Source: Eubacterium sp.
GTDB lineage: Bacteria > Bacillota > Clostridia > Oscillospirales > Acutalibacteraceae
DNA: 64,000 bases
Assembly (NCBI GenBank): GCA_022511205.1
Contig: JAFLRY010000001.1
Coordinates: forward strand, 1 to 64,000
Direction of reading: 5' to 3'
This document shows, piece by piece, positions 1 through 64,000 of this stretch (its first letter is position 1; every line of letters begins with the position of its first letter). The position numbers and the translations under genes are program-made. Under the pieces are notes generated by a model. It had not been told where the DNA came from. It worked only from the letters and a program-made list of their open reading frames with translations, and ran no database searches.

Positions 1-53
1 TTACTCTCTTGCGCAACACGAAAGAGAGTAACGCCCTGCCACGGCAGTGGCAA
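1..53. repeat. Two adjacent perfect hairpins (TTACTCTCTT...AAGAGAGTAA and TGCCAC-GGCA-GTGGCA), possibly the end of a dispersed repeat cut by the window edge
   Basis: Direct reading: 10-bp arms at 1-10/22-31 and 6-bp arms at 38-43/48-53; AT-rich spacer up to the plsY stop. Confidence 0.5.
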
Positions 54-95
54 ATATAATTATTAATAAAATGCTTAGTTAATGAAAAGAAAAAA

Positions 96-752
96 TTACT
101 TTTTCTTACTGCCTATTTTATTTTCCGTTCCATTAAAAATACGCTTTATATTCTCTCTGTGAGCGATCAGCACTATTGCGGTGAACAGGCACGCAACGAG
201 AACGAGGGTAATATTTTTATAAAACGCGAAAATCAGTATCGGGAAAAACAACGCGATAACGATCGAGCCGAGGCTTACCCATTTTGATATAAGGATAACC
301 GTTACAAATATTACGAATAGTATAAGCGCGATGCGCCAGTCAACGAGAATCACCATTCCCGTTGCCGCCGCCATTCCCTTTCCGCCTTTGAATTTAAAGT
401 AAAGCGGGAAAATATGACCTAAAACGCAGAAGAAGCCCGCGTATTCCTTATAAAGAATTACGGTAAATGCCGTGTCTGCATTATCGGCGATGGCAAAAAT
501 ATACTTAAACGGCGCGTTAAGAATTGCGAAGGCTATCAGCACCGCAACGGCAACCTTTAAAATATCGCCTATCATAGTCAGGGCGGCGAACTTTTTGCCG
601 TAGGTGCGAAGCATATTCGTTGCCCCCGCGTTTCCGCTACCGCTCTCTCTTATATCCTGCTTTGCGAGGACTTTGGAGAAAATAATTGAGAAATTGAAGC
701 TTCCTAAAAGATAGCAAATTACGGCGATCGCCGCATATTTTAATGCGATCAC
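96..752 (-). CDS. plsY: Glycerol-3-phosphate acyltransferase PlsY
   Basis: Multi-TM protein with GSxNxxxI, SGNAGATNMLRT and GGKGMAAATG motifs of the PlsY family. Confidence 0.93.
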   Translation of the reverse strand: MIALKYAAIAVICYLLGSFNFSIIFSKVLAKQDIRESGSGNAGATNMLRTYGKKFAALTMIGDILKVAVAVLIAFAILNAPFKYIFAIADNADTAFTVILYKEYAGFFCVLGHIFPLYFKFKGGKGMAAATGMVILVDWRIALILFVIFVTVILISKWVSLGSIVIALFFPILIFAFYKNITLVLVACLFTAIVLIAHRENIKRIFNGTENKIGSKKK

Positions 753-2077
753 TTTTTGCTCTCTCCCCTTTCTCTGATGATAAATCTTATGGGAGTTCCG
801 TCAAGCCCGAAGAATTCTCTTATTTGATTTTCGAGATAACGCTGATATGAGAAATGGAAAAGCTCAGCGTTGTTAACGAAGAAAACGAATGTGGGCGGTC
901 TCGTGGAAGCCTGAGTGATATAGTATATCTTAAGCCTCTTGCCCTTGTCGGTGGGAGGCTGAACTCTTGCCGTAGCCGCCGCCAACGCTTCGTTGAGCCT
1001 GCCCGTTGAAATACGCATTGAATTCTGGGTGTGAACGAAGGCGATCATTTCAAAAAGCTTATCTATCCTCTGCCCTGTTTTCGCGGAGATAAACATTACA
1101 GGCGCGTAGCTCATAAAGGAGAAATCGTTGGCAAGCTTGTTTCGAAACTCGTTCATCGTATTCGTATCTTTCTCGATTGCGTCCCATTTATTCACGGCAA
1201 CGATGCAGGCCTTGCCCTGCTCAACGGCGATTCCAGCAACTTTGGAATCCTGCTCGGTGAAGCCCTCAGTTGCGTCTATCATAATAACGCAAACGTTCGC
1301 GCGCTCAACCGCCATTCTGGCGCGGATGATGCTGAATTTTTCAATAGCGTCATTAACACGGCTCTTTCTTCTTATACCGGCAGTGTCGATAAAATTGAAT
1401 TTTCCGAAGGAGTTTTCTACGAAGGTATCGGTAGTATCCCTAGTAGTGCCGGCAATATCGGATACGATAGCTCTGTTTTCGCCGCTTATCTTATTTACAA
1501 GCGAGGATTTGCCAACGTTTGGCTTGCCGATAATGGCAACGTTGATGATCTCCTCGTTTTCCTCTTCCTCCTCAGTTTCGGGAAAATACTTGATCACCTC
1601 ATCAAGCAGATCGCCCGTTCCGTGACCGTGAACGGAGGAAACGCCGATGGGATCGCCGAGACCGAGATTATAAAACTCATAAAATTCGGGATCCGGCTCG
1701 CCGATACTGTCGCACTTATTCACGCAAAGCACGACCGGTTTGCCCGTTTTTTGAAGCATTGCCGCAACTTCATAATCGGAAGCTACAACGCCGCAGGTAA
1801 GGTCTGTTACCAAAACGATAACGTCCGCCGTTTCAATAGCGATCTGCGCCTGAACTCTCATCTGGCTGATGATCGTGTCTGTGGAATACGGCTCAATACC
1901 GCCTGTATCAACCAAAAGAAAGTTGTGATTCAGCCACTCACAGTCGCCGTAGATCCTGTCTCTCGTAACACCGGGGGTATCGTCCACTATTGACAAACGC
2001 GTTCCTATTAACTTGTTGAAAAGCGTGGATTTGCCCACGTTCGGTCTGCCTACGATAGCAACTACCGGCTTACTCAT
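749..2077 (-). CDS. der: Ribosome biogenesis GTPase Der (EngA); ORF track start (2257) is over-extended, true start likely 2077 (MSKPVVAIVGRPNVGKS)
   Basis: Two tandem G domains (GRPNVGKST, GKPNVGKSS; DTPG, DTAG; NKCD, NKWD); GGAGG Shine-Dalgarno at 2083-2087. Confidence 0.96.
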   Translation of the reverse strand: MSKPVVAIVGRPNVGKSTLFNKLIGTRLSIVDDTPGVTRDRIYGDCEWLNHNFLLVDTGGIEPYSTDTIISQMRVQAQIAIETADVIVLVTDLTCGVVASDYEVAAMLQKTGKPVVLCVNKCDSIGEPDPEFYEFYNLGLGDPIGVSSVHGHGTGDLLDEVIKYFPETEEEEENEEIINVAIIGKPNVGKSSLVNKISGENRAIVSDIAGTTRDTTDTFVENSFGKFNFIDTAGIRRKSRVNDAIEKFSIIRARMAVERANVCVIMIDATEGFTEQDSKVAGIAVEQGKACIVAVNKWDAIEKDTNTMNEFRNKLANDFSFMSYAPVMFISAKTGQRIDKLFEMIAFVHTQNSMRISTGRLNEALAAATARVQPPTDKGKRLKIYYITQASTRPPTFVFFVNNAELFHFSYQRYLENQIREFFGLDGTPIRFIIRERGESKK

Positions 2078-2093
2078 ATGAACCTCCATTAGT

Positions 2094-2122
2094 AAAAAAG
2101 ACGGACATAATTGCCCGCCTTC
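2094..2122 (-). terminator. Rho-independent terminator between rpmF and der
   Basis: Minus strand AAGGCGGGCA-ATTA-TGTCCGTCTT stem with G-U pairs, followed by a T run. Confidence 0.7.
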
Positions 2123-2141
2123 ATTCGACTGTTGATACGTT

Positions 2142-2327
2142 TTATGCTTCTTCCTTAGCAATGATTTCCTTGCCGTTGTAATAACCGCAGCTCTTGCATA
2201 CCTTATGAGGTACGGTGTAAGCTGAGCAGTTAGGACACTTAACAAGTGTAGGCGCATCTAACTTCCAAACGCTTGAACGTCTCTTATTTCTTCTTGCTGA
2301 TGAAACTCTTCTCTTGGGTACTGCCAT
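2142..2327 (-). CDS. rpmF: 50S ribosomal protein L32
   Basis: MAVPKRRVSSARRNKRRS start and CPNC...CKSCGYY zinc ribbon. Confidence 0.97.
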   Translation of the reverse strand: MAVPKRRVSSARRNKRRSSVWKLDAPTLVKCPNCSAYTVPHKVCKSCGYYNGKEIIAKEEA

Positions 2328-2362
2328 TTTTATAGCCTCCTTTATTCAAAAAAATGAATTAT

Positions 2363-2863
2363 TTACTCTTCATCAAGCAGCTGCAAAAGCGCCGCCATTC
2401 GCGGGTCGACCTCTTTTTTACAACTGCAATTACCAAGGTTAAGGTTTTTACCGCACTGCATACAAAGCCCCTTGCAATCTTCACTGCAAAGCATTTTTGC
2501 CGGTAAAAACAGCGTGATCTCCTCTTCTATAAGCTCGTCAAGATCAAGCACTCCGCTTTCAACAACGATATAATCGTCAAAATCGGCATCGCTTGCCATT
2601 TCGGAAACGAGTATCTTTTCAAGCTTAAAGCTGAATTTCTTGGATATATCCTCCGCGCAACGGTCGCAAACGCCGTAAAAATCAAACTCTACGTTGCAAT
2701 CGAGATAAACAACGCCCGCCTTGGCATAAATACTGCCGTTGACCGAAACACCGTTTTTTAAAGGATTATACCCTGAGTATTCAAGCTCGCTGAGATCTAA
2801 GGTTAAGCGAATGGGAATGACCTCGTTGCTTCCGTTAAAAAGATTCGTAAGGTCTATTCTCAT
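2363..2863 (-). CDS. DUF177 / YceD family protein
   Basis: CDRCAE and LCSEDCKGLCMQCGKNLN motifs; conserved position upstream of rpmF. Confidence 0.9.
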   Translation of the reverse strand: MRIDLTNLFNGSNEVIPIRLTLDLSELEYSGYNPLKNGVSVNGSIYAKAGVVYLDCNVEFDFYGVCDRCAEDISKKFSFKLEKILVSEMASDADFDDYIVVESGVLDLDELIEEEITLFLPAKMLCSEDCKGLCMQCGKNLNLGNCSCKKEVDPRMAALLQLLDEE

Positions 2864-2889
2864 ACCGTCACCTCTTCCCGCACCTAAGT

Positions 2890-2918
2890 ATTATAAATAT
2901 AAGATATTAATTTGTCAA
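2890..2918 (-). promoter_or_regulatory. Consensus sigma-A promoter for yceD-rpmF
   Basis: Minus strand TTGACA (2913-2918), 17-nt spacer, TATAAT (2890-2895). Confidence 0.85.
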
Positions 2919-2930
2919 TAGAAAATTAAT

Positions 2931-2959
2931 AAAAAAGGCGCGGAAAACCACGCCTTTTT
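2931..2959 (-). terminator. Rho-independent terminator after the P-loop protein gene
   Basis: Minus strand AAGGCGTGG-TTTT-CCGCGCCTT followed by T run. Confidence 0.8.
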
Positions 2960-2970
2960 GCTGATTAAAA

Positions 2971-3387
2971 CTAAATCTCCTCGCAGAAATCGAATATCTC
3001 AACGGGCAGATCCTCTTTATCACAGCTGATCGTGAAATAGAAGTTAACGTCCGTTGCCTCTGAAAGATCCGAAAGCATTTCAAAAAACTGAGGAAGCTGA
3101 GAATAATCTCTGCCTACGATCTTGAAGGTGGCGTCTACAAGAATATCGGTAACGTCATAGTTACCTGCACAAATTCCGGAAAGGAAGCCGTAAAATGCCT
3201 TGTGGCCCTTAATTCTATAGGTATCCGTCTCAAGAAGTCTTGCTCTTGAGGAGATATCATAGGTAAGCTTAGGGGATTTTTCAACGCAAACAACGTTTCC
3301 GTTTGAGCTTTCAATGCAGGTATTTACTAGATCGATAAGCTTCTTCGTTTTACCTGCGCCTTTGTTTCCGATAATCAGTTTAATCAT
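2971..3387 (-). CDS. Small P-loop ATPase-like protein of unknown function
   Basis: Walker A GNKGAGKT at the N-terminus, Walker B-like DILVDATF. Confidence 0.7.
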   Translation of the reverse strand: MIKLIIGNKGAGKTKKLIDLVNTCIESSNGNVVCVEKSPKLTYDISSRARLLETDTYRIKGHKAFYGFLSGICAGNYDVTDILVDATFKIVGRDYSQLPQFFEMLSDLSEATDVNFYFTISCDKEDLPVEIFDFCEEI

Positions 3388-3428
3388 TTATGAATCCTCC
3401 GTGATTTATTTCTTTCAATGCTATTCTA

Positions 3429-4775
3429 TCATATACCGAGTTCTTTTTCAAGTTTTTCTTTTTCACTTTCATAACCCGGTTTTCCGAGAAGCGCGAACAT
3501 ATTCTTTTTATAGCTTTCAACGCCCGGCTGGTTGAAGGGATTTACGCCTAAAATATAGCCCGAAACAGCACAAACCTTTTCAAAGAAGTAGATCATATAG
3601 CCGATGCTTTCAGCGTCTATCGCGTCTATTTCAAGCACGAGATTTGCAACTCCGCCCTCGGTGTGAGCAAGAAGAGTACCCTGGCGGGCCTTTTCATTGA
3701 TAAGGCTCATGGTCTTGCCCGCAAGGAAATTAAGGCCGTCAATATTTCCCTCCTGCTCGGTGATAACGAGATCATCCAGCGGCTTGTTGAATTTCAGGCA
3801 GGTCTCAAACATAAGCGGACCGCCGCTCTCCTGAATATACTGACCGACTGAATGAAGATCGGTTGAGAAAATGCAGGAAACGGGATAAAGTCCCTTGCCG
3901 TCCTTGCCTTCACTCTCGGCAAATAATTGTTTGAGCCATTCGTTGAACATAGTCATACACGGCTCGTAGGATATGAAGCACTCAAGCTTCTTCCCCGCCT
4001 CATAGAAGCAGTTTCTGATGGCGGCGTATTTAAGGCAGTCATTGGCGTTGATATCTTCGCTGCAAAGAGCATTTTGCGCCGTCTGAGCGCCTGCCATAAG
4101 CGCGTCAATATCAATTCCCGCGGCGGCGATGGGAAGCAGACCTACGGCTGTAAGAACGGAATATCTGCCGCCCACGTCATCGGGTACTACGAAGGTCTCA
4201 TAGCCGACCTCGTCGGCAAGCTCTTTAAGCGTTCCTCTTGCCTTATCGGTGGTGCAGAAAATACGCTTTGCGGCCTCCTCAGCCGAATACTTCTTATAGA
4301 TGATATCGCGGAAAATTCTGAAGGCGATCGCCGGCTCAGTAGTAGTTCCGCTCTTAGAAATAACGTTGATGCAGATATCCTTATCCTCGCAAAGAGAAAC
4401 AAGCTCAGTTACCATTGATGGGCTGATGGTGTTTCCGATGAAAAAGATCTGCGGAGTATCTTTTGCAAGGGCGTTGTAGTTTGGAGATTTGAGCGCCTCA
4501 ATAACCGCTCTCGCGCCGAGATACGAGCCACCAATGCCGATTACGATAAGGATATCACAGTTAGCCTTAATATATTCAGCGGCTTTTTTGATCCTTGCGA
4601 ATTCCTCTTTATCATAATCCGTGGGTAAAGTGACCCAGCCGAGAAAATCGTTTCCCGCGCCGCTCTTGTTATGGAGCGTTCTCATAGCTTCAACGGCTCT
4701 GCCGCTCATTGCCTCGATATCAGCGTTTGAAACAAATTTTTCAGCGTATTTATGAATAAGCTTTAATTTTTCCAT
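3429..4775 (-). CDS. pgi: Glucose-6-phosphate isomerase
   Basis: [37 protein letters not shown] motifs. Confidence 0.96.
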
Positions 4776-4816
4776 TTTGATTCTCCTTTAGCAAATTTTG
4801 CTATTTCATTGTGTCT

Positions 4817-4845
4817 ATTTTACTACATTCTTTATTATATATCAA
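4817..4845 (-). promoter_or_regulatory. Sigma-A-type promoter for pgi
   Basis: Minus strand TTGATA, 17-nt spacer, TAAAAT. Confidence 0.6.
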
Positions 4846-4855
4846 CTGATTTTAT

Positions 4856-6013
4856 TTAAATATTATTTAACAATTTTTTAAATATGTCTGAAAAGCTGAC
4901 TGTTTCAATATTTCTGTCAGACTTTAGATATATTGTTTTGATGACCTCTTCCCCTGAATAAACCACGATTGTTCCGAGATTGTCGTTTTTACTTATGGGT
5001 GCCGGCATTTCCTCATTGATATTATATTCATAGCTTATCTCACCGCTTCCGCGGGAAACGAGTATCTGCTCAGAGGCGTTGAACGACGGCTTAAGGCTCT
5101 TTTCCTTTCCTCCGAGTATCTTCACTTCTGTGATCTTAGATTCGTCAATTTCCGGCGTTATCAGCTCGTAATTGGCAAAGCCGAAATCAAGAAGATTCGT
5201 TGCTCCGTTGAAGCGGTCTTCGCTCGTATCGCTGCCCAGAACTACGGCAACCAAATTCATTCCCTCTCTCTCTGCTGTGGCGCAAAGGCAAAAGCCCGCG
5301 TTGGAGGTAGTGCCTGTTTTCAAGCCGGTAATGCCTTTATAGGTGTTGACAAGCTTATTGGTATTGTTCAGCTCAGTCTTGCCGCCTCTGAGATAATCCA
5401 GCCAGATCCCCGTATAATTTCCGATGATCTCATGCTTCATAACCTCAGTAGCCATAACGGCTATATCATAGGCGCAGGAATAGTGGCTCGTTACCGTATC
5501 GTCAAGACCGGTTGAGTTTTCGAAATTCGTGTTTTCAAGGCCGAGTTCGGTCGCTCTGTCGTTCATCATTTTAACGAAGCCCGTGTATGAGCCTGCAACG
5601 AATTCACCGAGCGCAACGCAGGCATCGTTGGCGGATGCTACGACTACCGCTTTAAGGAGCTCGTCAACAGTCATCGTCTCCCCAACTTCAAGCCAGATCT
5701 GCGAGCCGCCCATTGAAACGGCCGTCTCCGAAGCAGGCACCTCATCGGTAAGGGCGATCTTTCCGCTGTCTATCGCTTCAAGCACCAGTAAAATGCTCAT
5801 AACCTTTGTAACTGAAGCGGGAGAACAATGCTCATAGGCATTTCGCTCATAAATAATATCCCCCGTATCCATACACATAAGTATTGCCGAATTGGCGGAA
5901 AGCTCAAGCCTTTCTTCCTTTTTGGCTTCTTCAGCGAAGGCAACGGATACGCTTAAAAAGCATAAAGTCAGCGCAAGTATAAAGATCAAAGTTTTTTTCA
6001 TAGTAATCACCAT
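4856..6013 (-). CDS. D-alanyl-D-alanine carboxypeptidase (DacF-like, S11 family)
   Basis: Signal peptide; SVTK, SAN and KTGTT active-site motifs; C-terminal PBP5-type domain. Confidence 0.92.
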   Translation of the reverse strand: MVITMKKTLIFILALTLCFLSVSVAFAEEAKKEERLELSANSAILMCMDTGDIIYERNAYEHCSPASVTKVMSILLVLEAIDSGKIALTDEVPASETAVSMGGSQIWLEVGETMTVDELLKAVVVASANDACVALGEFVAGSYTGFVKMMNDRATELGLENTNFENSTGLDDTVTSHYSCAYDIAVMATEVMKHEIIGNYTGIWLDYLRGGKTELNNTNKLVNTYKGITGLKTGTTSNAGFCLCATAEREGMNLVAVVLGSDTSEDRFNGATNLLDFGFANYELITPEIDESKITEVKILGGKEKSLKPSFNASEQILVSRGSGEISYEYNINEEMPAPISKNDNLGTIVVYSGEEVIKTIYLKSDRNIETVSFSDIFKKLLNNI

Positions 6014-6033
6014 TAAATCATATTCGATTTATA

Positions 6034-6062
6034 TTGTAATAATTACGCTGATTTGTTATAAT
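6034..6062 (+). promoter_or_regulatory. Sigma-A-type promoter for mtaB
   Basis: TTGTAA, 17-nt spacer, TATAAT. Confidence 0.7.
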
Positions 6063-6090
6063 TACTTTAATATTTTGGAGATCAATACTT

Positions 6091-7374
6091 ATGAAAGCTG
6101 CATTTTATACCCTTGGCTGCAAGGTCAATCAAACAGAAAGTGAATATATGGCGGAGCTGCTCGGCAAAGCGGGCTTTGAGATAGTAGCCCCAAATGAAGA
6201 AGCAGATTTTTATATCGTTAATTCCTGCACGGTTACCGCCACTGCGGATCAGAAAACGAGGCAGAACGTAAGAAGATTTAAAAGAAAGCATCCGAATTCA
6301 GCCGTTATATTAACGGGCTGTATGCCCCAGGCTTTTCCCGAGCAGGCAAAGGAGCTTCTTGAAGCCGATATCGTTCTCGGCAACAAAAACAACGGCGATA
6401 TTTTAAACCTTATCAATGAATATAACACTTCCAAAAACAGAGTTTTATCCATAAAAGACCACGCGAGCGGAGACCCATTCAGCGATTGCTCTATTAACAA
6501 ATTCAATGAAAGAGTGCGCGCCTTCGTTAAGATCGAGGACGGTTGCGACCGCTTTTGTTCCTATTGCATAATACCGATGTCAAGAGGTCGCGTACGTTCG
6601 AAGCCTCTCGATGATCTTAAAAAAGAAATCAAAAATCTTGCCGAAAACGGTATTAAAGAAATCGTTCTCGTTGGTATAAATCTTTCCGCCTACGGCAAGG
6701 GAGAGGATTTCAATATCGTAGACGCCGTTAAGCTTTGCGCGGAAAATGAAAGCATTCTGAGGGTCAGGCTCGGAAGCCTTGAGCCTGACCATATTACCGA
6801 TGAAATAATCGAACAGCTCAGCAAGATTGAAAAATTCTGCCCTCAGTTTCATATCTCTCTGCAAAGCGGTTGCGATAAAACGCTTAATAGTATGAACAGG
6901 CATTACACCGCCGAGGAATACAGGGAGCTTTGCGATAAGCTGAGAAATGCTTTTGATGATACTTCACTGACTACTGACGTTATGGTGGGCTTTAACGAGG
7001 AAAGCGAAAGCGATTTCAAGGAAAGCCTTGAATTTGTTAAATCGATTGGCTTTGAAAAGGTTCACGTATTCCCCTATTCTCAGCGCGAAGGCACTAACGC
7101 TTCAAAAAAGGGCGATTCCGTTCCGAAACAGGAAAAAGAACGCCGTGCCATAATAATGATAAATGAAACGGAGAAAATCAGAAAAGCTTATTTCGAATCA
7201 CTTATCGGTAAAACGGTGTGCGTTCTTTTTGAAAATGAGATAAATAAGGGCGTTTATCAGGGGTATACGAAAAATTACACCCCTATAAGAATTAAGAGCG
7301 TTGAAAACATCGTCGGAAAAGAATTAAACGTTACTATCACTGGGATATCAGAAGAATACTGCTTGGCTAAATAA
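6091..7374 (+). CDS. mtaB: tRNA t6A37 methylthiotransferase MtaB
   Basis: N-terminal MTTase domain (TLGCKVNQTESE), radical SAM CDRFCSYCIIP, C-terminal TRAM-like region. Confidence 0.93.
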   Translation: MKAAFYTLGCKVNQTESEYMAELLGKAGFEIVAPNEEADFYIVNSCTVTATADQKTRQNVRRFKRKHPNSAVILTGCMPQAFPEQAKELLEADIVLGNKNNGDILNLINEYNTSKNRVLSIKDHASGDPFSDCSINKFNERVRAFVKIEDGCDRFCSYCIIPMSRGRVRSKPLDDLKKEIKNLAENGIKEIVLVGINLSAYGKGEDFNIVDAVKLCAENESILRVRLGSLEPDHITDEIIEQLSKIEKFCPQFHISLQSGCDKTLNSMNRHYTAEEYRELCDKLRNAFDDTSLTTDVMVGFNEESESDFKESLEFVKSIGFEKVHVFPYSQREGTNASKKGDSVPKQEKERRAIIMINETEKIRKAYFESLIGKTVCVLFENEINKGVYQGYTKNYTPIRIKSVENIVGKELNVTITGISEEYCLAK

Positions 7375-8563
7375 CCGCTTTAATATTTTTTACCTCCTGT
7401 GATACTGAGTTGTTTTTCTTATCGGTCAGATAGCTAAAGGAGAAAATATAAAAGCCCCCTACCCTTTCAAGCTGATACAGATAGGATATTTGCCTTGAAA
7501 TAATGTCATTGTTGTCAATAAATTCATTGATGGCGTAGCTTTGATCGGAGGAGGCGAATTTGTCCTCCTGTCCCGACTTATAGAGCGGCAGACCGATGTA
7601 AAGCTTGCAAGAGGTGACGAGATCCTGCCAAGTTTTAACCGTACTGGCAAAGGGCTGAACCTCGTTGTAAAATCCGAAATAAACCTGCGGGCATATGTAA
7701 TCGAGAAAGCCCTCTTCGGTAGACCATCGCTCAACGTCCGCATACTGACTGTTGTAATTTGTGGATATTTTCGATTGCGGGCTGATCCCGAATAACACGG
7801 TTGAGTTGATCTCTTTTATCGCGGAATAGACTGCTTTTACCATATTTGATACCGTTTCACGTCTCCAATTCGAGAGGTTCAGCTTCCCGCCGTTTTCTAT
7901 GTATTCATCATATTCCTTTTTATCGATGTCCTTATTCGTGGTGGGGTAAAAATAATCGTCGAAATGGATAGCGTCTACGGCGTAATTGCTGACGATCTCC
8001 CTAACGCCGTTCACGATAAGCTCGGTGACCTCAGGCGCGGCTGGATTAAAATATATTTTCTCGCTGATGTAGACGTTTGATTTTTTATCCTTGCTGTTGT
8101 ACCATTGCTTTGCGACGTTGCCGTCAGCCAGCTCGTTTATATCTGCCGATTGACTTACACGGTAGGGATTGATCCAAGCTTCGATTCTAAGGCCCAAATC
8201 GTGTGCCACTGCAATCATTATCTCCAGCGGATCGTATTTCAGCTCGCTCCCCTGCAGACCGAAACAGTATTTCGAAACAGGAAAATAATCTGATTTATAA
8301 AACGCGTCAGCGCAGGGGCGAACCTGCACCGTAACTGTATTTAATCCGATAGATTTTACCTTTTTAAAGGCGGATTTGATTTTTTTCTCAAAATCCTTTG
8401 CGGTATCACAGCTTGTTGTGATACTTTCAAGCTCAAAATAGGATATCCAAACCGAACGCACGTAAACGGCATTCGGCGGATCAACGGAATCGGACGGTTG
8501 AGGAACGGAACATCCGCAAAGCAATAATACGAATGATAACAAACAAATAATTATTTTCTTCAT
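7367..8563 (-). CDS. Glycosyl-hydrolase-like family 10 (DUF187/GHL10) lipoprotein
   Basis: Lipobox LLCGC; VWISYFELES, WINPYR, AIHFDDYFYP, GISPQSKI typical of GHL10; overlaps the mtaB 3' end by 8 bp. Confidence 0.85.
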   Translation of the reverse strand: MKKIIICLLSFVLLLCGCSVPQPSDSVDPPNAVYVRSVWISYFELESITTSCDTAKDFEKKIKSAFKKVKSIGLNTVTVQVRPCADAFYKSDYFPVSKYCFGLQGSELKYDPLEIMIAVAHDLGLRIEAWINPYRVSQSADINELADGNVAKQWYNSKDKKSNVYISEKIYFNPAAPEVTELIVNGVREIVSNYAVDAIHFDDYFYPTTNKDIDKKEYDEYIENGGKLNLSNWRRETVSNMVKAVYSAIKEINSTVLFGISPQSKISTNYNSQYADVERWSTEEGFLDYICPQVYFGFYNEVQPFASTVKTWQDLVTSCKLYIGLPLYKSGQEDKFASSDQSYAINEFIDNNDIISRQISYLYQLERVGGFYIFSFSYLTDKKNNSVSQEVKNIKAVI

Positions 8564-8565
8564 AC

Positions 8566-8593
8566 TTGACACTTTCTTTTTATTTAGTAAAAT
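8566..8593 (+). promoter_or_regulatory. Sigma-A-type promoter for the zinc-ribbon protein gene
   Basis: TTGACA (8566-8571), 16-nt spacer, TAAAAT (8588-8593). Confidence 0.6.
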
Positions 8594-8611
8594 TATTTAT
8601 AGGTGATAACT

Positions 8612-8902
8612 ATGGAATATAGGCTCGGAACGGCATTAAAAATCAAAGACAGCGGAGAAACTCTTGCCCTCACCTGCCCCAAATGCGGTGAGAAGGTTGA
8701 ATTTCGCGTGTTTTCAAACTCAGAAACAAGGCTTGAATCAAGCTTTCCCTTCGTTAATATAGGAAACGTTTATTTTCTCATATGCCCGAAGTGCGCAGGC
8801 ATATTCACTGTTGACCGTGAAAACGGCAAAAGCTTTGACAAGGGCTTGAAAACCTCAATACTTGATATCGATCTTAAAACACTGAAAGAGTTTAAAGAAT
8901 GA
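8612..8902 (+). CDS. Small zinc-ribbon-like protein of unknown function
   Basis: Two CPKC motifs (CPKCGEKV, CPKCAGIF); AGGTG Shine-Dalgarno at 8601-8605 favours the ATG at 8612. Confidence 0.65.
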   Translation: MEYRLGTALKIKDSGETLALTCPKCGEKVEFRVFSNSETRLESSFPFVNIGNVYFLICPKCAGIFTVDRENGKSFDKGLKTSILDIDLKTLKEFKE

Positions 8903-9174
8903 GTGCTGCCGAATTTTTTGCCTGTTATTTTACTGTCATAAGTATTGTAACAGTCGTTTTAACCATTGGAGATAAGCTAAATTCAAAAAAGAACGGCAAA
9001 AGAGTTCCCGAAGATTTTTTGCTGACCTTAGGGCTTCTCGGCGGCGCTTTGGCTGAATATATAACTATGAAGCTTATCCGCCACAAAACGAAGCATAAAA
9101 AATTTATGCTGATCCTGCCTGCCGAGATCATAATTCACATAGTGATCGTTGTTTTAATAGTGTTATACGCATAA
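8899..9174 (+). CDS. DUF1294 family small membrane protein
   Basis: DKLNSKKNGKRVPEDFLLTLGLLGGALAEYITMKLIRHKTKHKKF pattern; 4-bp overlap with the upstream gene. Confidence 0.85.
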   Translation: MSAAEFFACYFTVISIVTVVLTIGDKLNSKKNGKRVPEDFLLTLGLLGGALAEYITMKLIRHKTKHKKFMLILPAEIIIHIVIVVLIVLYA

Positions 9175-9203
9175 AGAGGGTGAAAACACCCTCTTTTCTT
9201 TTT
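9174..9203 (+). terminator. Rho-independent terminator
   Basis: AAGAGGGTG-AAAA-CACCCTCTT then TTCTTTTT; lies between convergent genes. Confidence 0.85.
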
Positions 9204-9230
9204 AGGCGATTTTGTTTTAATTTATTTTTC

Positions 9231-10709
9231 CTAAAGTATAATGCAGATAAGTCCGCTGCAACCCTCGTTGATAACTCTTTCGATAGTCTCTCTGAACTTA
9301 TTTCTTGCGTCTGCAGGCATTCTTTCAAGCTTGCCGCGAAGTCCCTCGTTAACAAGCTCATGGAGCGATTTGCCGAATATATCCGTTTTCCAAAGCTCAG
9401 CGGGGCTCTGCTCAAACTCTCTGAGCAGATACATAACAAGCTCTTGCGACTGGCTCTCGCTTCCGACGATCGGCGCAACCTCTGTATAAGTATTGCACTT
9501 TATCATATGGATGGACGGCGCCTGAGCCTTCAATCTTACTCCGTATCTGCCGCCCTGCTTCATAATTTCGGGTTCCTCAAGGGTCAGCTCAGTTATATCC
9601 GGCATTACGATGCCATAGCCCGTTCTTTCCACCTCGGAAAGCGCAGCTGAGAAGCGCATATAATCTTTTCTTATGGCGGTCAGCTCAATGATTTCCTTCA
9701 TAAGCTCTTTTTCGTTGGAAATGGAGACGTTGCATTCCTTGGAAAGAATTGAATAGAAATAACTGCTGTCGATAGAAATTTTGATACTGATGCTTCCGTT
9801 TGAAAGATCGAGATCGGAGATATTAAGACTTTCAATATCCTCATTCGCCGCAAGCCTTTCTGAAAATGCCTTAACGCTTCTGATATTATTAACTTCACTG
9901 CAGCATTCTTTTACAGATGAAAACAGCTTGCATTTCAGCTCGTTATCAGAATCAAGGCTCTTGATCCATGATGGGAAATTAAGCGAAATGCTCGTTACCG
10001 GGAATTCGTAAAGCACTCGTTCAAGAATGGCGTTTATCTTTTCCTCATCAAGCTCAAGGCAGTTTACCGGAAGCACGGGAACGTCATATTTTCTCGACAT
10101 TGCCTGGCAAAGCGCGCCGGTTTCCGCGCTGTCCGGTTCAACGCAGTTCATAATTACTACGAAGGGCTTGTTGATCTCCTTTAATTCCTTGATTACTCTT
10201 TCCTCAGCCTCTTCATATTCATCACGCGGAATAGCGCTGATCGAGCCGTCTGTAGTTACCACAAGCCCGATCGTTGAATGCTCGTTGATCACCTTTTGCG
10301 TGCCGATCTCCGCCGCCATATTAAAGGGTATCTCTTCTTCGAACCAGGGCGTGCGCACCATTCTCGGCTGATCCTCTTCTATGTAGCCCACGGAGCTTGG
10401 AACGATATAACCAACGCAATCTATGAGCCTTACCCTGAAATGCAGATTATCCTGCATGGAAAGCTCTATGGCTTCCTCGGGTATGAATTTCGGTTCGGTA
10501 GTCATTATCGTTCTGCCCGCGGCGCTCTGGGGCAGCTCATCTCGGGCGCGCTCCTTTTGAAATTCGCCGCTTATCCTGGGAATGACAAGGTTATCCATAA
10601 AGGATTTTATAAAGGTTGATTTTCCCGTTCTGACAGGGCCGACAACGCCGATGTAGATATCACCCTGCGTTCTCGATGATATGTCGTTATATATGCTCAA
10701 ATCATTCAC
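9231..10709 (-). CDS. spoIVA: Stage IV sporulation protein A (spore coat morphogenetic ATPase)
   Basis: Very strong SpoIVA signature: DISSRTQGDIYIGVVGPVRTGKSTFIKSFM; C-terminal GCSGLICIIL. Confidence 0.97.
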   Translation of the reverse strand: MNDLSIYNDISSRTQGDIYIGVVGPVRTGKSTFIKSFMDNLVIPRISGEFQKERARDELPQSAAGRTIMTTEPKFIPEEAIELSMQDNLHFRVRLIDCVGYIVPSSVGYIEEDQPRMVRTPWFEEEIPFNMAAEIGTQKVINEHSTIGLVVTTDGSISAIPRDEYEEAEERVIKELKEINKPFVVIMNCVEPDSAETGALCQAMSRKYDVPVLPVNCLELDEEKINAILERVLYEFPVTSISLNFPSWIKSLDSDNELKCKLFSSVKECCSEVNNIRSVKAFSERLAANEDIESLNISDLDLSNGSISIKISIDSSYFYSILSKECNVSISNEKELMKEIIELTAIRKDYMRFSAALSEVERTGYGIVMPDITELTLEEPEIMKQGGRYGVRLKAQAPSIHMIKCNTYTEVAPIVGSESQSQELVMYLLREFEQSPAELWKTDIFGKSLHELVNEGLRGKLERMPADARNKFRETIERVINEGCSGLICIIL

Positions 10710-10712
10710 TCC

Positions 10713-12170
10713 TTACATTCCCGGAATTAAAAGAATACGCTTGTTGTTTAAAACGTCCTCTTTAAGCTCGTTTTCTGCTTTTATCAGATCAACCGAGGTC
10801 CTGAATTTTTTAGCGATATCCCATAACAGCTCATTTTCATCTGCAAAATATACCACCAGCGCAGGTGAATCGGCAATATCATTCTCAGTTACCTGAATAT
10901 CGGATACAACGCTGAAGGTGCGTTCCTCAAATTTTACCGCGTTAAATTCGATTAGGTATCTAATGCCTATTTCATTTTCGGAATTGATAACGTAATCAAA
11001 GGATTTCACGTAAACCGCTGAAGCGCTGAAGCTTTTCATTTCGATTTCTTTTCGCTGGCTGACGTAAATCAGCTCGGAATTTTGATTTCGTATAAAAGCG
11101 TTTAGCTCAATATTCTTTCCGTCACAAATATTAAGTGAAAGATCGGCAACCTCAACGATCTTTATATTATCAAATTGGAAAGTTGCTTTTGCGCTGAGTA
11201 CGTCGGAAATAAACTCGCCGTTTACGTTAAGCCTTACCTTGCTGAAGGTGTTCGTGATTTCCTTGTCCGTAGCATAGGAATCGGTTGTCAGCTGAGCAGT
11301 TACTTTTCTGAATACCGAAACGTTCATATTTACGTCGCCGATCAATTCGATCATTCTCAACTCGTTATTTTTATCAGCCTTTGGCTTAACGTAAATATTG
11401 CCTACTGCCATATTTACTATGGCGTTGTCGCCTTCGTCAATGCCGTTTAAATCAATTATTTTGCTGATCGAAACTGATTTCTCACACCTTCTTATAACCT
11501 CGTGTTCCGTGTCTGTGGTGTAGAGAATCGAAAACTCAGCAGTAGCTTTAACGAGCATTTTGTTTTTGATTATCTTTGTTTCCTCGCAGTGAACGCTTGA
11601 GAAAGTGTTTATGATTTTTCTTACAACGTCGCTATCGGCAGGAATGATCGTTTCCTCTTCAAATTCAGCTCTGGCAAAGGCGGAGCCTATAAGAGAAAGA
11701 TAATTAACAGTATCACGGCGGATCAGCGTATTTTCGGCATCGTCTATCATATTTATCGGCGTGCAGGCAGTGATTCTTATATCCAGCGCAAAGGCGTTAT
11801 GTATGTCTATTCTTCTTTGATTGATAACTCTGAAATTACTATATCTGTTAATTACCAGCACTTCGGCTGATACATCCTCATAATTGCCCTCGATATTAAT
11901 GCTTTTCTGGAAATCCTCCTCAAAATCGGCGGTAGTTATATTTGAGGAAGCATCGCTCACATATGTTAAGAATATTTTTGATTTTCCGTAGACGGTCAAA
12001 ACTCCGTTACTGTAATCGGTATTCACTATAAAGTTATTGATACAGCAACGTATAATTTTTAATAGATCGTCGTTATACGACATCAGATTTTCCTGAAAAT
12101 CAAGATCAACGTCAACGCATTTAGAAAATACGCTGCATCTTTCCGTCATTTCCCTAACGTTATTTTCCAT
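10713..12170 (-). CDS. DUF3794 and LysM protein, SipL-like SpoIVA-interacting coat morphogenetic protein
   Basis: DUF3794-like repeats, C-terminal LysM (ADENELLWDIAKKFRTSVDLIKAENEL...ILLIPG); adjacent to spoIVA. Confidence 0.8.
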   Translation of the reverse strand: MENNVREMTERCSVFSKCVDVDLDFQENLMSYNDDLLKIIRCCINNFIVNTDYSNGVLTVYGKSKIFLTYVSDASSNITTADFEEDFQKSINIEGNYEDVSAEVLVINRYSNFRVINQRRIDIHNAFALDIRITACTPINMIDDAENTLIRRDTVNYLSLIGSAFARAEFEEETIIPADSDVVRKIINTFSSVHCEETKIIKNKMLVKATAEFSILYTTDTEHEVIRRCEKSVSISKIIDLNGIDEGDNAIVNMAVGNIYVKPKADKNNELRMIELIGDVNMNVSVFRKVTAQLTTDSYATDKEITNTFSKVRLNVNGEFISDVLSAKATFQFDNIKIVEVADLSLNICDGKNIELNAFIRNQNSELIYVSQRKEIEMKSFSASAVYVKSFDYVINSENEIGIRYLIEFNAVKFEERTFSVVSDIQVTENDIADSPALVVYFADENELLWDIAKKFRTSVDLIKAENELKEDVLNNKRILLIPGM

Positions 12171-12229
12171 AGCAGTACTCCTTCATTTTTCGGCAGAAAA
12201 AATTATTTAAAGATCCGCCTTACTGCTAA

Positions 12230-12258
12230 AACATATGCGCAAACTTTTTGATATATAA
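12230..12258 (-). promoter_or_regulatory. Candidate sigma-E-type promoter for the sipL-like/spoIVA genes
   Basis: Minus strand TTATATA (12252-12258), 14-nt spacer, CATATGTT (12230-12237), resembling the sigma-E consensus; sits just past the spoVM terminator. Confidence 0.4.
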
Positions 12259-12259
12259 C

Positions 12260-12291
12260 AAAAAAGCCCTGTAAAATCTTACAGAGCTTTT
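12260..12291 (-). terminator. Rho-independent terminator downstream of spoVM
   Basis: Minus strand AAAAGCTCTGTAA-GATT-TTACAGGGCTTTTTT. Confidence 0.85.
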
Positions 12292-12298
12292 CGTATGT

Positions 12299-12382
12299 TC
12301 AATTATTTACTTTTTTTATTTTGAAAATCATTCTCATTATAGGGGCCATAAATTTGGGCGGATTTACAATTACTACTTTCAC
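12299..12382 (-). CDS. spoVM: Stage V sporulation protein M (27 aa, GTG start): MKVVIVNPPKFMAPIMRMIFKIKKVNN
   Basis: Aligns without gaps to B. subtilis SpoVM (MKFYTIKLPKFLGGIVRAMLGSFRKD), sharing P9, K10, F11, I15 and R17; GGAGG Shine-Dalgarno 7 nt upstream of GTG; located after thiN as in B. subtilis; terminator downstream. Not in the ORF track. Confidence 0.88.
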   Translation of the reverse strand: MKVVIVNPPKFMAPIMRMIFKIKKVNN

Positions 12383-12397
12383 GATCATTCCTCCAAA

Positions 12398-12541
12398 TCA
12401 TTTTTTACAGCATATTATGCCGAGAATGATTACTGCAAATGCCAAAATTCTTAATAACCAGGCAGAAGGCAGGCAAATAGCAAGAACGCATCCAAAGCCG
12501 AAAGCCAGCCATAAAAAATCTCTGCGGCACATCTTTTTCAT
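12398..12541 (-). CDS. Uncharacterised 47-aa Cys-rich membrane micro-protein: MKKMCRRDFLWLAFGFGCVLAICLPSAWLLRILAFAVIILGIICCKK
   Basis: Complete ORF with AGGTG upstream; two hydrophobic segments, positive N-terminus, five Cys; fills the thiN-spoVM gap. Not in the ORF track. Confidence 0.55.
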   Translation of the reverse strand: MKKMCRRDFLWLAFGFGCVLAICLPSAWLLRILAFAVIILGIICCKK

Positions 12542-12593
12542 ATGAGTAAACACCTCGCACGGCTGTATTTACTACATACTATGAAGAATCGTC

Positions 12594-13226
12594 TTAATCG
12601 TTACTCATAATCAGTAAAATTTTTCCTTCGTTAACAGAAATCTTAACTTTACCGCCGTTAAAATGGTTGCTCTGGCAGAGCTGATCCCAAGGCTCTATAT
12701 CGATGTTATCCGTTTCATAATGCGCTCCTTTTATAGTAACGCCCTTAGCCCTTCCAAAAACAGCGAACAAAGAAAAGTAACGGTAATCCTCTTCGTCAAA
12801 CTCAATTTCATTTTCAACAAGCTGAATCTTGTTTTTCGCGTTTTTAATGGTGCAATTAATGCCGTTTTGCCGGCAATATTCAAGGCAGAGAATATTTGAA
12901 TATGTATGATCCACCCGATCGCCTATCGCGCAGAGAATTTCGATATCGCCGTATCCAAGCTCAATAGCCTTCTTAACGCAGTAAAAAGTATCCGTTTCGT
13001 CTTTTTCGATCGGAAGCCTTATCACTCTGTTTCCGAATTGAGGGCAGGAAGCTGAGTCGAAATCTCCGATAATAAGATCGGGTATGATTCCTGCCTTAAG
13101 ACAATTCTTATATCCCGAATCCGCAGCGATAATAAACGCTGTTCTGTCCAATTTACTTTTTATAAACTGAATATCATTGTCCGGCGCGCCAGAGACGATA
13201 ACGCACTTTACTTTTTGATTTCCCAT
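12594..13226 (-). CDS. thiN: Thiamine pyrophosphokinase
   Basis: IIAADSGYKNCLKAGIIPDLIIGDFDS, KDETDTFYCVKKAIELG, GDRVDHTYSNI motifs. Confidence 0.95.
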   Translation of the reverse strand: MGNQKVKCVIVSGAPDNDIQFIKSKLDRTAFIIAADSGYKNCLKAGIIPDLIIGDFDSASCPQFGNRVIRLPIEKDETDTFYCVKKAIELGYGDIEILCAIGDRVDHTYSNILCLEYCRQNGINCTIKNAKNKIQLVENEIEFDEEDYRYFSLFAVFGRAKGVTIKGAHYETDNIDIEPWDQLCQSNHFNGGKVKISVNEGKILLIMSND

Positions 13227-14092
13227 TCCTTTATGTCCTTAACCTCATTATACAGCTGAACGTAGCTGTCGTGTCTGCTCTTTTGAACTCTTCCGTCCTT
13301 CACCGCCTCACAAACGGCACATCCCTTTTCGTTTATATGGGCGCAGGTGGAAAACTTACATTTGCCGAAATATGGCTCAAACTCACGGAAGCAGTCGAAC
13401 AGCTCGTCTTTTAATATCGTTTCACAGCGTTCCAAATCAAGAGAGGAAAAGCCCGGCGTGTCCGCAACGTAGCCGCCGCCTACTTTATAAAGCTCGCAGT
13501 GGCGCGTTGTGTGCTTTCCTCTGCCGAGACGCTTGCTGGTTTCACCTGTTTTAAGTGCAAGATCGGCGTCTATCGCGTTTAAAAGCGAAGATTTCCCTAC
13601 GCCTGTGTTGCCCGTAAAAGCGGATATCTTGCCCTTCAGAAGCTCTCTGACCTGCTCTGCTCCCCTGCCGTCTTTATTACAACACACAATAGTTTTAAAG
13701 CCTGAAGCTTCATATATCTTTTTATATTCAATATATGAATCATCAAGATCGATCTTCGTGAAAACGATGACAGGCTCGATATTCTTATATTCCGCTATGG
13801 CGATCATTCTATCGATAATAAACGTATTCACCGCAGGCTCAACGGTTGAAGAAACGATGAAAAGCTGATCGAGATTCGCCAGCGGCGGACGAACGAGCGT
13901 ATTCTTTCTCTGCAGGATATTTTCTATTCTGTTTTCAGCGTTTTCGCCCAAAGAAATTTCCACATCGTCTCCTACGAGAGGAACGATATTCTGTTTGCGG
14001 AAATTTCCGCGGGGCTTACATTCATAAACAGTCTCGGCGGTTTCCACATAGTAGAAACCGCCAATCCCTTTGATTATTTTTCCTTGTATCAT
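13208..14092 (-). CDS. rsgA: Ribosome small subunit-dependent GTPase A
   Basis: TGNTGVGKSSLLN, DTPGF, circularly permuted GTPase order, C-terminal Cys/His zinc motif. Confidence 0.96.
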   Translation of the reverse strand: MIQGKIIKGIGGFYYVETAETVYECKPRGNFRKQNIVPLVGDDVEISLGENAENRIENILQRKNTLVRPPLANLDQLFIVSSTVEPAVNTFIIDRMIAIAEYKNIEPVIVFTKIDLDDSYIEYKKIYEASGFKTIVCCNKDGRGAEQVRELLKGKISAFTGNTGVGKSSLLNAIDADLALKTGETSKRLGRGKHTTRHCELYKVGGGYVADTPGFSSLDLERCETILKDELFDCFREFEPYFGKCKFSTCAHINEKGCAVCEAVKDGRVQKSRHDSYVQLYNEVKDIKEWEIKK

Positions 14093-14141
14093 TGAACAGG
14101 TTCTTTCGTATTATAGTTACAATTACGAGTGCTTATCTTGC

Positions 14142-16415
14142 CTAATCTGCAGGATCATATGTATTCTCATCACCCGACGGTTCGTTCGGGGCCTCTGTGG
14201 GCGCTTCTGTAGGAGCTTCGGTGGGCGCTTCCGTAGGAGCTTCAGTCGGCGCTTCCGTTGGTGGTTGAGTTGGCGCCTGTGTTGCCTGAGTAGTTGCTTC
14301 GGTCGGACGTTGTGTAGAGCCGGTAGTAGGCTGCGTAGGCGCGGCTGTCGGCTGAGCAGACGTTGGGCGCTGAGTAGCTCCTGAAGTCGGCTGCGCCGAA
14401 GTCGGTCTCTGCGTCGATTGAGTCGGCCTATCCGTTGACTGAGTAAAGGAAGCGAAGCCGAAATCAACAGTTGAATGCTGATCGCTGTTAAGGTTGTAGT
14501 TGAGTTCCTGCTGAGCCACAGTTTCATCAAGTGCAACAACTACAGTAACATTTTCACTTGCTTCCCGGGCTATCGTGATCTGAGTTTCAGAGCCGTCAAG
14601 TCTTATACGGGTGCTGCTGTACTGAGCACCGTTTACACTTGTGATAAGATTATCGTAAATGTAATATCCGTTTCTGTTTATGCAGGATGGAAGCTTAACA
14701 TTTATAGTAATCGTGTATTGATTGGGCGGAATAAAGTTGCCGTTTGAAACGATTAGTTTGATATCATCGTTCTCTTTTGCAGTTGAGGGATATTCAGGAT
14801 CTTGTGAAACGACCGTTCCCATCGGAAGCGCGCTATCTACCATTTCTATATTTACATTTTTGAAGCCTACTTTTTTAAGAATAGACTGAGCGTCATTCTG
14901 TGAAAGACCGATAACGTCCGGAACAGGATAGCTGTTTTCAGTTAAAACAGTAGGACCTGTCGAAACGTAAATCGTAATAAGCGTATCCTCGGAAACAGGC
15001 GCAGTAGCGCGAGGCTCGGTATAAACTACCATACCCTCTGCGATAGTTTCACTTGCGATAGTGGCAACCTTAATATTGTTAAGCCCTTCGTTTTCAAGCA
15101 TCTGTCTTGCTTTTTCTTCAGTTATCTCGTAGCAGTTGGGAACTATTTTGCTCTCGGTCGAAGCGGCAACCTTTAAGATGATCTGCGTACCCTTAATAAC
15201 GACTGAACCCGCGCTGGGATTCTGCTCAAGGATCGTTCCCGCCTCATATTCAGAGGTTATATCATATTCGGGAGTAAATGAATAATTGGTGTATTTTGAA
15301 ATAACGGTATCATAGGATTGGCCAACGAAGCTCTCCAGCTTGATTGCCTGAGTATCCATTCCGTCAGAAAGCCAGAAAACAAGGCTTACCGCGGCGGTGA
15401 CAAGCAGGATCAATCCCATAACGGTGGCGGCAAAAACCTTACGCTTATTCTTTTTGCGCTCTGCCTTATCCTCTGCCTGATCGTTGCCTTTACTCTTTGC
15501 AGTAGTGCTGATACCGGGGATATCATCTCTCTTAACAAATTTTGTCGGCTGATCGTCTACGTAATAAGAATAGTCAAACGTTGCCTTCGGGTTTTTGATC
15601 ACCTCTTCAAGATCAAGGAGCATTTCAGTAGCAGTCTGATATCTTTCAAGCGGATTTTTCTGCATTGCGTGAATGCAGATCTGCTCAAGACCGAGCGGAA
15701 TATCCGGATCAATAGCAGTAAGCCTTTTCGGCTCCTCGTTTACCTGCATAAGGGCAACGGAAACGGCGCTGTCTGCCTCAAAAGGAACTCGTCCCACAAG
15801 CATTTCATAAAATACTACGCCCAGAGAATAGATATCAGCTCTTTCGTCAGTAAGCTCTCCCTTAGCCTGTTCCGGAGAAATATAATGAACTGAGCCGATG
15901 GCGTTTTCCGATAAGGTCTTCGTTTCGGTTCTTGAAAATCTCGCGATACCGAAATCAGTTACTTTAATATTTCCTGTGGGAAGCAAAATGATATTCTGCG
16001 GCTTAATATCTCTGTGAACGATGCCTTTATCGTGGGCGTGCTGTAACGCCTTAAGTATCTGAGAAATGAAAAATACCGCGTCATTCCAAGTGATGATCCC
16101 AAGCTTTTGGATATACTCCTTAAGCGTGATCCCGTCCACGTACTCCATAACTATGTACTGGAGCTTATCGCCGAAGCTTACGTCATAAACCTTAACGATA
16201 TTCGGATGAGACAATACGGCAATCGCCTTGGATTCATTCTTGAACCGTCTCACAAAATCCTCATCGTGAATGAATTCCTCCTTAAGGATTTTAACGGCAA
16301 CGATCCTATCGTCCACGTTATCGTATGCCTTATAAACAACAGACATTCCGCCCACGCCGATGATCTCGTGGATCTCATATCTGCCGTCAAGCCTTTTTCC
16401 TACGTAATTTTCCAT
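14142..16415 (-). CDS. prkC: PASTA-domain Ser/Thr protein kinase PrkC (Stk1) with Thr/Pro-rich C-terminal tail
   Basis: Kinase motifs (VAVKIL, HRDIKPQNI, DFGIAR), TM segment, three PASTA-like repeats; start corrected to MENYVGKRLDGRYEI. Confidence 0.95.
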   Translation of the reverse strand: MENYVGKRLDGRYEIHEIIGVGGMSVVYKAYDNVDDRIVAVKILKEEFIHDEDFVRRFKNESKAIAVLSHPNIVKVYDVSFGDKLQYIVMEYVDGITLKEYIQKLGIITWNDAVFFISQILKALQHAHDKGIVHRDIKPQNIILLPTGNIKVTDFGIARFSRTETKTLSENAIGSVHYISPEQAKGELTDERADIYSLGVVFYEMLVGRVPFEADSAVSVALMQVNEEPKRLTAIDPDIPLGLEQICIHAMQKNPLERYQTATEMLLDLEEVIKNPKATFDYSYYVDDQPTKFVKRDDIPGISTTAKSKGNDQAEDKAERKKNKRKVFAATVMGLILLVTAAVSLVFWLSDGMDTQAIKLESFVGQSYDTVISKYTNYSFTPEYDITSEYEAGTILEQNPSAGSVVIKGTQIILKVAASTESKIVPNCYEITEEKARQMLENEGLNNIKVATIASETIAEGMVVYTEPRATAPVSEDTLITIYVSTGPTVLTENSYPVPDVIGLSQNDAQSILKKVGFKNVNIEMVDSALPMGTVVSQDPEYPSTAKENDDIKLIVSNGNFIPPNQYTITINVKLPSCINRNGYYIYDNLITSVNGAQYSSTRIRLDGSETQITIAREASENVTVVVALDETVAQQELNYNLNSDQHSTVDFGFASFTQSTDRPTQSTQRPTSAQPTSGATQRPTSAQPTAAPTQPTTGSTQRPTEATTQATQAPTQPPTEAPTEAPTEAPTEAPTEAPTEAPNEPSGDENTYDPAD
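14191..14262 (-). repeat. 12-bp coding tandem repeat (PTEA units) in the prkC tail
   Basis: Six consecutive 12-bp units (e.g. GCTTCTGTAGGA, GCTTCGGTGGGC) encoding APTEAPTE... Confidence 0.85.
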
Positions 16416-16430
16416 ACACCGATACCTCAA

Positions 16431-17156
16431 TTATTTTGAAATGGCAACGACAGTAATATTATCTCCGCCGCCGTTATTGTTCGCTTTTCTTACAAGTCTG
16501 TCCGCAAAAGCGTAATATTTTCCGTCCTGAACCTCGTTTATCATTTCATCATCAGTAACGTAATTAGAAAGTCCGTCCGTGCAAAGGATAAGAACTTCAT
16601 CGTCTTCGAGCTCTATCTCATCAAAATCTATTTCAATGCTTTTATCAACGCCTATAGCCCTCGTAATGCGGTTTTTATAGGGGTGATGCTCAGCTTCTTC
16701 CTTCGTTATCTGGCCGCTGTCTAAAAGGCGCTGAACTACGCTGTGGTCTGTGGTGACCTGCTTAAGCTCGCCGTCGTATATATAAGCTCGGCTGTCTCCC
16801 GCATGGGCTATAAAGGCGTAGCCGTTTTTAACCACGGCGCAAACGACGGTCGTACCCATTCCGTTGAGCTCGGGATTAGCATAAGCCATATCGTAAACCT
16901 CCATATTGGCGGCAGTAAGCGCGGAATGAAGCATATTTTTAATTGAGTAGTCCTTCATGCTTTCTCTGTAGGAAGCGTTTATCTTATCGCTTATGACCTT
17001 AACCGCAAGCGCCGAAGCGATGTTTCCGCCGGCAGCTCCGCCCATACCGTCACAAACGATAGCCCAGGCGACTTCATCGGGAAATTCGCCAACGGCGTAA
17101 GCGTCCTGATTCGAATCGCGTACGCGCCCCTTATCGGTTTTAGCAACGATTTTCAA
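16431..17156 (-). CDS. prpC: PP2C-family protein phosphatase PrpC (Stp)
   Basis: RDSNQDA, VCDGMGG, HAGDSRAY, LCTDGLSN, GGGDNITVV motifs; next to prkC. Confidence 0.95.
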   Translation of the reverse strand: MKIVAKTDKGRVRDSNQDAYAVGEFPDEVAWAIVCDGMGGAAGGNIASALAVKVISDKINASYRESMKDYSIKNMLHSALTAANMEVYDMAYANPELNGMGTTVVCAVVKNGYAFIAHAGDSRAYIYDGELKQVTTDHSVVQRLLDSGQITKEEAEHHPYKNRITRAIGVDKSIEIDFDEIELEDDEVLILCTDGLSNYVTDDEMINEVQDGKYYAFADRLVRKANNNGGGDNITVVAISK

Positions 17157-18186
17157 TTACTCCACCCCGTTTTCTTCTAAGCTGACCGCAGGAAGCATTG
17201 ATATCGCTTCCAAGCGTTCTTCTTATTGTAGCATTAATTGAGTTATTTTTCAATATCTGTTCAAATTTATGTATCCTGTCAATACTGCTTTTTACGTTTC
17301 CGCGCTCCGCAACGTCATTCACGGGAATCAGATTAACGTGACAAAGCATTCCTTTGAGCTTTTTCGACAATTCTAATGCGCATTTATCGGAATCGTTTAC
17401 GTTGTTTATCAGCGTATATTCAAAAGAAACGCGCCTGTTGGTTTTCGCTATGTATTCACGGCAGACGCTGAGTATCTCATCAACGCCCCACTTGTTATTT
17501 ACAGGCATCGTTCTGCTTCTTATCTCATCGTTTGGGGCGTGGAGCGAAATCGTGAGCGTTATGGGAAGCTCCTCGTTCATAAGGTCTCTTATTTTCGGCA
17601 CGATTCCGCAGGTGGAGAGGGAAATATTTCTCATTGAGATGTTGAGCCCGTTTTCATTATTAACGTTGCGGATAAAGCTTAAAACGTTATCGTAATTATC
17701 GAGCGGCTCGCCGATACCCATTAAAACGATATTGGAGATCCTTATATTCAAATCCTTTTGCGCTGCGTGAAGCTGAGCTTCTATCTCCCCTGCCTCAAGA
17801 TTTCTTTTAAAACCCGCAAGCGTTGAAGCGCAGAAAGTGCAGCCCATTTTACAGCCCACTTGACTGGATACGCAGATCGTGTAGCCGTGCTTATACTCCA
17901 TTATAACGGACTCTAAATATTCGCCGTCGTGAAGCCTAAAGAGATATTTTACCGTTCCGTCTATCTTTGAAACAAGCTTTTGCTCTATCTCACAAGTTGA
18001 AATAAAGAAGCTTTCCGAAAGCCTTGCCCTTAGATCCTTTGAGATATTGCTCATTTCATCAAAGGAATCAACGCCGAATTTGTGCAGCCATTCGAAAATC
18101 TGCTTTGCGCGGAATTTAGGCAGACCGAGAGAAATGATTTCATTATTCAGTTCATCATAAGTGAGTGATCTGATATCCCTTTTCAT
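17140..18186 (-). CDS. rlmN: 23S rRNA (adenine2503-C2)-methyltransferase RlmN
   Basis: Radical SAM CKMGCTFCAST; GIGEPLDNYDNV; SLHAPND. Confidence 0.95.
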   Translation of the reverse strand: MKRDIRSLTYDELNNEIISLGLPKFRAKQIFEWLHKFGVDSFDEMSNISKDLRARLSESFFISTCEIEQKLVSKIDGTVKYLFRLHDGEYLESVIMEYKHGYTICVSSQVGCKMGCTFCASTLAGFKRNLEAGEIEAQLHAAQKDLNIRISNIVLMGIGEPLDNYDNVLSFIRNVNNENGLNISMRNISLSTCGIVPKIRDLMNEELPITLTISLHAPNDEIRSRTMPVNNKWGVDEILSVCREYIAKTNRRVSFEYTLINNVNDSDKCALELSKKLKGMLCHVNLIPVNDVAERGNVKSSIDRIHKFEQILKNNSINATIRRTLGSDINASCGQLRRKRGGVIENRC

Positions 18187-19422
18187 TTAATTCCTTTCAA
18201 TAACGCAGTAGAAAAAGCCGTCTCCCCCCATTGGTGACGGGAAAGTGGTTTTCGTTTCAACGGCGGTAAAATCGTTGTTTTCCGCCAAAAATCTTTCAAC
18301 GACCTTTTCGTTTTCACGCTTGTTCAGCGTGCAGGTGGAATACAGAAGCCTGCCACCCTTCTTTAAATATTTTGAGGAGGTTTCAAGAATTTTAAACTGT
18401 ATTTCGGGAAGTTCCTTAATGCTATCTAAATCTTTATACCTTATTTCGGGCTTTCTGCGGATAATTCCAAAGCCGCTGCACGGCACGTCACAGATAATTT
18501 TATCAGCCATTGGAAGCGAATCATTATAGACAGTGGCATCGTTTACAGCAGTTTCAATGCAGGTAAGCTTTAATCTTTCAATGCCCTGCTTTATCAATTC
18601 CACCCTTTGAGGGTGAAGCTCAAGGGCTAAAACCTTTCCTTTATCCCCCATAAATCCTGCGGCGGTGAAAGCCTTGCCGCCGGGAGCTGAGCAAACGTCC
18701 AGCACCGTATCGTTTTCTTTTATATCAAGCGCCTTTACGGCTTCGTAGCAGGACATATCCTCAATATGAAAAAGTCCGTTTTCAAAAGCTCTGCATCTAT
18801 TGAGATCAAAAGCGGAGGTCATCATAACGAGATCGCCGATCATTTCGCCCTCGATACCGTCACAATTTAGCTCATACAAAAGCTCATCCGCGTCCACTAC
18901 CGCTTTATTGGGAACGGCAAAAACCGGTGCGTTTTCGTTAAGGCAGGGCAAAAACGAATCAACGATATCCGCGCCATACGCCTTGCGCCACATATTTATG
19001 AGATGCTGAGGAACTGAATATCTGATACTCAGATCGTCAATTTCATCTAAATTGATTCTGTTCTCATCGATTTTATGTAAAACGGCGTTTATAAGCTTAG
19101 AATAGTAGCTGAGGCCGTTTTTATTGGCAAGCTCAACGCTTTCGTTTATGGCGGCGCTGGCAGGCACCTTATCCATAAAATAGAGCTGATAAACGCCCAT
19201 TCTGAGAATAACGAGCACCTTAGGCTTCGGCTTTACGCAATGCTCGGAAATAATCTTATCAAGCGTTAATTTCCGCTCTGCAACGCCGTAAACCAGCCGT
19301 GTTATGAAAGCCTTAGAATTTTCCGTATCACTGATCGCCGTATCAAGCGCTAAATTTGAATAAGCGTCATCATAAAAAATTTTATATAAGGCTTCAAAGG
19401 CTATCTGTCTTGAATTTTTCAT
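18187..19422 (-). CDS. rsmB: 16S rRNA (cytosine967-C5)-methyltransferase RsmB
   Basis: N-terminal NusB-like domain; VCSAPGGKAFTAA; DVPCSGFGIIRRKPEIR; YSTCTLNKRENE. Confidence 0.95.
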   Translation of the reverse strand: MKNSRQIAFEALYKIFYDDAYSNLALDTAISDTENSKAFITRLVYGVAERKLTLDKIISEHCVKPKPKVLVILRMGVYQLYFMDKVPASAAINESVELANKNGLSYYSKLINAVLHKIDENRINLDEIDDLSIRYSVPQHLINMWRKAYGADIVDSFLPCLNENAPVFAVPNKAVVDADELLYELNCDGIEGEMIGDLVMMTSAFDLNRCRAFENGLFHIEDMSCYEAVKALDIKENDTVLDVCSAPGGKAFTAAGFMGDKGKVLALELHPQRVELIKQGIERLKLTCIETAVNDATVYNDSLPMADKIICDVPCSGFGIIRRKPEIRYKDLDSIKELPEIQFKILETSSKYLKKGGRLLYSTCTLNKRENEKVVERFLAENNDFTAVETKTTFPSPMGGDGFFYCVIERN

Positions 19423-20108
19423 CGTCTTCTGTTAACCAAAATCAAAAGTCTTAAAAGCGTGGCAAGGGCTGAAGCAAGGGCGGCAACGTAGGTAAGCGCC
19501 GCGGCGGTCAAAACCTTCTTCGCGCCGTTGTATTCCTCGCCGACCAAAAAGCCGTTTTCGCTTATTACTCTGAGCGCGCGCGCTGAAGCGTTGAATTCAA
19601 CGGGAAGCGTAATGAGCTGAAAAAGAGCAACCGCGCCGTAAAGAGCTATGCCTATATAAATAAGCGTTTCCGAGTAGATAAACATTCCGAAAAGCGCAAG
19701 CGGTATACCTAAAAATGAACCGAAGCGCGTAACGGGAATTATAAAATTGCGTATTTTCAGCGGAAAATATCCCTGCGCGTGCTGGCAGGCGTGACCCGCT
19801 TCGTGGCAGGCAATGCCGATGGCGGCAATGCTTCTTGAATTGAAAACGCCCTCTGAAAGGCAGATTTCCTTCGTTTTGGGATTATAATGATCGCTGAGCT
19901 TGCCTGAAATTCGCTTGATCCTAACGTCTGAAATGCCGTTAAGCTGTAAAAGCCTGTAGGCGGCGTCAGCACCGGTCATTCCTCTGGAGTTCATTACTCT
20001 GCTGAATTTGTTGTAATTTGAATTGACCTTATGCTGGCAGAACAGCGAAAAGATCAGAACAGGGATCATTATATAACCTGTCATGTAATATGCAAAATAA
20101 CTTCCCAT
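19419..20108 (-). CDS. Zinc metallopeptidase, YugP family
   Basis: HEAGHACQH motif, GMTGADAAYRLL, multi-TM; LPVEFNASARAL. Confidence 0.9.
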   Translation of the reverse strand: MGSYFAYYMTGYIMIPVLIFSLFCQHKVNSNYNKFSRVMNSRGMTGADAAYRLLQLNGISDVRIKRISGKLSDHYNPKTKEICLSEGVFNSRSIAAIGIACHEAGHACQHAQGYFPLKIRNFIIPVTRFGSFLGIPLALFGMFIYSETLIYIGIALYGAVALFQLITLPVEFNASARALRVISENGFLVGEEYNGAKKVLTAAALTYVAALASALATLLRLLILVNRRR

Positions 20109-20109
20109 A

Positions 20110-21039
20110 TCATTCTCCTATTTTTGCGCCAATTTTTATTTGGTTGCCCGCGAGAAAGGATTTGATATCCATTTTCTTTTTGCCGTCCGGCTGGATCTCA
20201 AGAATATCAATGCATTTTCCGTCCCCGCAGGAAACTGTGAGTACGTTTTTATTATTTACGATTTCTCCCGCTTCATTACCGGTTTCACCGCTTAAAACGG
20301 ACTTGAGAATTTTAACGGTTTTGCCGTTTATTACAGTTGAAGCGGCGGGCCAAGTCTGAAGTCCTCTTATAAGATTGTGAATTTCAAAAGCAGATTTGCT
20401 CCAGTCAATCGCACTCATATCCTTGCTGATCATTGAAGCATAGCCGAAATCGCCCTCGGGTTGAGGCTTTGGGACAGCTTCGCCGTTTTCGATCAGAGTA
20501 AGCGCTTCAATAAGCGCGTCAGCACCGATTACGGAAAGCCTTTCAAAAAGCTCCTCCGAGGTCTCATTTATGCCGATTTCCATTTTCTTAACGAGAAGCA
20601 TATCGCCCGTATCGATGCCGTCAGCCATTTGCATAATGGTTACGCCGGTTTCCTTATCACCGTTTATAACTGCCCACTGAATCGGTGCCGCGCCGCGGTA
20701 TTTCGGAAGCAGTGAAGCGTGAACGTTAACGCAGCCGTATTTGGGATAATCAAGAATCTCTCTCGGCAGAATTTTGCCGTAGGCAACAACAACGATGACT
20801 TCTGGGGCTAATTCTTTTATTATTTCAAGCCCCTTGCCGTCCTTAAGCGTATTTGGCTGAAACACGGTAATACCGTGCTTTTCAGCAGCTACCTTAACGG
20901 GCGGCGGCGTTATAATTTGCTTTCTGCCCACCTTTTTATCAGGCTGGGTGAAAACACCCAAAACCTCGTGACCGCTTCCAATGAGCCTTTCAAGGCAAGG
21001 CACGGCAAAATCGGGAGTACCCATAAAAACTATTTTCAT
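20110..21039 (-). CDS. fmt: Methionyl-tRNA formyltransferase
   Basis: [45 protein letters not shown]. Confidence 0.97.
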
Positions 21040-21494
21040 TGTTCTTCAATCACTCCGTCGGGAACGCGCGTAGTAAATAAAATTCCGTCCAAATGGTCAA
21101 GCTCGTGGCAGAAGGCTCTCGCTTTGAGACCCTCGCCTGTGAAAACCTGCCATTTGCCGTTTCTGTCCTGCGCTTTGACCTGAACCTTCATTGGGCGCAC
21201 AGTAACGCCCCACTTTCCGGGAAGTGAGAGGCAGCCCTCCTGCTCGCGCTGTTCGCCCTCGCTAAGCGTGATTTCGGGATTGACAAGCTCCATAGGTCCT
21301 TCGCCGATATCGATTACTACTACTCTTTTAAGTATGCCAACCTGAACGGCCGCAAGACCAACGCCGTTTTCCTTATATAATGTTTCAAGCATATCGTCTA
21401 TGAGTATGCCTAATCTGTCATCGAATTTTTCAACCTTTCGGCTGACTTTGTTAAGTATCGGATCGCCGAGCTTAACTACGTTTCTAAGTGCCAT
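21036..21494 (-). CDS. def: Peptide deformylase
   Basis: [27 protein letters not shown]. Confidence 0.97.
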
Positions 21495-21504
21495 TTATAT
21501 TCTC

Positions 21505-23730
21505 CTAAGATAAATCGTAAGGATTGAGATCAAGACTGACCGAAATATCCTTGAATTCTTTTATTTTACTTATTCTTTTCAAAATTTCGCTGAGCATTCT
21601 GCGAACGTTCTGTGAATTTCTGCATTTTACCGCTAGCCTGTATCTGAAATTATTATTCATTTTGCTGATCTTTGCCGGGCTTGGGCCGAGAACGATCAGC
21701 TTTTCGTTTTTATACTCGTTACCGTTCAGCTCAACGAGAAAATCAAAAAATTGCTTTGAGCATTTCAAAACGATGTTTTCGTCCTCCCCCGTAAAGGAAG
21801 CGGAATATATATCGCAAAACGGCGGATATGTAAGCGCTTTTCTCAGCGCGATCTCAGTTTCATAAAAGGATTTATAATCCTGATTGCCCGCAAATTCGAT
21901 AATGGGATTGTTGGGGTTTACAGTCTGTATAACCGCCCTGCCCTTCTCATTTCGCCGTCCGCTTCTGCCGACCACCTGCGTGATGAGATCAAAGGATCTC
22001 TCATTAGAGGTATAATTCTCGTCGTAAAGCGAATTATCCGCGTTGACTACGCCGACCAAAGTAACGTTTGGAAAATCAAGCCCCTTCGCCACCATTTGCG
22101 TGCCAAGCAGAATATCGTAATCTCCGCTTGCGAAAGCGTCAAAAAGCTTTTGATGGCCGAATTTTCCCGCCGTGGTGTCCGCGTCCATACGAAGTACTTT
22201 CGCTTCCGGGAAAAGGAATTTCAGCGAATCCTCAATCCTCTGCGTGCCGTATCCGCTGTAGCGAATGCTGTTTTCGCCGCAATTGGGACAAATATGATCA
22301 AGCGGCTTCGTATATCCGCAATAATGGCACATCAGTCGGTTGTTGTAGCTGTGATAAGTTAAGCTGATACTGCAATTGGGGCAGGTCACAACGTGTCCAC
22401 AGGAATTACAGGCTATAAATGTATTATAACCTCGCCTGTTAATCAAAAGTATCGTTTGCTTTTTATTATCAAGATTTTCCTGAATGAGCCTGCGTAAGGT
22501 CTCCGAAACGGAGGTTTTATTCGTTTTTGGCTCTGCTTTCATATCAACGGTGATGACCTCGGGAAGCTTAGCCTCGCCGTATCTTTCCGTCAGCTCACAA
22601 AGCTTATATTTGCCGTTTACGGCGGCTGAATAGCTCTCTACGCTGGGCGTAGCGGAGGTCATAAGAAACAGCGCCTTATTGTATTTGCATCTGTAATTGG
22701 CAACTTCCCTGGCGTGATAACGCGGCGTGCGTTCGCTTTTGTAGGTCTGCTCCTGCTCCTCGTCCATAATGATGAGACCGAGATTGTGAAGCGGTGCGAA
22801 AACTGCGCTTCGCGTGCCGATAACGATTTTGGCTTCTCCCCTGTTTGCACGCTTATATTCGTCGTTTCGCTCGCCGAGGGAAAGCCCGCTGTGAAACACG
22901 GCAACCGTTTTACCGTAGCGCTTTTGGAAGATTGAAAGCACCTGCGGCGTGAGCGCGATCTCAGGTACCATAACGATAACGTCTTTACCCATATCAACGG
23001 CCTTATCGATAAGCGAAAGATAGACCTGGGTTTTTCCGGAGCCTGTAACTCCGTACAAAAGCCCCGTTCCGCCGTTTTTATCAAGCATTTCTGCGTAGGT
23101 ATCATAAGCCTTTTGTTGTTGTGCTGAAAGAATGATTTCCTTTCTTTCGCCCGTGTCGCTTACGTTCTTATAGGGATTGCGGTAAATTTCTTTATCGTAA
23201 ATCTCGCAAACGCCGTATTTAACGAGATTTTTAACTACGGCTTCACCTACTGAGCAAAACTCACAGACCTCGTTAACAGCGGCAGTGCCAACGTCAAAAA
23301 GCAGATCAACAACGTTCTTTTGCTTCGGCGTCAGCTTTGGCAGCTCCTCCTCGTTTTCAATAACGAGGCGAACCATTCGGCTGCTTTTGTCGCCCACCTT
23401 ATCGATACCTCTCGGGAGCATTTGCGTTAAACACTCATACGTGGTGCAAAAGCATCTTTCCTTTAGCCACAGAGCAAGGCTTACCATTTCCGGAGTTAAC
23501 ACGGGAGAGTTGCCCGCAACCGAGGAAATCTCCTTTAAATCGGTATTGATCGCCTCAAAAAGCTTCATTACTATGCCGTATCGTAAAACGTTTCCCTTGC
23601 CGAAGGGTACTTTAACTCTCGTTCCGACGGTTATTAACTTTTTTAAATCATCGGGAACGTAATAGTCGTAGTCCGAATCGTAGTTGAAAAAGGTTTTTTC
23701 AACGGCAACTGTAGCGATAAGCCTTATCAT
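21505..23730 (-). CDS. priA: Primosomal protein N' (replication restart helicase PriA)
   Basis: GVTGSGKTQVY, DEEQEQTYKSER, zinc-binding Cys clusters, GTQMVAKGLDFP. Confidence 0.96.
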   Translation of the reverse strand: MIRLIATVAVEKTFFNYDSDYDYYVPDDLKKLITVGTRVKVPFGKGNVLRYGIVMKLFEAINTDLKEISSVAGNSPVLTPEMVSLALWLKERCFCTTYECLTQMLPRGIDKVGDKSSRMVRLVIENEEELPKLTPKQKNVVDLLFDVGTAAVNEVCEFCSVGEAVVKNLVKYGVCEIYDKEIYRNPYKNVSDTGERKEIILSAQQQKAYDTYAEMLDKNGGTGLLYGVTGSGKTQVYLSLIDKAVDMGKDVIVMVPEIALTPQVLSIFQKRYGKTVAVFHSGLSLGERNDEYKRANRGEAKIVIGTRSAVFAPLHNLGLIIMDEEQEQTYKSERTPRYHAREVANYRCKYNKALFLMTSATPSVESYSAAVNGKYKLCELTERYGEAKLPEVITVDMKAEPKTNKTSVSETLRRLIQENLDNKKQTILLINRRGYNTFIACNSCGHVVTCPNCSISLTYHSYNNRLMCHYCGYTKPLDHICPNCGENSIRYSGYGTQRIEDSLKFLFPEAKVLRMDADTTAGKFGHQKLFDAFASGDYDILLGTQMVAKGLDFPNVTLVGVVNADNSLYDENYTSNERSFDLITQVVGRSGRRNEKGRAVIQTVNPNNPIIEFAGNQDYKSFYETEIALRKALTYPPFCDIYSASFTGEDENIVLKCSKQFFDFLVELNGNEYKNEKLIVLGPSPAKISKMNNNFRYRLAVKCRNSQNVRRMLSEILKRISKIKEFKDISVSLDLNPYDLS

Positions 23731-23942
23731 TTATTCTCTGAAATAAGGGTGTCCGGCTCTTCAACAACGTATTTTCCGTTGAGAATATCATCTATAGCAA
23801 GAGAAACCGTTTTCGTATCAAGCAAAACTTCTCTTTTAACAGCGTCCTCACGGATCTCTCTTGCTCTTTTAGCCGTGCCGATAACAAGGCTGTATCTGCT
23901 GTTGCAATTCTTTAAAAGCTTCTTTAAATCTGGGTTAAACAT
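23727..23942 (-). CDS. rpoZ: RNA polymerase omega subunit
   Basis: SRYSLVIGTAKRAREI; conserved position between gmk and priA. Confidence 0.88.
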   Translation of the reverse strand: MFNPDLKKLLKNCNSRYSLVIGTAKRAREIREDAVKREVLLDTKTVSLAIDDILNGKYVVEEPDTLISENK

Positions 23943-23957
23943 AGTAATTTCTCCTTA

Positions 23958-24533
23958 TTACATATTACGTTTTTTTAATTCATTGTTAAGTATTTCATTT
24001 ATTTCCTCAACGGCCTTTGAAAGCTCGTTGTTGACTACAGTGTATTCAAACAGAGATGCGCATTTTACTTCGTCCTCTGCAATTTTCATTCTGCTTTTTA
24101 TGGCTTCATCGCTTTCCGTATTTCGCTTGATAAGCCTTTTTTTCAATGTTTCCATATCGGGCGGCATAAGAAAGATAGAAACTGCGTCAGGGCAGCGCTT
24201 CATAACCTTTTGCGCGCCTACCCGTTCAATAATAAGAAAGCAAATCTTGCCCGATTCGATCATCCTCTTAGCGGGAGCGGCGGGAGTGCCGTAATACTTT
24301 CCGGCGTAGCTTACGTATTCGAGAAATTCATCGTTTTCGATCATTTCTTCGAATTCCTCTTTGGAGTGAAAATAATAATTCACACCGTTTTGTTCTCCAT
24401 CTCTCGGAGTGCGGGTGGTGGCGGAAATGGATTCGCAAACGTCGCTTCTAACCTTTTGAATTTCTCTGAAAACTGTATCCTTTCCGCAGCCGCTGGGGGC
24501 GGAGAGGATAACCATCATACCTTTTTGAGCCAT
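23958..24533 (-). CDS. gmk: Guanylate kinase
   Basis: SAPSGCGKDTV, TTRTPRDGEQNGVNYYF. Confidence 0.95.
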   Translation of the reverse strand: MAQKGMMVILSAPSGCGKDTVFREIQKVRSDVCESISATTRTPRDGEQNGVNYYFHSKEEFEEMIENDEFLEYVSYAGKYYGTPAAPAKRMIESGKICFLIIERVGAQKVMKRCPDAVSIFLMPPDMETLKKRLIKRNTESDEAIKSRMKIAEDEVKCASLFEYTVVNNELSKAVEEINEILNNELKKRNM

Positions 24534-24534
24534 A

Positions 24535-24774
24535 TTACACCTCCGCGCCGAGCCTTGCGGCGATCTGCTTAAGATCCATATATGACAATATCACGTTGTC
24601 TGAATCCGTGATGATAACGCTCATCGTTTTTCTGCCGTGGGTGGCGTCTATAAGACTGCCGTTCGCCTTAGCTTCCTGAACGATTCGTTTAACGGGGGCA
24701 GATTCGGGGCTTACTATGGAAATGATCCTGTCCGTATTCACAAGATTTCCGAAGCCGATATTAACTAAATTCAT
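24535..24774 (-). CDS. remA: RemA-like DUF370 extracellular matrix regulator
   Basis: [33 protein letters not shown]; adjacent to gmk and yicC. Confidence 0.9.
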
Positions 24775-24787
24775 ATTGCTTCGCCCC

Positions 24788-25666
24788 TTATTCTACGTTC
24801 TGAATCTGCTCACGGATCTTTTCGATCTCTGCTTTGATATCAACGATCTTTCGGGCGATCTCAACATCGTTCGCCTTTGAGCCGATGGTGTTTGCCTCGC
24901 GATTGATCTCCTGAACGAGGAAATCCATTTTTCTGCCTACAGGCTCGTTGCTTTCAAGGAAATTATTAAGCTGTTCAATATGAGAGCGCAGGCGGACTGT
25001 TTCCTCAGCTACCGCAACCTTATCGGCAAATACGGCAACCTCCTGAAGTATTCTGCCCTCATCAAGGGAAACGTCGCCGAGAAGCTCGTGAACACGCTCA
25101 ACAAGCTTTTGATTGTAAAGGCGGACTGTTTCGGGCGAACGCTCCTCGATATAGGAAACGTTTTCGAGAATATTCTGACCTCTTGAATAAATATCAGCCT
25201 TCATCTTCGCGCCTTCCGTTTCGCGCATGGTGATGAACTTTTCGATAGCTTCATCCGCAACGGCTTTCGTCAAGCTCCAGAGCTTATCCTCGTCTTCCTC
25301 AGCCTTTTTCGGGATAAGCACCTCGGGATAATGGGAAATAGAAACTGCTCCGAAGTCCTCGCGCAGATTGTACTCTGCGGAAAGCTCCTTCAGCGCCTTA
25401 ACGTAGGCGGAAGCAAGCGTGTGATTGATAACCACCTGAGCGTTATCGGTATTCAGCGCTTCGATAGTAACGTAACAATCCACCTTGCCGCGGGAGACCT
25501 TAGAGTTAATATGGGATTTCAGCTTTTCCTCAAGAAAGCCGTACTGCCTCGGCAATCTGCAGGAAAATTCAAAATATCTGTGATTTACCGATTTGATTTC
25601 AACGGTGATAACGTATCCGTCTGTTTCGGCAAAGGCTCTGCCGAAGCCCGTCATTGATCTTATCAT
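24788..25666 (-). CDS. YicC family endoribonuclease-like protein
   Basis: [46 protein letters not shown]. Confidence 0.95.
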
Positions 25667-25703
25667 AACCTGTTCCTCAAAATATATAGTATTATTGGTA
25701 AAA

Positions 25704-25733
25704 ATTATAAGACATTATTTATATGTAGGTCAA
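25704..25733 (-). promoter_or_regulatory. Sigma-A-type promoter for the yicC-remA-gmk-rpoZ-priA operon
   Basis: Minus strand TTGACC, 18-nt spacer, TATAAT. Confidence 0.65.
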
Positions 25734-25778
25734 TATTTTGTTAACAAATTATTTACAATATTCATAATTATTTAACAA

Positions 25779-25810
25779 TTAAAGCCTCCCCATTTAAAGG
25801 AAGGCTTTAA
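25779..25810 (-). terminator. Rho-independent terminator after the WYL regulator gene
   Basis: Minus strand TTAAAGCCTTCC-TTTAAAT-GGGGAGGCTTTAA (one G-U pair). Confidence 0.65.
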
Positions 25811-25821
25811 TTCTTTGTATT

Positions 25822-26817
25822 TCACAAAGATGAATATATTTCGGCTATCGCTTTTGCTTTGTCCGCAACCATATCTGCGAGGTATCGGGGCTCGAGCACT
25901 TTGATTTTATTGCCATATTGCATTATCCAGCTCACCAAGCCGTCGCTCACGGCGGCGTTGATCTCCGTTTCAAAATGATCGTAGTCGGAAGCAGTGAGCG
26001 GGATTTTCACGCCGAACCTATCCATAATTTCCTCACGAAGTTCAAGATGACATAGAAGCTTTACTCTGTCGATCTCTCCGCTGAACATATTAAACATTTT
26101 AGAGGAATAATCAGCAGTATCAAAATAATTCTTATATTCACTGACTTCGGACATGGGTCTTACAGTCTCTTCAAGAAGTTCGATTTTTTTCATTCGATCA
26201 AGCCTCAGATTAAGGAGATTATCGTATTTGCCGCTGTTGCAAACGAGATAATAATGATCGTCTTTCCAAATCAAGGCGTAGGGCGAAACAGTAAAAGTCT
26301 TATTCGTGTAGTTTTTCTGGTTTTCCTTGTCTATATTTCGCCTTTTGTAATTGAATTTTACCTTTCGCTTTGCCTTGATCGCTTCATCAAGACTATCAAT
26401 AACATAGTAAATTTCCTCGTTATCGCATTTCGTTGCGCTTTCGCAGTAAACCTGCGATTTCATAGATTTGGCCTGATTTTCCGAAACGAGGCTTTCAAGC
26501 TTTTCAATCAGCGCTTTCGTTTTATTCGGAGTAATGAAGCCGGCGGAGGAGACTGCGTCTATGAGCAGGCGAACCTCGGGTATCTCAAACTTTCTCGAAG
26601 CCATAATAAACCCGCTCTTCGGGGAGCGAACGGAAATCACGTCACAGCCGATTTGCTTAAGTGCCTCCACGTCAGCGTAAATGCTTTTTCGCTCCGCCTT
26701 TATCCCCTTTTCTTCAAGCATTGCGATAAGCTCTGAAGTGGAAACAGGATGCTCGTCGTCAGAATGCTCCTCAAGATATTTGTAAATAAATAAAGTTTTT
26801 AATTTTGACGTTTGCAT
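25822..26817 (-). CDS. WYL-domain transcriptional regulator (HTH-11 type)
   Basis: N-terminal winged helix; KVKFNYKRR...NKTFTVSPYALIWKDDHYYLVC WYL core. Confidence 0.9.
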   Translation of the reverse strand: MQTSKLKTLFIYKYLEEHSDDEHPVSTSELIAMLEEKGIKAERKSIYADVEALKQIGCDVISVRSPKSGFIMASRKFEIPEVRLLIDAVSSAGFITPNKTKALIEKLESLVSENQAKSMKSQVYCESATKCDNEEIYYVIDSLDEAIKAKRKVKFNYKRRNIDKENQKNYTNKTFTVSPYALIWKDDHYYLVCNSGKYDNLLNLRLDRMKKIELLEETVRPMSEVSEYKNYFDTADYSSKMFNMFSGEIDRVKLLCHLELREEIMDRFGVKIPLTASDYDHFETEINAAVSDGLVSWIMQYGNKIKVLEPRYLADMVADKAKAIAEIYSSL

Positions 26818-26836
26818 AAAACCACCTCATAGTGGC

Positions 26837-26865
26837 ATTATAGCATATTTAATCCAAGTTTTCAA
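26837..26865 (-). promoter_or_regulatory. Sigma-A-type promoter for the WYL gene, overlapping the 3' end of the PBP gene
   Basis: Minus strand TTGAAA (26860-26865), 17-nt spacer, TATAAT (26837-26842). Confidence 0.75.
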
Positions 26866-28330
26866 CTATAGTCCTGAAAATTGGACAGCAATCGGAAGAG
26901 CCGCTTACGCCGTCCTCCGTCATAACTACTATTGCGTATCTTGGCTCATTATAAGGATAAAAACCCGCAAACCAAGTGTTCAAAATTTCTTTGCCGTCCA
27001 CAAATATTCCGCTTTGAGCGGTTGAGGTCTTCCCTGCCGAATTGTTATCGTATTCCGCCGCCGAACCTGTTCCGTTCGTAACAACGTAGCGCATATATTC
27101 CTGAAGCGTTTCAGCCGTTTTCTCGCTTATGATCCTTTTCGCGGCGTGGGCAGGAAATCGGGTAACTTCGCCGTAACCGTTGGCCTCTCCGAAAAGCACG
27201 TTCGGCGAAATGTATTTTCCTCCGTTTGCGATAGTCGCCACAACTGAAGCGAAATGAAGCGGTGTTGTGGTGAGCTTGCCCTGCCCAAAACCGATCAGCG
27301 CAAGCTGACCTTTGGAGCGTAATTCGGATTCATCGGGAAAATTCCCGTTCGTAACATTCCAAGCGTCAGCAAGCCCTGTGCTTTCACCAAATCCAAAGCT
27401 TTCAGCGGTTTTATACACCTTTTCATATCCAAGCGCAAGCGCGAGATTTATAAAATAGCAGTTGCATGAATTTGCGAGTGCTTCCTTGATCGTCTGCAAA
27501 CCGTGTTCCCTTTTATGCTGGCAGGAAAAAACAGTGTCCCCAACGGTTATTTCGCCCTCGCAATTGTAGATAGGATTTAGCTTATTTTCAAGAGCGCAGG
27601 CTGAGATCACCAGTTTGAAAACGGAGCCGACTGTGTAGGGATTAAAGGCGCGGTTCAGGTAATCGTTTGGCTTGCTGCAGGATGCAAGAACGTCACCCGT
27701 TTGAATATCGAGAACCACCACAGCGCCTTTATTCATTTTCTCAGCAGCAGCTTCAACGGTTTCCTGAATTTTCGTATCAATAGTGAGCACTGCTCCAAAT
27801 TTAGAGGAGTAATTATTATCAAGCACCGTGCCCTCATCGCCGTCAAGAAGTCTCCCGATTGCGTCGATCGCAAAATTAACAGTCTTCGAACCAATATGAT
27901 CTGAATACAGCTTCTCGCAATCAGTAATCAAATGAATCGCCAAGGTGTTATCATCGTGGCGATTTTTCGTATTAAAAATTTTAATGTACTTGCAGGAGGA
28001 GTAATTTTCAATTCTTTTGATTACGGGATAGCCCTGCCTGAGTTCATCTATGATCTCGCTTCGCTGTGTTTTATCAAAAAGCAATTCCAGCTCCGAGAGG
28101 CATTTTTCAGTTGGGCGTATCACCGCCGCAAGCCCTTCGCTTTTATTCGTAAGCTTTTTGAAATTTCTGTCATAAACGGTTGGATAAAGCTTATCAATTG
28201 TAAGCGTATAGCTGTTATACGTTGACGATACGGCAAACTTTCCGCTGAAAATGATGTATCCGAGCCTGCCGATTATTGCGGTAAACGCAAAACAAACCGT
28301 AACTACGAACGTAATAAGCCTTTTTTTCAT
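26849..28330 (-). CDS. Class B penicillin-binding protein transpeptidase; ORF track start 28498 is over-extended
   Basis: NPYTVGSVFKLV (SxxK), SCN, KTS in place of KTG; MKKRLITFVVTVCFAF membrane anchor. Confidence 0.88.
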   Translation of the reverse strand: MKKRLITFVVTVCFAFTAIIGRLGYIIFSGKFAVSSTYNSYTLTIDKLYPTVYDRNFKKLTNKSEGLAAVIRPTEKCLSELELLFDKTQRSEIIDELRQGYPVIKRIENYSSCKYIKIFNTKNRHDDNTLAIHLITDCEKLYSDHIGSKTVNFAIDAIGRLLDGDEGTVLDNNYSSKFGAVLTIDTKIQETVEAAAEKMNKGAVVVLDIQTGDVLASCSKPNDYLNRAFNPYTVGSVFKLVISACALENKLNPIYNCEGEITVGDTVFSCQHKREHGLQTIKEALANSCNCYFINLALALGYEKVYKTAESFGFGESTGLADAWNVTNGNFPDESELRSKGQLALIGFGQGKLTTTPLHFASVVATIANGGKYISPNVLFGEANGYGEVTRFPAHAAKRIISEKTAETLQEYMRYVVTNGTGSAAEYDNNSAGKTSTAQSGIFVDGKEILNTWFAGFYPYNEPRYAIVVMTEDGVSGSSDCCPIFRTIVENLD

Positions 28331-28331
28331 G

Positions 28332-28364
28332 AAAAAACACCCCTGTGTATTATTAACAGGGGTG
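28332..28364 (-). terminator. Terminator hairpin after the U32 peptidase gene; its 3' arm carries the PBP Shine-Dalgarno
   Basis: Minus strand CACCCCTG-11 nt-CAGGGGTG-TTTTTT, then C-ATG of the PBP. Confidence 0.8.
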
Positions 28365-28370
28365 AATAAT

Positions 28371-29594
28371 TTAATCTTTTTTTCTTCTGAAAATCGCGTA
28401 GGGAGAAAGGGACTGCGAACAGTTGAAGGAATAAACGTCGGTAGCTTTATTGGCGGCGGGAACAAATTCACCGTCGTTTTCATTATAAAGCTCCTCAACA
28501 GTAACCGTGAAAGGAAGCTTAAAGGGCTCGACTACCTCAAGCGTTTCACCCTCAAAAAAGCGGTTACGCTGATCGACTGTTACTCTGCCATCCTTTTGCT
28601 CCTTAAAGAGGGCGCAAACGTCCCAGTTCCTTATGTAGCCGCCGTTGTCGGTAACCTGCCCGTTCTCGATCTTGCCGAAGTTAAAGCCCGTTGTATAGCC
28701 GCGGTGGCTCATTTTTTCCATTTCGTCCAGTATCCATTGAGAGGGCTTAAAATCCTCCCGCGGATCGCGGAGATATTCGTCAATAGCGGCTCGGTAAGCG
28801 TTTGTGACTATCGCCGTGTAGTATTCACTCTTGGCTCTGCCCTCAATTTTGAAGGAATCAACACCCGCCCGAACAAGCTCGGGAATATGCTCGATCATAC
28901 AGAGATCGCGGGAGTTGAAAATATAAGTTCCCTCTTCCTCCTCATTGATTGGGAAATACTGACCCGGGCGCTTTTCCTCAACAATGTGATATTTCCAGCG
29001 GCAGGGCTGAGCGCAATCGCCTCTGTTGGCGTCTCTGCCTACCATATAATCAGACAGGATACAGCGGCCGCTGAAGCTCATACACATCGCTCCGTGAACG
29101 AAAACCTCGATCTCAAGGCTCGGATCGGTCTTATCACGAATCGTGCGGATCTCGTCAAGGGAAAGTTCGCGGGCTGTTACAATTCGCTTCGCGCCCATTT
29201 CGAAAAACGCGTTCGCCGCCTGATAGTTTACGATACCCGCCTGCGTAGAAATATGGATATCAACGCCGGGCGCGTATTTTTTCGCAAGTGTAAGAACGCC
29301 CATATCGGCAATGATCAGCGCGTCAATGCCAATATTTTCCGCGTGCTTCAAAAAATCGGGAAGAAATTCTATCTCGCCGTTTCTCGGCAGCGTGTTGCAG
29401 GTTAGATATAATTTTTTTTCGTTTTTGTGAACGAAATCTACGGCGCTTTTCAGCTCATCGCTGCCGAAATTTGCGGGATTGGTTCGCATTCCGAACATCG
29501 AACCGCCAACGTAAACGGCGTCAGCGCCGAATTTGACTGCTAACTTTAATCTTTCAAAATCGCCCGCGGGCGAAAGTAATTCCGGGATCATCAT
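28371..29594 (-). CDS. Peptidase U32 family protein (possible tRNA/rRNA hydroxylation factor)
   Basis: MIPELLSPAGDFERLKLAVKFGADAVYVGG; FVHGAMCMSFSGRC; CAQPCRW; DSFKIEGRAKS. Confidence 0.95.
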   Translation of the reverse strand: MMIPELLSPAGDFERLKLAVKFGADAVYVGGSMFGMRTNPANFGSDELKSAVDFVHKNEKKLYLTCNTLPRNGEIEFLPDFLKHAENIGIDALIIADMGVLTLAKKYAPGVDIHISTQAGIVNYQAANAFFEMGAKRIVTARELSLDEIRTIRDKTDPSLEIEVFVHGAMCMSFSGRCILSDYMVGRDANRGDCAQPCRWKYHIVEEKRPGQYFPINEEEEGTYIFNSRDLCMIEHIPELVRAGVDSFKIEGRAKSEYYTAIVTNAYRAAIDEYLRDPREDFKPSQWILDEMEKMSHRGYTTGFNFGKIENGQVTDNGGYIRNWDVCALFKEQKDGRVTVDQRNRFFEGETLEVVEPFKLPFTVTVEELYNENDGEFVPAANKATDVYSFNCSQSLSPYAIFRRKKD

Positions 29595-30856
29595 AATAAA
29601 TACGGAGCAAATCTCCTGATTTTTTCTTTAAATTCAGTATTATTCTTAGCTGTGTAGAGATTCTTTTTGTTATCGTGGAAGAAGAAATAATCGTCTGTAT
29701 TTTCCGGCCAGAGCACGGCTTTAATAGCGTCTAAGCCGGGATTGCAGATCGGACCTTCGGGAAGTCCCGATACCAATGAATCATTATTCGTGTTGTAATA
29801 CTTAAGATAGTATTCCGCGGTGTGGGAAGAGCTGGAGGTAAGCGAAGGCTTTACCTTATTCTTGATATAGTCAGCAGTGGAATTACAGCCGAGGGTCGGG
29901 AAATTTACCTTATCTCTTAAACGGTTTTCAATAATTCCCGCAATCGTGGGCATTTGCTTCGCGTTGGCCGCCTCTGCCTGAACGATGGAAGCGATAATGA
30001 TTACCTCATCCATAGTGTATCCAAGCTCCTTGGCACGCTCTCTGAATTCATCAGTTATCTTGGCTTCTGTGTTTTTCAAGAAGGTTTCAACCGTGCTGGA
30101 GGGTCCCTGACCTATATAGAAATTATAAGTGTCCGGGAATAAATAGCCCTCAAGCCTGTATGGTATGGTTTCTTTAGGATTACGTGATGCAACAAGCGAA
30201 TAAGAGGTAAATTCCGTGGACTGAATAACCGAAAGCAAAGCCGCCTTATCCTTGCAGACCTCGTTATCAACCAATTTCTTAACGATATCGGCAACGGTGT
30301 AGCCTTCGGGGAAAGTCAGCGTGACTGTTTCGGCGGTTTCGGCTTCCCCAAGCATAGCGATCAGCATATTTTCAACACCCATTTTGCCGTTCAGATAATA
30401 CGTTCCCGGCTCAAAAGGTCCGTCAAGAGAAGTCTGCCTTGAAAGCAGCATCGTTTCAAGCTTAACCAAAATCTTGCAGAAATTCTTGCAGGTAACAAGT
30501 CCGTTATCCGCCAAAATATCAATAGCTTCACTGGGGTCGGTTATACGCTGAGTGTAGCTTACCGTAATGCTTGTCTGGGATTTCGTCATTCCGAAAACGT
30601 CGTTAAGGCAGAATATCGCGTAAACCGAAAGCAGCATTGAGAGCGCGATAACGATAATAAAAAACATATAGGTGGAGAGAACGGTATTTCCCCTTCTTCT
30701 CCTTTTCTTGGTTTTCGCCGCGGCGGGAGCTCCGGGGTTCTTATTCTCTCTTATGATCTTTGCGTAATCCTCGTTTGAAAAATATATGTCCTTACTTCCG
30801 GTATCGGCGTCAACCGGATTGAGTCCGGACTCGTTGGTTTCAAACTTATCACTCAT
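29591..30856 (-). CDS. mltG: Endolytic transglycosylase MltG (YceG-like)
   Basis: IIASIVQAEA; LEGYLFPDTY; LGCNSTADYI; GLPEGPICNPG; DYFFFHDNK. Confidence 0.95.
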   Translation of the reverse strand: MSDKFETNESGLNPVDADTGSKDIYFSNEDYAKIIRENKNPGAPAAAKTKKRRRRGNTVLSTYMFFIIVIALSMLLSVYAIFCLNDVFGMTKSQTSITVSYTQRITDPSEAIDILADNGLVTCKNFCKILVKLETMLLSRQTSLDGPFEPGTYYLNGKMGVENMLIAMLGEAETAETVTLTFPEGYTVADIVKKLVDNEVCKDKAALLSVIQSTEFTSYSLVASRNPKETIPYRLEGYLFPDTYNFYIGQGPSSTVETFLKNTEAKITDEFRERAKELGYTMDEVIIIASIVQAEAANAKQMPTIAGIIENRLRDKVNFPTLGCNSTADYIKNKVKPSLTSSSSHTAEYYLKYYNTNNDSLVSGLPEGPICNPGLDAIKAVLWPENTDDYFFFHDNKKNLYTAKNNTEFKEKIRRFAPYLL

Positions 30857-30869
30857 ATTTTTTAACCTC

Positions 30870-31427
30870 CTATAAGCTGATTATTTCACGTTCAGTTACG
30901 ATGAAGTCAACGGCTTTATCGTGCTGCTCCACAGGCAGTGCTTTACTCAAACAATCATTATAGCACAAACCAACTGAAATAATAATAAACTTTTTCAAAA
31001 ATTTATCGTAATACCCTTTTCCGTAGCCGAGCCTGTAGCCGCTTTTATCAAAACTGAGAGCGGGAACAAGGCAAACGCAATCTGAAAAGCTATCAACTTT
31101 TTCGCATAATTCAGTATTTGGCTCGCGAATTCCAAAAGAGCCAACGGAAAGCTTTGAAAGCAAATCAATATAGTAAAAATCCATATTACCGCTTTTATCA
31201 GCGCATCTCGGAAGCGCAACATTTTTGCCGTCTGCCAAAGCTTTTTTAATGATTCTATCAGCATTTATCTCGTCTTTCAGCGCGGCGTAGCAAAGCAAAA
31301 GCTTGGCGTTTTTATAAAGCTCAGAATTCAAAAAGTTATCGCATATCTGCCTGTCTTTTACTTCCTTATCGGCAAGCGTCTTGCGCTTTTCGCGGTAATA
31401 CCGCCGAAGCTCGCTTTTTACCTGCAT
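30870..31427 (-). CDS. 5-formyltetrahydrofolate cyclo-ligase
   Basis: LRRYYREKRKTL; PALSFDKSGYRLGYGKGYYDKFL. Confidence 0.94.
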   Translation of the reverse strand: MQVKSELRRYYREKRKTLADKEVKDRQICDNFLNSELYKNAKLLLCYAALKDEINADRIIKKALADGKNVALPRCADKSGNMDFYYIDLLSKLSVGSFGIREPNTELCEKVDSFSDCVCLVPALSFDKSGYRLGYGKGYYDKFLKKFIIISVGLCYNDCLSKALPVEQHDKAVDFIVTEREIISL

Positions 31428-31957
31428 TGTATCGCGCTTCTGACAGCCTCAGCTTCAGCTTCACCAACAAGCTCTTTAACGATTTCAAGACCGAATTCAA
31501 CGGCAACCCCCGCGCCCTTTGCGGTAATATACTTGCCGTCGGTAACAACGTGGTCACTTGAAATAACGGCGCCCTCTAAGGCTTCCTCAAAGCCGGGATA
31601 GCAGATAGCGTTTTTGCCCTTCAGCAAGCCCTTGTGGCCGAGAATTGAAGGTCCTGCGCAGATAGCACAGATAAGCGCGCCGCACTCTACGGCTTCATCT
31701 ATAGCCGCCTGCACGATTCCCGATTTTTCAAGGTTAATAACACCGGGCATACCGCCGGGAATGACTATAGCCTCAACGTCCGTAAATTTAAACTCAGCAG
31801 AAGTGATATCAGCCTTAACGGTAATTCCACAGGATGACGTTATAAGCTCCTTATCTATTCCAACGGTTGTAACACCCACCTTGGCGCGGCGAAGCATATC
31901 GATAGGCGCCATAGCCTCAATAATCTCAAATCCGTCCGCAAGAAAAACGTAAACCAT
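31418..31957 (-). CDS. DJ-1/PfpI family protein
   Basis: VYVFLADGFEIIEAMAPIDMLRRA; VIPGGMPG; ICAGPSILG. Confidence 0.92.
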   Translation of the reverse strand: MVYVFLADGFEIIEAMAPIDMLRRAKVGVTTVGIDKELITSSCGITVKADITSAEFKFTDVEAIVIPGGMPGVINLEKSGIVQAAIDEAVECGALICAICAGPSILGHKGLLKGKNAICYPGFEEALEGAVISSDHVVTDGKYITAKGAGVAVEFGLEIVKELVGEAEAEAVRSAIQCR

Positions 31958-31971
31958 ATATTTTACCCCTT

Positions 31972-32481
31972 TTATCTTATAATCCCTGTTGATCCGATCG
32001 GCAGATCAAGCGCTGAAAATATCATACCCTTCGGGAATTCATGATCGCTTCCCTCATATAGGTATTCTATAATTTCGTTGATTTCGTCAAATTCGATTTT
32101 ATTCTGAAATTCGCCATCTGAATAAAGCCTCGTTTCAAAGCCGTGCTTTGAATAAAACTCAAAAAGTCCGTCATTTGCGGGAATGAGCCAAAGGAAATCC
32201 CTCATATGCTTCTTTGCTTCGCTTATAAGACTTGATGAATAGCCATGTTTTCTGTATACCTCAGCGGTGCAAACGGCGTAAACGTACTTGCCGTTATACT
32301 CAGAGTATTTACAATCCACAAGGAAGAGCATTGAAGCAAGGGTATCGTCAACGAAAAGACCGAGGCAGGAATAATTCTTACATTCATCAATAAAGAATTC
32401 AATATCCTCCCTGCTGTCACCGAATACACTTGACCAAAGTGAAATTATCTGTTCTCTATCCTCAGTGAAATCAATCCTCAT
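31972..32481 (-). CDS. GNAT-family N-acetyltransferase
   Basis: DREQIISLWSSVFGD; VYAVCTAEVYRKHGYSSSLI. Confidence 0.82.
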   Translation of the reverse strand: MRIDFTEDREQIISLWSSVFGDSREDIEFFIDECKNYSCLGLFVDDTLASMLFLVDCKYSEYNGKYVYAVCTAEVYRKHGYSSSLISEAKKHMRDFLWLIPANDGLFEFYSKHGFETRLYSDGEFQNKIEFDEINEIIEYLYEGSDHEFPKGMIFSALDLPIGSTGIIR

Positions 32482-33364
32482 AAACAGCTAATTCCTTTTT
32501 AAGCCAAATCGCCGGGTGGTAGGACTGTTTTGCTTTTCTTAAGCCCTCAAGACCTAAATCCTCTTCCCTGTTGACGAACTCATAGCCGTCCTCGGCAAGT
32601 CTCTTTGCAAACTCCTGATTGATGATAGCATATGCTCCGTGCATTTCCGCAGGGGCTTTTTCAAAGTGGGAAACGAAGCACTTATCACTCAACGGCTCAC
32701 CGTAAGTATAGGCGATGGCTTTAGAGTTTACTCTTATGATACCGCCCTTGAAACCGAGCTTTTTATAATTCTCAAAGCCTGTTAAAACGGCTTCAAATTC
32801 AAGAGAATAGTCGGCATCGTTTTCGTCCTTATCAAATATCCAATTTGTATGAAGCTCGATACAGTCGGCGATATTCTCCTCAGTGATCTCCTCATACTGC
32901 CAATCGAGATTATTTTTCTTAAAATTCGTTATATGATTACGCTTGCCGTGATATTTCTTGCCGTGAAGCTCGGCAAGATCGGATACGTTATAAATATAAT
33001 CGTTGCAGCCGTCATCGTAAACGTATCTGAATTTATTCGGAAACGCTTCTTCAAGCATAGTTTTATAGCTTTCGGTAACGCCGTATATTCTTGGCTTGAT
33101 CCCAAAGCTTTTCGCATCGTCAATGATCTGCTGTACGGCATCCTTGAAATCGCCTTTTCCGATAGGAAGGGAGTAAGACACGTCCTCGTCTTTTCCCCAG
33201 CGGCAGATAAAATAATCCTTATAGTGGGCGATAACGGTTTTATACGCCGTATGCCAAAGATACGAAGTTCCGAAGGTGTATTCACAGTTCATACTGTGGG
33301 CGTGGGAAAAGCATTCCTGTACCCAGTCGATATCGTTAATATCCGGTGTTTTAAATTTTAACAT
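32471..33364 (-). CDS. DUF2156 / phosphatidylglycerol lysyltransferase-type domain protein
   Basis: KYHGKRNHITNFKK; FVNREEDLGLEGLRKAKQSYHPA. Confidence 0.85.
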   Translation of the reverse strand: MLKFKTPDINDIDWVQECFSHAHSMNCEYTFGTSYLWHTAYKTVIAHYKDYFICRWGKDEDVSYSLPIGKGDFKDAVQQIIDDAKSFGIKPRIYGVTESYKTMLEEAFPNKFRYVYDDGCNDYIYNVSDLAELHGKKYHGKRNHITNFKKNNLDWQYEEITEENIADCIELHTNWIFDKDENDADYSLEFEAVLTGFENYKKLGFKGGIIRVNSKAIAYTYGEPLSDKCFVSHFEKAPAEMHGAYAIINQEFAKRLAEDGYEFVNREEDLGLEGLRKAKQSYHPAIWLKKELAVYED

Positions 33365-34023
33365 AATTCCTCTTTAACTATTTCAACGATTCTTGAATGT
33401 ATCACGTCTATAGGCAGCGGCTTTTCTCCGTCTGAGCAGGCTATCACCTTCCAGCCCTGCTTCTCTGCCGTGTACAGCGCCGCCTGACGGCATTTTTGAA
33501 GAAAGTCAACGTCTACCTCGTGAACGTCCTTTTTGCTCTCATTTCCGCCGTAGCGGGCCGTCATCAGCTTTTGGGATATCTCTACGGGCATATCAAGGTA
33601 GATAACAGCGTCAGGCTTCGGAATACCTATCTTGTTATACTCGAAATCAGCGCTCCAATCAAGGTAAGCGTCCCACTGCTCCTTGGGAATTTTTTCCATC
33701 TGGTAGATAGAATTGGACGTGGCATAGCGATCGGCAAGGATCACCGTGCCCTTTTCATAATCCTTTCCCCAGTTTAGCTTATAAGAAGCAAATCTGTCCA
33801 CAGCGTAGAAGGCTCCCGCAGCGTAGGCATTAACGCTGTCTGCCGACGAGCCGAACTCTCCGCCGAGATACATTTTAACAAGGGTGCTGGAGGGGCTGTC
33901 GTAATCTGGAAGCTTGATTTTCTTGTAATCAACGGAGTTGGCTTTGAAATGATCCTCCAATAGCTTGACCTGCGTTGATTTACCGCTTCCGTCAAGCCCC
34001 TCTATAATAATTAATTTTTTCAT
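33358..34023 (-). CDS. tmk: Thymidylate kinase (dTMP kinase)
   Basis: IIEGLDGSGKSTQVKLL; DRYATSN; PDAVIYLDMP. Confidence 0.9.
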   Translation of the reverse strand: MKKLIIIEGLDGSGKSTQVKLLEDHFKANSVDYKKIKLPDYDSPSSTLVKMYLGGEFGSSADSVNAYAAGAFYAVDRFASYKLNWGKDYEKGTVILADRYATSNSIYQMEKIPKEQWDAYLDWSADFEYNKIGIPKPDAVIYLDMPVEISQKLMTARYGGNESKKDVHEVDVDFLQKCRQAALYTAEKQGWKVIACSDGEKPLPIDVIHSRIVEIVKEELC

Positions 34024-34229
34024 TGATCTTTTCTTTTAACTTTCCTTTTGTTTCCGTGTTCGTCAACGATATACGTATTTTCGAGCTGCCCTACAAGGCT
34101 TTCCTTAAAGCTGTCAATATAAAGGCGGCGAAGCTTTGCCTGTTCCTCTTTTTCGGGATCGGTAAGCCCTTCAGCCTTTGATTTTCGGGCAAGCTCATTT
34201 ATTCTGTCTATCTGTTCTTTAGTAACCAT
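34020..34229 (-). CDS. DUF896 domain protein
   Basis: IDRINELARKSKAEGLTDPEKEEQAKLRRLYIDSFK. Confidence 0.95.
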   Translation of the reverse strand: MVTKEQIDRINELARKSKAEGLTDPEKEEQAKLRRLYIDSFKESLVGQLENTYIVDEHGNKRKVKRKDQ

Positions 34230-35362
34230 TAGTCTAAAAAGTCCTTTAATCTCTTGCTTCTGCTGGGGTGGCGAAGCTTTCTGAGCGCCTTAGCCTCGAT
34301 CTGGCGGATACGCTCACGGGTAACGTTAAACACTCTGCCTACTTCTTCAAGTGTCTTGGGATTGCCGTCCTCAAGACCGAAGCGGAGCGCAAGCACCTTT
34401 TCCTCTCTTGGAGTAAGCGTTTTAAGCACGTCCGCAAGCTGTTCTTTGAGTAGGCTCATTGAAGCCGCATCATCGGGCGGAAGCGCGTCATCATCGGGGA
34501 TGAAATCGCCGAGGTGGGAATCTTCTTCCTCACCGATGGGTGTTTCAAGGGAAACGGGCTCCTGCGCTACTCGGAGAATTTCACGCACCTTATCGGTGGG
34601 CATTTCAAGAAATTCAGCGATCTCTTCAGGGCGCGGCTCTTTTCCGTTTTGATGAAGCAGCTGGCTGTTTGCCTTTTTCACTTTATTGATCGTTTCCACC
34701 ATATGAACTGGGATTCTTATTGTTCTGGCCTGATCGGCAATGGCGCGGGTGATCGCCTGTCTGATCCACCATGTGGCATAGGTTGAAAACTTAAAGCCCT
34801 TCGTGTAGTCAAACTTATCTACCGCTTTGATAAGACCCATATTGCCCTCTTGGATAAGATCAAGGAACTGCATTCCCCTGCCAACGTATCTCTTAGCGAT
34901 ACTTACAACGAGGCGAAGGTTTGATTCTGCAAGTCTTTTCTTGGCAACAGGATCGTCATCGGCAATTCTGATAGCGTACTCGATCTCCTGCTCAGGCGTG
35001 AGAAGCGGAACGCGGCCGATCTCCTTAAGATATACTTTAACGGGATCGTCCATAACCGCGCTGTCGCTTGTACCGATAGCGTCAACACCGTCCGTATCCT
35101 TGGGAAGATCAACTTCAAGGGTGATACCGTCAAGCGCTTCGGCAGAAAAGTCATCTATAATGCTGATATTGGAGCCGTCAATAAGATCGTTGAGTTTTTC
35201 AAGCTCGTCCACGTCAAGATCCATTTCAACGATAAGGTTATCTATCTCCTGGGCAGTTAAATGGCCCACAGCCTTGCCCTTTTCAACGAGCTTTTTAAAG
35301 GCGTTATTCTTTTTTTCCTCAGCAACTGATTGAGTTGGTGTAAGATTGATTTTGTTATCCAT
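34229..35362 (-). CDS. rpoD: RNA polymerase primary sigma factor RpoD (SigA); start corrected from 35413
   Basis: [54 protein letters not shown]; region 4 HTH. Confidence 0.97.
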
Positions 35363-35375
35363 AGTGTACTCCTCT

Positions 35376-37109
35376 TTATGTATTTCCAAATGCTTTTCTG
35401 AATTCATCGTCATCTAAAACGGAGGCGGTTTTATCGTTCTTTTTACCGTGTTCCGAGGTAATGACATTTAAACAATCTGTAAATTCCCGTTTCGGATCAG
35501 CGCTTTCCTTTCCTCTTGCGAGGATTCCCGAAAACCTGCCGGTTTCGTCAACGGTGAGCTTGTCCCCAAAATTGATGAGATCAACGGCAATGCCGCTTCT
35601 TATGTTTTCGCAAACGAGATCGAATATTTTTCTTGTAAAGCCCTGAGTCAGCACGTCAGGGGAAAAGCCGTTTAATATTTTATAACAATCGGGATATTTT
35701 ATCAACAGGAAAATTAATCTTTCCTCAGCCTTCAGCTTCTTAACTGACGAGCCGCTGTCGTAGGAGATCTTCGCGTTATCCCTGATACTGTCATTCACTA
35801 CCTTTTTATACTCCGCTCTCTTCTTTGATCTGGCGTTTTTTCTGACGTAATCATCAAGCTGAGCGCTGAGATTTCGTTTATCGATTCCAAGCTCTTCCGA
35901 AAGGCGTGAAACGTAGAGGTCTTTTTCAACAGGTGAAACGTCCGCAAGAAGCTTAACGATATCGTTAACGAAATCTATTTTTCCCTGAGTGAGATTCAGA
36001 TTATGCTTTTTTCTTATTTCAAGTATCTTGAATTCAAGATCGCTTGCCGCACCCTCCAGCATAGCGCCGAATTTTTCCGCGCCAACGTTTTTGATTATTT
36101 CATCCGGGTCTTTGCCGTATTGCAGCGCGGGAACTCTTATTTTAAGGCTCGTCTGCTTAAATAGCTGTATCGCCTTTTCTACGGCCTTCTGCCCCGCTTC
36201 ATCGGCATCATAGGCAAGTATCACCTCGTCGGCATATCTGCTTATCAGGCGTACCTGCTCGCTTGTAAGCGCCGTTCCGCAGCCCGCCACGGCATTGGTA
36301 AAGCCCGCCTGATGCATAGCGATAACGTCCATATACCCCTCGCAGAGAATGAGCGTTCGCTTGCCGCTGTCCTTTGCGAAATTAAGGCCAAACAACTCGT
36401 TGGTTTTTTTATAAGCCAGCGTGTCGCCGGTGTTTATATACTTCGGCTTGCTGTCATCAAGCACTCTGCCGCCGAAGGCGATCACGTTTCCGTAAACGTC
36501 AATTATCGGGGTCATAACACGGTTTCGGAAGTTATCGTAACAGCCCTTGTCGCTTCTTCGGGCTAAACCCGCTTCAACAAGCTCCGATTCCGAAAAGCCC
36601 TGAGCTTTAAGCGCCTTGGTAAGTTCTCTCCAGCCGTTGGGAGCAAAGCCGAGACCGAATTTTGTAATTGTTTTTTTTGAAAGTCCCCTATTAAGATAAT
36701 AGCTTAATGCCATTTGACCATCCTCGCTCATAAGGCGGGAATTAAAGAATTTCGCCGCCTGGCGGTTGGCTTCAAGAATACGGCGTCTGCGTTTTGAAAG
36801 GCTGTCGTCAAAGCCATCAGAGGGCATCTGCATACCTGCTCTTTCAGCAAGCGCGCGCACAGCGTCCGTATAATCAAGGTTTTCAATTTTTCTGATAAAG
36901 GTTACCGCGTCTCCGCCGGCTCCGCAACCGAAGCAGTAGAATGACTGGGTTTCGGGATAAACGGTGAAGGACGGCGTTTTCTCATTGTGAAACGGGCAAA
37001 GCCCGGTCAGCGTGCTTCCGCGTTTTCTTAAAGTAACGTAAGTTGAAATTATGTCTTCAATATCGGTTTTATATCTAAGCTCCTGTAAAAATGAATCGTT
37101 GATCGGCAC
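35376..37109 (-). CDS. dnaG: DNA primase
   Basis: [30 protein letters not shown] zinc finger; Toprim EGYMDVIA. Confidence 0.97.
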
Positions 37110-37139
37110 AATTTCAACTCCTTTCTATGATTAAAACAT

Positions 37140-38141
37140 TTAGTCTATCGAGAATTTCGGCATGAACAACTCGTTATATTTTTTTAGAGCGAAGGTATCG
37201 CTCATACCGGCTATGTAATCGCAAACGGCTCTTTCGGTTCCCTCTTCATCAGCGATCTTTACATAAACTTCCGGCATTAAATGTGAATTTTCAGCAAAGA
37301 ATAAAAACAATCTTTCAACGATATTTTCCGCTTTTTCATCTTCTCTTTTGCAGATACCGCAGGTGTAGACATTTTTATACATAAAATCGCCGAGTTCGCC
37401 GAACGCATCTGCAAAATCATTGCTGAGCCTTATTTCATCATCGCTGTTTTCAACGGCATTAAACACAAGATTGTTTATGCGCTCCGACTTTCTGTTACCT
37501 AAAATATATCGCAAGTGATGGGGTATTTCTTCCTCATTCATAACTCCCGCGGCTACCGCGTCATCAATATCGTGGTTGATATAAGCTATTTTATCGGCAA
37601 GGCGGATTATCTGCCCCTCAAGGGTAAAAGCTTTTTCGCCCGTTGTGTGGCAACCGATACCGTTGATGACTTCTCCTGTCAGATTAAGCCCTTTGCCGTT
37701 TTTTTCTATTTTCGTAACTACGCGAACGCTCTGCTCAAAATGCTTGAAATCAATGCCTGAAACGGATTTCAGCGCTCGCTCTCCCGCGTGACCGAAGGGC
37801 GTGTGTCCAAGATCATGACCAAGCGCCACGGCTTCAGTTAGATCCTCATTCAGGCGAAGCGCCCTTGCTATCGTTCTCGCTATCTGGGCTACCTCGAGGG
37901 TATGGGTAAGCCTCGTTCTGTAATAATCACCATCGGGAGCAAGAAACACCTGTGTCTTATGCTTAAGCCGTCTGAAGGATTGGGAGTGGATTATCCTATC
38001 CCTATCCCTTTGAAAGCAGGTCCTTATGGAGCATTCTTCCTCGGGAATGGCTCGTCCAACTGATTTTGCGGATAAGCAGGCTTTTTCGGATAAAGTCAGT
38101 CTTTCGTTATTTTCCGCACGTTCTCTGATAATTTTATCCAA
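37140..38141 (-). CDS. dgt: Deoxyguanosinetriphosphate triphosphohydrolase-like HD protein
   Basis: RTRLTHTLEVAQIARTIARALRLNEDLTEAVALGHDLGHTPFGHAGE. Confidence 0.94.
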   Translation of the reverse strand: MDKIIRERAENNERLTLSEKACLSAKSVGRAIPEEECSIRTCFQRDRDRIIHSQSFRRLKHKTQVFLAPDGDYYRTRLTHTLEVAQIARTIARALRLNEDLTEAVALGHDLGHTPFGHAGERALKSVSGIDFKHFEQSVRVVTKIEKNGKGLNLTGEVINGIGCHTTGEKAFTLEGQIIRLADKIAYINHDIDDAVAAGVMNEEEIPHHLRYILGNRKSERINNLVFNAVENSDDEIRLSNDFADAFGELGDFMYKNVYTCGICKREDEKAENIVERLFLFFAENSHLMPEVYVKIADEEGTERAVCDYIAGMSDTFALKKYNELFMPKFSID

Positions 38142-38222
38142 AATATCACCCTTTTATTACTTCTCATATTATTTATACGCAATATAGTGCATAATTCCTT
38201 TATAAATCTTAAATTTTTTAGC

Positions 38223-38251
38223 TTGACTGCGCAATTTCTAATTGTTATCAT
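38223..38251 (+). promoter_or_regulatory. Sigma-A-type promoter for the metallophosphoesterase gene
   Basis: TTGACT, 17-nt spacer, TATCAT. Confidence 0.65.
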
Positions 38252-38270
38252 CAAATAGAGGTGTTGATAA

Positions 38271-39113
38271 ATGATTTATTTCGCAATCGCCGCGGGAATT
38301 TTGTTGATCGCTCTGTTCTGCCATTATCAAAATAATACAATCGACGTTACTGAGCACACGGTTTTCAGCGATAAGATCGGTGAAAGCGTTAAGCTCGTTC
38401 ACCTTTCGGATCTTCATTCAAAGCCTTTTTTCAAAGTTATTGATATCACGAAGGAATTGAAGCCCGATATTATAATGATCACGGGCGATTTTATAAACGA
38501 TCGCTGTAAAAGAAAAGATAAAATGCTTGAATTCGGAAAGGAACTGCTGAAAATCGCTCCCGTTTTCTATATTACGGGTAATCATGAGCGCAGACTTGAA
38601 TGCTTTGACGAGCTTATGAAGGAGCTTAAAAATACGGGCTTCACGGTTTTGCTGAATGAAATATCTGAAATAAAGGTAAACGGAAATCTCATATCTGTGC
38701 TGGGGCTTGATGAAAACCAGGCAAGCTTCGAAGCGTACAGCGAAAGAAAAAAAGGGATCTTTGAATATAAAGATATGAGGCCGTACTTTGAAGAATTTGA
38801 TCTACACGGTGGCTTTAAGATCGTGCTGAGCCATTTCCCCGAAGATTTTGAAGCAGTAAAGGAAATGAATTATTCGCAGTATGATTTTGATATTCAGCTT
38901 TCAGGCCACGCCCACGGGGGACAGTTTATCCTTCCCTTTATAGGCCCTGTATTCAGCCCCGGGCAGGGCTTTTTCCCCAAATACGCCAGAGGGGCTAAAG
39001 GCGAAAAACCGAAGCTTATCATCAGCCGAGGGCTTGGTAATTCGGAATTTCCGCTAAGGCTTTTTAATCACCCTGAAATAAATGTTATAACGCTTATGAA
39101 ACCGCAGAAATAA
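38271..39113 (+). CDS. Membrane-anchored metallophosphoesterase (YkuE-like)
   Basis: LVHLSDLHSK; IMITGDFIND; ITGNHER; LSHFPEDF; LSGHAHGGQF. Confidence 0.93.
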   Translation: MIYFAIAAGILLIALFCHYQNNTIDVTEHTVFSDKIGESVKLVHLSDLHSKPFFKVIDITKELKPDIIMITGDFINDRCKRKDKMLEFGKELLKIAPVFYITGNHERRLECFDELMKELKNTGFTVLLNEISEIKVNGNLISVLGLDENQASFEAYSERKKGIFEYKDMRPYFEEFDLHGGFKIVLSHFPEDFEAVKEMNYSQYDFDIQLSGHAHGGQFILPFIGPVFSPGQGFFPKYARGAKGEKPKLIISRGLGNSEFPLRLFNHPEINVITLMKPQK

Positions 39114-39129
39114 CTGCGGTTTATTTTTT
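39101..39129 (+). terminator. Rho-independent terminator whose loop contains the stop codon
   Basis: ACCGCAG-AAATAA-CTGCGGT-TTATTTTTT; TAA stop at 39111-39113. Confidence 0.8.
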
Positions 39130-39748
39130 ATACCTTTGCGAATTTTTCGCCGATAACTGTAAGGGAATACTGCCCGTTGCTTGTATCAACGAGCTTATCG
39201 TTCAGCGCAGAGACTTTCTCTTGCTTCAGTGAAAAAGTCACTGTTATCTTATCGGCAAATTCGGTGTTTTCAATATTCGCGCCGTAATCGCCAAGCAGAA
39301 TATTAAGCCCGTCATAGAACGAGTAATTCACAGAAACGGAGCATATCGAGCAAGGCGCCATAGTGATCATTCCGCCGGCCTCAACCGCAATTTTAGAGCC
39401 GTGGGAATACGCCCGCACGAGACCGCCCGCGCCGAGAAGCGTTCCGCCGAAATATCTCGTAACGACAACACAAACGTCAACGAGACCGTTTTTGAGTATA
39501 ACGTCCAGTACGGGTACGCCCGCAGTGCCTGACGGCTCGCCGTCATCGCTATATCTCTGTATATTATTTTCTTTTAATACGTAGGCGTAGACGTTATGGG
39601 TAGCGTCCCAATGCTTGGATTTGATCTCATTAATAAATGAAACCGCTTCGTCCTGGGTTTTGACAGGCTTAACGTATCCTATAAACCTTGATTTCTTTTC
39701 AATGAATTCGTCTGAGCTTTCGAATTCAACAGTTTTGTATTCCTTCAT
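39128..39748 (-). CDS. YigZ/IMPACT family protein
   Basis: EKKSRFIGYVKPVKTQDEA; SDDGEPSGTAGVPVLDVI; VVVTRYFGGTLLGAGGLVRAY. Confidence 0.96.
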   Translation of the reverse strand: MKEYKTVEFESSDEFIEKKSRFIGYVKPVKTQDEAVSFINEIKSKHWDATHNVYAYVLKENNIQRYSDDGEPSGTAGVPVLDVILKNGLVDVCVVVTRYFGGTLLGAGGLVRAYSHGSKIAVEAGGMITMAPCSICSVSVNYSFYDGLNILLGDYGANIENTEFADKITVTFSLKQEKVSALNDKLVDTSNGQYSLTVIGEKFAKV

Positions 39749-39772
39749 AGCGCACCGAAATAATTATGTAAC

Positions 39773-39798
39773 AAAAAAGGCAACGTATAACGCTGCCT
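39773..39798 (-). terminator. Rho-independent terminator after rpmE
   Basis: Minus strand GGCAGCG-TTATA-CGTTGCC-TTTTTT. Confidence 0.8.
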
Positions 39799-39805
39799 CG
39801 TTTGA

Positions 39806-40018
39806 TTAGTTCTTTTTGCCGTATCTTCTGTTAAATCTATCTACACGTCCGCCGGTATCAACAAGCTTCTGCTTACCGGTATAGAAAGGATGACACTTTG
39901 AACAGATATCAACTTTAAGCTCGCTCTTGGTGCTCTGGGTTTCATAAACGGCGCCGCAGGCACATCTAACGGTGCAAGCCTGATATTTGGGATGAATTCC
40001 TTCTTTCATTCTTTTCAC
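39806..40018 (-). CDS. rpmE: 50S ribosomal protein L31
   Basis: [50 protein letters not shown]. Confidence 0.97.
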
Positions 40019-40047
40019 CTCTTTGCAATAATGTCATAGCATTTGGA

Positions 40048-40076
40048 ATGATAACACAATCAAATTGAAAATGCAA
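40048..40076 (-). promoter_or_regulatory. Sigma-A-type promoter for rpmE
   Basis: Minus strand TTGCAT, 17-nt spacer, TATCAT. Confidence 0.6.
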
Positions 40077-40090
40077 GTGTTTTTTTAAAA

Positions 40091-43000
40091 TTATTTATAA
40101 CGGCAGACTTTTCCGAGACAGAATGAGTAAAGAAGCGCCTCTTTTACCCTTTTTCCGAGGGTTTTCGCAACAGCCTTTTTGTAAAAAGCGATCTGATTTT
40201 CATACATAGAAAGAAGCTGATTTTCGCTTTTTACCCTATCCGTCTTATAATCAACGAGAACAAGCTCACCGTTTTCCTCAAAAACGCAGTCGGAAATACC
40301 TTGGATCAGCACTTCCTCATCACTGTCTATATCCTCTATTTCTCTCAGCTTCACGAAGGAAGATATTTTAAGCTCTCTATAAATCTTATCAGATTTGAAA
40401 AGCCTTTTTGAGAAATCGGAATCAAACAACATTTTCAATTCTTCCCTATTTAGACAATCAGCCTGCGCGTTCGTAATAAACGCATTATCCGCAAGGCGCG
40501 CGATCTCCGCTTCAAGATTTCTCTTTGCGCCCGCATAATCGCAAAACTGCATAAAGGCGTGCATTGCCGTTCCCTTTTCGGCAGGGGTCATCTCGCCGTC
40601 ATTCATAAAGGCGGGCTTTGCCGAAGCAAAGTAATCAAAGCTTTTTATGCTTTCATCGAGCCCAGAAGCCGTTCTTTTTGCCGCCGCGCGGGAAAGTGCG
40701 GCATTTTCATATTGATATGCGAGCTTATCGGCAATTTGGGAAATGATGCCTTCATTCGGCAGAGACTTTTCATCGGGCTGGTTTTCGGCGATCTCATCTA
40801 CTGAATCGATTATCTCAACGTCAAGCGGAAAATCAGCGGCAATGGTTTTAATGCCGATATCCGTGTAGCTTCTGAGCCCGCCACCATCTTGATGAAGCAG
40901 AGCGGCAAGTAAAAGATAGTCGCCGTCACTCCTAATTTTTAAGCAAAGATAAGGGCTTACGCCGCCGTCACTTATCTTTGAAGCAAGGGAATTGACTTTT
41001 GATTCAAGATTATCCACAGTAACGAAGGATATAAACTGTTCCTTTGCTCTCGTCATCGCAACGTAAAGCGTGCGCAGATTCTCGCTGAGCAGCGCAGATT
41101 TATTCTGTGTTCTCACCACCGCATACGGTATGGTTTCATAATCGTATAAGCGCTCCTCATTATGAACCTTAACGCCCAAGCCGAGAAACGGATTTAACAA
41201 AAGCTTTTCATTAAGGTCGCTCTTATTGTATTCACCCTGCGCGCCCGCAAGGATGACCACGGGAAACTCGAGACCTTTGGAATGGTGGATACTCATTATC
41301 GTAACGGCGTTTTCCGCGCCGGGATTGAGGGAAGCGCTCTCCACTCCCCTGTCGCTTTGAGCAACCTTATCTATATAGCGGATAAATGAAGTGAGTCCAA
41401 CACTGTCGGACGAATCAAACGCCGCCGCAAGATCGATCAGCTTGCCGATATTACGGCATCTCTGCTCACCGTTTCCCAGCGCATTCACAAACGCGTAAAC
41501 GCTTTTATATTCGCATATGTAGCGCACAAAATAGGAGACGGACATCGTGACGGCTACCTTTGAAAACATATCTATCTCATCAAGAAAACGGCGCACCTTT
41601 TCCGATTTTGAATTTATAACGCTGACGTACAGGCTTCCTTTAATACTATTCTCCGTTTTTATCTGTGCCAGCTCGTCCGCCGTAAAGCCGTATAGGGGCG
41701 ACATCATAACGGAAAGAAGCGGTATATCCTGCATCGGATTATCAATAACTCTTAAAAGAGAAAGCAGGATTTTTATCTCATTGCAGTCAAAGAGATTTGA
41801 TGAGTTCTCGCATATAACGGGAATACCGAAGGAGGTCAAGACCTCGTTATACTCCTTGATATGGCGCTTTGCGGAGCGAAGAAGTATCGCAAAATCGCCG
41901 AAGCGGATAGGTCTGTAGCCGTCCTTATCCTTAACAAGCTCTTTTGAATTCACTTTATTAAGGATCGTATTGGCGATATAGATCGCTTCGTTTCTGTCAA
42001 GGTCTGCTCGTTTCGTATTCTTTAGGATTTTGATTTGGGCGGAGGTTATGTCTTTATCCTCATAATCAGCGCCGTAATTGAGAAATTCGCTTTCGTTATA
42101 GTCTATCTCCCCCGCACGCTTGCTCATAAAGGCGGAGAAAACGAAGTTAACATAATCGCAAATATTCCTTCTGGAGCGGAAATTTCTGTCAAAAACGATC
42201 CTTGCGCTTTCCTCTTCTCCCTCAACGTAATCCTTATACTCATCTCTCTTTTTGATGAAAATATGAGGCATTGCAAGGCGGAAACGGTAGATGCTCTGCT
42301 TAACGTCGCCAACGGTGAAGCAGTTGTTGCCGTTTGAAAGCAAATTATAAATCAGATCCTGCGCTTCGTTCGTGTCCTGATATTCGTCTACGAGAATTTC
42401 ATAAAAATTATTCGTCATATCAAGCGCAAGAGCAGACTTAACAGGCTCTCCGTTTTCATTTTGTTCCGCCAAAAGATTTATGGCAAAATGCTCGATATCG
42501 GAAAATGAATAACCGTTTCGCTCTTCTTTTAGGGCTGATAATTCCCGGTCTACGGCTTCAATCAGCTCGCAAAGCTTGATAAGAACAGGATAAAGCTCCT
42601 GCATATCATTGGCGTGATCCTCAGTTAAGGCGCAGAAAAATGGTTTTAGATCCTTGTTTACTATCGATTTATAGATATCACGCCTTGCCGCCAAATCGGC
42701 TTTGACAGGAGAAATATAGCCTCTTTTGCTTGCGAGGGTGGGAAACTTCACGTTTCCGAAGGCTGTTACAAGCGCATCCCAACCATTGCTGATATTGCTT
42801 AAAAGATAATCATAAATTCTTAGGTCATCGCTGAGGTTATTTGAATATTTCTCAAAAAGTTCATCGCCGACGTCCAGCATATCAAAGCACTCGGCTATAA
42901 GCGATTTTCCGAATTCAAGGGCGTATTTGATTTCATCAATAAGCTTAGGATACCAAACGCTTTCCTCAAACGAAACAGACGGATCGTAATACTCCGCCAT

Positions 43001-43579
43001 ATCCCTCAGCCATTTATGGGGAAAGGGCTGAGCATATATGTAGTTTCTGATTTTTTTGATATTGGATATCAGCGCTTTATCGTCCTTTGGAGAGGATAAA
43101 AGCTCTGTTAGCCTTAAAAACTCAGCGTCTTTTTCCTCATAAAAGCTGTCAAGCACCGTGTTTATCGCGCTTTCTTCAAGAACGTTCAGCTCCGCCTCAT
43201 CAAGCACGGTGAAATCCTGACTTAAGCCAAGATTGAAGAAATTGTCTTTAACGAGATTCAGGCAAAAGGAATCAACAGTGCATATCTTCGCGCTCGGAAG
43301 AAGCGACATCTGTCTTTGAGCGTTTATATCGGAGGGATCGTCTCTTATAATATCCTCAAGCCTTGCGGCGATTCTTGATTTCATTTCAGCCGCGGCGGCG
43401 TTTGTGAAGGTAACACAAAGAAGCCTGTCCACGTTAACAGGGTTATTTTTATCGGTGATGATCTTTAAAACGCGCTCAACGAGAACCGCCGTTTTGCCTG
43501 AGCCTGCGGCGGCGGAAACGAGAATATTAGAATTTCTCGCGTTGATAGCGTTATTCTGTTGCTCTGTCCACCGTGGCAA
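40091..43579 (-). CDS. addA: ATP-dependent helicase/nuclease subunit A (AddA)
   Basis: UvrD/Rep helicase motifs (NILVSAAAGSGKTAVLVER, DEYQDTNEAQ, TLYVAMTRAKEQ) and RecB-type nuclease LVDYKTDR. Confidence 0.96.
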   Translation of the reverse strand: MPRWTEQQNNAINARNSNILVSAAAGSGKTAVLVERVLKIITDKNNPVNVDRLLCVTFTNAAAAEMKSRIAARLEDIIRDDPSDINAQRQMSLLPSAKICTVDSFCLNLVKDNFFNLGLSQDFTVLDEAELNVLEESAINTVLDSFYEEKDAEFLRLTELLSSPKDDKALISNIKKIRNYIYAQPFPHKWLRDMAEYYDPSVSFEESVWYPKLIDEIKYALEFGKSLIAECFDMLDVGDELFEKYSNNLSDDLRIYDYLLSNISNGWDALVTAFGNVKFPTLASKRGYISPVKADLAARRDIYKSIVNKDLKPFFCALTEDHANDMQELYPVLIKLCELIEAVDRELSALKEERNGYSFSDIEHFAINLLAEQNENGEPVKSALALDMTNNFYEILVDEYQDTNEAQDLIYNLLSNGNNCFTVGDVKQSIYRFRLAMPHIFIKKRDEYKDYVEGEEESARIVFDRNFRSRRNICDYVNFVFSAFMSKRAGEIDYNESEFLNYGADYEDKDITSAQIKILKNTKRADLDRNEAIYIANTILNKVNSKELVKDKDGYRPIRFGDFAILLRSAKRHIKEYNEVLTSFGIPVICENSSNLFDCNEIKILLSLLRVIDNPMQDIPLLSVMMSPLYGFTADELAQIKTENSIKGSLYVSVINSKSEKVRRFLDEIDMFSKVAVTMSVSYFVRYICEYKSVYAFVNALGNGEQRCRNIGKLIDLAAAFDSSDSVGLTSFIRYIDKVAQSDRGVESASLNPGAENAVTIMSIHHSKGLEFPVVILAGAQGEYNKSDLNEKLLLNPFLGLGVKVHNEERLYDYETIPYAVVRTQNKSALLSENLRTLYVAMTRAKEQFISFVTVDNLESKVNSLASKISDGGVSPYLCLKIRSDGDYLLLAALLHQDGGGLRSYTDIGIKTIAADFPLDVEIIDSVDEIAENQPDEKSLPNEGIISQIADKLAYQYENAALSRAAAKRTASGLDESIKSFDYFASAKPAFMNDGEMTPAEKGTAMHAFMQFCDYAGAKRNLEAEIARLADNAFITNAQADCLNREELKMLFDSDFSKRLFKSDKIYRELKISSFVKLREIEDIDSDEEVLIQGISDCVFEENGELVLVDYKTDRVKSENQLLSMYENQIAFYKKAVAKTLGKRVKEALLYSFCLGKVCRYK

Positions 43580-43581
43580 GG

Positions 43582-46500
43582 CTATTCCTCCTTTAGCTTA
43601 TTCATTGCGTCCGCGTCATCGTCAAAAACTTCTATTTCGCGGTTTTCGATCATTCGTCTGTTGGCGCAAACGTCCGAATAATCGCAGAATTCACAGGTTT
43701 TATCGTGGTTTTTACCGTTTATGGGATTCTGGCTGATGCTTCCCGATTGAAGCAGATTTCCCATTTCGGCGATCAGGCTTTCAACCTTTTGGCTTATTCT
43801 GCCAAGCTCCTCAAGGGAAGCAAAGCAGCCTGTGATACCGTTTTTCTTAGAATATTTAACAGGTATATATTTTCCCGCAAGGTCTTTTTCCATTGATTCG
43901 AGAATATCGTGATCCTCGTCATAGAGAACGAGGCCCTTCATCTTAAACTCCCGGGCTTCCATTTTTGAAATATCGGAAACGTCAGCTCCCCTATCCGCTT
44001 TCAAAACAGATCTTGCGGCGTGCATATAAAGCACACCCGCGGGAGTTCCGCAATATTCACTGTTTTCATCCGCGCAAAGGGTGAAGAGATAAACGAACAT
44101 CTGAAGATTAAGTCCGTAGAGAATATCGGACAGGCTGAATTTTTTACTGCCTGATTTATAATCAACAACTCTTACATATTTATTTCCGTTTTCTTCAAGG
44201 ATGTCAACGCGGTCTATTTCTCCCCTGAGGCGCACGGAGCCTCCGCTTTCAAGGGGGATCATTTTCGGCTTGACCTCACCGTCCTTATCAATGCTCAGCT
44301 CAAAGGCTTTAGCCTCGAATTTGCTTTGGGCGAATTCCTCCGCAAGCCTGCCTACAACGCTGTAAAGCATTTTCGAAAGACGCAGATACTGATAAGTGAA
44401 ACGGCCGGTATACTCGTTGCTTCCCATTTCCGTTTCAAGATACTGCTTTAAGTATTTATCAACGAGAAGCTTTATTTTCGCTTCGTCCGATCTGCCAAGC
44501 TCCGCAGAACCGATCTCAGCGATCAGGTTTTCAAGAACGTAATGGATAACCGTTCCCGTTTTCATAGCGTTCATTTCAGCTTTTTCGCGCGGTCTTGCCA
44601 TAAGGCCGTACTTGCAGAAATACCTGAAACGGCAGTTGAAGAAATCCTCGAGCCGTGAAGCGGAGAGATACATATCCTTTCCGAAAAGATCGGTTGAGGT
44701 TTCGGCGTTGTGAATATTTATCTCATCATTTTCCGAAAGAAGCCTTACGGCGCTGTAGCGGTCGTCGTTTTTGAAAAATTCTTTTAATGATTCTGAAAAT
44801 TCGGTGTTATCGTTAAATCTTTCAGCCATAAGCTCAAAGGCAGAGGCTCGGCTTTCAACAAGATCAATTTCGGGAATATCGGAATATTTTATCTCCTTAA
44901 TATTCGGAAAACATTTTTTTAGTGAACTAACGATAACGGACGGCACGGGATTGGCGCAGTTGCCGAGATACGTTACGCAAAGCCTTTCGCTTGCGACAGC
45001 AGTTGCCATATAGGCAAAATAGCGCTCCTGCAAATTCAGCGTTTCGCCGAAGGAATAAAGCTCCAGCTCTTTTTTGCTGAGGATGATCCTGTCGCTCTCC
45101 GAGAGCAGACCACCGCTCATTACAGCCTTTGGAAATTCTCCTTCGTTCGCGCCGAGAATATAAACGGACTTTGGATTATCAGCTCTAATCCTATCCGCCT
45201 GACCGAACTGAACGTTATCAAGCCCCTGCGGAAGCACGCCGAGATCCTCGTTAGCAGTCATTATACTAAACAGCGACAGATAATCTTTTAAGGATATCTT
45301 TTCATCGCCGCAGATTACGGCAAGCTGATTGAGGATATCCATAAGAATATCCCAAACTCTGCCCTGCTCCTCGGCAAGGATATCCCTGCCGTATTCTGAA
45401 AGTGACTGGGCGATCTCCTTTAAATGCTTATTCACGCTGAATGAATGGAGAAGCTCATAAATGCCCCTGCTTATTTCGCGGGCAGTTTCATTTTTTACTG
45501 AATTTTTAAAGCGGTTGATCCTGTTAAAAAGATATTTTCTTGAAGCATTTATTTCCTCAAGGCGCTTTTTATCGGAATCAGTCATTTCGGCGGTGAAACC
45601 CTTGGTTGAGGAAATAAAGGGATTTGACCACTTTTTAACGCCGCTTATGTTCCAAATATATACGTAATTTTCAAGGTTGCTGATCTTTTCCCTGTCAAGC
45701 TCCGTAAGCCCCGTTTTGGCAAGGCTGAGAATATCATCGCTTCTGCAGGAATAAACCACCGCTCTTAGTAGGTACTGAACGAAAACCATCAGCGGCTGAG
45801 TATTTATAGGCTGGCGCTCGTCAACGTAATACGGAATATCATATTTACGAAAAGCGTATATCAGCTCGTTCGTGTAGAAGTCGGCTTCACGGCAGATAAC
45901 GGCAATATCTCTTGCCCGTCTGCCGGCGCGAAGCTCCTTTTTGATTTGAAGCGCTATGTAATCGCATTCATCTGAAACGTTTTTGGCGGAGTAAAGGCTG
46001 ATAGAATCTGTTTCGCCCTCATATTGCTCAGCGCGGCGTGAATACAGATTTTTTTCCGCGAACAAAAGCGCTTCATCGCTCGTTCTGTAGTTCTTTTCAA
46101 GTGTTACGAACTCTACGGGAATGCCGTACTTTTCCGCAATGCTCTGCAATTTCTTCGCGTTTTTATTGACGTATGTGAAAAGATCGAATTGATCCGAGCC
46201 GAAATAGGAATCCGTGGCAAGTGTAACGGTTACGTTTTTTGCTTCCTTAATTATAAGCTCAAGAATTTTATATTCGCTTGCAACGAAGCCGTTGAAGCCG
46301 TCTATAAATACGCTTCTGCCCTTAAAGAAATCGGTATTTATCAGCTTTTCATAAAGGCGAGAAAGCTCGTCAGCTGAATCAAAATAATTGCCGTTTAAAA
46401 GCTTGCCGTAGGCGCCGATAATGAGGCTCATATCAAACAGCTTGCGTGATAAGATCTCCTTTTCAACGGCAGATGATACGGAAAGCAGATCGGCGGACGA

Positions 46501-46896
46501 AATATCGCAGGAACTCATTTCATCATAAATTCTGACCATTGAAACGACGAAGGATGATGAATCCGTTTTATTATTGAAAACAGTCAGCTTATCCTTAACG
46601 GAATCGATCGCCTTTTTCATCAAAACCGCCTTGCCGCCTTTTGAAAGCACGGGCAGAGCGTTGCCGCCGTAAAGCCTTGCCGCCTCGTTGCTCAGGCGGG
46701 AAAAGGAGGAATTCTCAACCTTATTGATATCAGCCTCGCCGAGAGATTTCAGCAATCGTTTTTCGGCAGTAAAATTATACTGCTCAGGAGTTATGAGCAG
46801 TATATTTTTTTCTCCGCCTTTAACAAGTGCTTCGATCTGAGAAAAGCAGTATTCAGTTTTACCAAAGCCGGAACGGCCGAAAACGAATTTAAGCAT
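43582..46896 (-). CDS. addB: ATP-dependent nuclease subunit B (AddB)
   Basis: FGRSGFGKTEYC; VVDYKSGSKKF nuclease motif; C-terminal FeS Cys (C-EFCDYSDVC). Confidence 0.94.
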   Translation of the reverse strand: MLKFVFGRSGFGKTEYCFSQIEALVKGGEKNILLITPEQYNFTAEKRLLKSLGEADINKVENSSFSRLSNEAARLYGGNALPVLSKGGKAVLMKKAIDSVKDKLTVFNNKTDSSSFVVSMVRIYDEMSSCDISSADLLSVSSAVEKEILSRKLFDMSLIIGAYGKLLNGNYFDSADELSRLYEKLINTDFFKGRSVFIDGFNGFVASEYKILELIIKEAKNVTVTLATDSYFGSDQFDLFTYVNKNAKKLQSIAEKYGIPVEFVTLEKNYRTSDEALLFAEKNLYSRRAEQYEGETDSISLYSAKNVSDECDYIALQIKKELRAGRRARDIAVICREADFYTNELIYAFRKYDIPYYVDERQPINTQPLMVFVQYLLRAVVYSCRSDDILSLAKTGLTELDREKISNLENYVYIWNISGVKKWSNPFISSTKGFTAEMTDSDKKRLEEINASRKYLFNRINRFKNSVKNETAREISRGIYELLHSFSVNKHLKEIAQSLSEYGRDILAEEQGRVWDILMDILNQLAVICGDEKISLKDYLSLFSIMTANEDLGVLPQGLDNVQFGQADRIRADNPKSVYILGANEGEFPKAVMSGGLLSESDRIILSKKELELYSFGETLNLQERYFAYMATAVASERLCVTYLGNCANPVPSVIVSSLKKCFPNIKEIKYSDIPEIDLVESRASAFELMAERFNDNTEFSESLKEFFKNDDRYSAVRLLSENDEINIHNAETSTDLFGKDMYLSASRLEDFFNCRFRYFCKYGLMARPREKAEMNAMKTGTVIHYVLENLIAEIGSAELGRSDEAKIKLLVDKYLKQYLETEMGSNEYTGRFTYQYLRLSKMLYSVVGRLAEEFAQSKFEAKAFELSIDKDGEVKPKMIPLESGGSVRLRGEIDRVDILEENGNKYVRVVDYKSGSKKFSLSDILYGLNLQMFVYLFTLCADENSEYCGTPAGVLYMHAARSVLKADRGADVSDISKMEAREFKMKGLVLYDEDHDILESMEKDLAGKYIPVKYSKKNGITGCFASLEELGRISQKVESLIAEMGNLLQSGSISQNPINGKNHDKTCEFCDYSDVCANRRMIENREIEVFDDDADAMNKLKEE

Positions 46897-46904
46897 TTTA
46901 CACC

Positions 46905-48395
46905 TTAATCAAAGTTTTTCAAATCAAGCTTATCGAATGACGAAAGGAACGCATTCAGCTCCTGCGCAATACCTTTGCAAACTCCTGTTTCGTCATTTTC
47001 GATATTAAGAGGAAGAATCGGATCGTGAACGGAAAGGCGAAGCAAAAACCAGCCGCCCTCAACGTTTATACGAACTCCCTCGTAGTTTTCCTTTTCAACT
47101 TCCCAGCCGTCTCTGCCATTAGCATATTCCGTAAGCCTTGCTATAACATCCTCTCCATAGGCAGTGAAATCGCTCAGCATAATGGGAATACGGATCTCAA
47201 CGCTTTCGGCGGGCTCTTTGAGCTCACTGATAAGATCGTCAATGCGCTTGCCCTGCTTATGAAGCTTAGCGAGAAGAATTACGATCTTTGTGGCAAGATA
47301 AGCGCCGTCATCTAGAAAATAGTTTTCCTTAAGCGCCGCGTGACCGCTGGTTTCGATCGCAAGCGGCGAATTTATACCGCTCTCGTTTAACTCAATTGAT
47401 TTATCGATAACGTTCTTATATCCGCGCTTGAAGCGAAGCTGTTTGCCGCCAAGCTTCTTTTCAATGAATTCACGCAGACCGTCTGAGGTAAGGCTATCGG
47501 TAACGATAGTGCCGCCCTCATTTCCGTCAAGCGCTATCACAGAAGCAAGCGCCACGAGGCGGTTTCTGTTGATCTCCTCGCCGTCCGCGCTGACACAGCC
47601 CATCCTGTCCACGTCCGTGTCAAATATAAGACCGAAATCGGAAGCCGTATCCTTAACCATTTTGCAGGCGGAAGCGATAGCTTCTTTGTTTTCGGGATTG
47701 GGAATGTGATTGGGGAAAGTGCCGTCCGGCTCTAAGAACTGACTGCCGCTGACGTCCGCACCGAGGGGCGCAAGAACGTCTTTCGCGTAAAAGCCGCCGA
47801 CACCGTTTCCCGCGTCTACGGAAATTTTAAGTCCCTCAAGAGGTTTTTCGCTGTTACCAACCTCTTTGATAATGGTATCGCGCAGGTGTTCGCAGTAGAT
47901 ATCCATAAAATTATATGGTATCACCTTTCCCTGCTTTGCTCCAAGCCCAGCGCTGTAGGCAATTTTGAGTATTTCCTTAACGTCCGCACCCTCAAGTCCG
48001 CCGTTTCGTGTAAAAAACTTAAGTCCGTTTCGCTGATACGGGTGGTGGGAAGCGGTGATTTCAAGGGAAGCGTCCGCCTTGATGTCCATAACGATCGTCA
48101 TAAACATTGAGGGCGTTGAAGCAAGCCCGCAATCGTAAACCTCCGCGCCCTCGGCAACGAAAGCCCTGATCGCGGAAGCCTTTATCCTGTCAGCCGAAAT
48201 TCTTGAATCGTGGCCGACGGCGATCCTAATATCCTCTTTATTCTCCTTCTTACGAAGCCAAATGATGAACGCGGCGCAGATTTTTTCCACCACCTCGTCG
48301 GTGAGTTCAACTTCCTCTGTTTCGGTTTTAACGGCAACGCCTCTGATATCCGTGCCGCTTTTAAGCTTTAACAAATTATCTTCTGTAATAATCAC
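46905..48395 (-). CDS. Phosphoglucomutase/phosphomannomutase family protein
   Basis: GTDIRGVA; ITASHHPYQRNGLKFF; DTDVDRMG. Confidence 0.93.
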   Translation of the reverse strand: MIITEDNLLKLKSGTDIRGVAVKTETEEVELTDEVVEKICAAFIIWLRKKENKEDIRIAVGHDSRISADRIKASAIRAFVAEGAEVYDCGLASTPSMFMTIVMDIKADASLEITASHHPYQRNGLKFFTRNGGLEGADVKEILKIAYSAGLGAKQGKVIPYNFMDIYCEHLRDTIIKEVGNSEKPLEGLKISVDAGNGVGGFYAKDVLAPLGADVSGSQFLEPDGTFPNHIPNPENKEAIASACKMVKDTASDFGLIFDTDVDRMGCVSADGEEINRNRLVALASVIALDGNEGGTIVTDSLTSDGLREFIEKKLGGKQLRFKRGYKNVIDKSIELNESGINSPLAIETSGHAALKENYFLDDGAYLATKIVILLAKLHKQGKRIDDLISELKEPAESVEIRIPIMLSDFTAYGEDVIARLTEYANGRDGWEVEKENYEGVRINVEGGWFLLRLSVHDPILPLNIENDETGVCKGIAQELNAFLSSFDKLDLKNFD

Positions 48396-49092
48396 TGTCT
48401 ATTAACCCCTCGCTGAATGCTGTATCGTATGCTTCGATCAAAAACTCGTACATCGGTGATGAAATATCGAGCATAAGCCTGAGTTCATCGATAAGACTGC
48501 TGCTTCCAAGCTTTTGAACGTCTCTGCTATAATAGGAAAACTCCGCGTTTTTTGCGTTGAGATAAGGCTTAAGCTCCTCGGGCGCGTTCGGGATTTTATC
48601 CTTTTTGTAAAAGTCACGGGTAATATAGGTAAGCCCCGCACTCTCCGTTGCCTTAACTGCGTTGAGCCATCTTTCGGGCTCTTTCATAATTTTCTGCCGT
48701 ACCGCGTCAAACTGAGCGGGGCGCTGGGTCCACATTCCGAGCCCGAAGGCATAAACTTCGGGAGTGAATTCAAACCAGTAAAAGGGCGCAAAGGGATAAG
48801 CAAACTTGTTTCTCCTGAGCATAAGCCAGAGATTTTCCCTGTACATCATTTTGCTTTTCGTGTGCCTCGTGTCGCGCCTTATCCTTGAAACGGCATAAAC
48901 CGGATTGAGATCGGCAAGAGGGTCAAGCTCGCTCATAATATCCGAGAGATCCAGCACGATCTGCCGCATAGGCACTGTAACGCCCTGCTTTAATTCCTCT
49001 TTATGCTCCTCATAAAAGGCTTTTGAATCATTAAATCTGTTTAAAGAAAGAAGCTCGATCGCCTCAGGCGTAATTCCGCTGTAGTTATACAT
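48376..49092 (-). CDS. DUF2461 family protein
   Basis: FNDSKAFYEEHKEELKQ; RIRRDTRHTKSKMMYRENLW; YWFEFTPEVYAFGLGMW. Confidence 0.88.
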   Translation of the reverse strand: MYNYSGITPEAIELLSLNRFNDSKAFYEEHKEELKQGVTVPMRQIVLDLSDIMSELDPLADLNPVYAVSRIRRDTRHTKSKMMYRENLWLMLRRNKFAYPFAPFYWFEFTPEVYAFGLGMWTQRPAQFDAVRQKIMKEPERWLNAVKATESAGLTYITRDFYKKDKIPNAPEELKPYLNAKNAEFSYYSRDVQKLGSSSLIDELRLMLDISSPMYEFLIEAYDTAFSEGLIDSDYYRR

Positions 49093-50354
49093 TATTTTAA
49101 CAATCCTCTTTCAAGCATTTTTTGCGCGGCGAGCATGGCGCATATCTTTGCGCTGTGGAAATTTAAACCGCCCTGTATCCATGCGTAATAGGGTTCTCTT
49201 ATGGGCGCGTCTGCCGAAAGCTCTATTGTTGAGCCGAGGGTGAACGCTCCCGCCGCCATAACCACTTTACTGTCATAGCCCGGCATATCCCAGGGTTCGG
49301 GAGAAAGGAAGCTGTCTATCGGGCTTCCGCTCTGCACGCCTTGGCAGAAAGCAACGAGACTGTCGGGATTTTCAAGGCCGAGGGACTGAACGATATCTCC
49401 CCTTTCAGCATCGTATGCGGGGGTGGTATCGTATCCGAAGCTGTTAAAAAGGGCGGAGATATAAACTGCGCTTTTCAGCGCTTCGCCAACCGCGTGAGGA
49501 GCGTGGAAAAGCCCCATAAAAAGCTCTCTGTTTAAGCCTAAGGTTGCTCCAACCTCCTTGCCCAAACCGGGCGTGGTGAGCCTGTAGGCACATTTTTCAA
49601 CAAGATCGCTTCTGCCGGCAATATAACCGCCTGTTTGCGCGATACCGCCGCCCGCGTTTTTGATAAGCGATCCCGCAATAAGGTCAGCTCCCACTTCCGT
49701 TGGCTCTTTGGTCTGTACGAATTCGCCGTAGCAGTTATCCACCATAACGATAACGTCCGGCTTTTTTGCCTTTGCGATCTTGACTACCTTTTCGATCTCG
49801 TCTATCAGCAGGCTCGGGCGAAGCTCGTAGCCTCTGCTGCGCTGAATATACACCATTGTAACGGTATCATCTATGGCATTTTCTATTGCTTCGTAATCAA
49901 GGCGTTCGTCTTTAAGAGGAACTTCCGCATATTCAACGCCGAAATCCTTAAGCGAGCCCATACCGCTACCCGAAATTCCGATAACGTTGTGGATAGTATC
50001 GTAGGGCGTACCCGTTACGCAAAGCATTTTATCACCGGGGCGCAGAACGCCGAAAAGCGCGGTTGCAAGGGTGTGCGTGCCGCAGGTGAAATTGTGGCGC
50101 ACCAGCGCGTCCTCCGCGCCGAAAACCCTTGCCCAGACCTTGTCAAGCACTTCCCTGCCCCTGTCTCCGTAGCCGTAGCCGGTACTGGGAGCGAAATGGC
50201 TTTCGGAAATGCCGTATTCAATGAAGGCAGACTGCACTTTAAGCTGATTATATTCAGTAATTCTTTCTATTTTTTCAAACTGCTTACTGCATTTTTTTAA
50301 AGCCTCGTTGGAAGCTTTTTCAATTCTTTCGTCAATATTGAAAAAAGGCGTCAT
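49092..50354 (-). CDS. Methionine gamma-lyase family / YnbB-type PLP enzyme ('aluminium resistance' family)
   Basis: STGYGYGDRGREVLDKVWARVFGAEDALVR; VMVDNCYGEFVQTKEPTEVGADLIAGSLIKNAGGGIAQTGGYIAG. Confidence 0.93.
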   Translation of the reverse strand: MTPFFNIDERIEKASNEALKKCSKQFEKIERITEYNQLKVQSAFIEYGISESHFAPSTGYGYGDRGREVLDKVWARVFGAEDALVRHNFTCGTHTLATALFGVLRPGDKMLCVTGTPYDTIHNVIGISGSGMGSLKDFGVEYAEVPLKDERLDYEAIENAIDDTVTMVYIQRSRGYELRPSLLIDEIEKVVKIAKAKKPDVIVMVDNCYGEFVQTKEPTEVGADLIAGSLIKNAGGGIAQTGGYIAGRSDLVEKCAYRLTTPGLGKEVGATLGLNRELFMGLFHAPHAVGEALKSAVYISALFNSFGYDTTPAYDAERGDIVQSLGLENPDSLVAFCQGVQSGSPIDSFLSPEPWDMPGYDSKVVMAAGAFTLGSTIELSADAPIREPYYAWIQGGLNFHSAKICAMLAAQKMLERGLLK

Positions 50355-51070
50355 TTATATATTCTCCAGATTCCTGTGTTTTTAAAGCCAAGCTTTTCAT
50401 AAAAGCTTTCATTTTTGCCGCTTTCACGCATAAGGTAAATCGTGCCGCCGAAATCACTGCAAACAGATGATACCAGAGCGGAAGCATAGCCCATTCCTCT
50501 AAGCTCGGGCTTAGTCTGAACGGCGGTAAGTATAGCGCTGCCATTATAAATTGAGGAAAAAATCGCCGATGAAACGATCTCATTATCAAATTCCAGCGTG
50601 AAAGCCTTTGCGAAGCCGTGGCGGATTCTGTGGTTTATATCAACGTACCACGCTTCAAAAGAATTTTTATCGTATCCGATGAAACTAAATAACTCAAATA
50701 AATTCGGGTATTCGTTAACGCTCAACGCTGAGTTTTGCACCTCAACCGTTTTTTCGTTCTTCATGATCGCGCCGCTCTCACAACTGCCGTATATCGGCAA
50801 TTCTGAGCATAAAACGGAATCATATCCGATAACGGAAACGAATTGCGCTATTTCATCTGTATCGGCGAACTCCGCATATGAAACTGTAATATCCTTATCA
50901 AGAAGGGAAAGTATCGCGGTGATATTTCCGCCTTCATTGATCTGCCTGTAAAAGCGGGCAAAGGGATATTTACATCCGTAGGCGCCCAAAAGAGATAATA
51001 TTCGAATTGAAAAAATATCCTTTAAAGGGTAGCCGTTAAATTGTGATGCGTCCTCTATTTGTTCAATCAT
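50351..51070 (-). CDS. GNAT-family N-acetyltransferase
   Basis: AVQTKPELRGMGYASALVSSVC acetyl-CoA-binding motif; FYEKLGFKN. Confidence 0.85.
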   Translation of the reverse strand: MIEQIEDASQFNGYPLKDIFSIRILSLLGAYGCKYPFARFYRQINEGGNITAILSLLDKDITVSYAEFADTDEIAQFVSVIGYDSVLCSELPIYGSCESGAIMKNEKTVEVQNSALSVNEYPNLFELFSFIGYDKNSFEAWYVDINHRIRHGFAKAFTLEFDNEIVSSAIFSSIYNGSAILTAVQTKPELRGMGYASALVSSVCSDFGGTIYLMRESGKNESFYEKLGFKNTGIWRIYK

Positions 51071-52091
51071 AAAGCTTAGGTAATAATACTTTCAGTAAAT
51101 TTCTCGTTTCGTCAATATCGGAAAGCTTAACAACGCTTGAACCGCTGTGGATATATCTGCACGGAAGCGAAACGGCAATTACTCTGCTTCCTCTGCCGCT
51201 GGTTTGAACGGCGCCGGCATCGTTTCCGCCCGCAACGGCGGTTTTTGTTTGTATCTTGATTCCGTTTTCCTTTGCTGTTTCAAAGGCGAGATCATAAAGT
51301 GCCTTGTCGTAAACAGTTCTCCTGTCCATATAAGAAACAACAGGACCTTCTCCGAGAACGCAGCAACGCTCTCCGCCCGTTACACCGCAGAGATCGGCGG
51401 CGGTAGTGGATTCAAGGATAACGGAAATGTCACTCTGAACTTTATATGAAGTACAAGCCGCGCCGCGCAGACCTACTTCCTCCTGAACGTTGAAGCAGAA
51501 ATAGGTGTCGTATTCCAAATCAGTCTTAATAAGCTCGATCATCAGCATACAGCCGATCCTGTCGTCAAGTGACTTTGCCTTAACGAAGCCGTTGCCGAAT
51601 TCTCTGTAATCAGAAACGAAATATGCGAAATCGCCGAGGGAAACGTACTTTTCCGCTTCCTCTTTGCTCGTTACGCCGATATCAATGCAAAGCTTCGAAA
51701 AATCGGGAGCGGTCTTTCTTTCATCGGCGCTCAGCAGATGGACCGCCTTAGAGCCGATAACGCCCCTAATTCCATTTATCTCAACCACTCTGTCTATAAC
51801 GACTCTCGGATCAATTCCGCCAACAGGGCTGAATTTAAGATAGCCGTCTTCAGTGATATAGGTGATGATAAAACCTACCTCGTCCATATGGGCGCAGAGC
51901 ATAACCTTTTTAGCAGGTGCGTTCTTGCCCTTCTTAAAGGCAATGATAGAGCCGAGAGCATCGATCTCATATTCGCAATGATCCTTTATTTCGTTGATTA
52001 TATAATCACGAACGGCGCTTTCATCACCGGAAGTTCCGTTTATGAGGCATAAATCCTTAAGCATTTTCGGCACCTGCCTTTCTTTTAGCAT
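51063..52091 (-). CDS. M42 family metallopeptidase (glutamyl aminopeptidase-like)
   Basis: MLCAHMDEVGFIITYI; SLDDRIGC; NVQEEVGLRGA; YIHS. Confidence 0.92.
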   Translation of the reverse strand: MLKERQVPKMLKDLCLINGTSGDESAVRDYIINEIKDHCEYEIDALGSIIAFKKGKNAPAKKVMLCAHMDEVGFIITYITEDGYLKFSPVGGIDPRVVIDRVVEINGIRGVIGSKAVHLLSADERKTAPDFSKLCIDIGVTSKEEAEKYVSLGDFAYFVSDYREFGNGFVKAKSLDDRIGCMLMIELIKTDLEYDTYFCFNVQEEVGLRGAACTSYKVQSDISVILESTTAADLCGVTGGERCCVLGEGPVVSYMDRRTVYDKALYDLAFETAKENGIKIQTKTAVAGGNDAGAVQTSGRGSRVIAVSLPCRYIHSGSSVVKLSDIDETRNLLKVLLPKLYD

Positions 52092-53067
52092 AAGCGGTAA
52101 TGAGCGCGGCTACGCTTTCAACGTCTTTGGTATCAATAACCTCAACCGGTGTGTGCATATATTTCAGCGGAATTGAAAGCAAGCCGCATTTGATACCGCT
52201 TTCGGAGATCGTGATGACGTCCGCGTTTGTACCCGTTCTGCCGCTCATAACCTCAAGCTGATGCTCGATTCCGTTTTCCTTAGCTGCGGCGATAAGTCCG
52301 TTAGAAATACTCTTATCAAGCGTGGGCGAAATTCCTATCATCGCGCCCTTTCCCATCTCGCCGCAATGCTCCTTCTCACATCCGGGAGTATAACCGAAAG
52401 AAACGTCCACCGCAATAGCTTCGTCAACATCTAAACCGTACGGTCCGATTTTTGCCCCTCTGGTGCCCAATTCCTCCTGTGTGGAGAACAAAGCGGTAAT
52501 CTTTACGGGCAGTTTTTTCAGTTCATCAAGTGCAAGAATGATCGAAGCAACACCCGCTCTGTCGTCAAGGCAGTTTGATGAAAGCTGATTTCCGATAAGC
52601 GGTGTGAAGTGGCGTTTAAAGGTCACTTTGCTTCCAAGCGGGATAAGGCTTTCCTCCTTGCCCATTCCAACGTCAACGGAAAGTTCGGAGATTTCAGGCA
52701 CTTTCTCCTCATCGCCGTCCTTTTGAAGATGGGGCGGCAGGGTAGAAATAACGCCGAATACTTCTTCTTTTCCCCAAACCGTTACCTCCGCGCCGAGAAG
52801 CATACGTCTGTCCACCCCTCCGCAGGGGCTGATTTTCAGGAAGCCGTCGTCTGTAATTGAGGTTACGACAAAGCCGATCTCATCAATATGCGCGTCCAGC
52901 AGAATATGATATCCTTCGCCGAAGGTGCAGAGGACGTTGTTCATAGCGTCCACACGCACCTCGCCGTAGGGCGCGAGAATATCCTTAAGCGTTTCAACAA
53001 GTTTTTCCTCGTTTCCGCCAACGCATGGAACGGAAACCAATTTTTCAATAAGCTTAACTGTCTCCAT
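52057..53067 (-). CDS. M42 family metallopeptidase (paralogue)
   Basis: LLDAHIDEIGFVVTSI; CLDDRAGVA; STQEELGTRGA; YMHTPVEV. Confidence 0.92.
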   Translation of the reverse strand: METVKLIEKLVSVPCVGGNEEKLVETLKDILAPYGEVRVDAMNNVLCTFGEGYHILLDAHIDEIGFVVTSITDDGFLKISPCGGVDRRMLLGAEVTVWGKEEVFGVISTLPPHLQKDGDEEKVPEISELSVDVGMGKEESLIPLGSKVTFKRHFTPLIGNQLSSNCLDDRAGVASIILALDELKKLPVKITALFSTQEELGTRGAKIGPYGLDVDEAIAVDVSFGYTPGCEKEHCGEMGKGAMIGISPTLDKSISNGLIAAAKENGIEHQLEVMSGRTGTNADVITISESGIKCGLLSIPLKYMHTPVEVIDTKDVESVAALITAYAKRKAGAENA

Positions 53068-54497
53068 TATTCACCAAATCCATTTACTAATTCTTTAAAT
53101 TTTCTGCCCCTGTATTCAAATGTCTTAAACTGATCAAAGGCTGGGCAAGCGGGGCAAAGGGAAACGATATCGCCGCTCTGCGCCTTTTCCTTAGCAATAT
53201 TCAAAGCGCTTTCCATCGTATCTGTTTTCACGATTTCAAGACCGCTGTTTTTATAATTTTCATTGCTTATCACGGCGTTATAGATTTTTTCAGCCGTCGC
53301 GCCGTTAAGAACGAGAAGCTTTACCTTTTCAAGGATGAGCGGAACCATTTCGCTCATATCGTTGCCCTTATCAGATCCGCCGCAGAGCATTATTATCTTT
53401 TGCTCAAACGCCTTCAGGCCGCTGATAACTCTTGAGGGCGAAGTGGCGATTGAATCGTTATAATATCTGACACCCTTGTATTCACGCACGAATTCGATTC
53501 TATGCTCAACGCCGCCGAAGGTCTCTGCAATATTCTTTATGGTTTCGGGCTTTACCTTGCCCCAGACCGCTGAGATCGCCGTGCAGTAATTCTCAACGTT
53601 GTGCATACCGGGAATACGAATACTGCTCTTGTTCATAACCAAGGTCTTTTCGCCGTTTTCGCAGTAGTAAATATCTCCGTTTTCCGACATATAAGCGCCG
53701 TTTTCAACAGGGTGCTTGATAGAAAACTGATACAGATTTCCGCGCACGTCAAAGCGCATATCGTGATAAACGCTTCCGCCGATTGAATAATCACAGTCAG
53801 CGTTTAATACTGTTCTTGAATCAGCACTCTGATAAATGAGGATATTTCGCTTTGCGTCAACGTATTCGTCAAGGTTAACGTGATGGTCGAGATGCGTTTT
53901 TTCAATATTCGTAACAACCGCGATATCGGGCTTATTCACCATATTGCCCATGGTGAGAAGCTGGAACGAGGAAAGCTCAACAACAGCGATATCGTTTTCG
54001 CTGATGCTTTCAAGCTCCGGCATAAGCGCTTTGCCGATGTTACCGCCGAGGTAAACCTTTCTGCCCTCTGCTTTAAGCATTTCGGATATAAGCGTTGTTG
54101 TGGTGGTCTTGCCGTTTGAGCCTGTTACCGCAATAATTTCGGCGGGGCAAAGGCTGAAAAAAACCTCCATTTCGGTGGTGACCTTCTGCCCTCTTGCTAT
54201 GCATTCGCCGATCCATTCATTCTGAAAAGGCAGTATGCCGTGGGAGCGGAAAACCATATCCATTTCGGGAAGAACGCTGAGATAATTCTCACCGAGAGAG
54301 AAATGAACGCCGAGACCTTCAAGCTCCTCGCAATCCTTTTGCCCGATATACTCCTTATCCCTTTTATCGCAGGCGTAGACCTCCACACCCTTTGAAGCAA
54401 GCCATTTGGCGCAGGGCATATTCGCAACGCCCATACCCACGAACGCAACCTTTTTACCCTTTAATCCGTTTAAAAATTCTGTGACCTTAGTATTCAA
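53067..54497 (-). CDS. murD: UDP-N-acetylmuramoyl-L-alanine--D-glutamate ligase
   Basis: AVTGSNGKTTTTTLI; NIEKTHLDHHVNLDEY; HRIEFV; YNDSIATSPSR. Confidence 0.96.
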   Translation of the reverse strand: MNTKVTEFLNGLKGKKVAFVGMGVANMPCAKWLASKGVEVYACDKRDKEYIGQKDCEELEGLGVHFSLGENYLSVLPEMDMVFRSHGILPFQNEWIGECIARGQKVTTEMEVFFSLCPAEIIAVTGSNGKTTTTTLISEMLKAEGRKVYLGGNIGKALMPELESISENDIAVVELSSFQLLTMGNMVNKPDIAVVTNIEKTHLDHHVNLDEYVDAKRNILIYQSADSRTVLNADCDYSIGGSVYHDMRFDVRGNLYQFSIKHPVENGAYMSENGDIYYCENGEKTLVMNKSSIRIPGMHNVENYCTAISAVWGKVKPETIKNIAETFGGVEHRIEFVREYKGVRYYNDSIATSPSRVISGLKAFEQKIIMLCGGSDKGNDMSEMVPLILEKVKLLVLNGATAEKIYNAVISNENYKNSGLEIVKTDTMESALNIAKEKAQSGDIVSLCPACPAFDQFKTFEYRGRKFKELVNGFGE

Positions 54498-54509
54498 ATC
54501 AATATCTCC

Positions 54510-57430
<2,921 letters not shown>

Positions 57431-57434
57431 CGTT

Positions 57435-58391
57435 TTATAACTGTGCCTCGCAGAAGCCTATGCACTCCCTGCCCTTGATGATATCCGAAGTGTTGCGGGC
57501 GTTAAAATAGATTCTCAGGCGGTTATCGTGATAAGTGAGACAGCAGGCGTAAACGTATTGCGCCATCCAATCATTTTCTCCGCACATTTGCGGAGTTAAA
57601 AGCACCTTAACAAAATCGAATATAGCTCCGTTATCGGAACGGAGAAGCATGATTGCAGAGTGGCTTTTGCCCTCTTTCTCAAAGATTCCGTTTTGCAGAC
57701 CTATATAGCAGTCCTTTAGCCTGTAAACCTTAATGCACCCGGAGCAGAGGTTAAGATACGGATCGTTTTTATCGGGGCTGATTATCGGCTTTTCACGGGA
57801 AATATAACTATCCGTAATATTTTTGCTTTCCGCAAAGCTGATATAAGTTGGCTCGCAGAAGCCGCAATCCTTTATATATGTCAAACCGCAGGAATAATAA
57901 AGTCTGCAGCTCTCCCCTGTTTTGATTAAGAACGGGTTTGAAATGGACTGACCACGGCTATCCGCTTCAAAGTCTCGGGTTTTGCCGATCACTAAACGAG
58001 GCTCAGTCCAATTTTCAAGATCAGCCGATTCAGTAACGTAAATCTCCGATTTCCACTTTCCGCCTATGAGGCTCAGCGCGTTGCCGAGAAGCGGCAAAGT
58101 TCTCTCATAAAACAGATAATATCTGCCGTTGATTCGGTTTATATTCGGTCGCATGGCGCGGGGTACGATCTTAACGGCTTTGCCGAAACTGATTCCGTCC
58201 TTGCTATCAAGCCTGTAAACGCCGAAAAAGGTGTGGCAAAAAAGATGCCATAGTCCATCGTGACTTTGCTCCGGAGTAAGCACGGAGGGATCGGCCGCGT
58301 TGAAGCTTCCGCCGAAATTTCGAATTACAGGATTGTTTTCGTAGAGCTTAAACTGCGCGTTATTTATATCGTCAAAGGTTAAATTATTCAT
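57435..58391 (-). CDS. Glycosidase-like protein, probable five-bladed beta-propeller fold (GH32/GH43-related)
   Basis: AADPSVLTP, YLFYER, ADLENWTEPRLV, YYSCGL, YFNARN patterns; next to a GH31 gene. Confidence 0.6.
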   Translation of the reverse strand: MNNLTFDDINNAQFKLYENNPVIRNFGGSFNAADPSVLTPEQSHDGLWHLFCHTFFGVYRLDSKDGISFGKAVKIVPRAMRPNINRINGRYYLFYERTLPLLGNALSLIGGKWKSEIYVTESADLENWTEPRLVIGKTRDFEADSRGQSISNPFLIKTGESCRLYYSCGLTYIKDCGFCEPTYISFAESKNITDSYISREKPIISPDKNDPYLNLCSGCIKVYRLKDCYIGLQNGIFEKEGKSHSAIMLLRSDNGAIFDFVKVLLTPQMCGENDWMAQYVYACCLTYHDNRLRIYFNARNTSDIIKGRECIGFCEAQL

Positions 58392-58409
58392 ATATTATAC
58401 AGTCCGTAA

Positions 58410-58553
58410 TCAGAGCGTTTCAAGCGCTTCATTGATAGACGCAGCAACTGCCTTCGGCAGCTTTGCCTTTCCAAGCGCCGAGCGAAGCTCATCTAAAGTA
58501 TTCGCTTTTTCAAAATGCTTATATGCCAAGCTCTTTTTTACCGTGGTTTCCTG
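58410..58553 (-). other. In-frame open extension (47 sense codons) after the GH31 amber codon
   Basis: Same frame as the GH31 ORF after TAG (58554-58556): QETTVKKSLAYKHFEKANTLDELRSALGKAKLPKAVAASINEALETL then TGA. Confidence 0.6.
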
Positions 58554-60785
58554 CTAGCGTGAAAGTATATATACCACACGCTCTTTCTTATCTTCCGATT
58601 TGAGAACGGCATTTTCAAGCGTAATATCAATAGTATCATCGGGTGAAATATCGCATATCTCAACGTATGCGTTTCCGCTTTTATCGTGCTTTAATTCGTA
58701 CCCGTCGCACTCAGCTGAAAAAGCATCAATATCTTTAAACACAAAGCGTATATTTCTCTTTTGCGGAATAACGGAAGTATCGCCGGATGGTTTATCCATA
58801 AAAAAGCTTAGTTTCTTTGACGAATCATTATAAGAAACACTAAAGCATGTTTTGCAGTTATGCTCGTCAAAATCAGTTCTGCCGTTATCCTCGTAAAGCT
58901 CAAAGGTGTTGTTACCCGAATAGATCCAAAACTCAAGCGCCTTCGGATTCCCCGAATCGTTGCCCTCGTCCCTTGAAAACGGAATTATCGCTCCCTCTTT
59001 CGCAAGAACGGGAATTGAATCAATATCTCGGCTAAGCGTTACCGTTTTCCCGCCGTTGTAGCTCTGACCCGTGAATATATCTGTCCATCTGCCCTCGGGA
59101 AGCCAAGCGGTAACGCTTCCCATTCCCAACTCGGCACTCTGCTTTTTTGTTATGGGGCAGACCATAAGCTCACTGCCGAACATATACTGATTCTTAACTT
59201 TATAAGCGGCCTTTTCATTGGGATAGGAATAGTACATCGGCTCGCAGAGGGCTAAGCCGTCCTTATGGGTGCGGTAGTCCATCGTGTAGATATAAGGGAT
59301 CAGAGCGTGGCGCAGGCGGAGCTGTTCCTTAGCCGCTTTGTAGACCTCATTTCTATACTTCCACGGCTCTTTGCCGAGAAGATCGTTCTGGGTGGAGTGA
59401 AGCCTCATTATGGGGCTGAAAACGCCGAATTCAAGCCAACGGAGATACATTTCATCGTCACGCGTGCCAAAATGATGACCGCCGATATCGTGGCTCCACC
59501 AGGTGTAAGCGGCATTAGCGGCATTGGCCGTAAAATAGGGCTGAAAATCAAGCACTTTCCAGGAAATTGCCGTATCGCCCGAAAAACCGAGCGGGTAGCG
59601 ATGGGAGCCGAGACCGCCGTAGCGTGAAAGTATTAGCGGGATATCGCCTTTTTCGGCATTATCAAGATAGTGATAGTGGTTGAGGGCAGGAAGCGGATCA
59701 AGACCCTTAACGTCGCTCTTTTCGCCTTGCTGCCAGTCTATCCACCAAAAGTCAACGCCCTGCGCTTCGTACGGCTTATGAAGCACGTCAAAATAAGCGT
59801 TCCAGAATTCATCGCTTCCGCAGATGAAAGGAATATCCTCCTTGCTCTCAGGATCAACGCCGACTGCCTTAGCAAATTCCTCATACCGGTCCTCAAAGAA
59901 ACGAACGCCGTCCGCCGGATGAAGATTCAGCGTTATATGTAAATTTTCATTTTTCAGGAATTTCAAAAAGCCCTTGTAATCGGGAAACAAATCGGTATTC
60001 CAGGAATAACCCGTCCAGCCGCTCTTATTATGCTTTCCGTTGAGAGAGGCAAATTCATTTTTGAATTTTTCCTTGATATCAACCCAATGCCAGTCCATAT
60101 CCACGGTGGCAACGGTGAGCGGGATATTCTCCGCTTTAAAACGAAGCATTAAGTCCTGATATTCTTTTTGAGTATACTTTCTGTAACGGCTCCACCACAC
60201 GCCGAGGGCGAAACGCGGAACGAGCGGCACCGCGGAGCTGATTTGATAAAACGCCTTTATGGTTTCCCTGTAATTCTTTTCATAGGCAAAGATATACAGA
60301 TCTGTGGAATCTCCGCTTCTCTGAGTGAAATTACCGTTCTCGTTAAGGAGCATAGTTTTGCTATCATCAAGAACGTAAACGCCGTTTTCGGTAATCAAAC
60401 CGTCTTCAAGAGACGCTATGCCGAAGGTGTTATCCAGTGTACGGCGAGTTCCTTTAAAATTTCCGCTGTTATCACACTTAGCGGTCTTTCCGCTTTCTAT
60501 AAATTCAACGAAATCAGGCTTGCCGTTTTTTCTTTTCATAAAGAGTCTTATCGCGGGAGTTTCTACTATGATATGACCGCCCTTTTCGATAACGGAAAAC
60601 TTTTTATCAGAAAAACGCCTGAACCAAACCGTTTGGCTCGGCAGATCTACGAAATGCCTTTTCTTTGAAAATTCGAAACGAATAAGTCTGTCAGTCAGAA
60701 CCGTTACTCTGTAATCCTCTCCGATATAGATTTGGCTGTTGCTCGCTTTCGCGTCTGTCCTTGCGATGAGTGAGGGCTTTAACAT
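58554..60785 (-). CDS. Glycoside hydrolase family 31 (alpha-glucosidase/xylosidase-like)
   Basis: ATVDMDWHWVDI, WWIDWQQGE, SRYGGLGSHRYPLGFSGDTAISW, WWSHDIGGH, MRLHSTQND. Confidence 0.93.
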   Translation of the reverse strand: MLKPSLIARTDAKASNSQIYIGEDYRVTVLTDRLIRFEFSKKRHFVDLPSQTVWFRRFSDKKFSVIEKGGHIIVETPAIRLFMKRKNGKPDFVEFIESGKTAKCDNSGNFKGTRRTLDNTFGIASLEDGLITENGVYVLDDSKTMLLNENGNFTQRSGDSTDLYIFAYEKNYRETIKAFYQISSAVPLVPRFALGVWWSRYRKYTQKEYQDLMLRFKAENIPLTVATVDMDWHWVDIKEKFKNEFASLNGKHNKSGWTGYSWNTDLFPDYKGFLKFLKNENLHITLNLHPADGVRFFEDRYEEFAKAVGVDPESKEDIPFICGSDEFWNAYFDVLHKPYEAQGVDFWWIDWQQGEKSDVKGLDPLPALNHYHYLDNAEKGDIPLILSRYGGLGSHRYPLGFSGDTAISWKVLDFQPYFTANAANAAYTWWSHDIGGHHFGTRDDEMYLRWLEFGVFSPIMRLHSTQNDLLGKEPWKYRNEVYKAAKEQLRLRHALIPYIYTMDYRTHKDGLALCEPMYYSYPNEKAAYKVKNQYMFGSELMVCPITKKQSAELGMGSVTAWLPEGRWTDIFTGQSYNGGKTVTLSRDIDSIPVLAKEGAIIPFSRDEGNDSGNPKALEFWIYSGNNTFELYEDNGRTDFDEHNCKTCFSVSYNDSSKKLSFFMDKPSGDTSVIPQKRNIRFVFKDIDAFSAECDGYELKHDKSGNAYVEICDISPDDTIDITLENAVLKSEDKKERVVYILSR

Positions 60786-60846
60786 AGCGCTTGCTCCTTT
60801 CTGATTTATAATTTAAGTATACAATACTGCGAAATATTTTTAAATA

Positions 60847-60880
60847 GAAAAAGCAGACAAATTACAAAAATTGTCTGCTT
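60847..60880 (-). terminator. Rho-independent terminator after tyrS
   Basis: Minus strand AAGCAGACAA-TTTTTGTAA-TTTGTCTGCTT-TTTC. Confidence 0.75.
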
Positions 60881-60890
60881 GATCAATAGC

Positions 60891-62111
60891 TTATAAAGTG
60901 AATTTGTGGAATATCTTTTTACCCTTTTTAATTATAACTCCGTTTTCAATGTCTGCCTTAGTGAGAGCAAAGCCAAAGTCGGTAAGCTTTTCATCGTTAA
61001 CCGTAACGCCGCCCTGCTGAACAAGTCTTCTGCCCTCGCTCTTGGATTTTATCATATCGGCTTTTATCATAAGATCAACCGCGAGAACCGCGCCGTCCGT
61101 GAAATCATCATCGCTTAAAACGGTGGTGGGCATATTGCTGTTATCAGCACCGCCGCCGAAAAGCGCTCTTGCCGCCGATTGCGCCTTTTCAGCCTCTTCC
61201 TCGCCGTGAACAAGCTTTGTAAGCTCATAAGCAAGGATTTCCTTAGCGGTGTTCAGCTGACTGCCCTCCCAGGCAGACATCTTCTCGATCTCATCAAGAG
61301 GCAGGAAAGTGAGCATTCTTATGCATTTCAAAACGTCAGCGTCGGCAACGTTGCGCCAATACTGATAGAAATCAAAGGGTGAAGTTTTGTTGGGATCGAG
61401 CCAGACTGCGTTGCCTGCGGTTTTGCCCATTTTATTGCCCTGCGAATCGGTAAGAAGCGTTATAGTCATCGCGTGAGCGTCCTTGCCGAGCTTTTTCCTG
61501 ATAAGCTCCGTGCCGCCCAGCATATTGCTCCACTGATCGTCTCCACCGAACTGCATATTGCAGTTATGGTGCTGAAACAGATAATAGAAATCGTAGGACT
61601 GCATTATCATATAGTTGAATTCAAAGAAGGAAAGGCCCTTTTCCATTCTCTGTTTATAGCATTCTGCGCGGAGCATGTTATTGACGGAGAAGCACGCGCC
61701 GACCTCGCGAAGAACCTCAACGTAGTTGAGATCAAGAAGCCAATCGGCATTATTTACCATCTGCGCTTTCCCCTCTGAAAAATCAATGAAGCGCTCCATC
61801 TGCCTCTTGAAGCAAGCGGCGTTGTGATCGATATCCTCACGGGTGAGCATTTTTCTCATATCCGTTCTGCCCGAGGGATCGCCGATCATCGTTGTGCCGC
61901 CGCCGATAAGGGCGATGGGCTTGTTGCCGGCCATTTGCAGACGCTTCATAAGAGTGAGCGCCATAAAATGACCGGCGGTAAGGCTGTCCGCCGTGCAGTC
62001 AAATCCGATATAGAAGGTGGCCTTGCCGTTATTGACCATTTCTCTGATTTCTTCTTCGTTGGTGACCTGAGCGATAAGTCCGCGGGCCACTAATTCTTCA
62101 TAAATTCCCAT
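60891..62111 (-). CDS. tyrS: Tyrosyl-tRNA synthetase
   Basis: FYIGFDCTADSLTAGHFM (HIGH-like), GGDDQWSNM, GNKMGKT (KMSKS-like), C-terminal S4 domain. Confidence 0.96.
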   Translation of the reverse strand: MGIYEELVARGLIAQVTNEEEIREMVNNGKATFYIGFDCTADSLTAGHFMALTLMKRLQMAGNKPIALIGGGTTMIGDPSGRTDMRKMLTREDIDHNAACFKRQMERFIDFSEGKAQMVNNADWLLDLNYVEVLREVGACFSVNNMLRAECYKQRMEKGLSFFEFNYMIMQSYDFYYLFQHHNCNMQFGGDDQWSNMLGGTELIRKKLGKDAHAMTITLLTDSQGNKMGKTAGNAVWLDPNKTSPFDFYQYWRNVADADVLKCIRMLTFLPLDEIEKMSAWEGSQLNTAKEILAYELTKLVHGEEEAEKAQSAARALFGGGADNSNMPTTVLSDDDFTDGAVLAVDLMIKADMIKSKSEGRRLVQQGGVTVNDEKLTDFGFALTKADIENGVIIKKGKKIFHKFTL

Positions 62112-63787
62112 TATTGTATATCCTCCTGTGATGAAAGCATCTCTTCGGCGCTCTTAAGAAGCGTATCGGTGATCTGAAGTCCGCCCATAATCCTCGCAAG
62201 CTCCCTTTTGCGCCCCTCGAAATCAAGGGGAGATACCTTCGTATATGTTTTGTTATTATCAAAATCCTTAGAAATAAGGAAATGTTCATCTGCCGCAGAG
62301 GCGATCTGCGCTGAATGGGTAACGGTTATTACCTGTGTTTCCTTTGAAACTGCTTTCAGCTTCAAGCCTATCTTTCTGCTGGCTCTGCCCGATACGCCTG
62401 TATCGATCTCGTCAAATATCAGCGTACCTATCGTATCATTATGCACTATAACGTTTTTAATTGCAAGCATTATTCTTGAAAGTTCGCCGCCGGACGCTAT
62501 TTTTGCAAGGGGTTTTGCGGGTTCGCCCGGGTTTGTTGAAATCAAAAACTCGATTTTATCAAAGCCGTTTGACGAGAGATTCCCGCGGTCAAACTTAACG
62601 ATAAACTGAATTTTCGGCATATCGAGAAATTCAAGCTGCGCCTTTACGTCGCTCTCAAACTTTTTAGCGGTTTTCTTTCTGTATTCCGAAAGCTTTTCAG
62701 CATTTTCAACTACACTGTCAAAAAGCTTATCGTACTGCGCCGTAAGCCTTTCAAGCTCTTCATCATTATTAAGGATAGAATTGCGCTTTTCCCTTGCTTT
62801 TTCAAGGAACGCCAGCATGTCGGCTTCCGTTTCGCCGTATTTTCCGCTGAGCTTGTAAAGCAGATCAAGCCTATCCTCAACCTGCTCGCGCTCTCCCTCA
62901 TCAAAATCAAGGGATAGGATCTCGGCATCAATAAGGTCTTTGACCTCTTCGATTATTTCGCCGATATCCGTAAGCTTGGAAGCGATCTGCTTAATGGTTT
63001 CGGAAGCGGCCTTCAGCGAATTCAGCTCCTTAACGGAGGAGGATATCAGTGTTTGCGCGCCGTTAAAATCATCGTCGCCGTTCAACGCCGCTAAAGCTCC
63101 CGAAAGAGCAGTCAGCATAGCTTCGCCGTTTTCGATCAGAAGCTTCTTTTTGCCCAGTTCTTCCCTTTCGCCTACCGTTATATTCGCCGCTTCAAGCTCC
63201 TTGATCTGATAGTTGAGAAGCTCCAGCGTTCGCTCCTTGTCCTCCTCATCGGCGGTAAGCGCCTTAAGCCTTCTGCGAACGGAAATCAGCTCGTGAAAGC
63301 TTTTCTTATAATCGGCAAGGATACCCTTATCATCGCCAAGCATATCGATGAAAAGATAGTGGCTGTCAGGATTCAAAAGCTGCTGGCTATCATGCTGACC
63401 GTGGATATTCACAAGAAGCTGACCGATCTCTTTGAGAATAGAGACGGTGGCACTCGCTCCGTTTATCTTGCAAACAGATTTCCCCGATTCGGAAATGCGC
63501 CTTGTGAGAAGCAGTGAGCCGTCCTCCTCGGCTTCAAAGCCGAGTTCCTTGAGCTTGTCCTTAACCACATATGATATATCATCAAAATAAGCGGAAACGA
63601 AGGCGTGATCCGCTCCGTGGCGAACAAGCTCGCGGGAGGTGCGCTCGCCCAAAATCGCGTTAATAGAATCAACAACGATGGATTTACCCGCGCCTGTTTC
63701 ACCCGTAAGTACATTAAGTCCCTTATTAAATTCGATCTGAGCCTTTTCAATAACGGCTATGTTTTCGATATTAAGAGTTCTTAACAT
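62111..63787 (-). CDS. recN: DNA repair protein RecN
   Basis: LNIENIAVIEKAQIEFNKGLNVLTGETGAGKSIVVDSINAILGER; HGQHDSQ; ASGGELSRIMLAIKNV; FDEIDTGVSG. Confidence 0.97.
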   Translation of the reverse strand: MLRTLNIENIAVIEKAQIEFNKGLNVLTGETGAGKSIVVDSINAILGERTSRELVRHGADHAFVSAYFDDISYVVKDKLKELGFEAEEDGSLLLTRRISESGKSVCKINGASATVSILKEIGQLLVNIHGQHDSQQLLNPDSHYLFIDMLGDDKGILADYKKSFHELISVRRRLKALTADEEDKERTLELLNYQIKELEAANITVGEREELGKKKLLIENGEAMLTALSGALAALNGDDDFNGAQTLISSSVKELNSLKAASETIKQIASKLTDIGEIIEEVKDLIDAEILSLDFDEGEREQVEDRLDLLYKLSGKYGETEADMLAFLEKAREKRNSILNNDEELERLTAQYDKLFDSVVENAEKLSEYRKKTAKKFESDVKAQLEFLDMPKIQFIVKFDRGNLSSNGFDKIEFLISTNPGEPAKPLAKIASGGELSRIMLAIKNVIVHNDTIGTLIFDEIDTGVSGRASRKIGLKLKAVSKETQVITVTHSAQIASAADEHFLISKDFDNNKTYTKVSPLDFEGRKRELARIMGGLQITDTLLKSAEEMLSSQEDIQ

Positions 63788-64000
63788 TTAATGAATTCTC
63801 CAAATTTATGGTAAAGTTTTTTGCGGAAATTTCCGATCTGCAAAGAACGAAAATCGTATCGTCCCCGGCGATAGTACCCAAAACGTCATTCCAATGCATA
63901 GAATCTATCGCTGCGCATGCCGCGCCGGCCATGCCGGGAAAGCATTTGATACACACAGTGTTCAACGCATAATCAACGCTCAATACGGAATCAACGAATA
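63771..64000 (-). CDS. argR: Arginine repressor ArgR, C-terminal part (5' end beyond the window)
   Basis: GMAGAACAAIDSMHWNDVLGTIAGDDTIFVLCRS oligomerisation/Arg-binding domain; frame stays open to the edge; upstream of recN as in many Firmicutes. Confidence 0.85.
   Translation of the reverse strand, partial: FVDSVLSVDYALNTVCIKCFPGMAGAACAAIDSMHWNDVLGTIAGDDTIFVLCRSEISAKNFTINLENSLNVKNS

Follow-up and report, generated by a model that had tools for sequence, protein, structure and literature searches.

The gap between thiN and spoVM in the window, by which we mean the whole stretch of 64,000 nucleotides analysed, raises the question of whether the small open reading frame (ORF) that it contains is a gene and, if so, what its product does next to spoVM. 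The run of genes in the window is prkC, rsgA, thiN, the microprotein gene, spoVM, a sipL-like gene and spoIVA, located as follows:

14142-16430, minus strand: prkC, PASTA Ser/Thr kinase.
13208-14092, minus strand: rsgA.
12594-13226, minus strand: thiN (thiamine diphosphokinase), whose last codons overlap a -35 element.
12398-12541, minus strand: microprotein gene, 47 aa, ATG start and TGA stop, identified from the ORF reading, homologues, selection, alignment and predicted structure.
12299-12382, minus strand: spoVM, 27 aa, GTG start, with a match to NCBIfam SpoVM_broad below the cut-off.
10713-12170, minus strand: sipL-like gene with SPOCS and LysM domains.
9231-10709, minus strand: spoIVA.

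An earlier note on this DNA had described a complete, unreported 47-aa ORF preceded by AGGTG, and both statements were borne out: the ORF is intact from ATG to TGA at 12541-12398 of the minus strand, and a GAGGTG ribosome-binding site lies 5' of the ATG. The Ka/Ks analysis proposed in that note gave a median dN/dS of 0.16 in 46 unsaturated pairs, as expected under purifying selection. Among 19 close relatives, whose alignment is nearly gap-free, the median pN/pS was 0.257 in the microprotein's own frame, where third codon positions were the most variable, and above 1 in most other frames, the exception being the reverse frame, where third positions mirror those of the real frame. A search for relatives, also proposed there, detected the microprotein in 186 of 398 Acutalibacteraceae genomes with a single sequence and homologues in 301 of the 398 with a profile. 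Frameshifts, loss of the ORF or neutral substitutions at the same synteny, the outcomes that had been named as speaking against a gene, were not found inside Acutalibacteraceae. The microprotein is a real protein-coding gene under purifying selection. A chance ORF in the gap, which the short length and the lack of a database family might suggest, is excluded by this selection, by wide conservation and by the adjacency to spoVM described below, and its probability is virtually nil. In one locus (L010, near 1465) the ribosome-binding site is not followed by any ATG, GTG or TTG in the frame of the microprotein, and an Ile codon occupies the expected start position.

A class-wide sample yielded the microprotein in about a third of the genomes (102 of 291, E <= 1e-3). 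Caproiciproducens galactitolivorans, which the NCBI taxonomy places in Acutalibacteraceae, has a match at G946:C5:113437-113577; its coordinates are identical to those in G234, one of the 398 genomes, which assigns the family to Acutalibacteraceae. Judged by these sequence matches, the microprotein family spans the spore-formers of the class Clostridia.

Within the aligned set the proteins are 46-57 aa long and share a basic N-terminus, two membrane helices, a GxG motif, a Pro in the turn and a Gly towards the end, so that the basic N-terminus and two hydrophobic segments of the earlier note hold across relatives as well. The first helix carries AFGxG, Pro25 in the turn between the helices is present in 40 of 41 sequences, and a small residue at position 34, Gly41 and the basic end are further conserved positions; column 8 is Gly in most relatives and Asp in the window protein. 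AlphaFold placed helices at 6-23 and 28-46 with moderate confidence (pLDDT 68), and the microprotein is therefore predicted to be a two-helix hydrophobic hairpin, both basic ends of which, following the positive-inside rule, probably lie in the mother-cell cytosol. The five Cys and the Cys-Cys-Lys-Lys end pointed out previously do exist in the window sequence, but not as a conserved feature: the number of Cys varies from 0 to 7 per protein and no column contains more than 27% Cys. A functional role for these residues was rejected since their positions are not conserved.

Family libraries did not recognise the protein. The window microprotein had no match in Pfam, its only match in NCBIfam was TatB_1 (12.9 bits, cut-off 100), with none to SpoVM_broad, and a search of Rfam gave no match, while a profile search of the PDB returned one meaningless match (E 0.71). 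For the family members inspected individually, every Pfam and NCBIfam score was below cut-off. Some members match Pfam DUF6249 and DUF3784 weakly across the hydrophobic part (15.6-18.2 bits in those examined versus cut-offs of 33 and 28.1), and only the second half of these longer domains matches the microprotein.

The position of the gene relative to spoVM was then evaluated in loci collected by order- and class-level searches and read individually. spoVM lies directly downstream of the microprotein in 164 of 174 distinct loci, compared with 16 of 692 control ORFs of similar size. Since most loci came from sequence search rather than from position, the adjacency is not built in, although the class model had been trained on sequences from some of these genomes. 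The gap between both genes has a median of 17.5 nt (5-95% range, 11-62 nt). The microprotein-spoVM pair has been relocated together away from thiN-rsgA (L104, L169 and L170), having left thiN in Candidatus Heritagella-like genomes; in other loci its neighbours are nth, pyk, mnmE or clpC-like genes. In family f65 the order is rsgA, rpe, thiN, microprotein, spoVM, rpmB (antisense), asp23 and yloV, gene names at the f65 loci and at those with nth, pyk, mnmE or clpC-like neighbours being read from translations without a database search. Because the pair persists where thiN is left behind, spoVM and not thiN is the partner of the microprotein, and the emphasis that the earlier note had placed on the thiN neighbour was misplaced.

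A similar arrangement has been described in C. difficile, where spoVM is co-transcribed, sporulation-specifically and under sigma-E, behind CD25622, which encodes an uncharacterised protein of 50 aa (Ribis et al. 2017, PMC5607322). As at that locus, the window has an ORF of about 50 aa directly 5' of spoVM on the same strand. CD25622 is also near rpmB, a layout which we found in f65 (L242, L247 and L264), and we consider it the positional counterpart of the microprotein, the presumed homology resting on position and size. CD25622 was described as unique to Peptostreptococcaceae (PMC5607322), whereas the microprotein family spans the class Clostridia. In the open literature, no paper besides PMC5607322 was found naming the microprotein or CD25622. 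What this analysis adds is a family extending across the class, a promoter common to both genes and a pairing that does not depend on thiN.

The gap in the window depends on which spoVM start is taken. An alternative in-frame ATG exists at 12388, but the GGAGG Shine-Dalgarno sequence is only 1 nt before it and 7 nt before GTG 12382, and relatives start with MKVV; GTG 12382 is therefore the better start. Counted from this GTG, the gap is 15 nt, compared with the 16 nt given in the earlier note. The 29-aa spoVM ORF scores 23.1 bits against NCBIfam SpoVM_broad, whose cut-off is 31, and with this score and a probable GTG start, spoVM may be missed or mis-started by automatic annotation.

Three predicted expression signals lie around spoVM:

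12574-12604, minus strand: putative promoter of the microprotein-spoVM unit, GTAACGAT, 10 nt, CTTCATAGTATGT, a motif match.
12261-12292, minus strand: predicted intrinsic terminator downstream of spoVM, with a stem of 14 pairs, a T run and a folding z-score of -5.8.
12230-12259, minus strand: putative sigma-E-like promoter of sipL-spoIVA, GTTATATAT ... GCATATGTT, read by eye.

An unsupervised two-block motif search in the upstream regions of 65 deduplicated microprotein-bearing loci returned kk-mACm-N16-CRTAnnmTG, with a log-likelihood of 317 versus about -70 for shuffled sequence. The window promoter is the top site of this motif on both strands of the 64 kb (16.0 bits; runner-up, 13.3). Its -35 letters fall within the last thiN codons (AGT AAC GAT) and are unchanged, synonymous positions included, in 14 of 15 genus relatives, while the remaining relative has a single change preceding them. 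The motif is also present 5' of spoVM in 20 of 22 microprotein-less loci, all outside the training set, with a mean score of 16.6 bits versus -0.4 for shuffles; the promoter therefore appears to belong to the spoVM unit, with the microprotein occupying its first position. A genome-wide count of the promoter pattern was uninformative (33 matches versus 34 for the reversed control), and the canonical sigma-E pattern showed no enrichment upstream of the microprotein gene. The combination of mACm with CATA resembles the Bacillus sigma-K consensus, and that of ATA with CATA, the sipL type, the sigma-E consensus. The sipL-spoIVA promoter is separate, has an ATA-type -35 unlike mACm and is conserved in genus relatives; it begins inside the T-rich tail of the spoVM terminator. 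Since the motif of the microprotein is sigma-K-like but the unit in C. difficile depends on sigma-E (PMC5607322), we grade its promoter only as mother-cell type, and the unit would be driven by a mother-cell sigma factor. One promoter, one terminator and the 15-nt gap suggest that the microprotein gene and spoVM are probably co-transcribed as a two-gene unit. Co-expression with spoVM, previously proposed from position, is strongly supported by the near-invariant adjacency (164 of 174 loci), by the promoter common to both genes and by the published co-transcription of CD25622 and spoVM (PMC5607322). The sipL-like gene and spoIVA (9231-12170) come directly after the spoVM unit, so that this lineage has its coat basement genes in a single cluster.

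The presence of the microprotein was also associated with sporulation. In the class sample, spoIVA was found in 93 of the 102 genomes with the microprotein (E <= 1e-3) and in 115 of the 189 without it (odds ratio 6.6, Fisher p about 1e-8 over 291 genomes, uncorrected for phylogeny), and 5 of the 9 microprotein genomes lacking spoIVA are at most 85% complete. A vegetative role with the rsgA-thiN operon and no link to sporulation would fit the many genomes in which the microprotein follows thiN; it is nevertheless very improbable, since the microprotein remains with spoVM once apart from thiN, has its own promoter and follows spoIVA in its presence. We conclude that the microprotein is, with high probability, encoded by a genuine sporulation gene belonging to the spoVM unit.

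The pairing is broken in some loci. At the thiN-rpmB site, families f46 and f66 carry the microprotein but no recognisable spoVM (in f46: L196, L198, L203, L206, L246, L263 and L268), and a search of four whole f46 genomes found no spoVM; most f46 genomes with the microprotein also carry spoIVA. Loci L118 and L131 likewise have the microprotein without spoVM. Conversely, in Ruminococcus-type loci (L112-L160) spoVM, preceded by the promoter motif described above, comes right after thiN and the microprotein is cleanly absent. It was also absent elsewhere in most of the named Ruminococcus genomes tested, the exception being L148, with a copy on another contig. In f46 and f48, an extra small hydrophobic two-helix ORF with a motif like G...P.W.WY was observed between thiN and the microprotein (L196, about 1320-1475; L198, L203, L206, L240, L249, L258 and L263), possibly a tandem paralogue.

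The retention of the microprotein without spoVM in f46 bears on whether the ORF could be a cis-acting leader tuning spoVM translation, its protein being of minor importance. Such a leader would account for the short gap and the constant position 5' of spoVM, and also for the expression of spoVM in C. difficile, 50-100-fold below that of spoIVA and sipL (PMC5607322). Besides f46, the purifying selection on the amino acids, the conservation of GxG, Pro and Gly over divergent sequences and the ribosome-binding site that spoVM itself possesses all argue against it, and we regard it as improbable.

We propose instead, tentatively but as a reading that could well hold, that the microprotein directly aids SpoVM as a helper protein in the outer forespore membrane, the forespore membrane being the site of action suggested in the earlier note. 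Its gene, the first cistron of the two-gene spoVM unit, would be expressed from its own promoter in the mother cell, and the protein would fold as a helical hairpin, most likely in the outer forespore membrane. There it might aid insertion, persistence or retention of the amphipathic helix of SpoVM, and the coat could then be anchored by SpoIVA and SipL. SpoVM and the microprotein are both small sporulation membrane proteins apparently made from the same transcript, but the former consists of one short amphipathic helix (22-30 aa in those relatives that were read) and the latter of a predicted two-helix hydrophobic hairpin. The insertion in CD25622, which is polar on spoVM, caused the same defect as a spoVM insertion, and the authors concluded that CD25622 contributes little to the spoVM phenotype (PMC5607322); this is expected if both act in one pathway, but equally fits no function. 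Against a helper of SpoVM are the genomes of f46 and f66, which keep the microprotein without detectable spoVM, and those of the Ruminococcus type, which keep spoVM without the microprotein. The f46 genomes argue for some role of the microprotein beyond SpoVM.

That role could be a coat or cortex job of its own, like that of SpoVQ or CmpA, for a mother-cell membrane protein merely sharing the spoVM promoter. SpoVQ of C. difficile (CD3457), a lineage-restricted protein made in the mother cell, works together with SpoIVA and SipL in the outer forespore membrane, but it is bitopic, consisting of a soluble domain and a single membrane helix at its N-terminus, and has no link to spoVM (PMC8265636). 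The presence of spoIVA in f46 and f66 and the tracking of spoIVA by the microprotein agree with an independent job. However, the adjacency to spoVM is near-invariant and survives relocation, a linkage closer than a common part in sporulation would require, and the insertion in C. difficile adds nothing beyond the spoVM phenotype (PMC5607322); we consider an independent job rather unlikely. It is conceivable but doubtful that this class-wide, integral two-helix protein forms a membrane complex with SpoVM and, at the surface of the outer forespore membrane, serves as its receptor or stabiliser. If true, coat anchoring in Clostridia would rely on two components and in this differ from Bacillus.

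SpoVM is a model for the recognition of membrane curvature by a tiny protein, and it is essential in Bacillus, although C. difficile can almost do without it. The existence across Clostridia of a second membrane microprotein from the same unit, missed by family libraries and previously thought to be confined to one family, could help to explain this difference. In many uncultured gut spore-formers, the microprotein provides a defined and testable gene.
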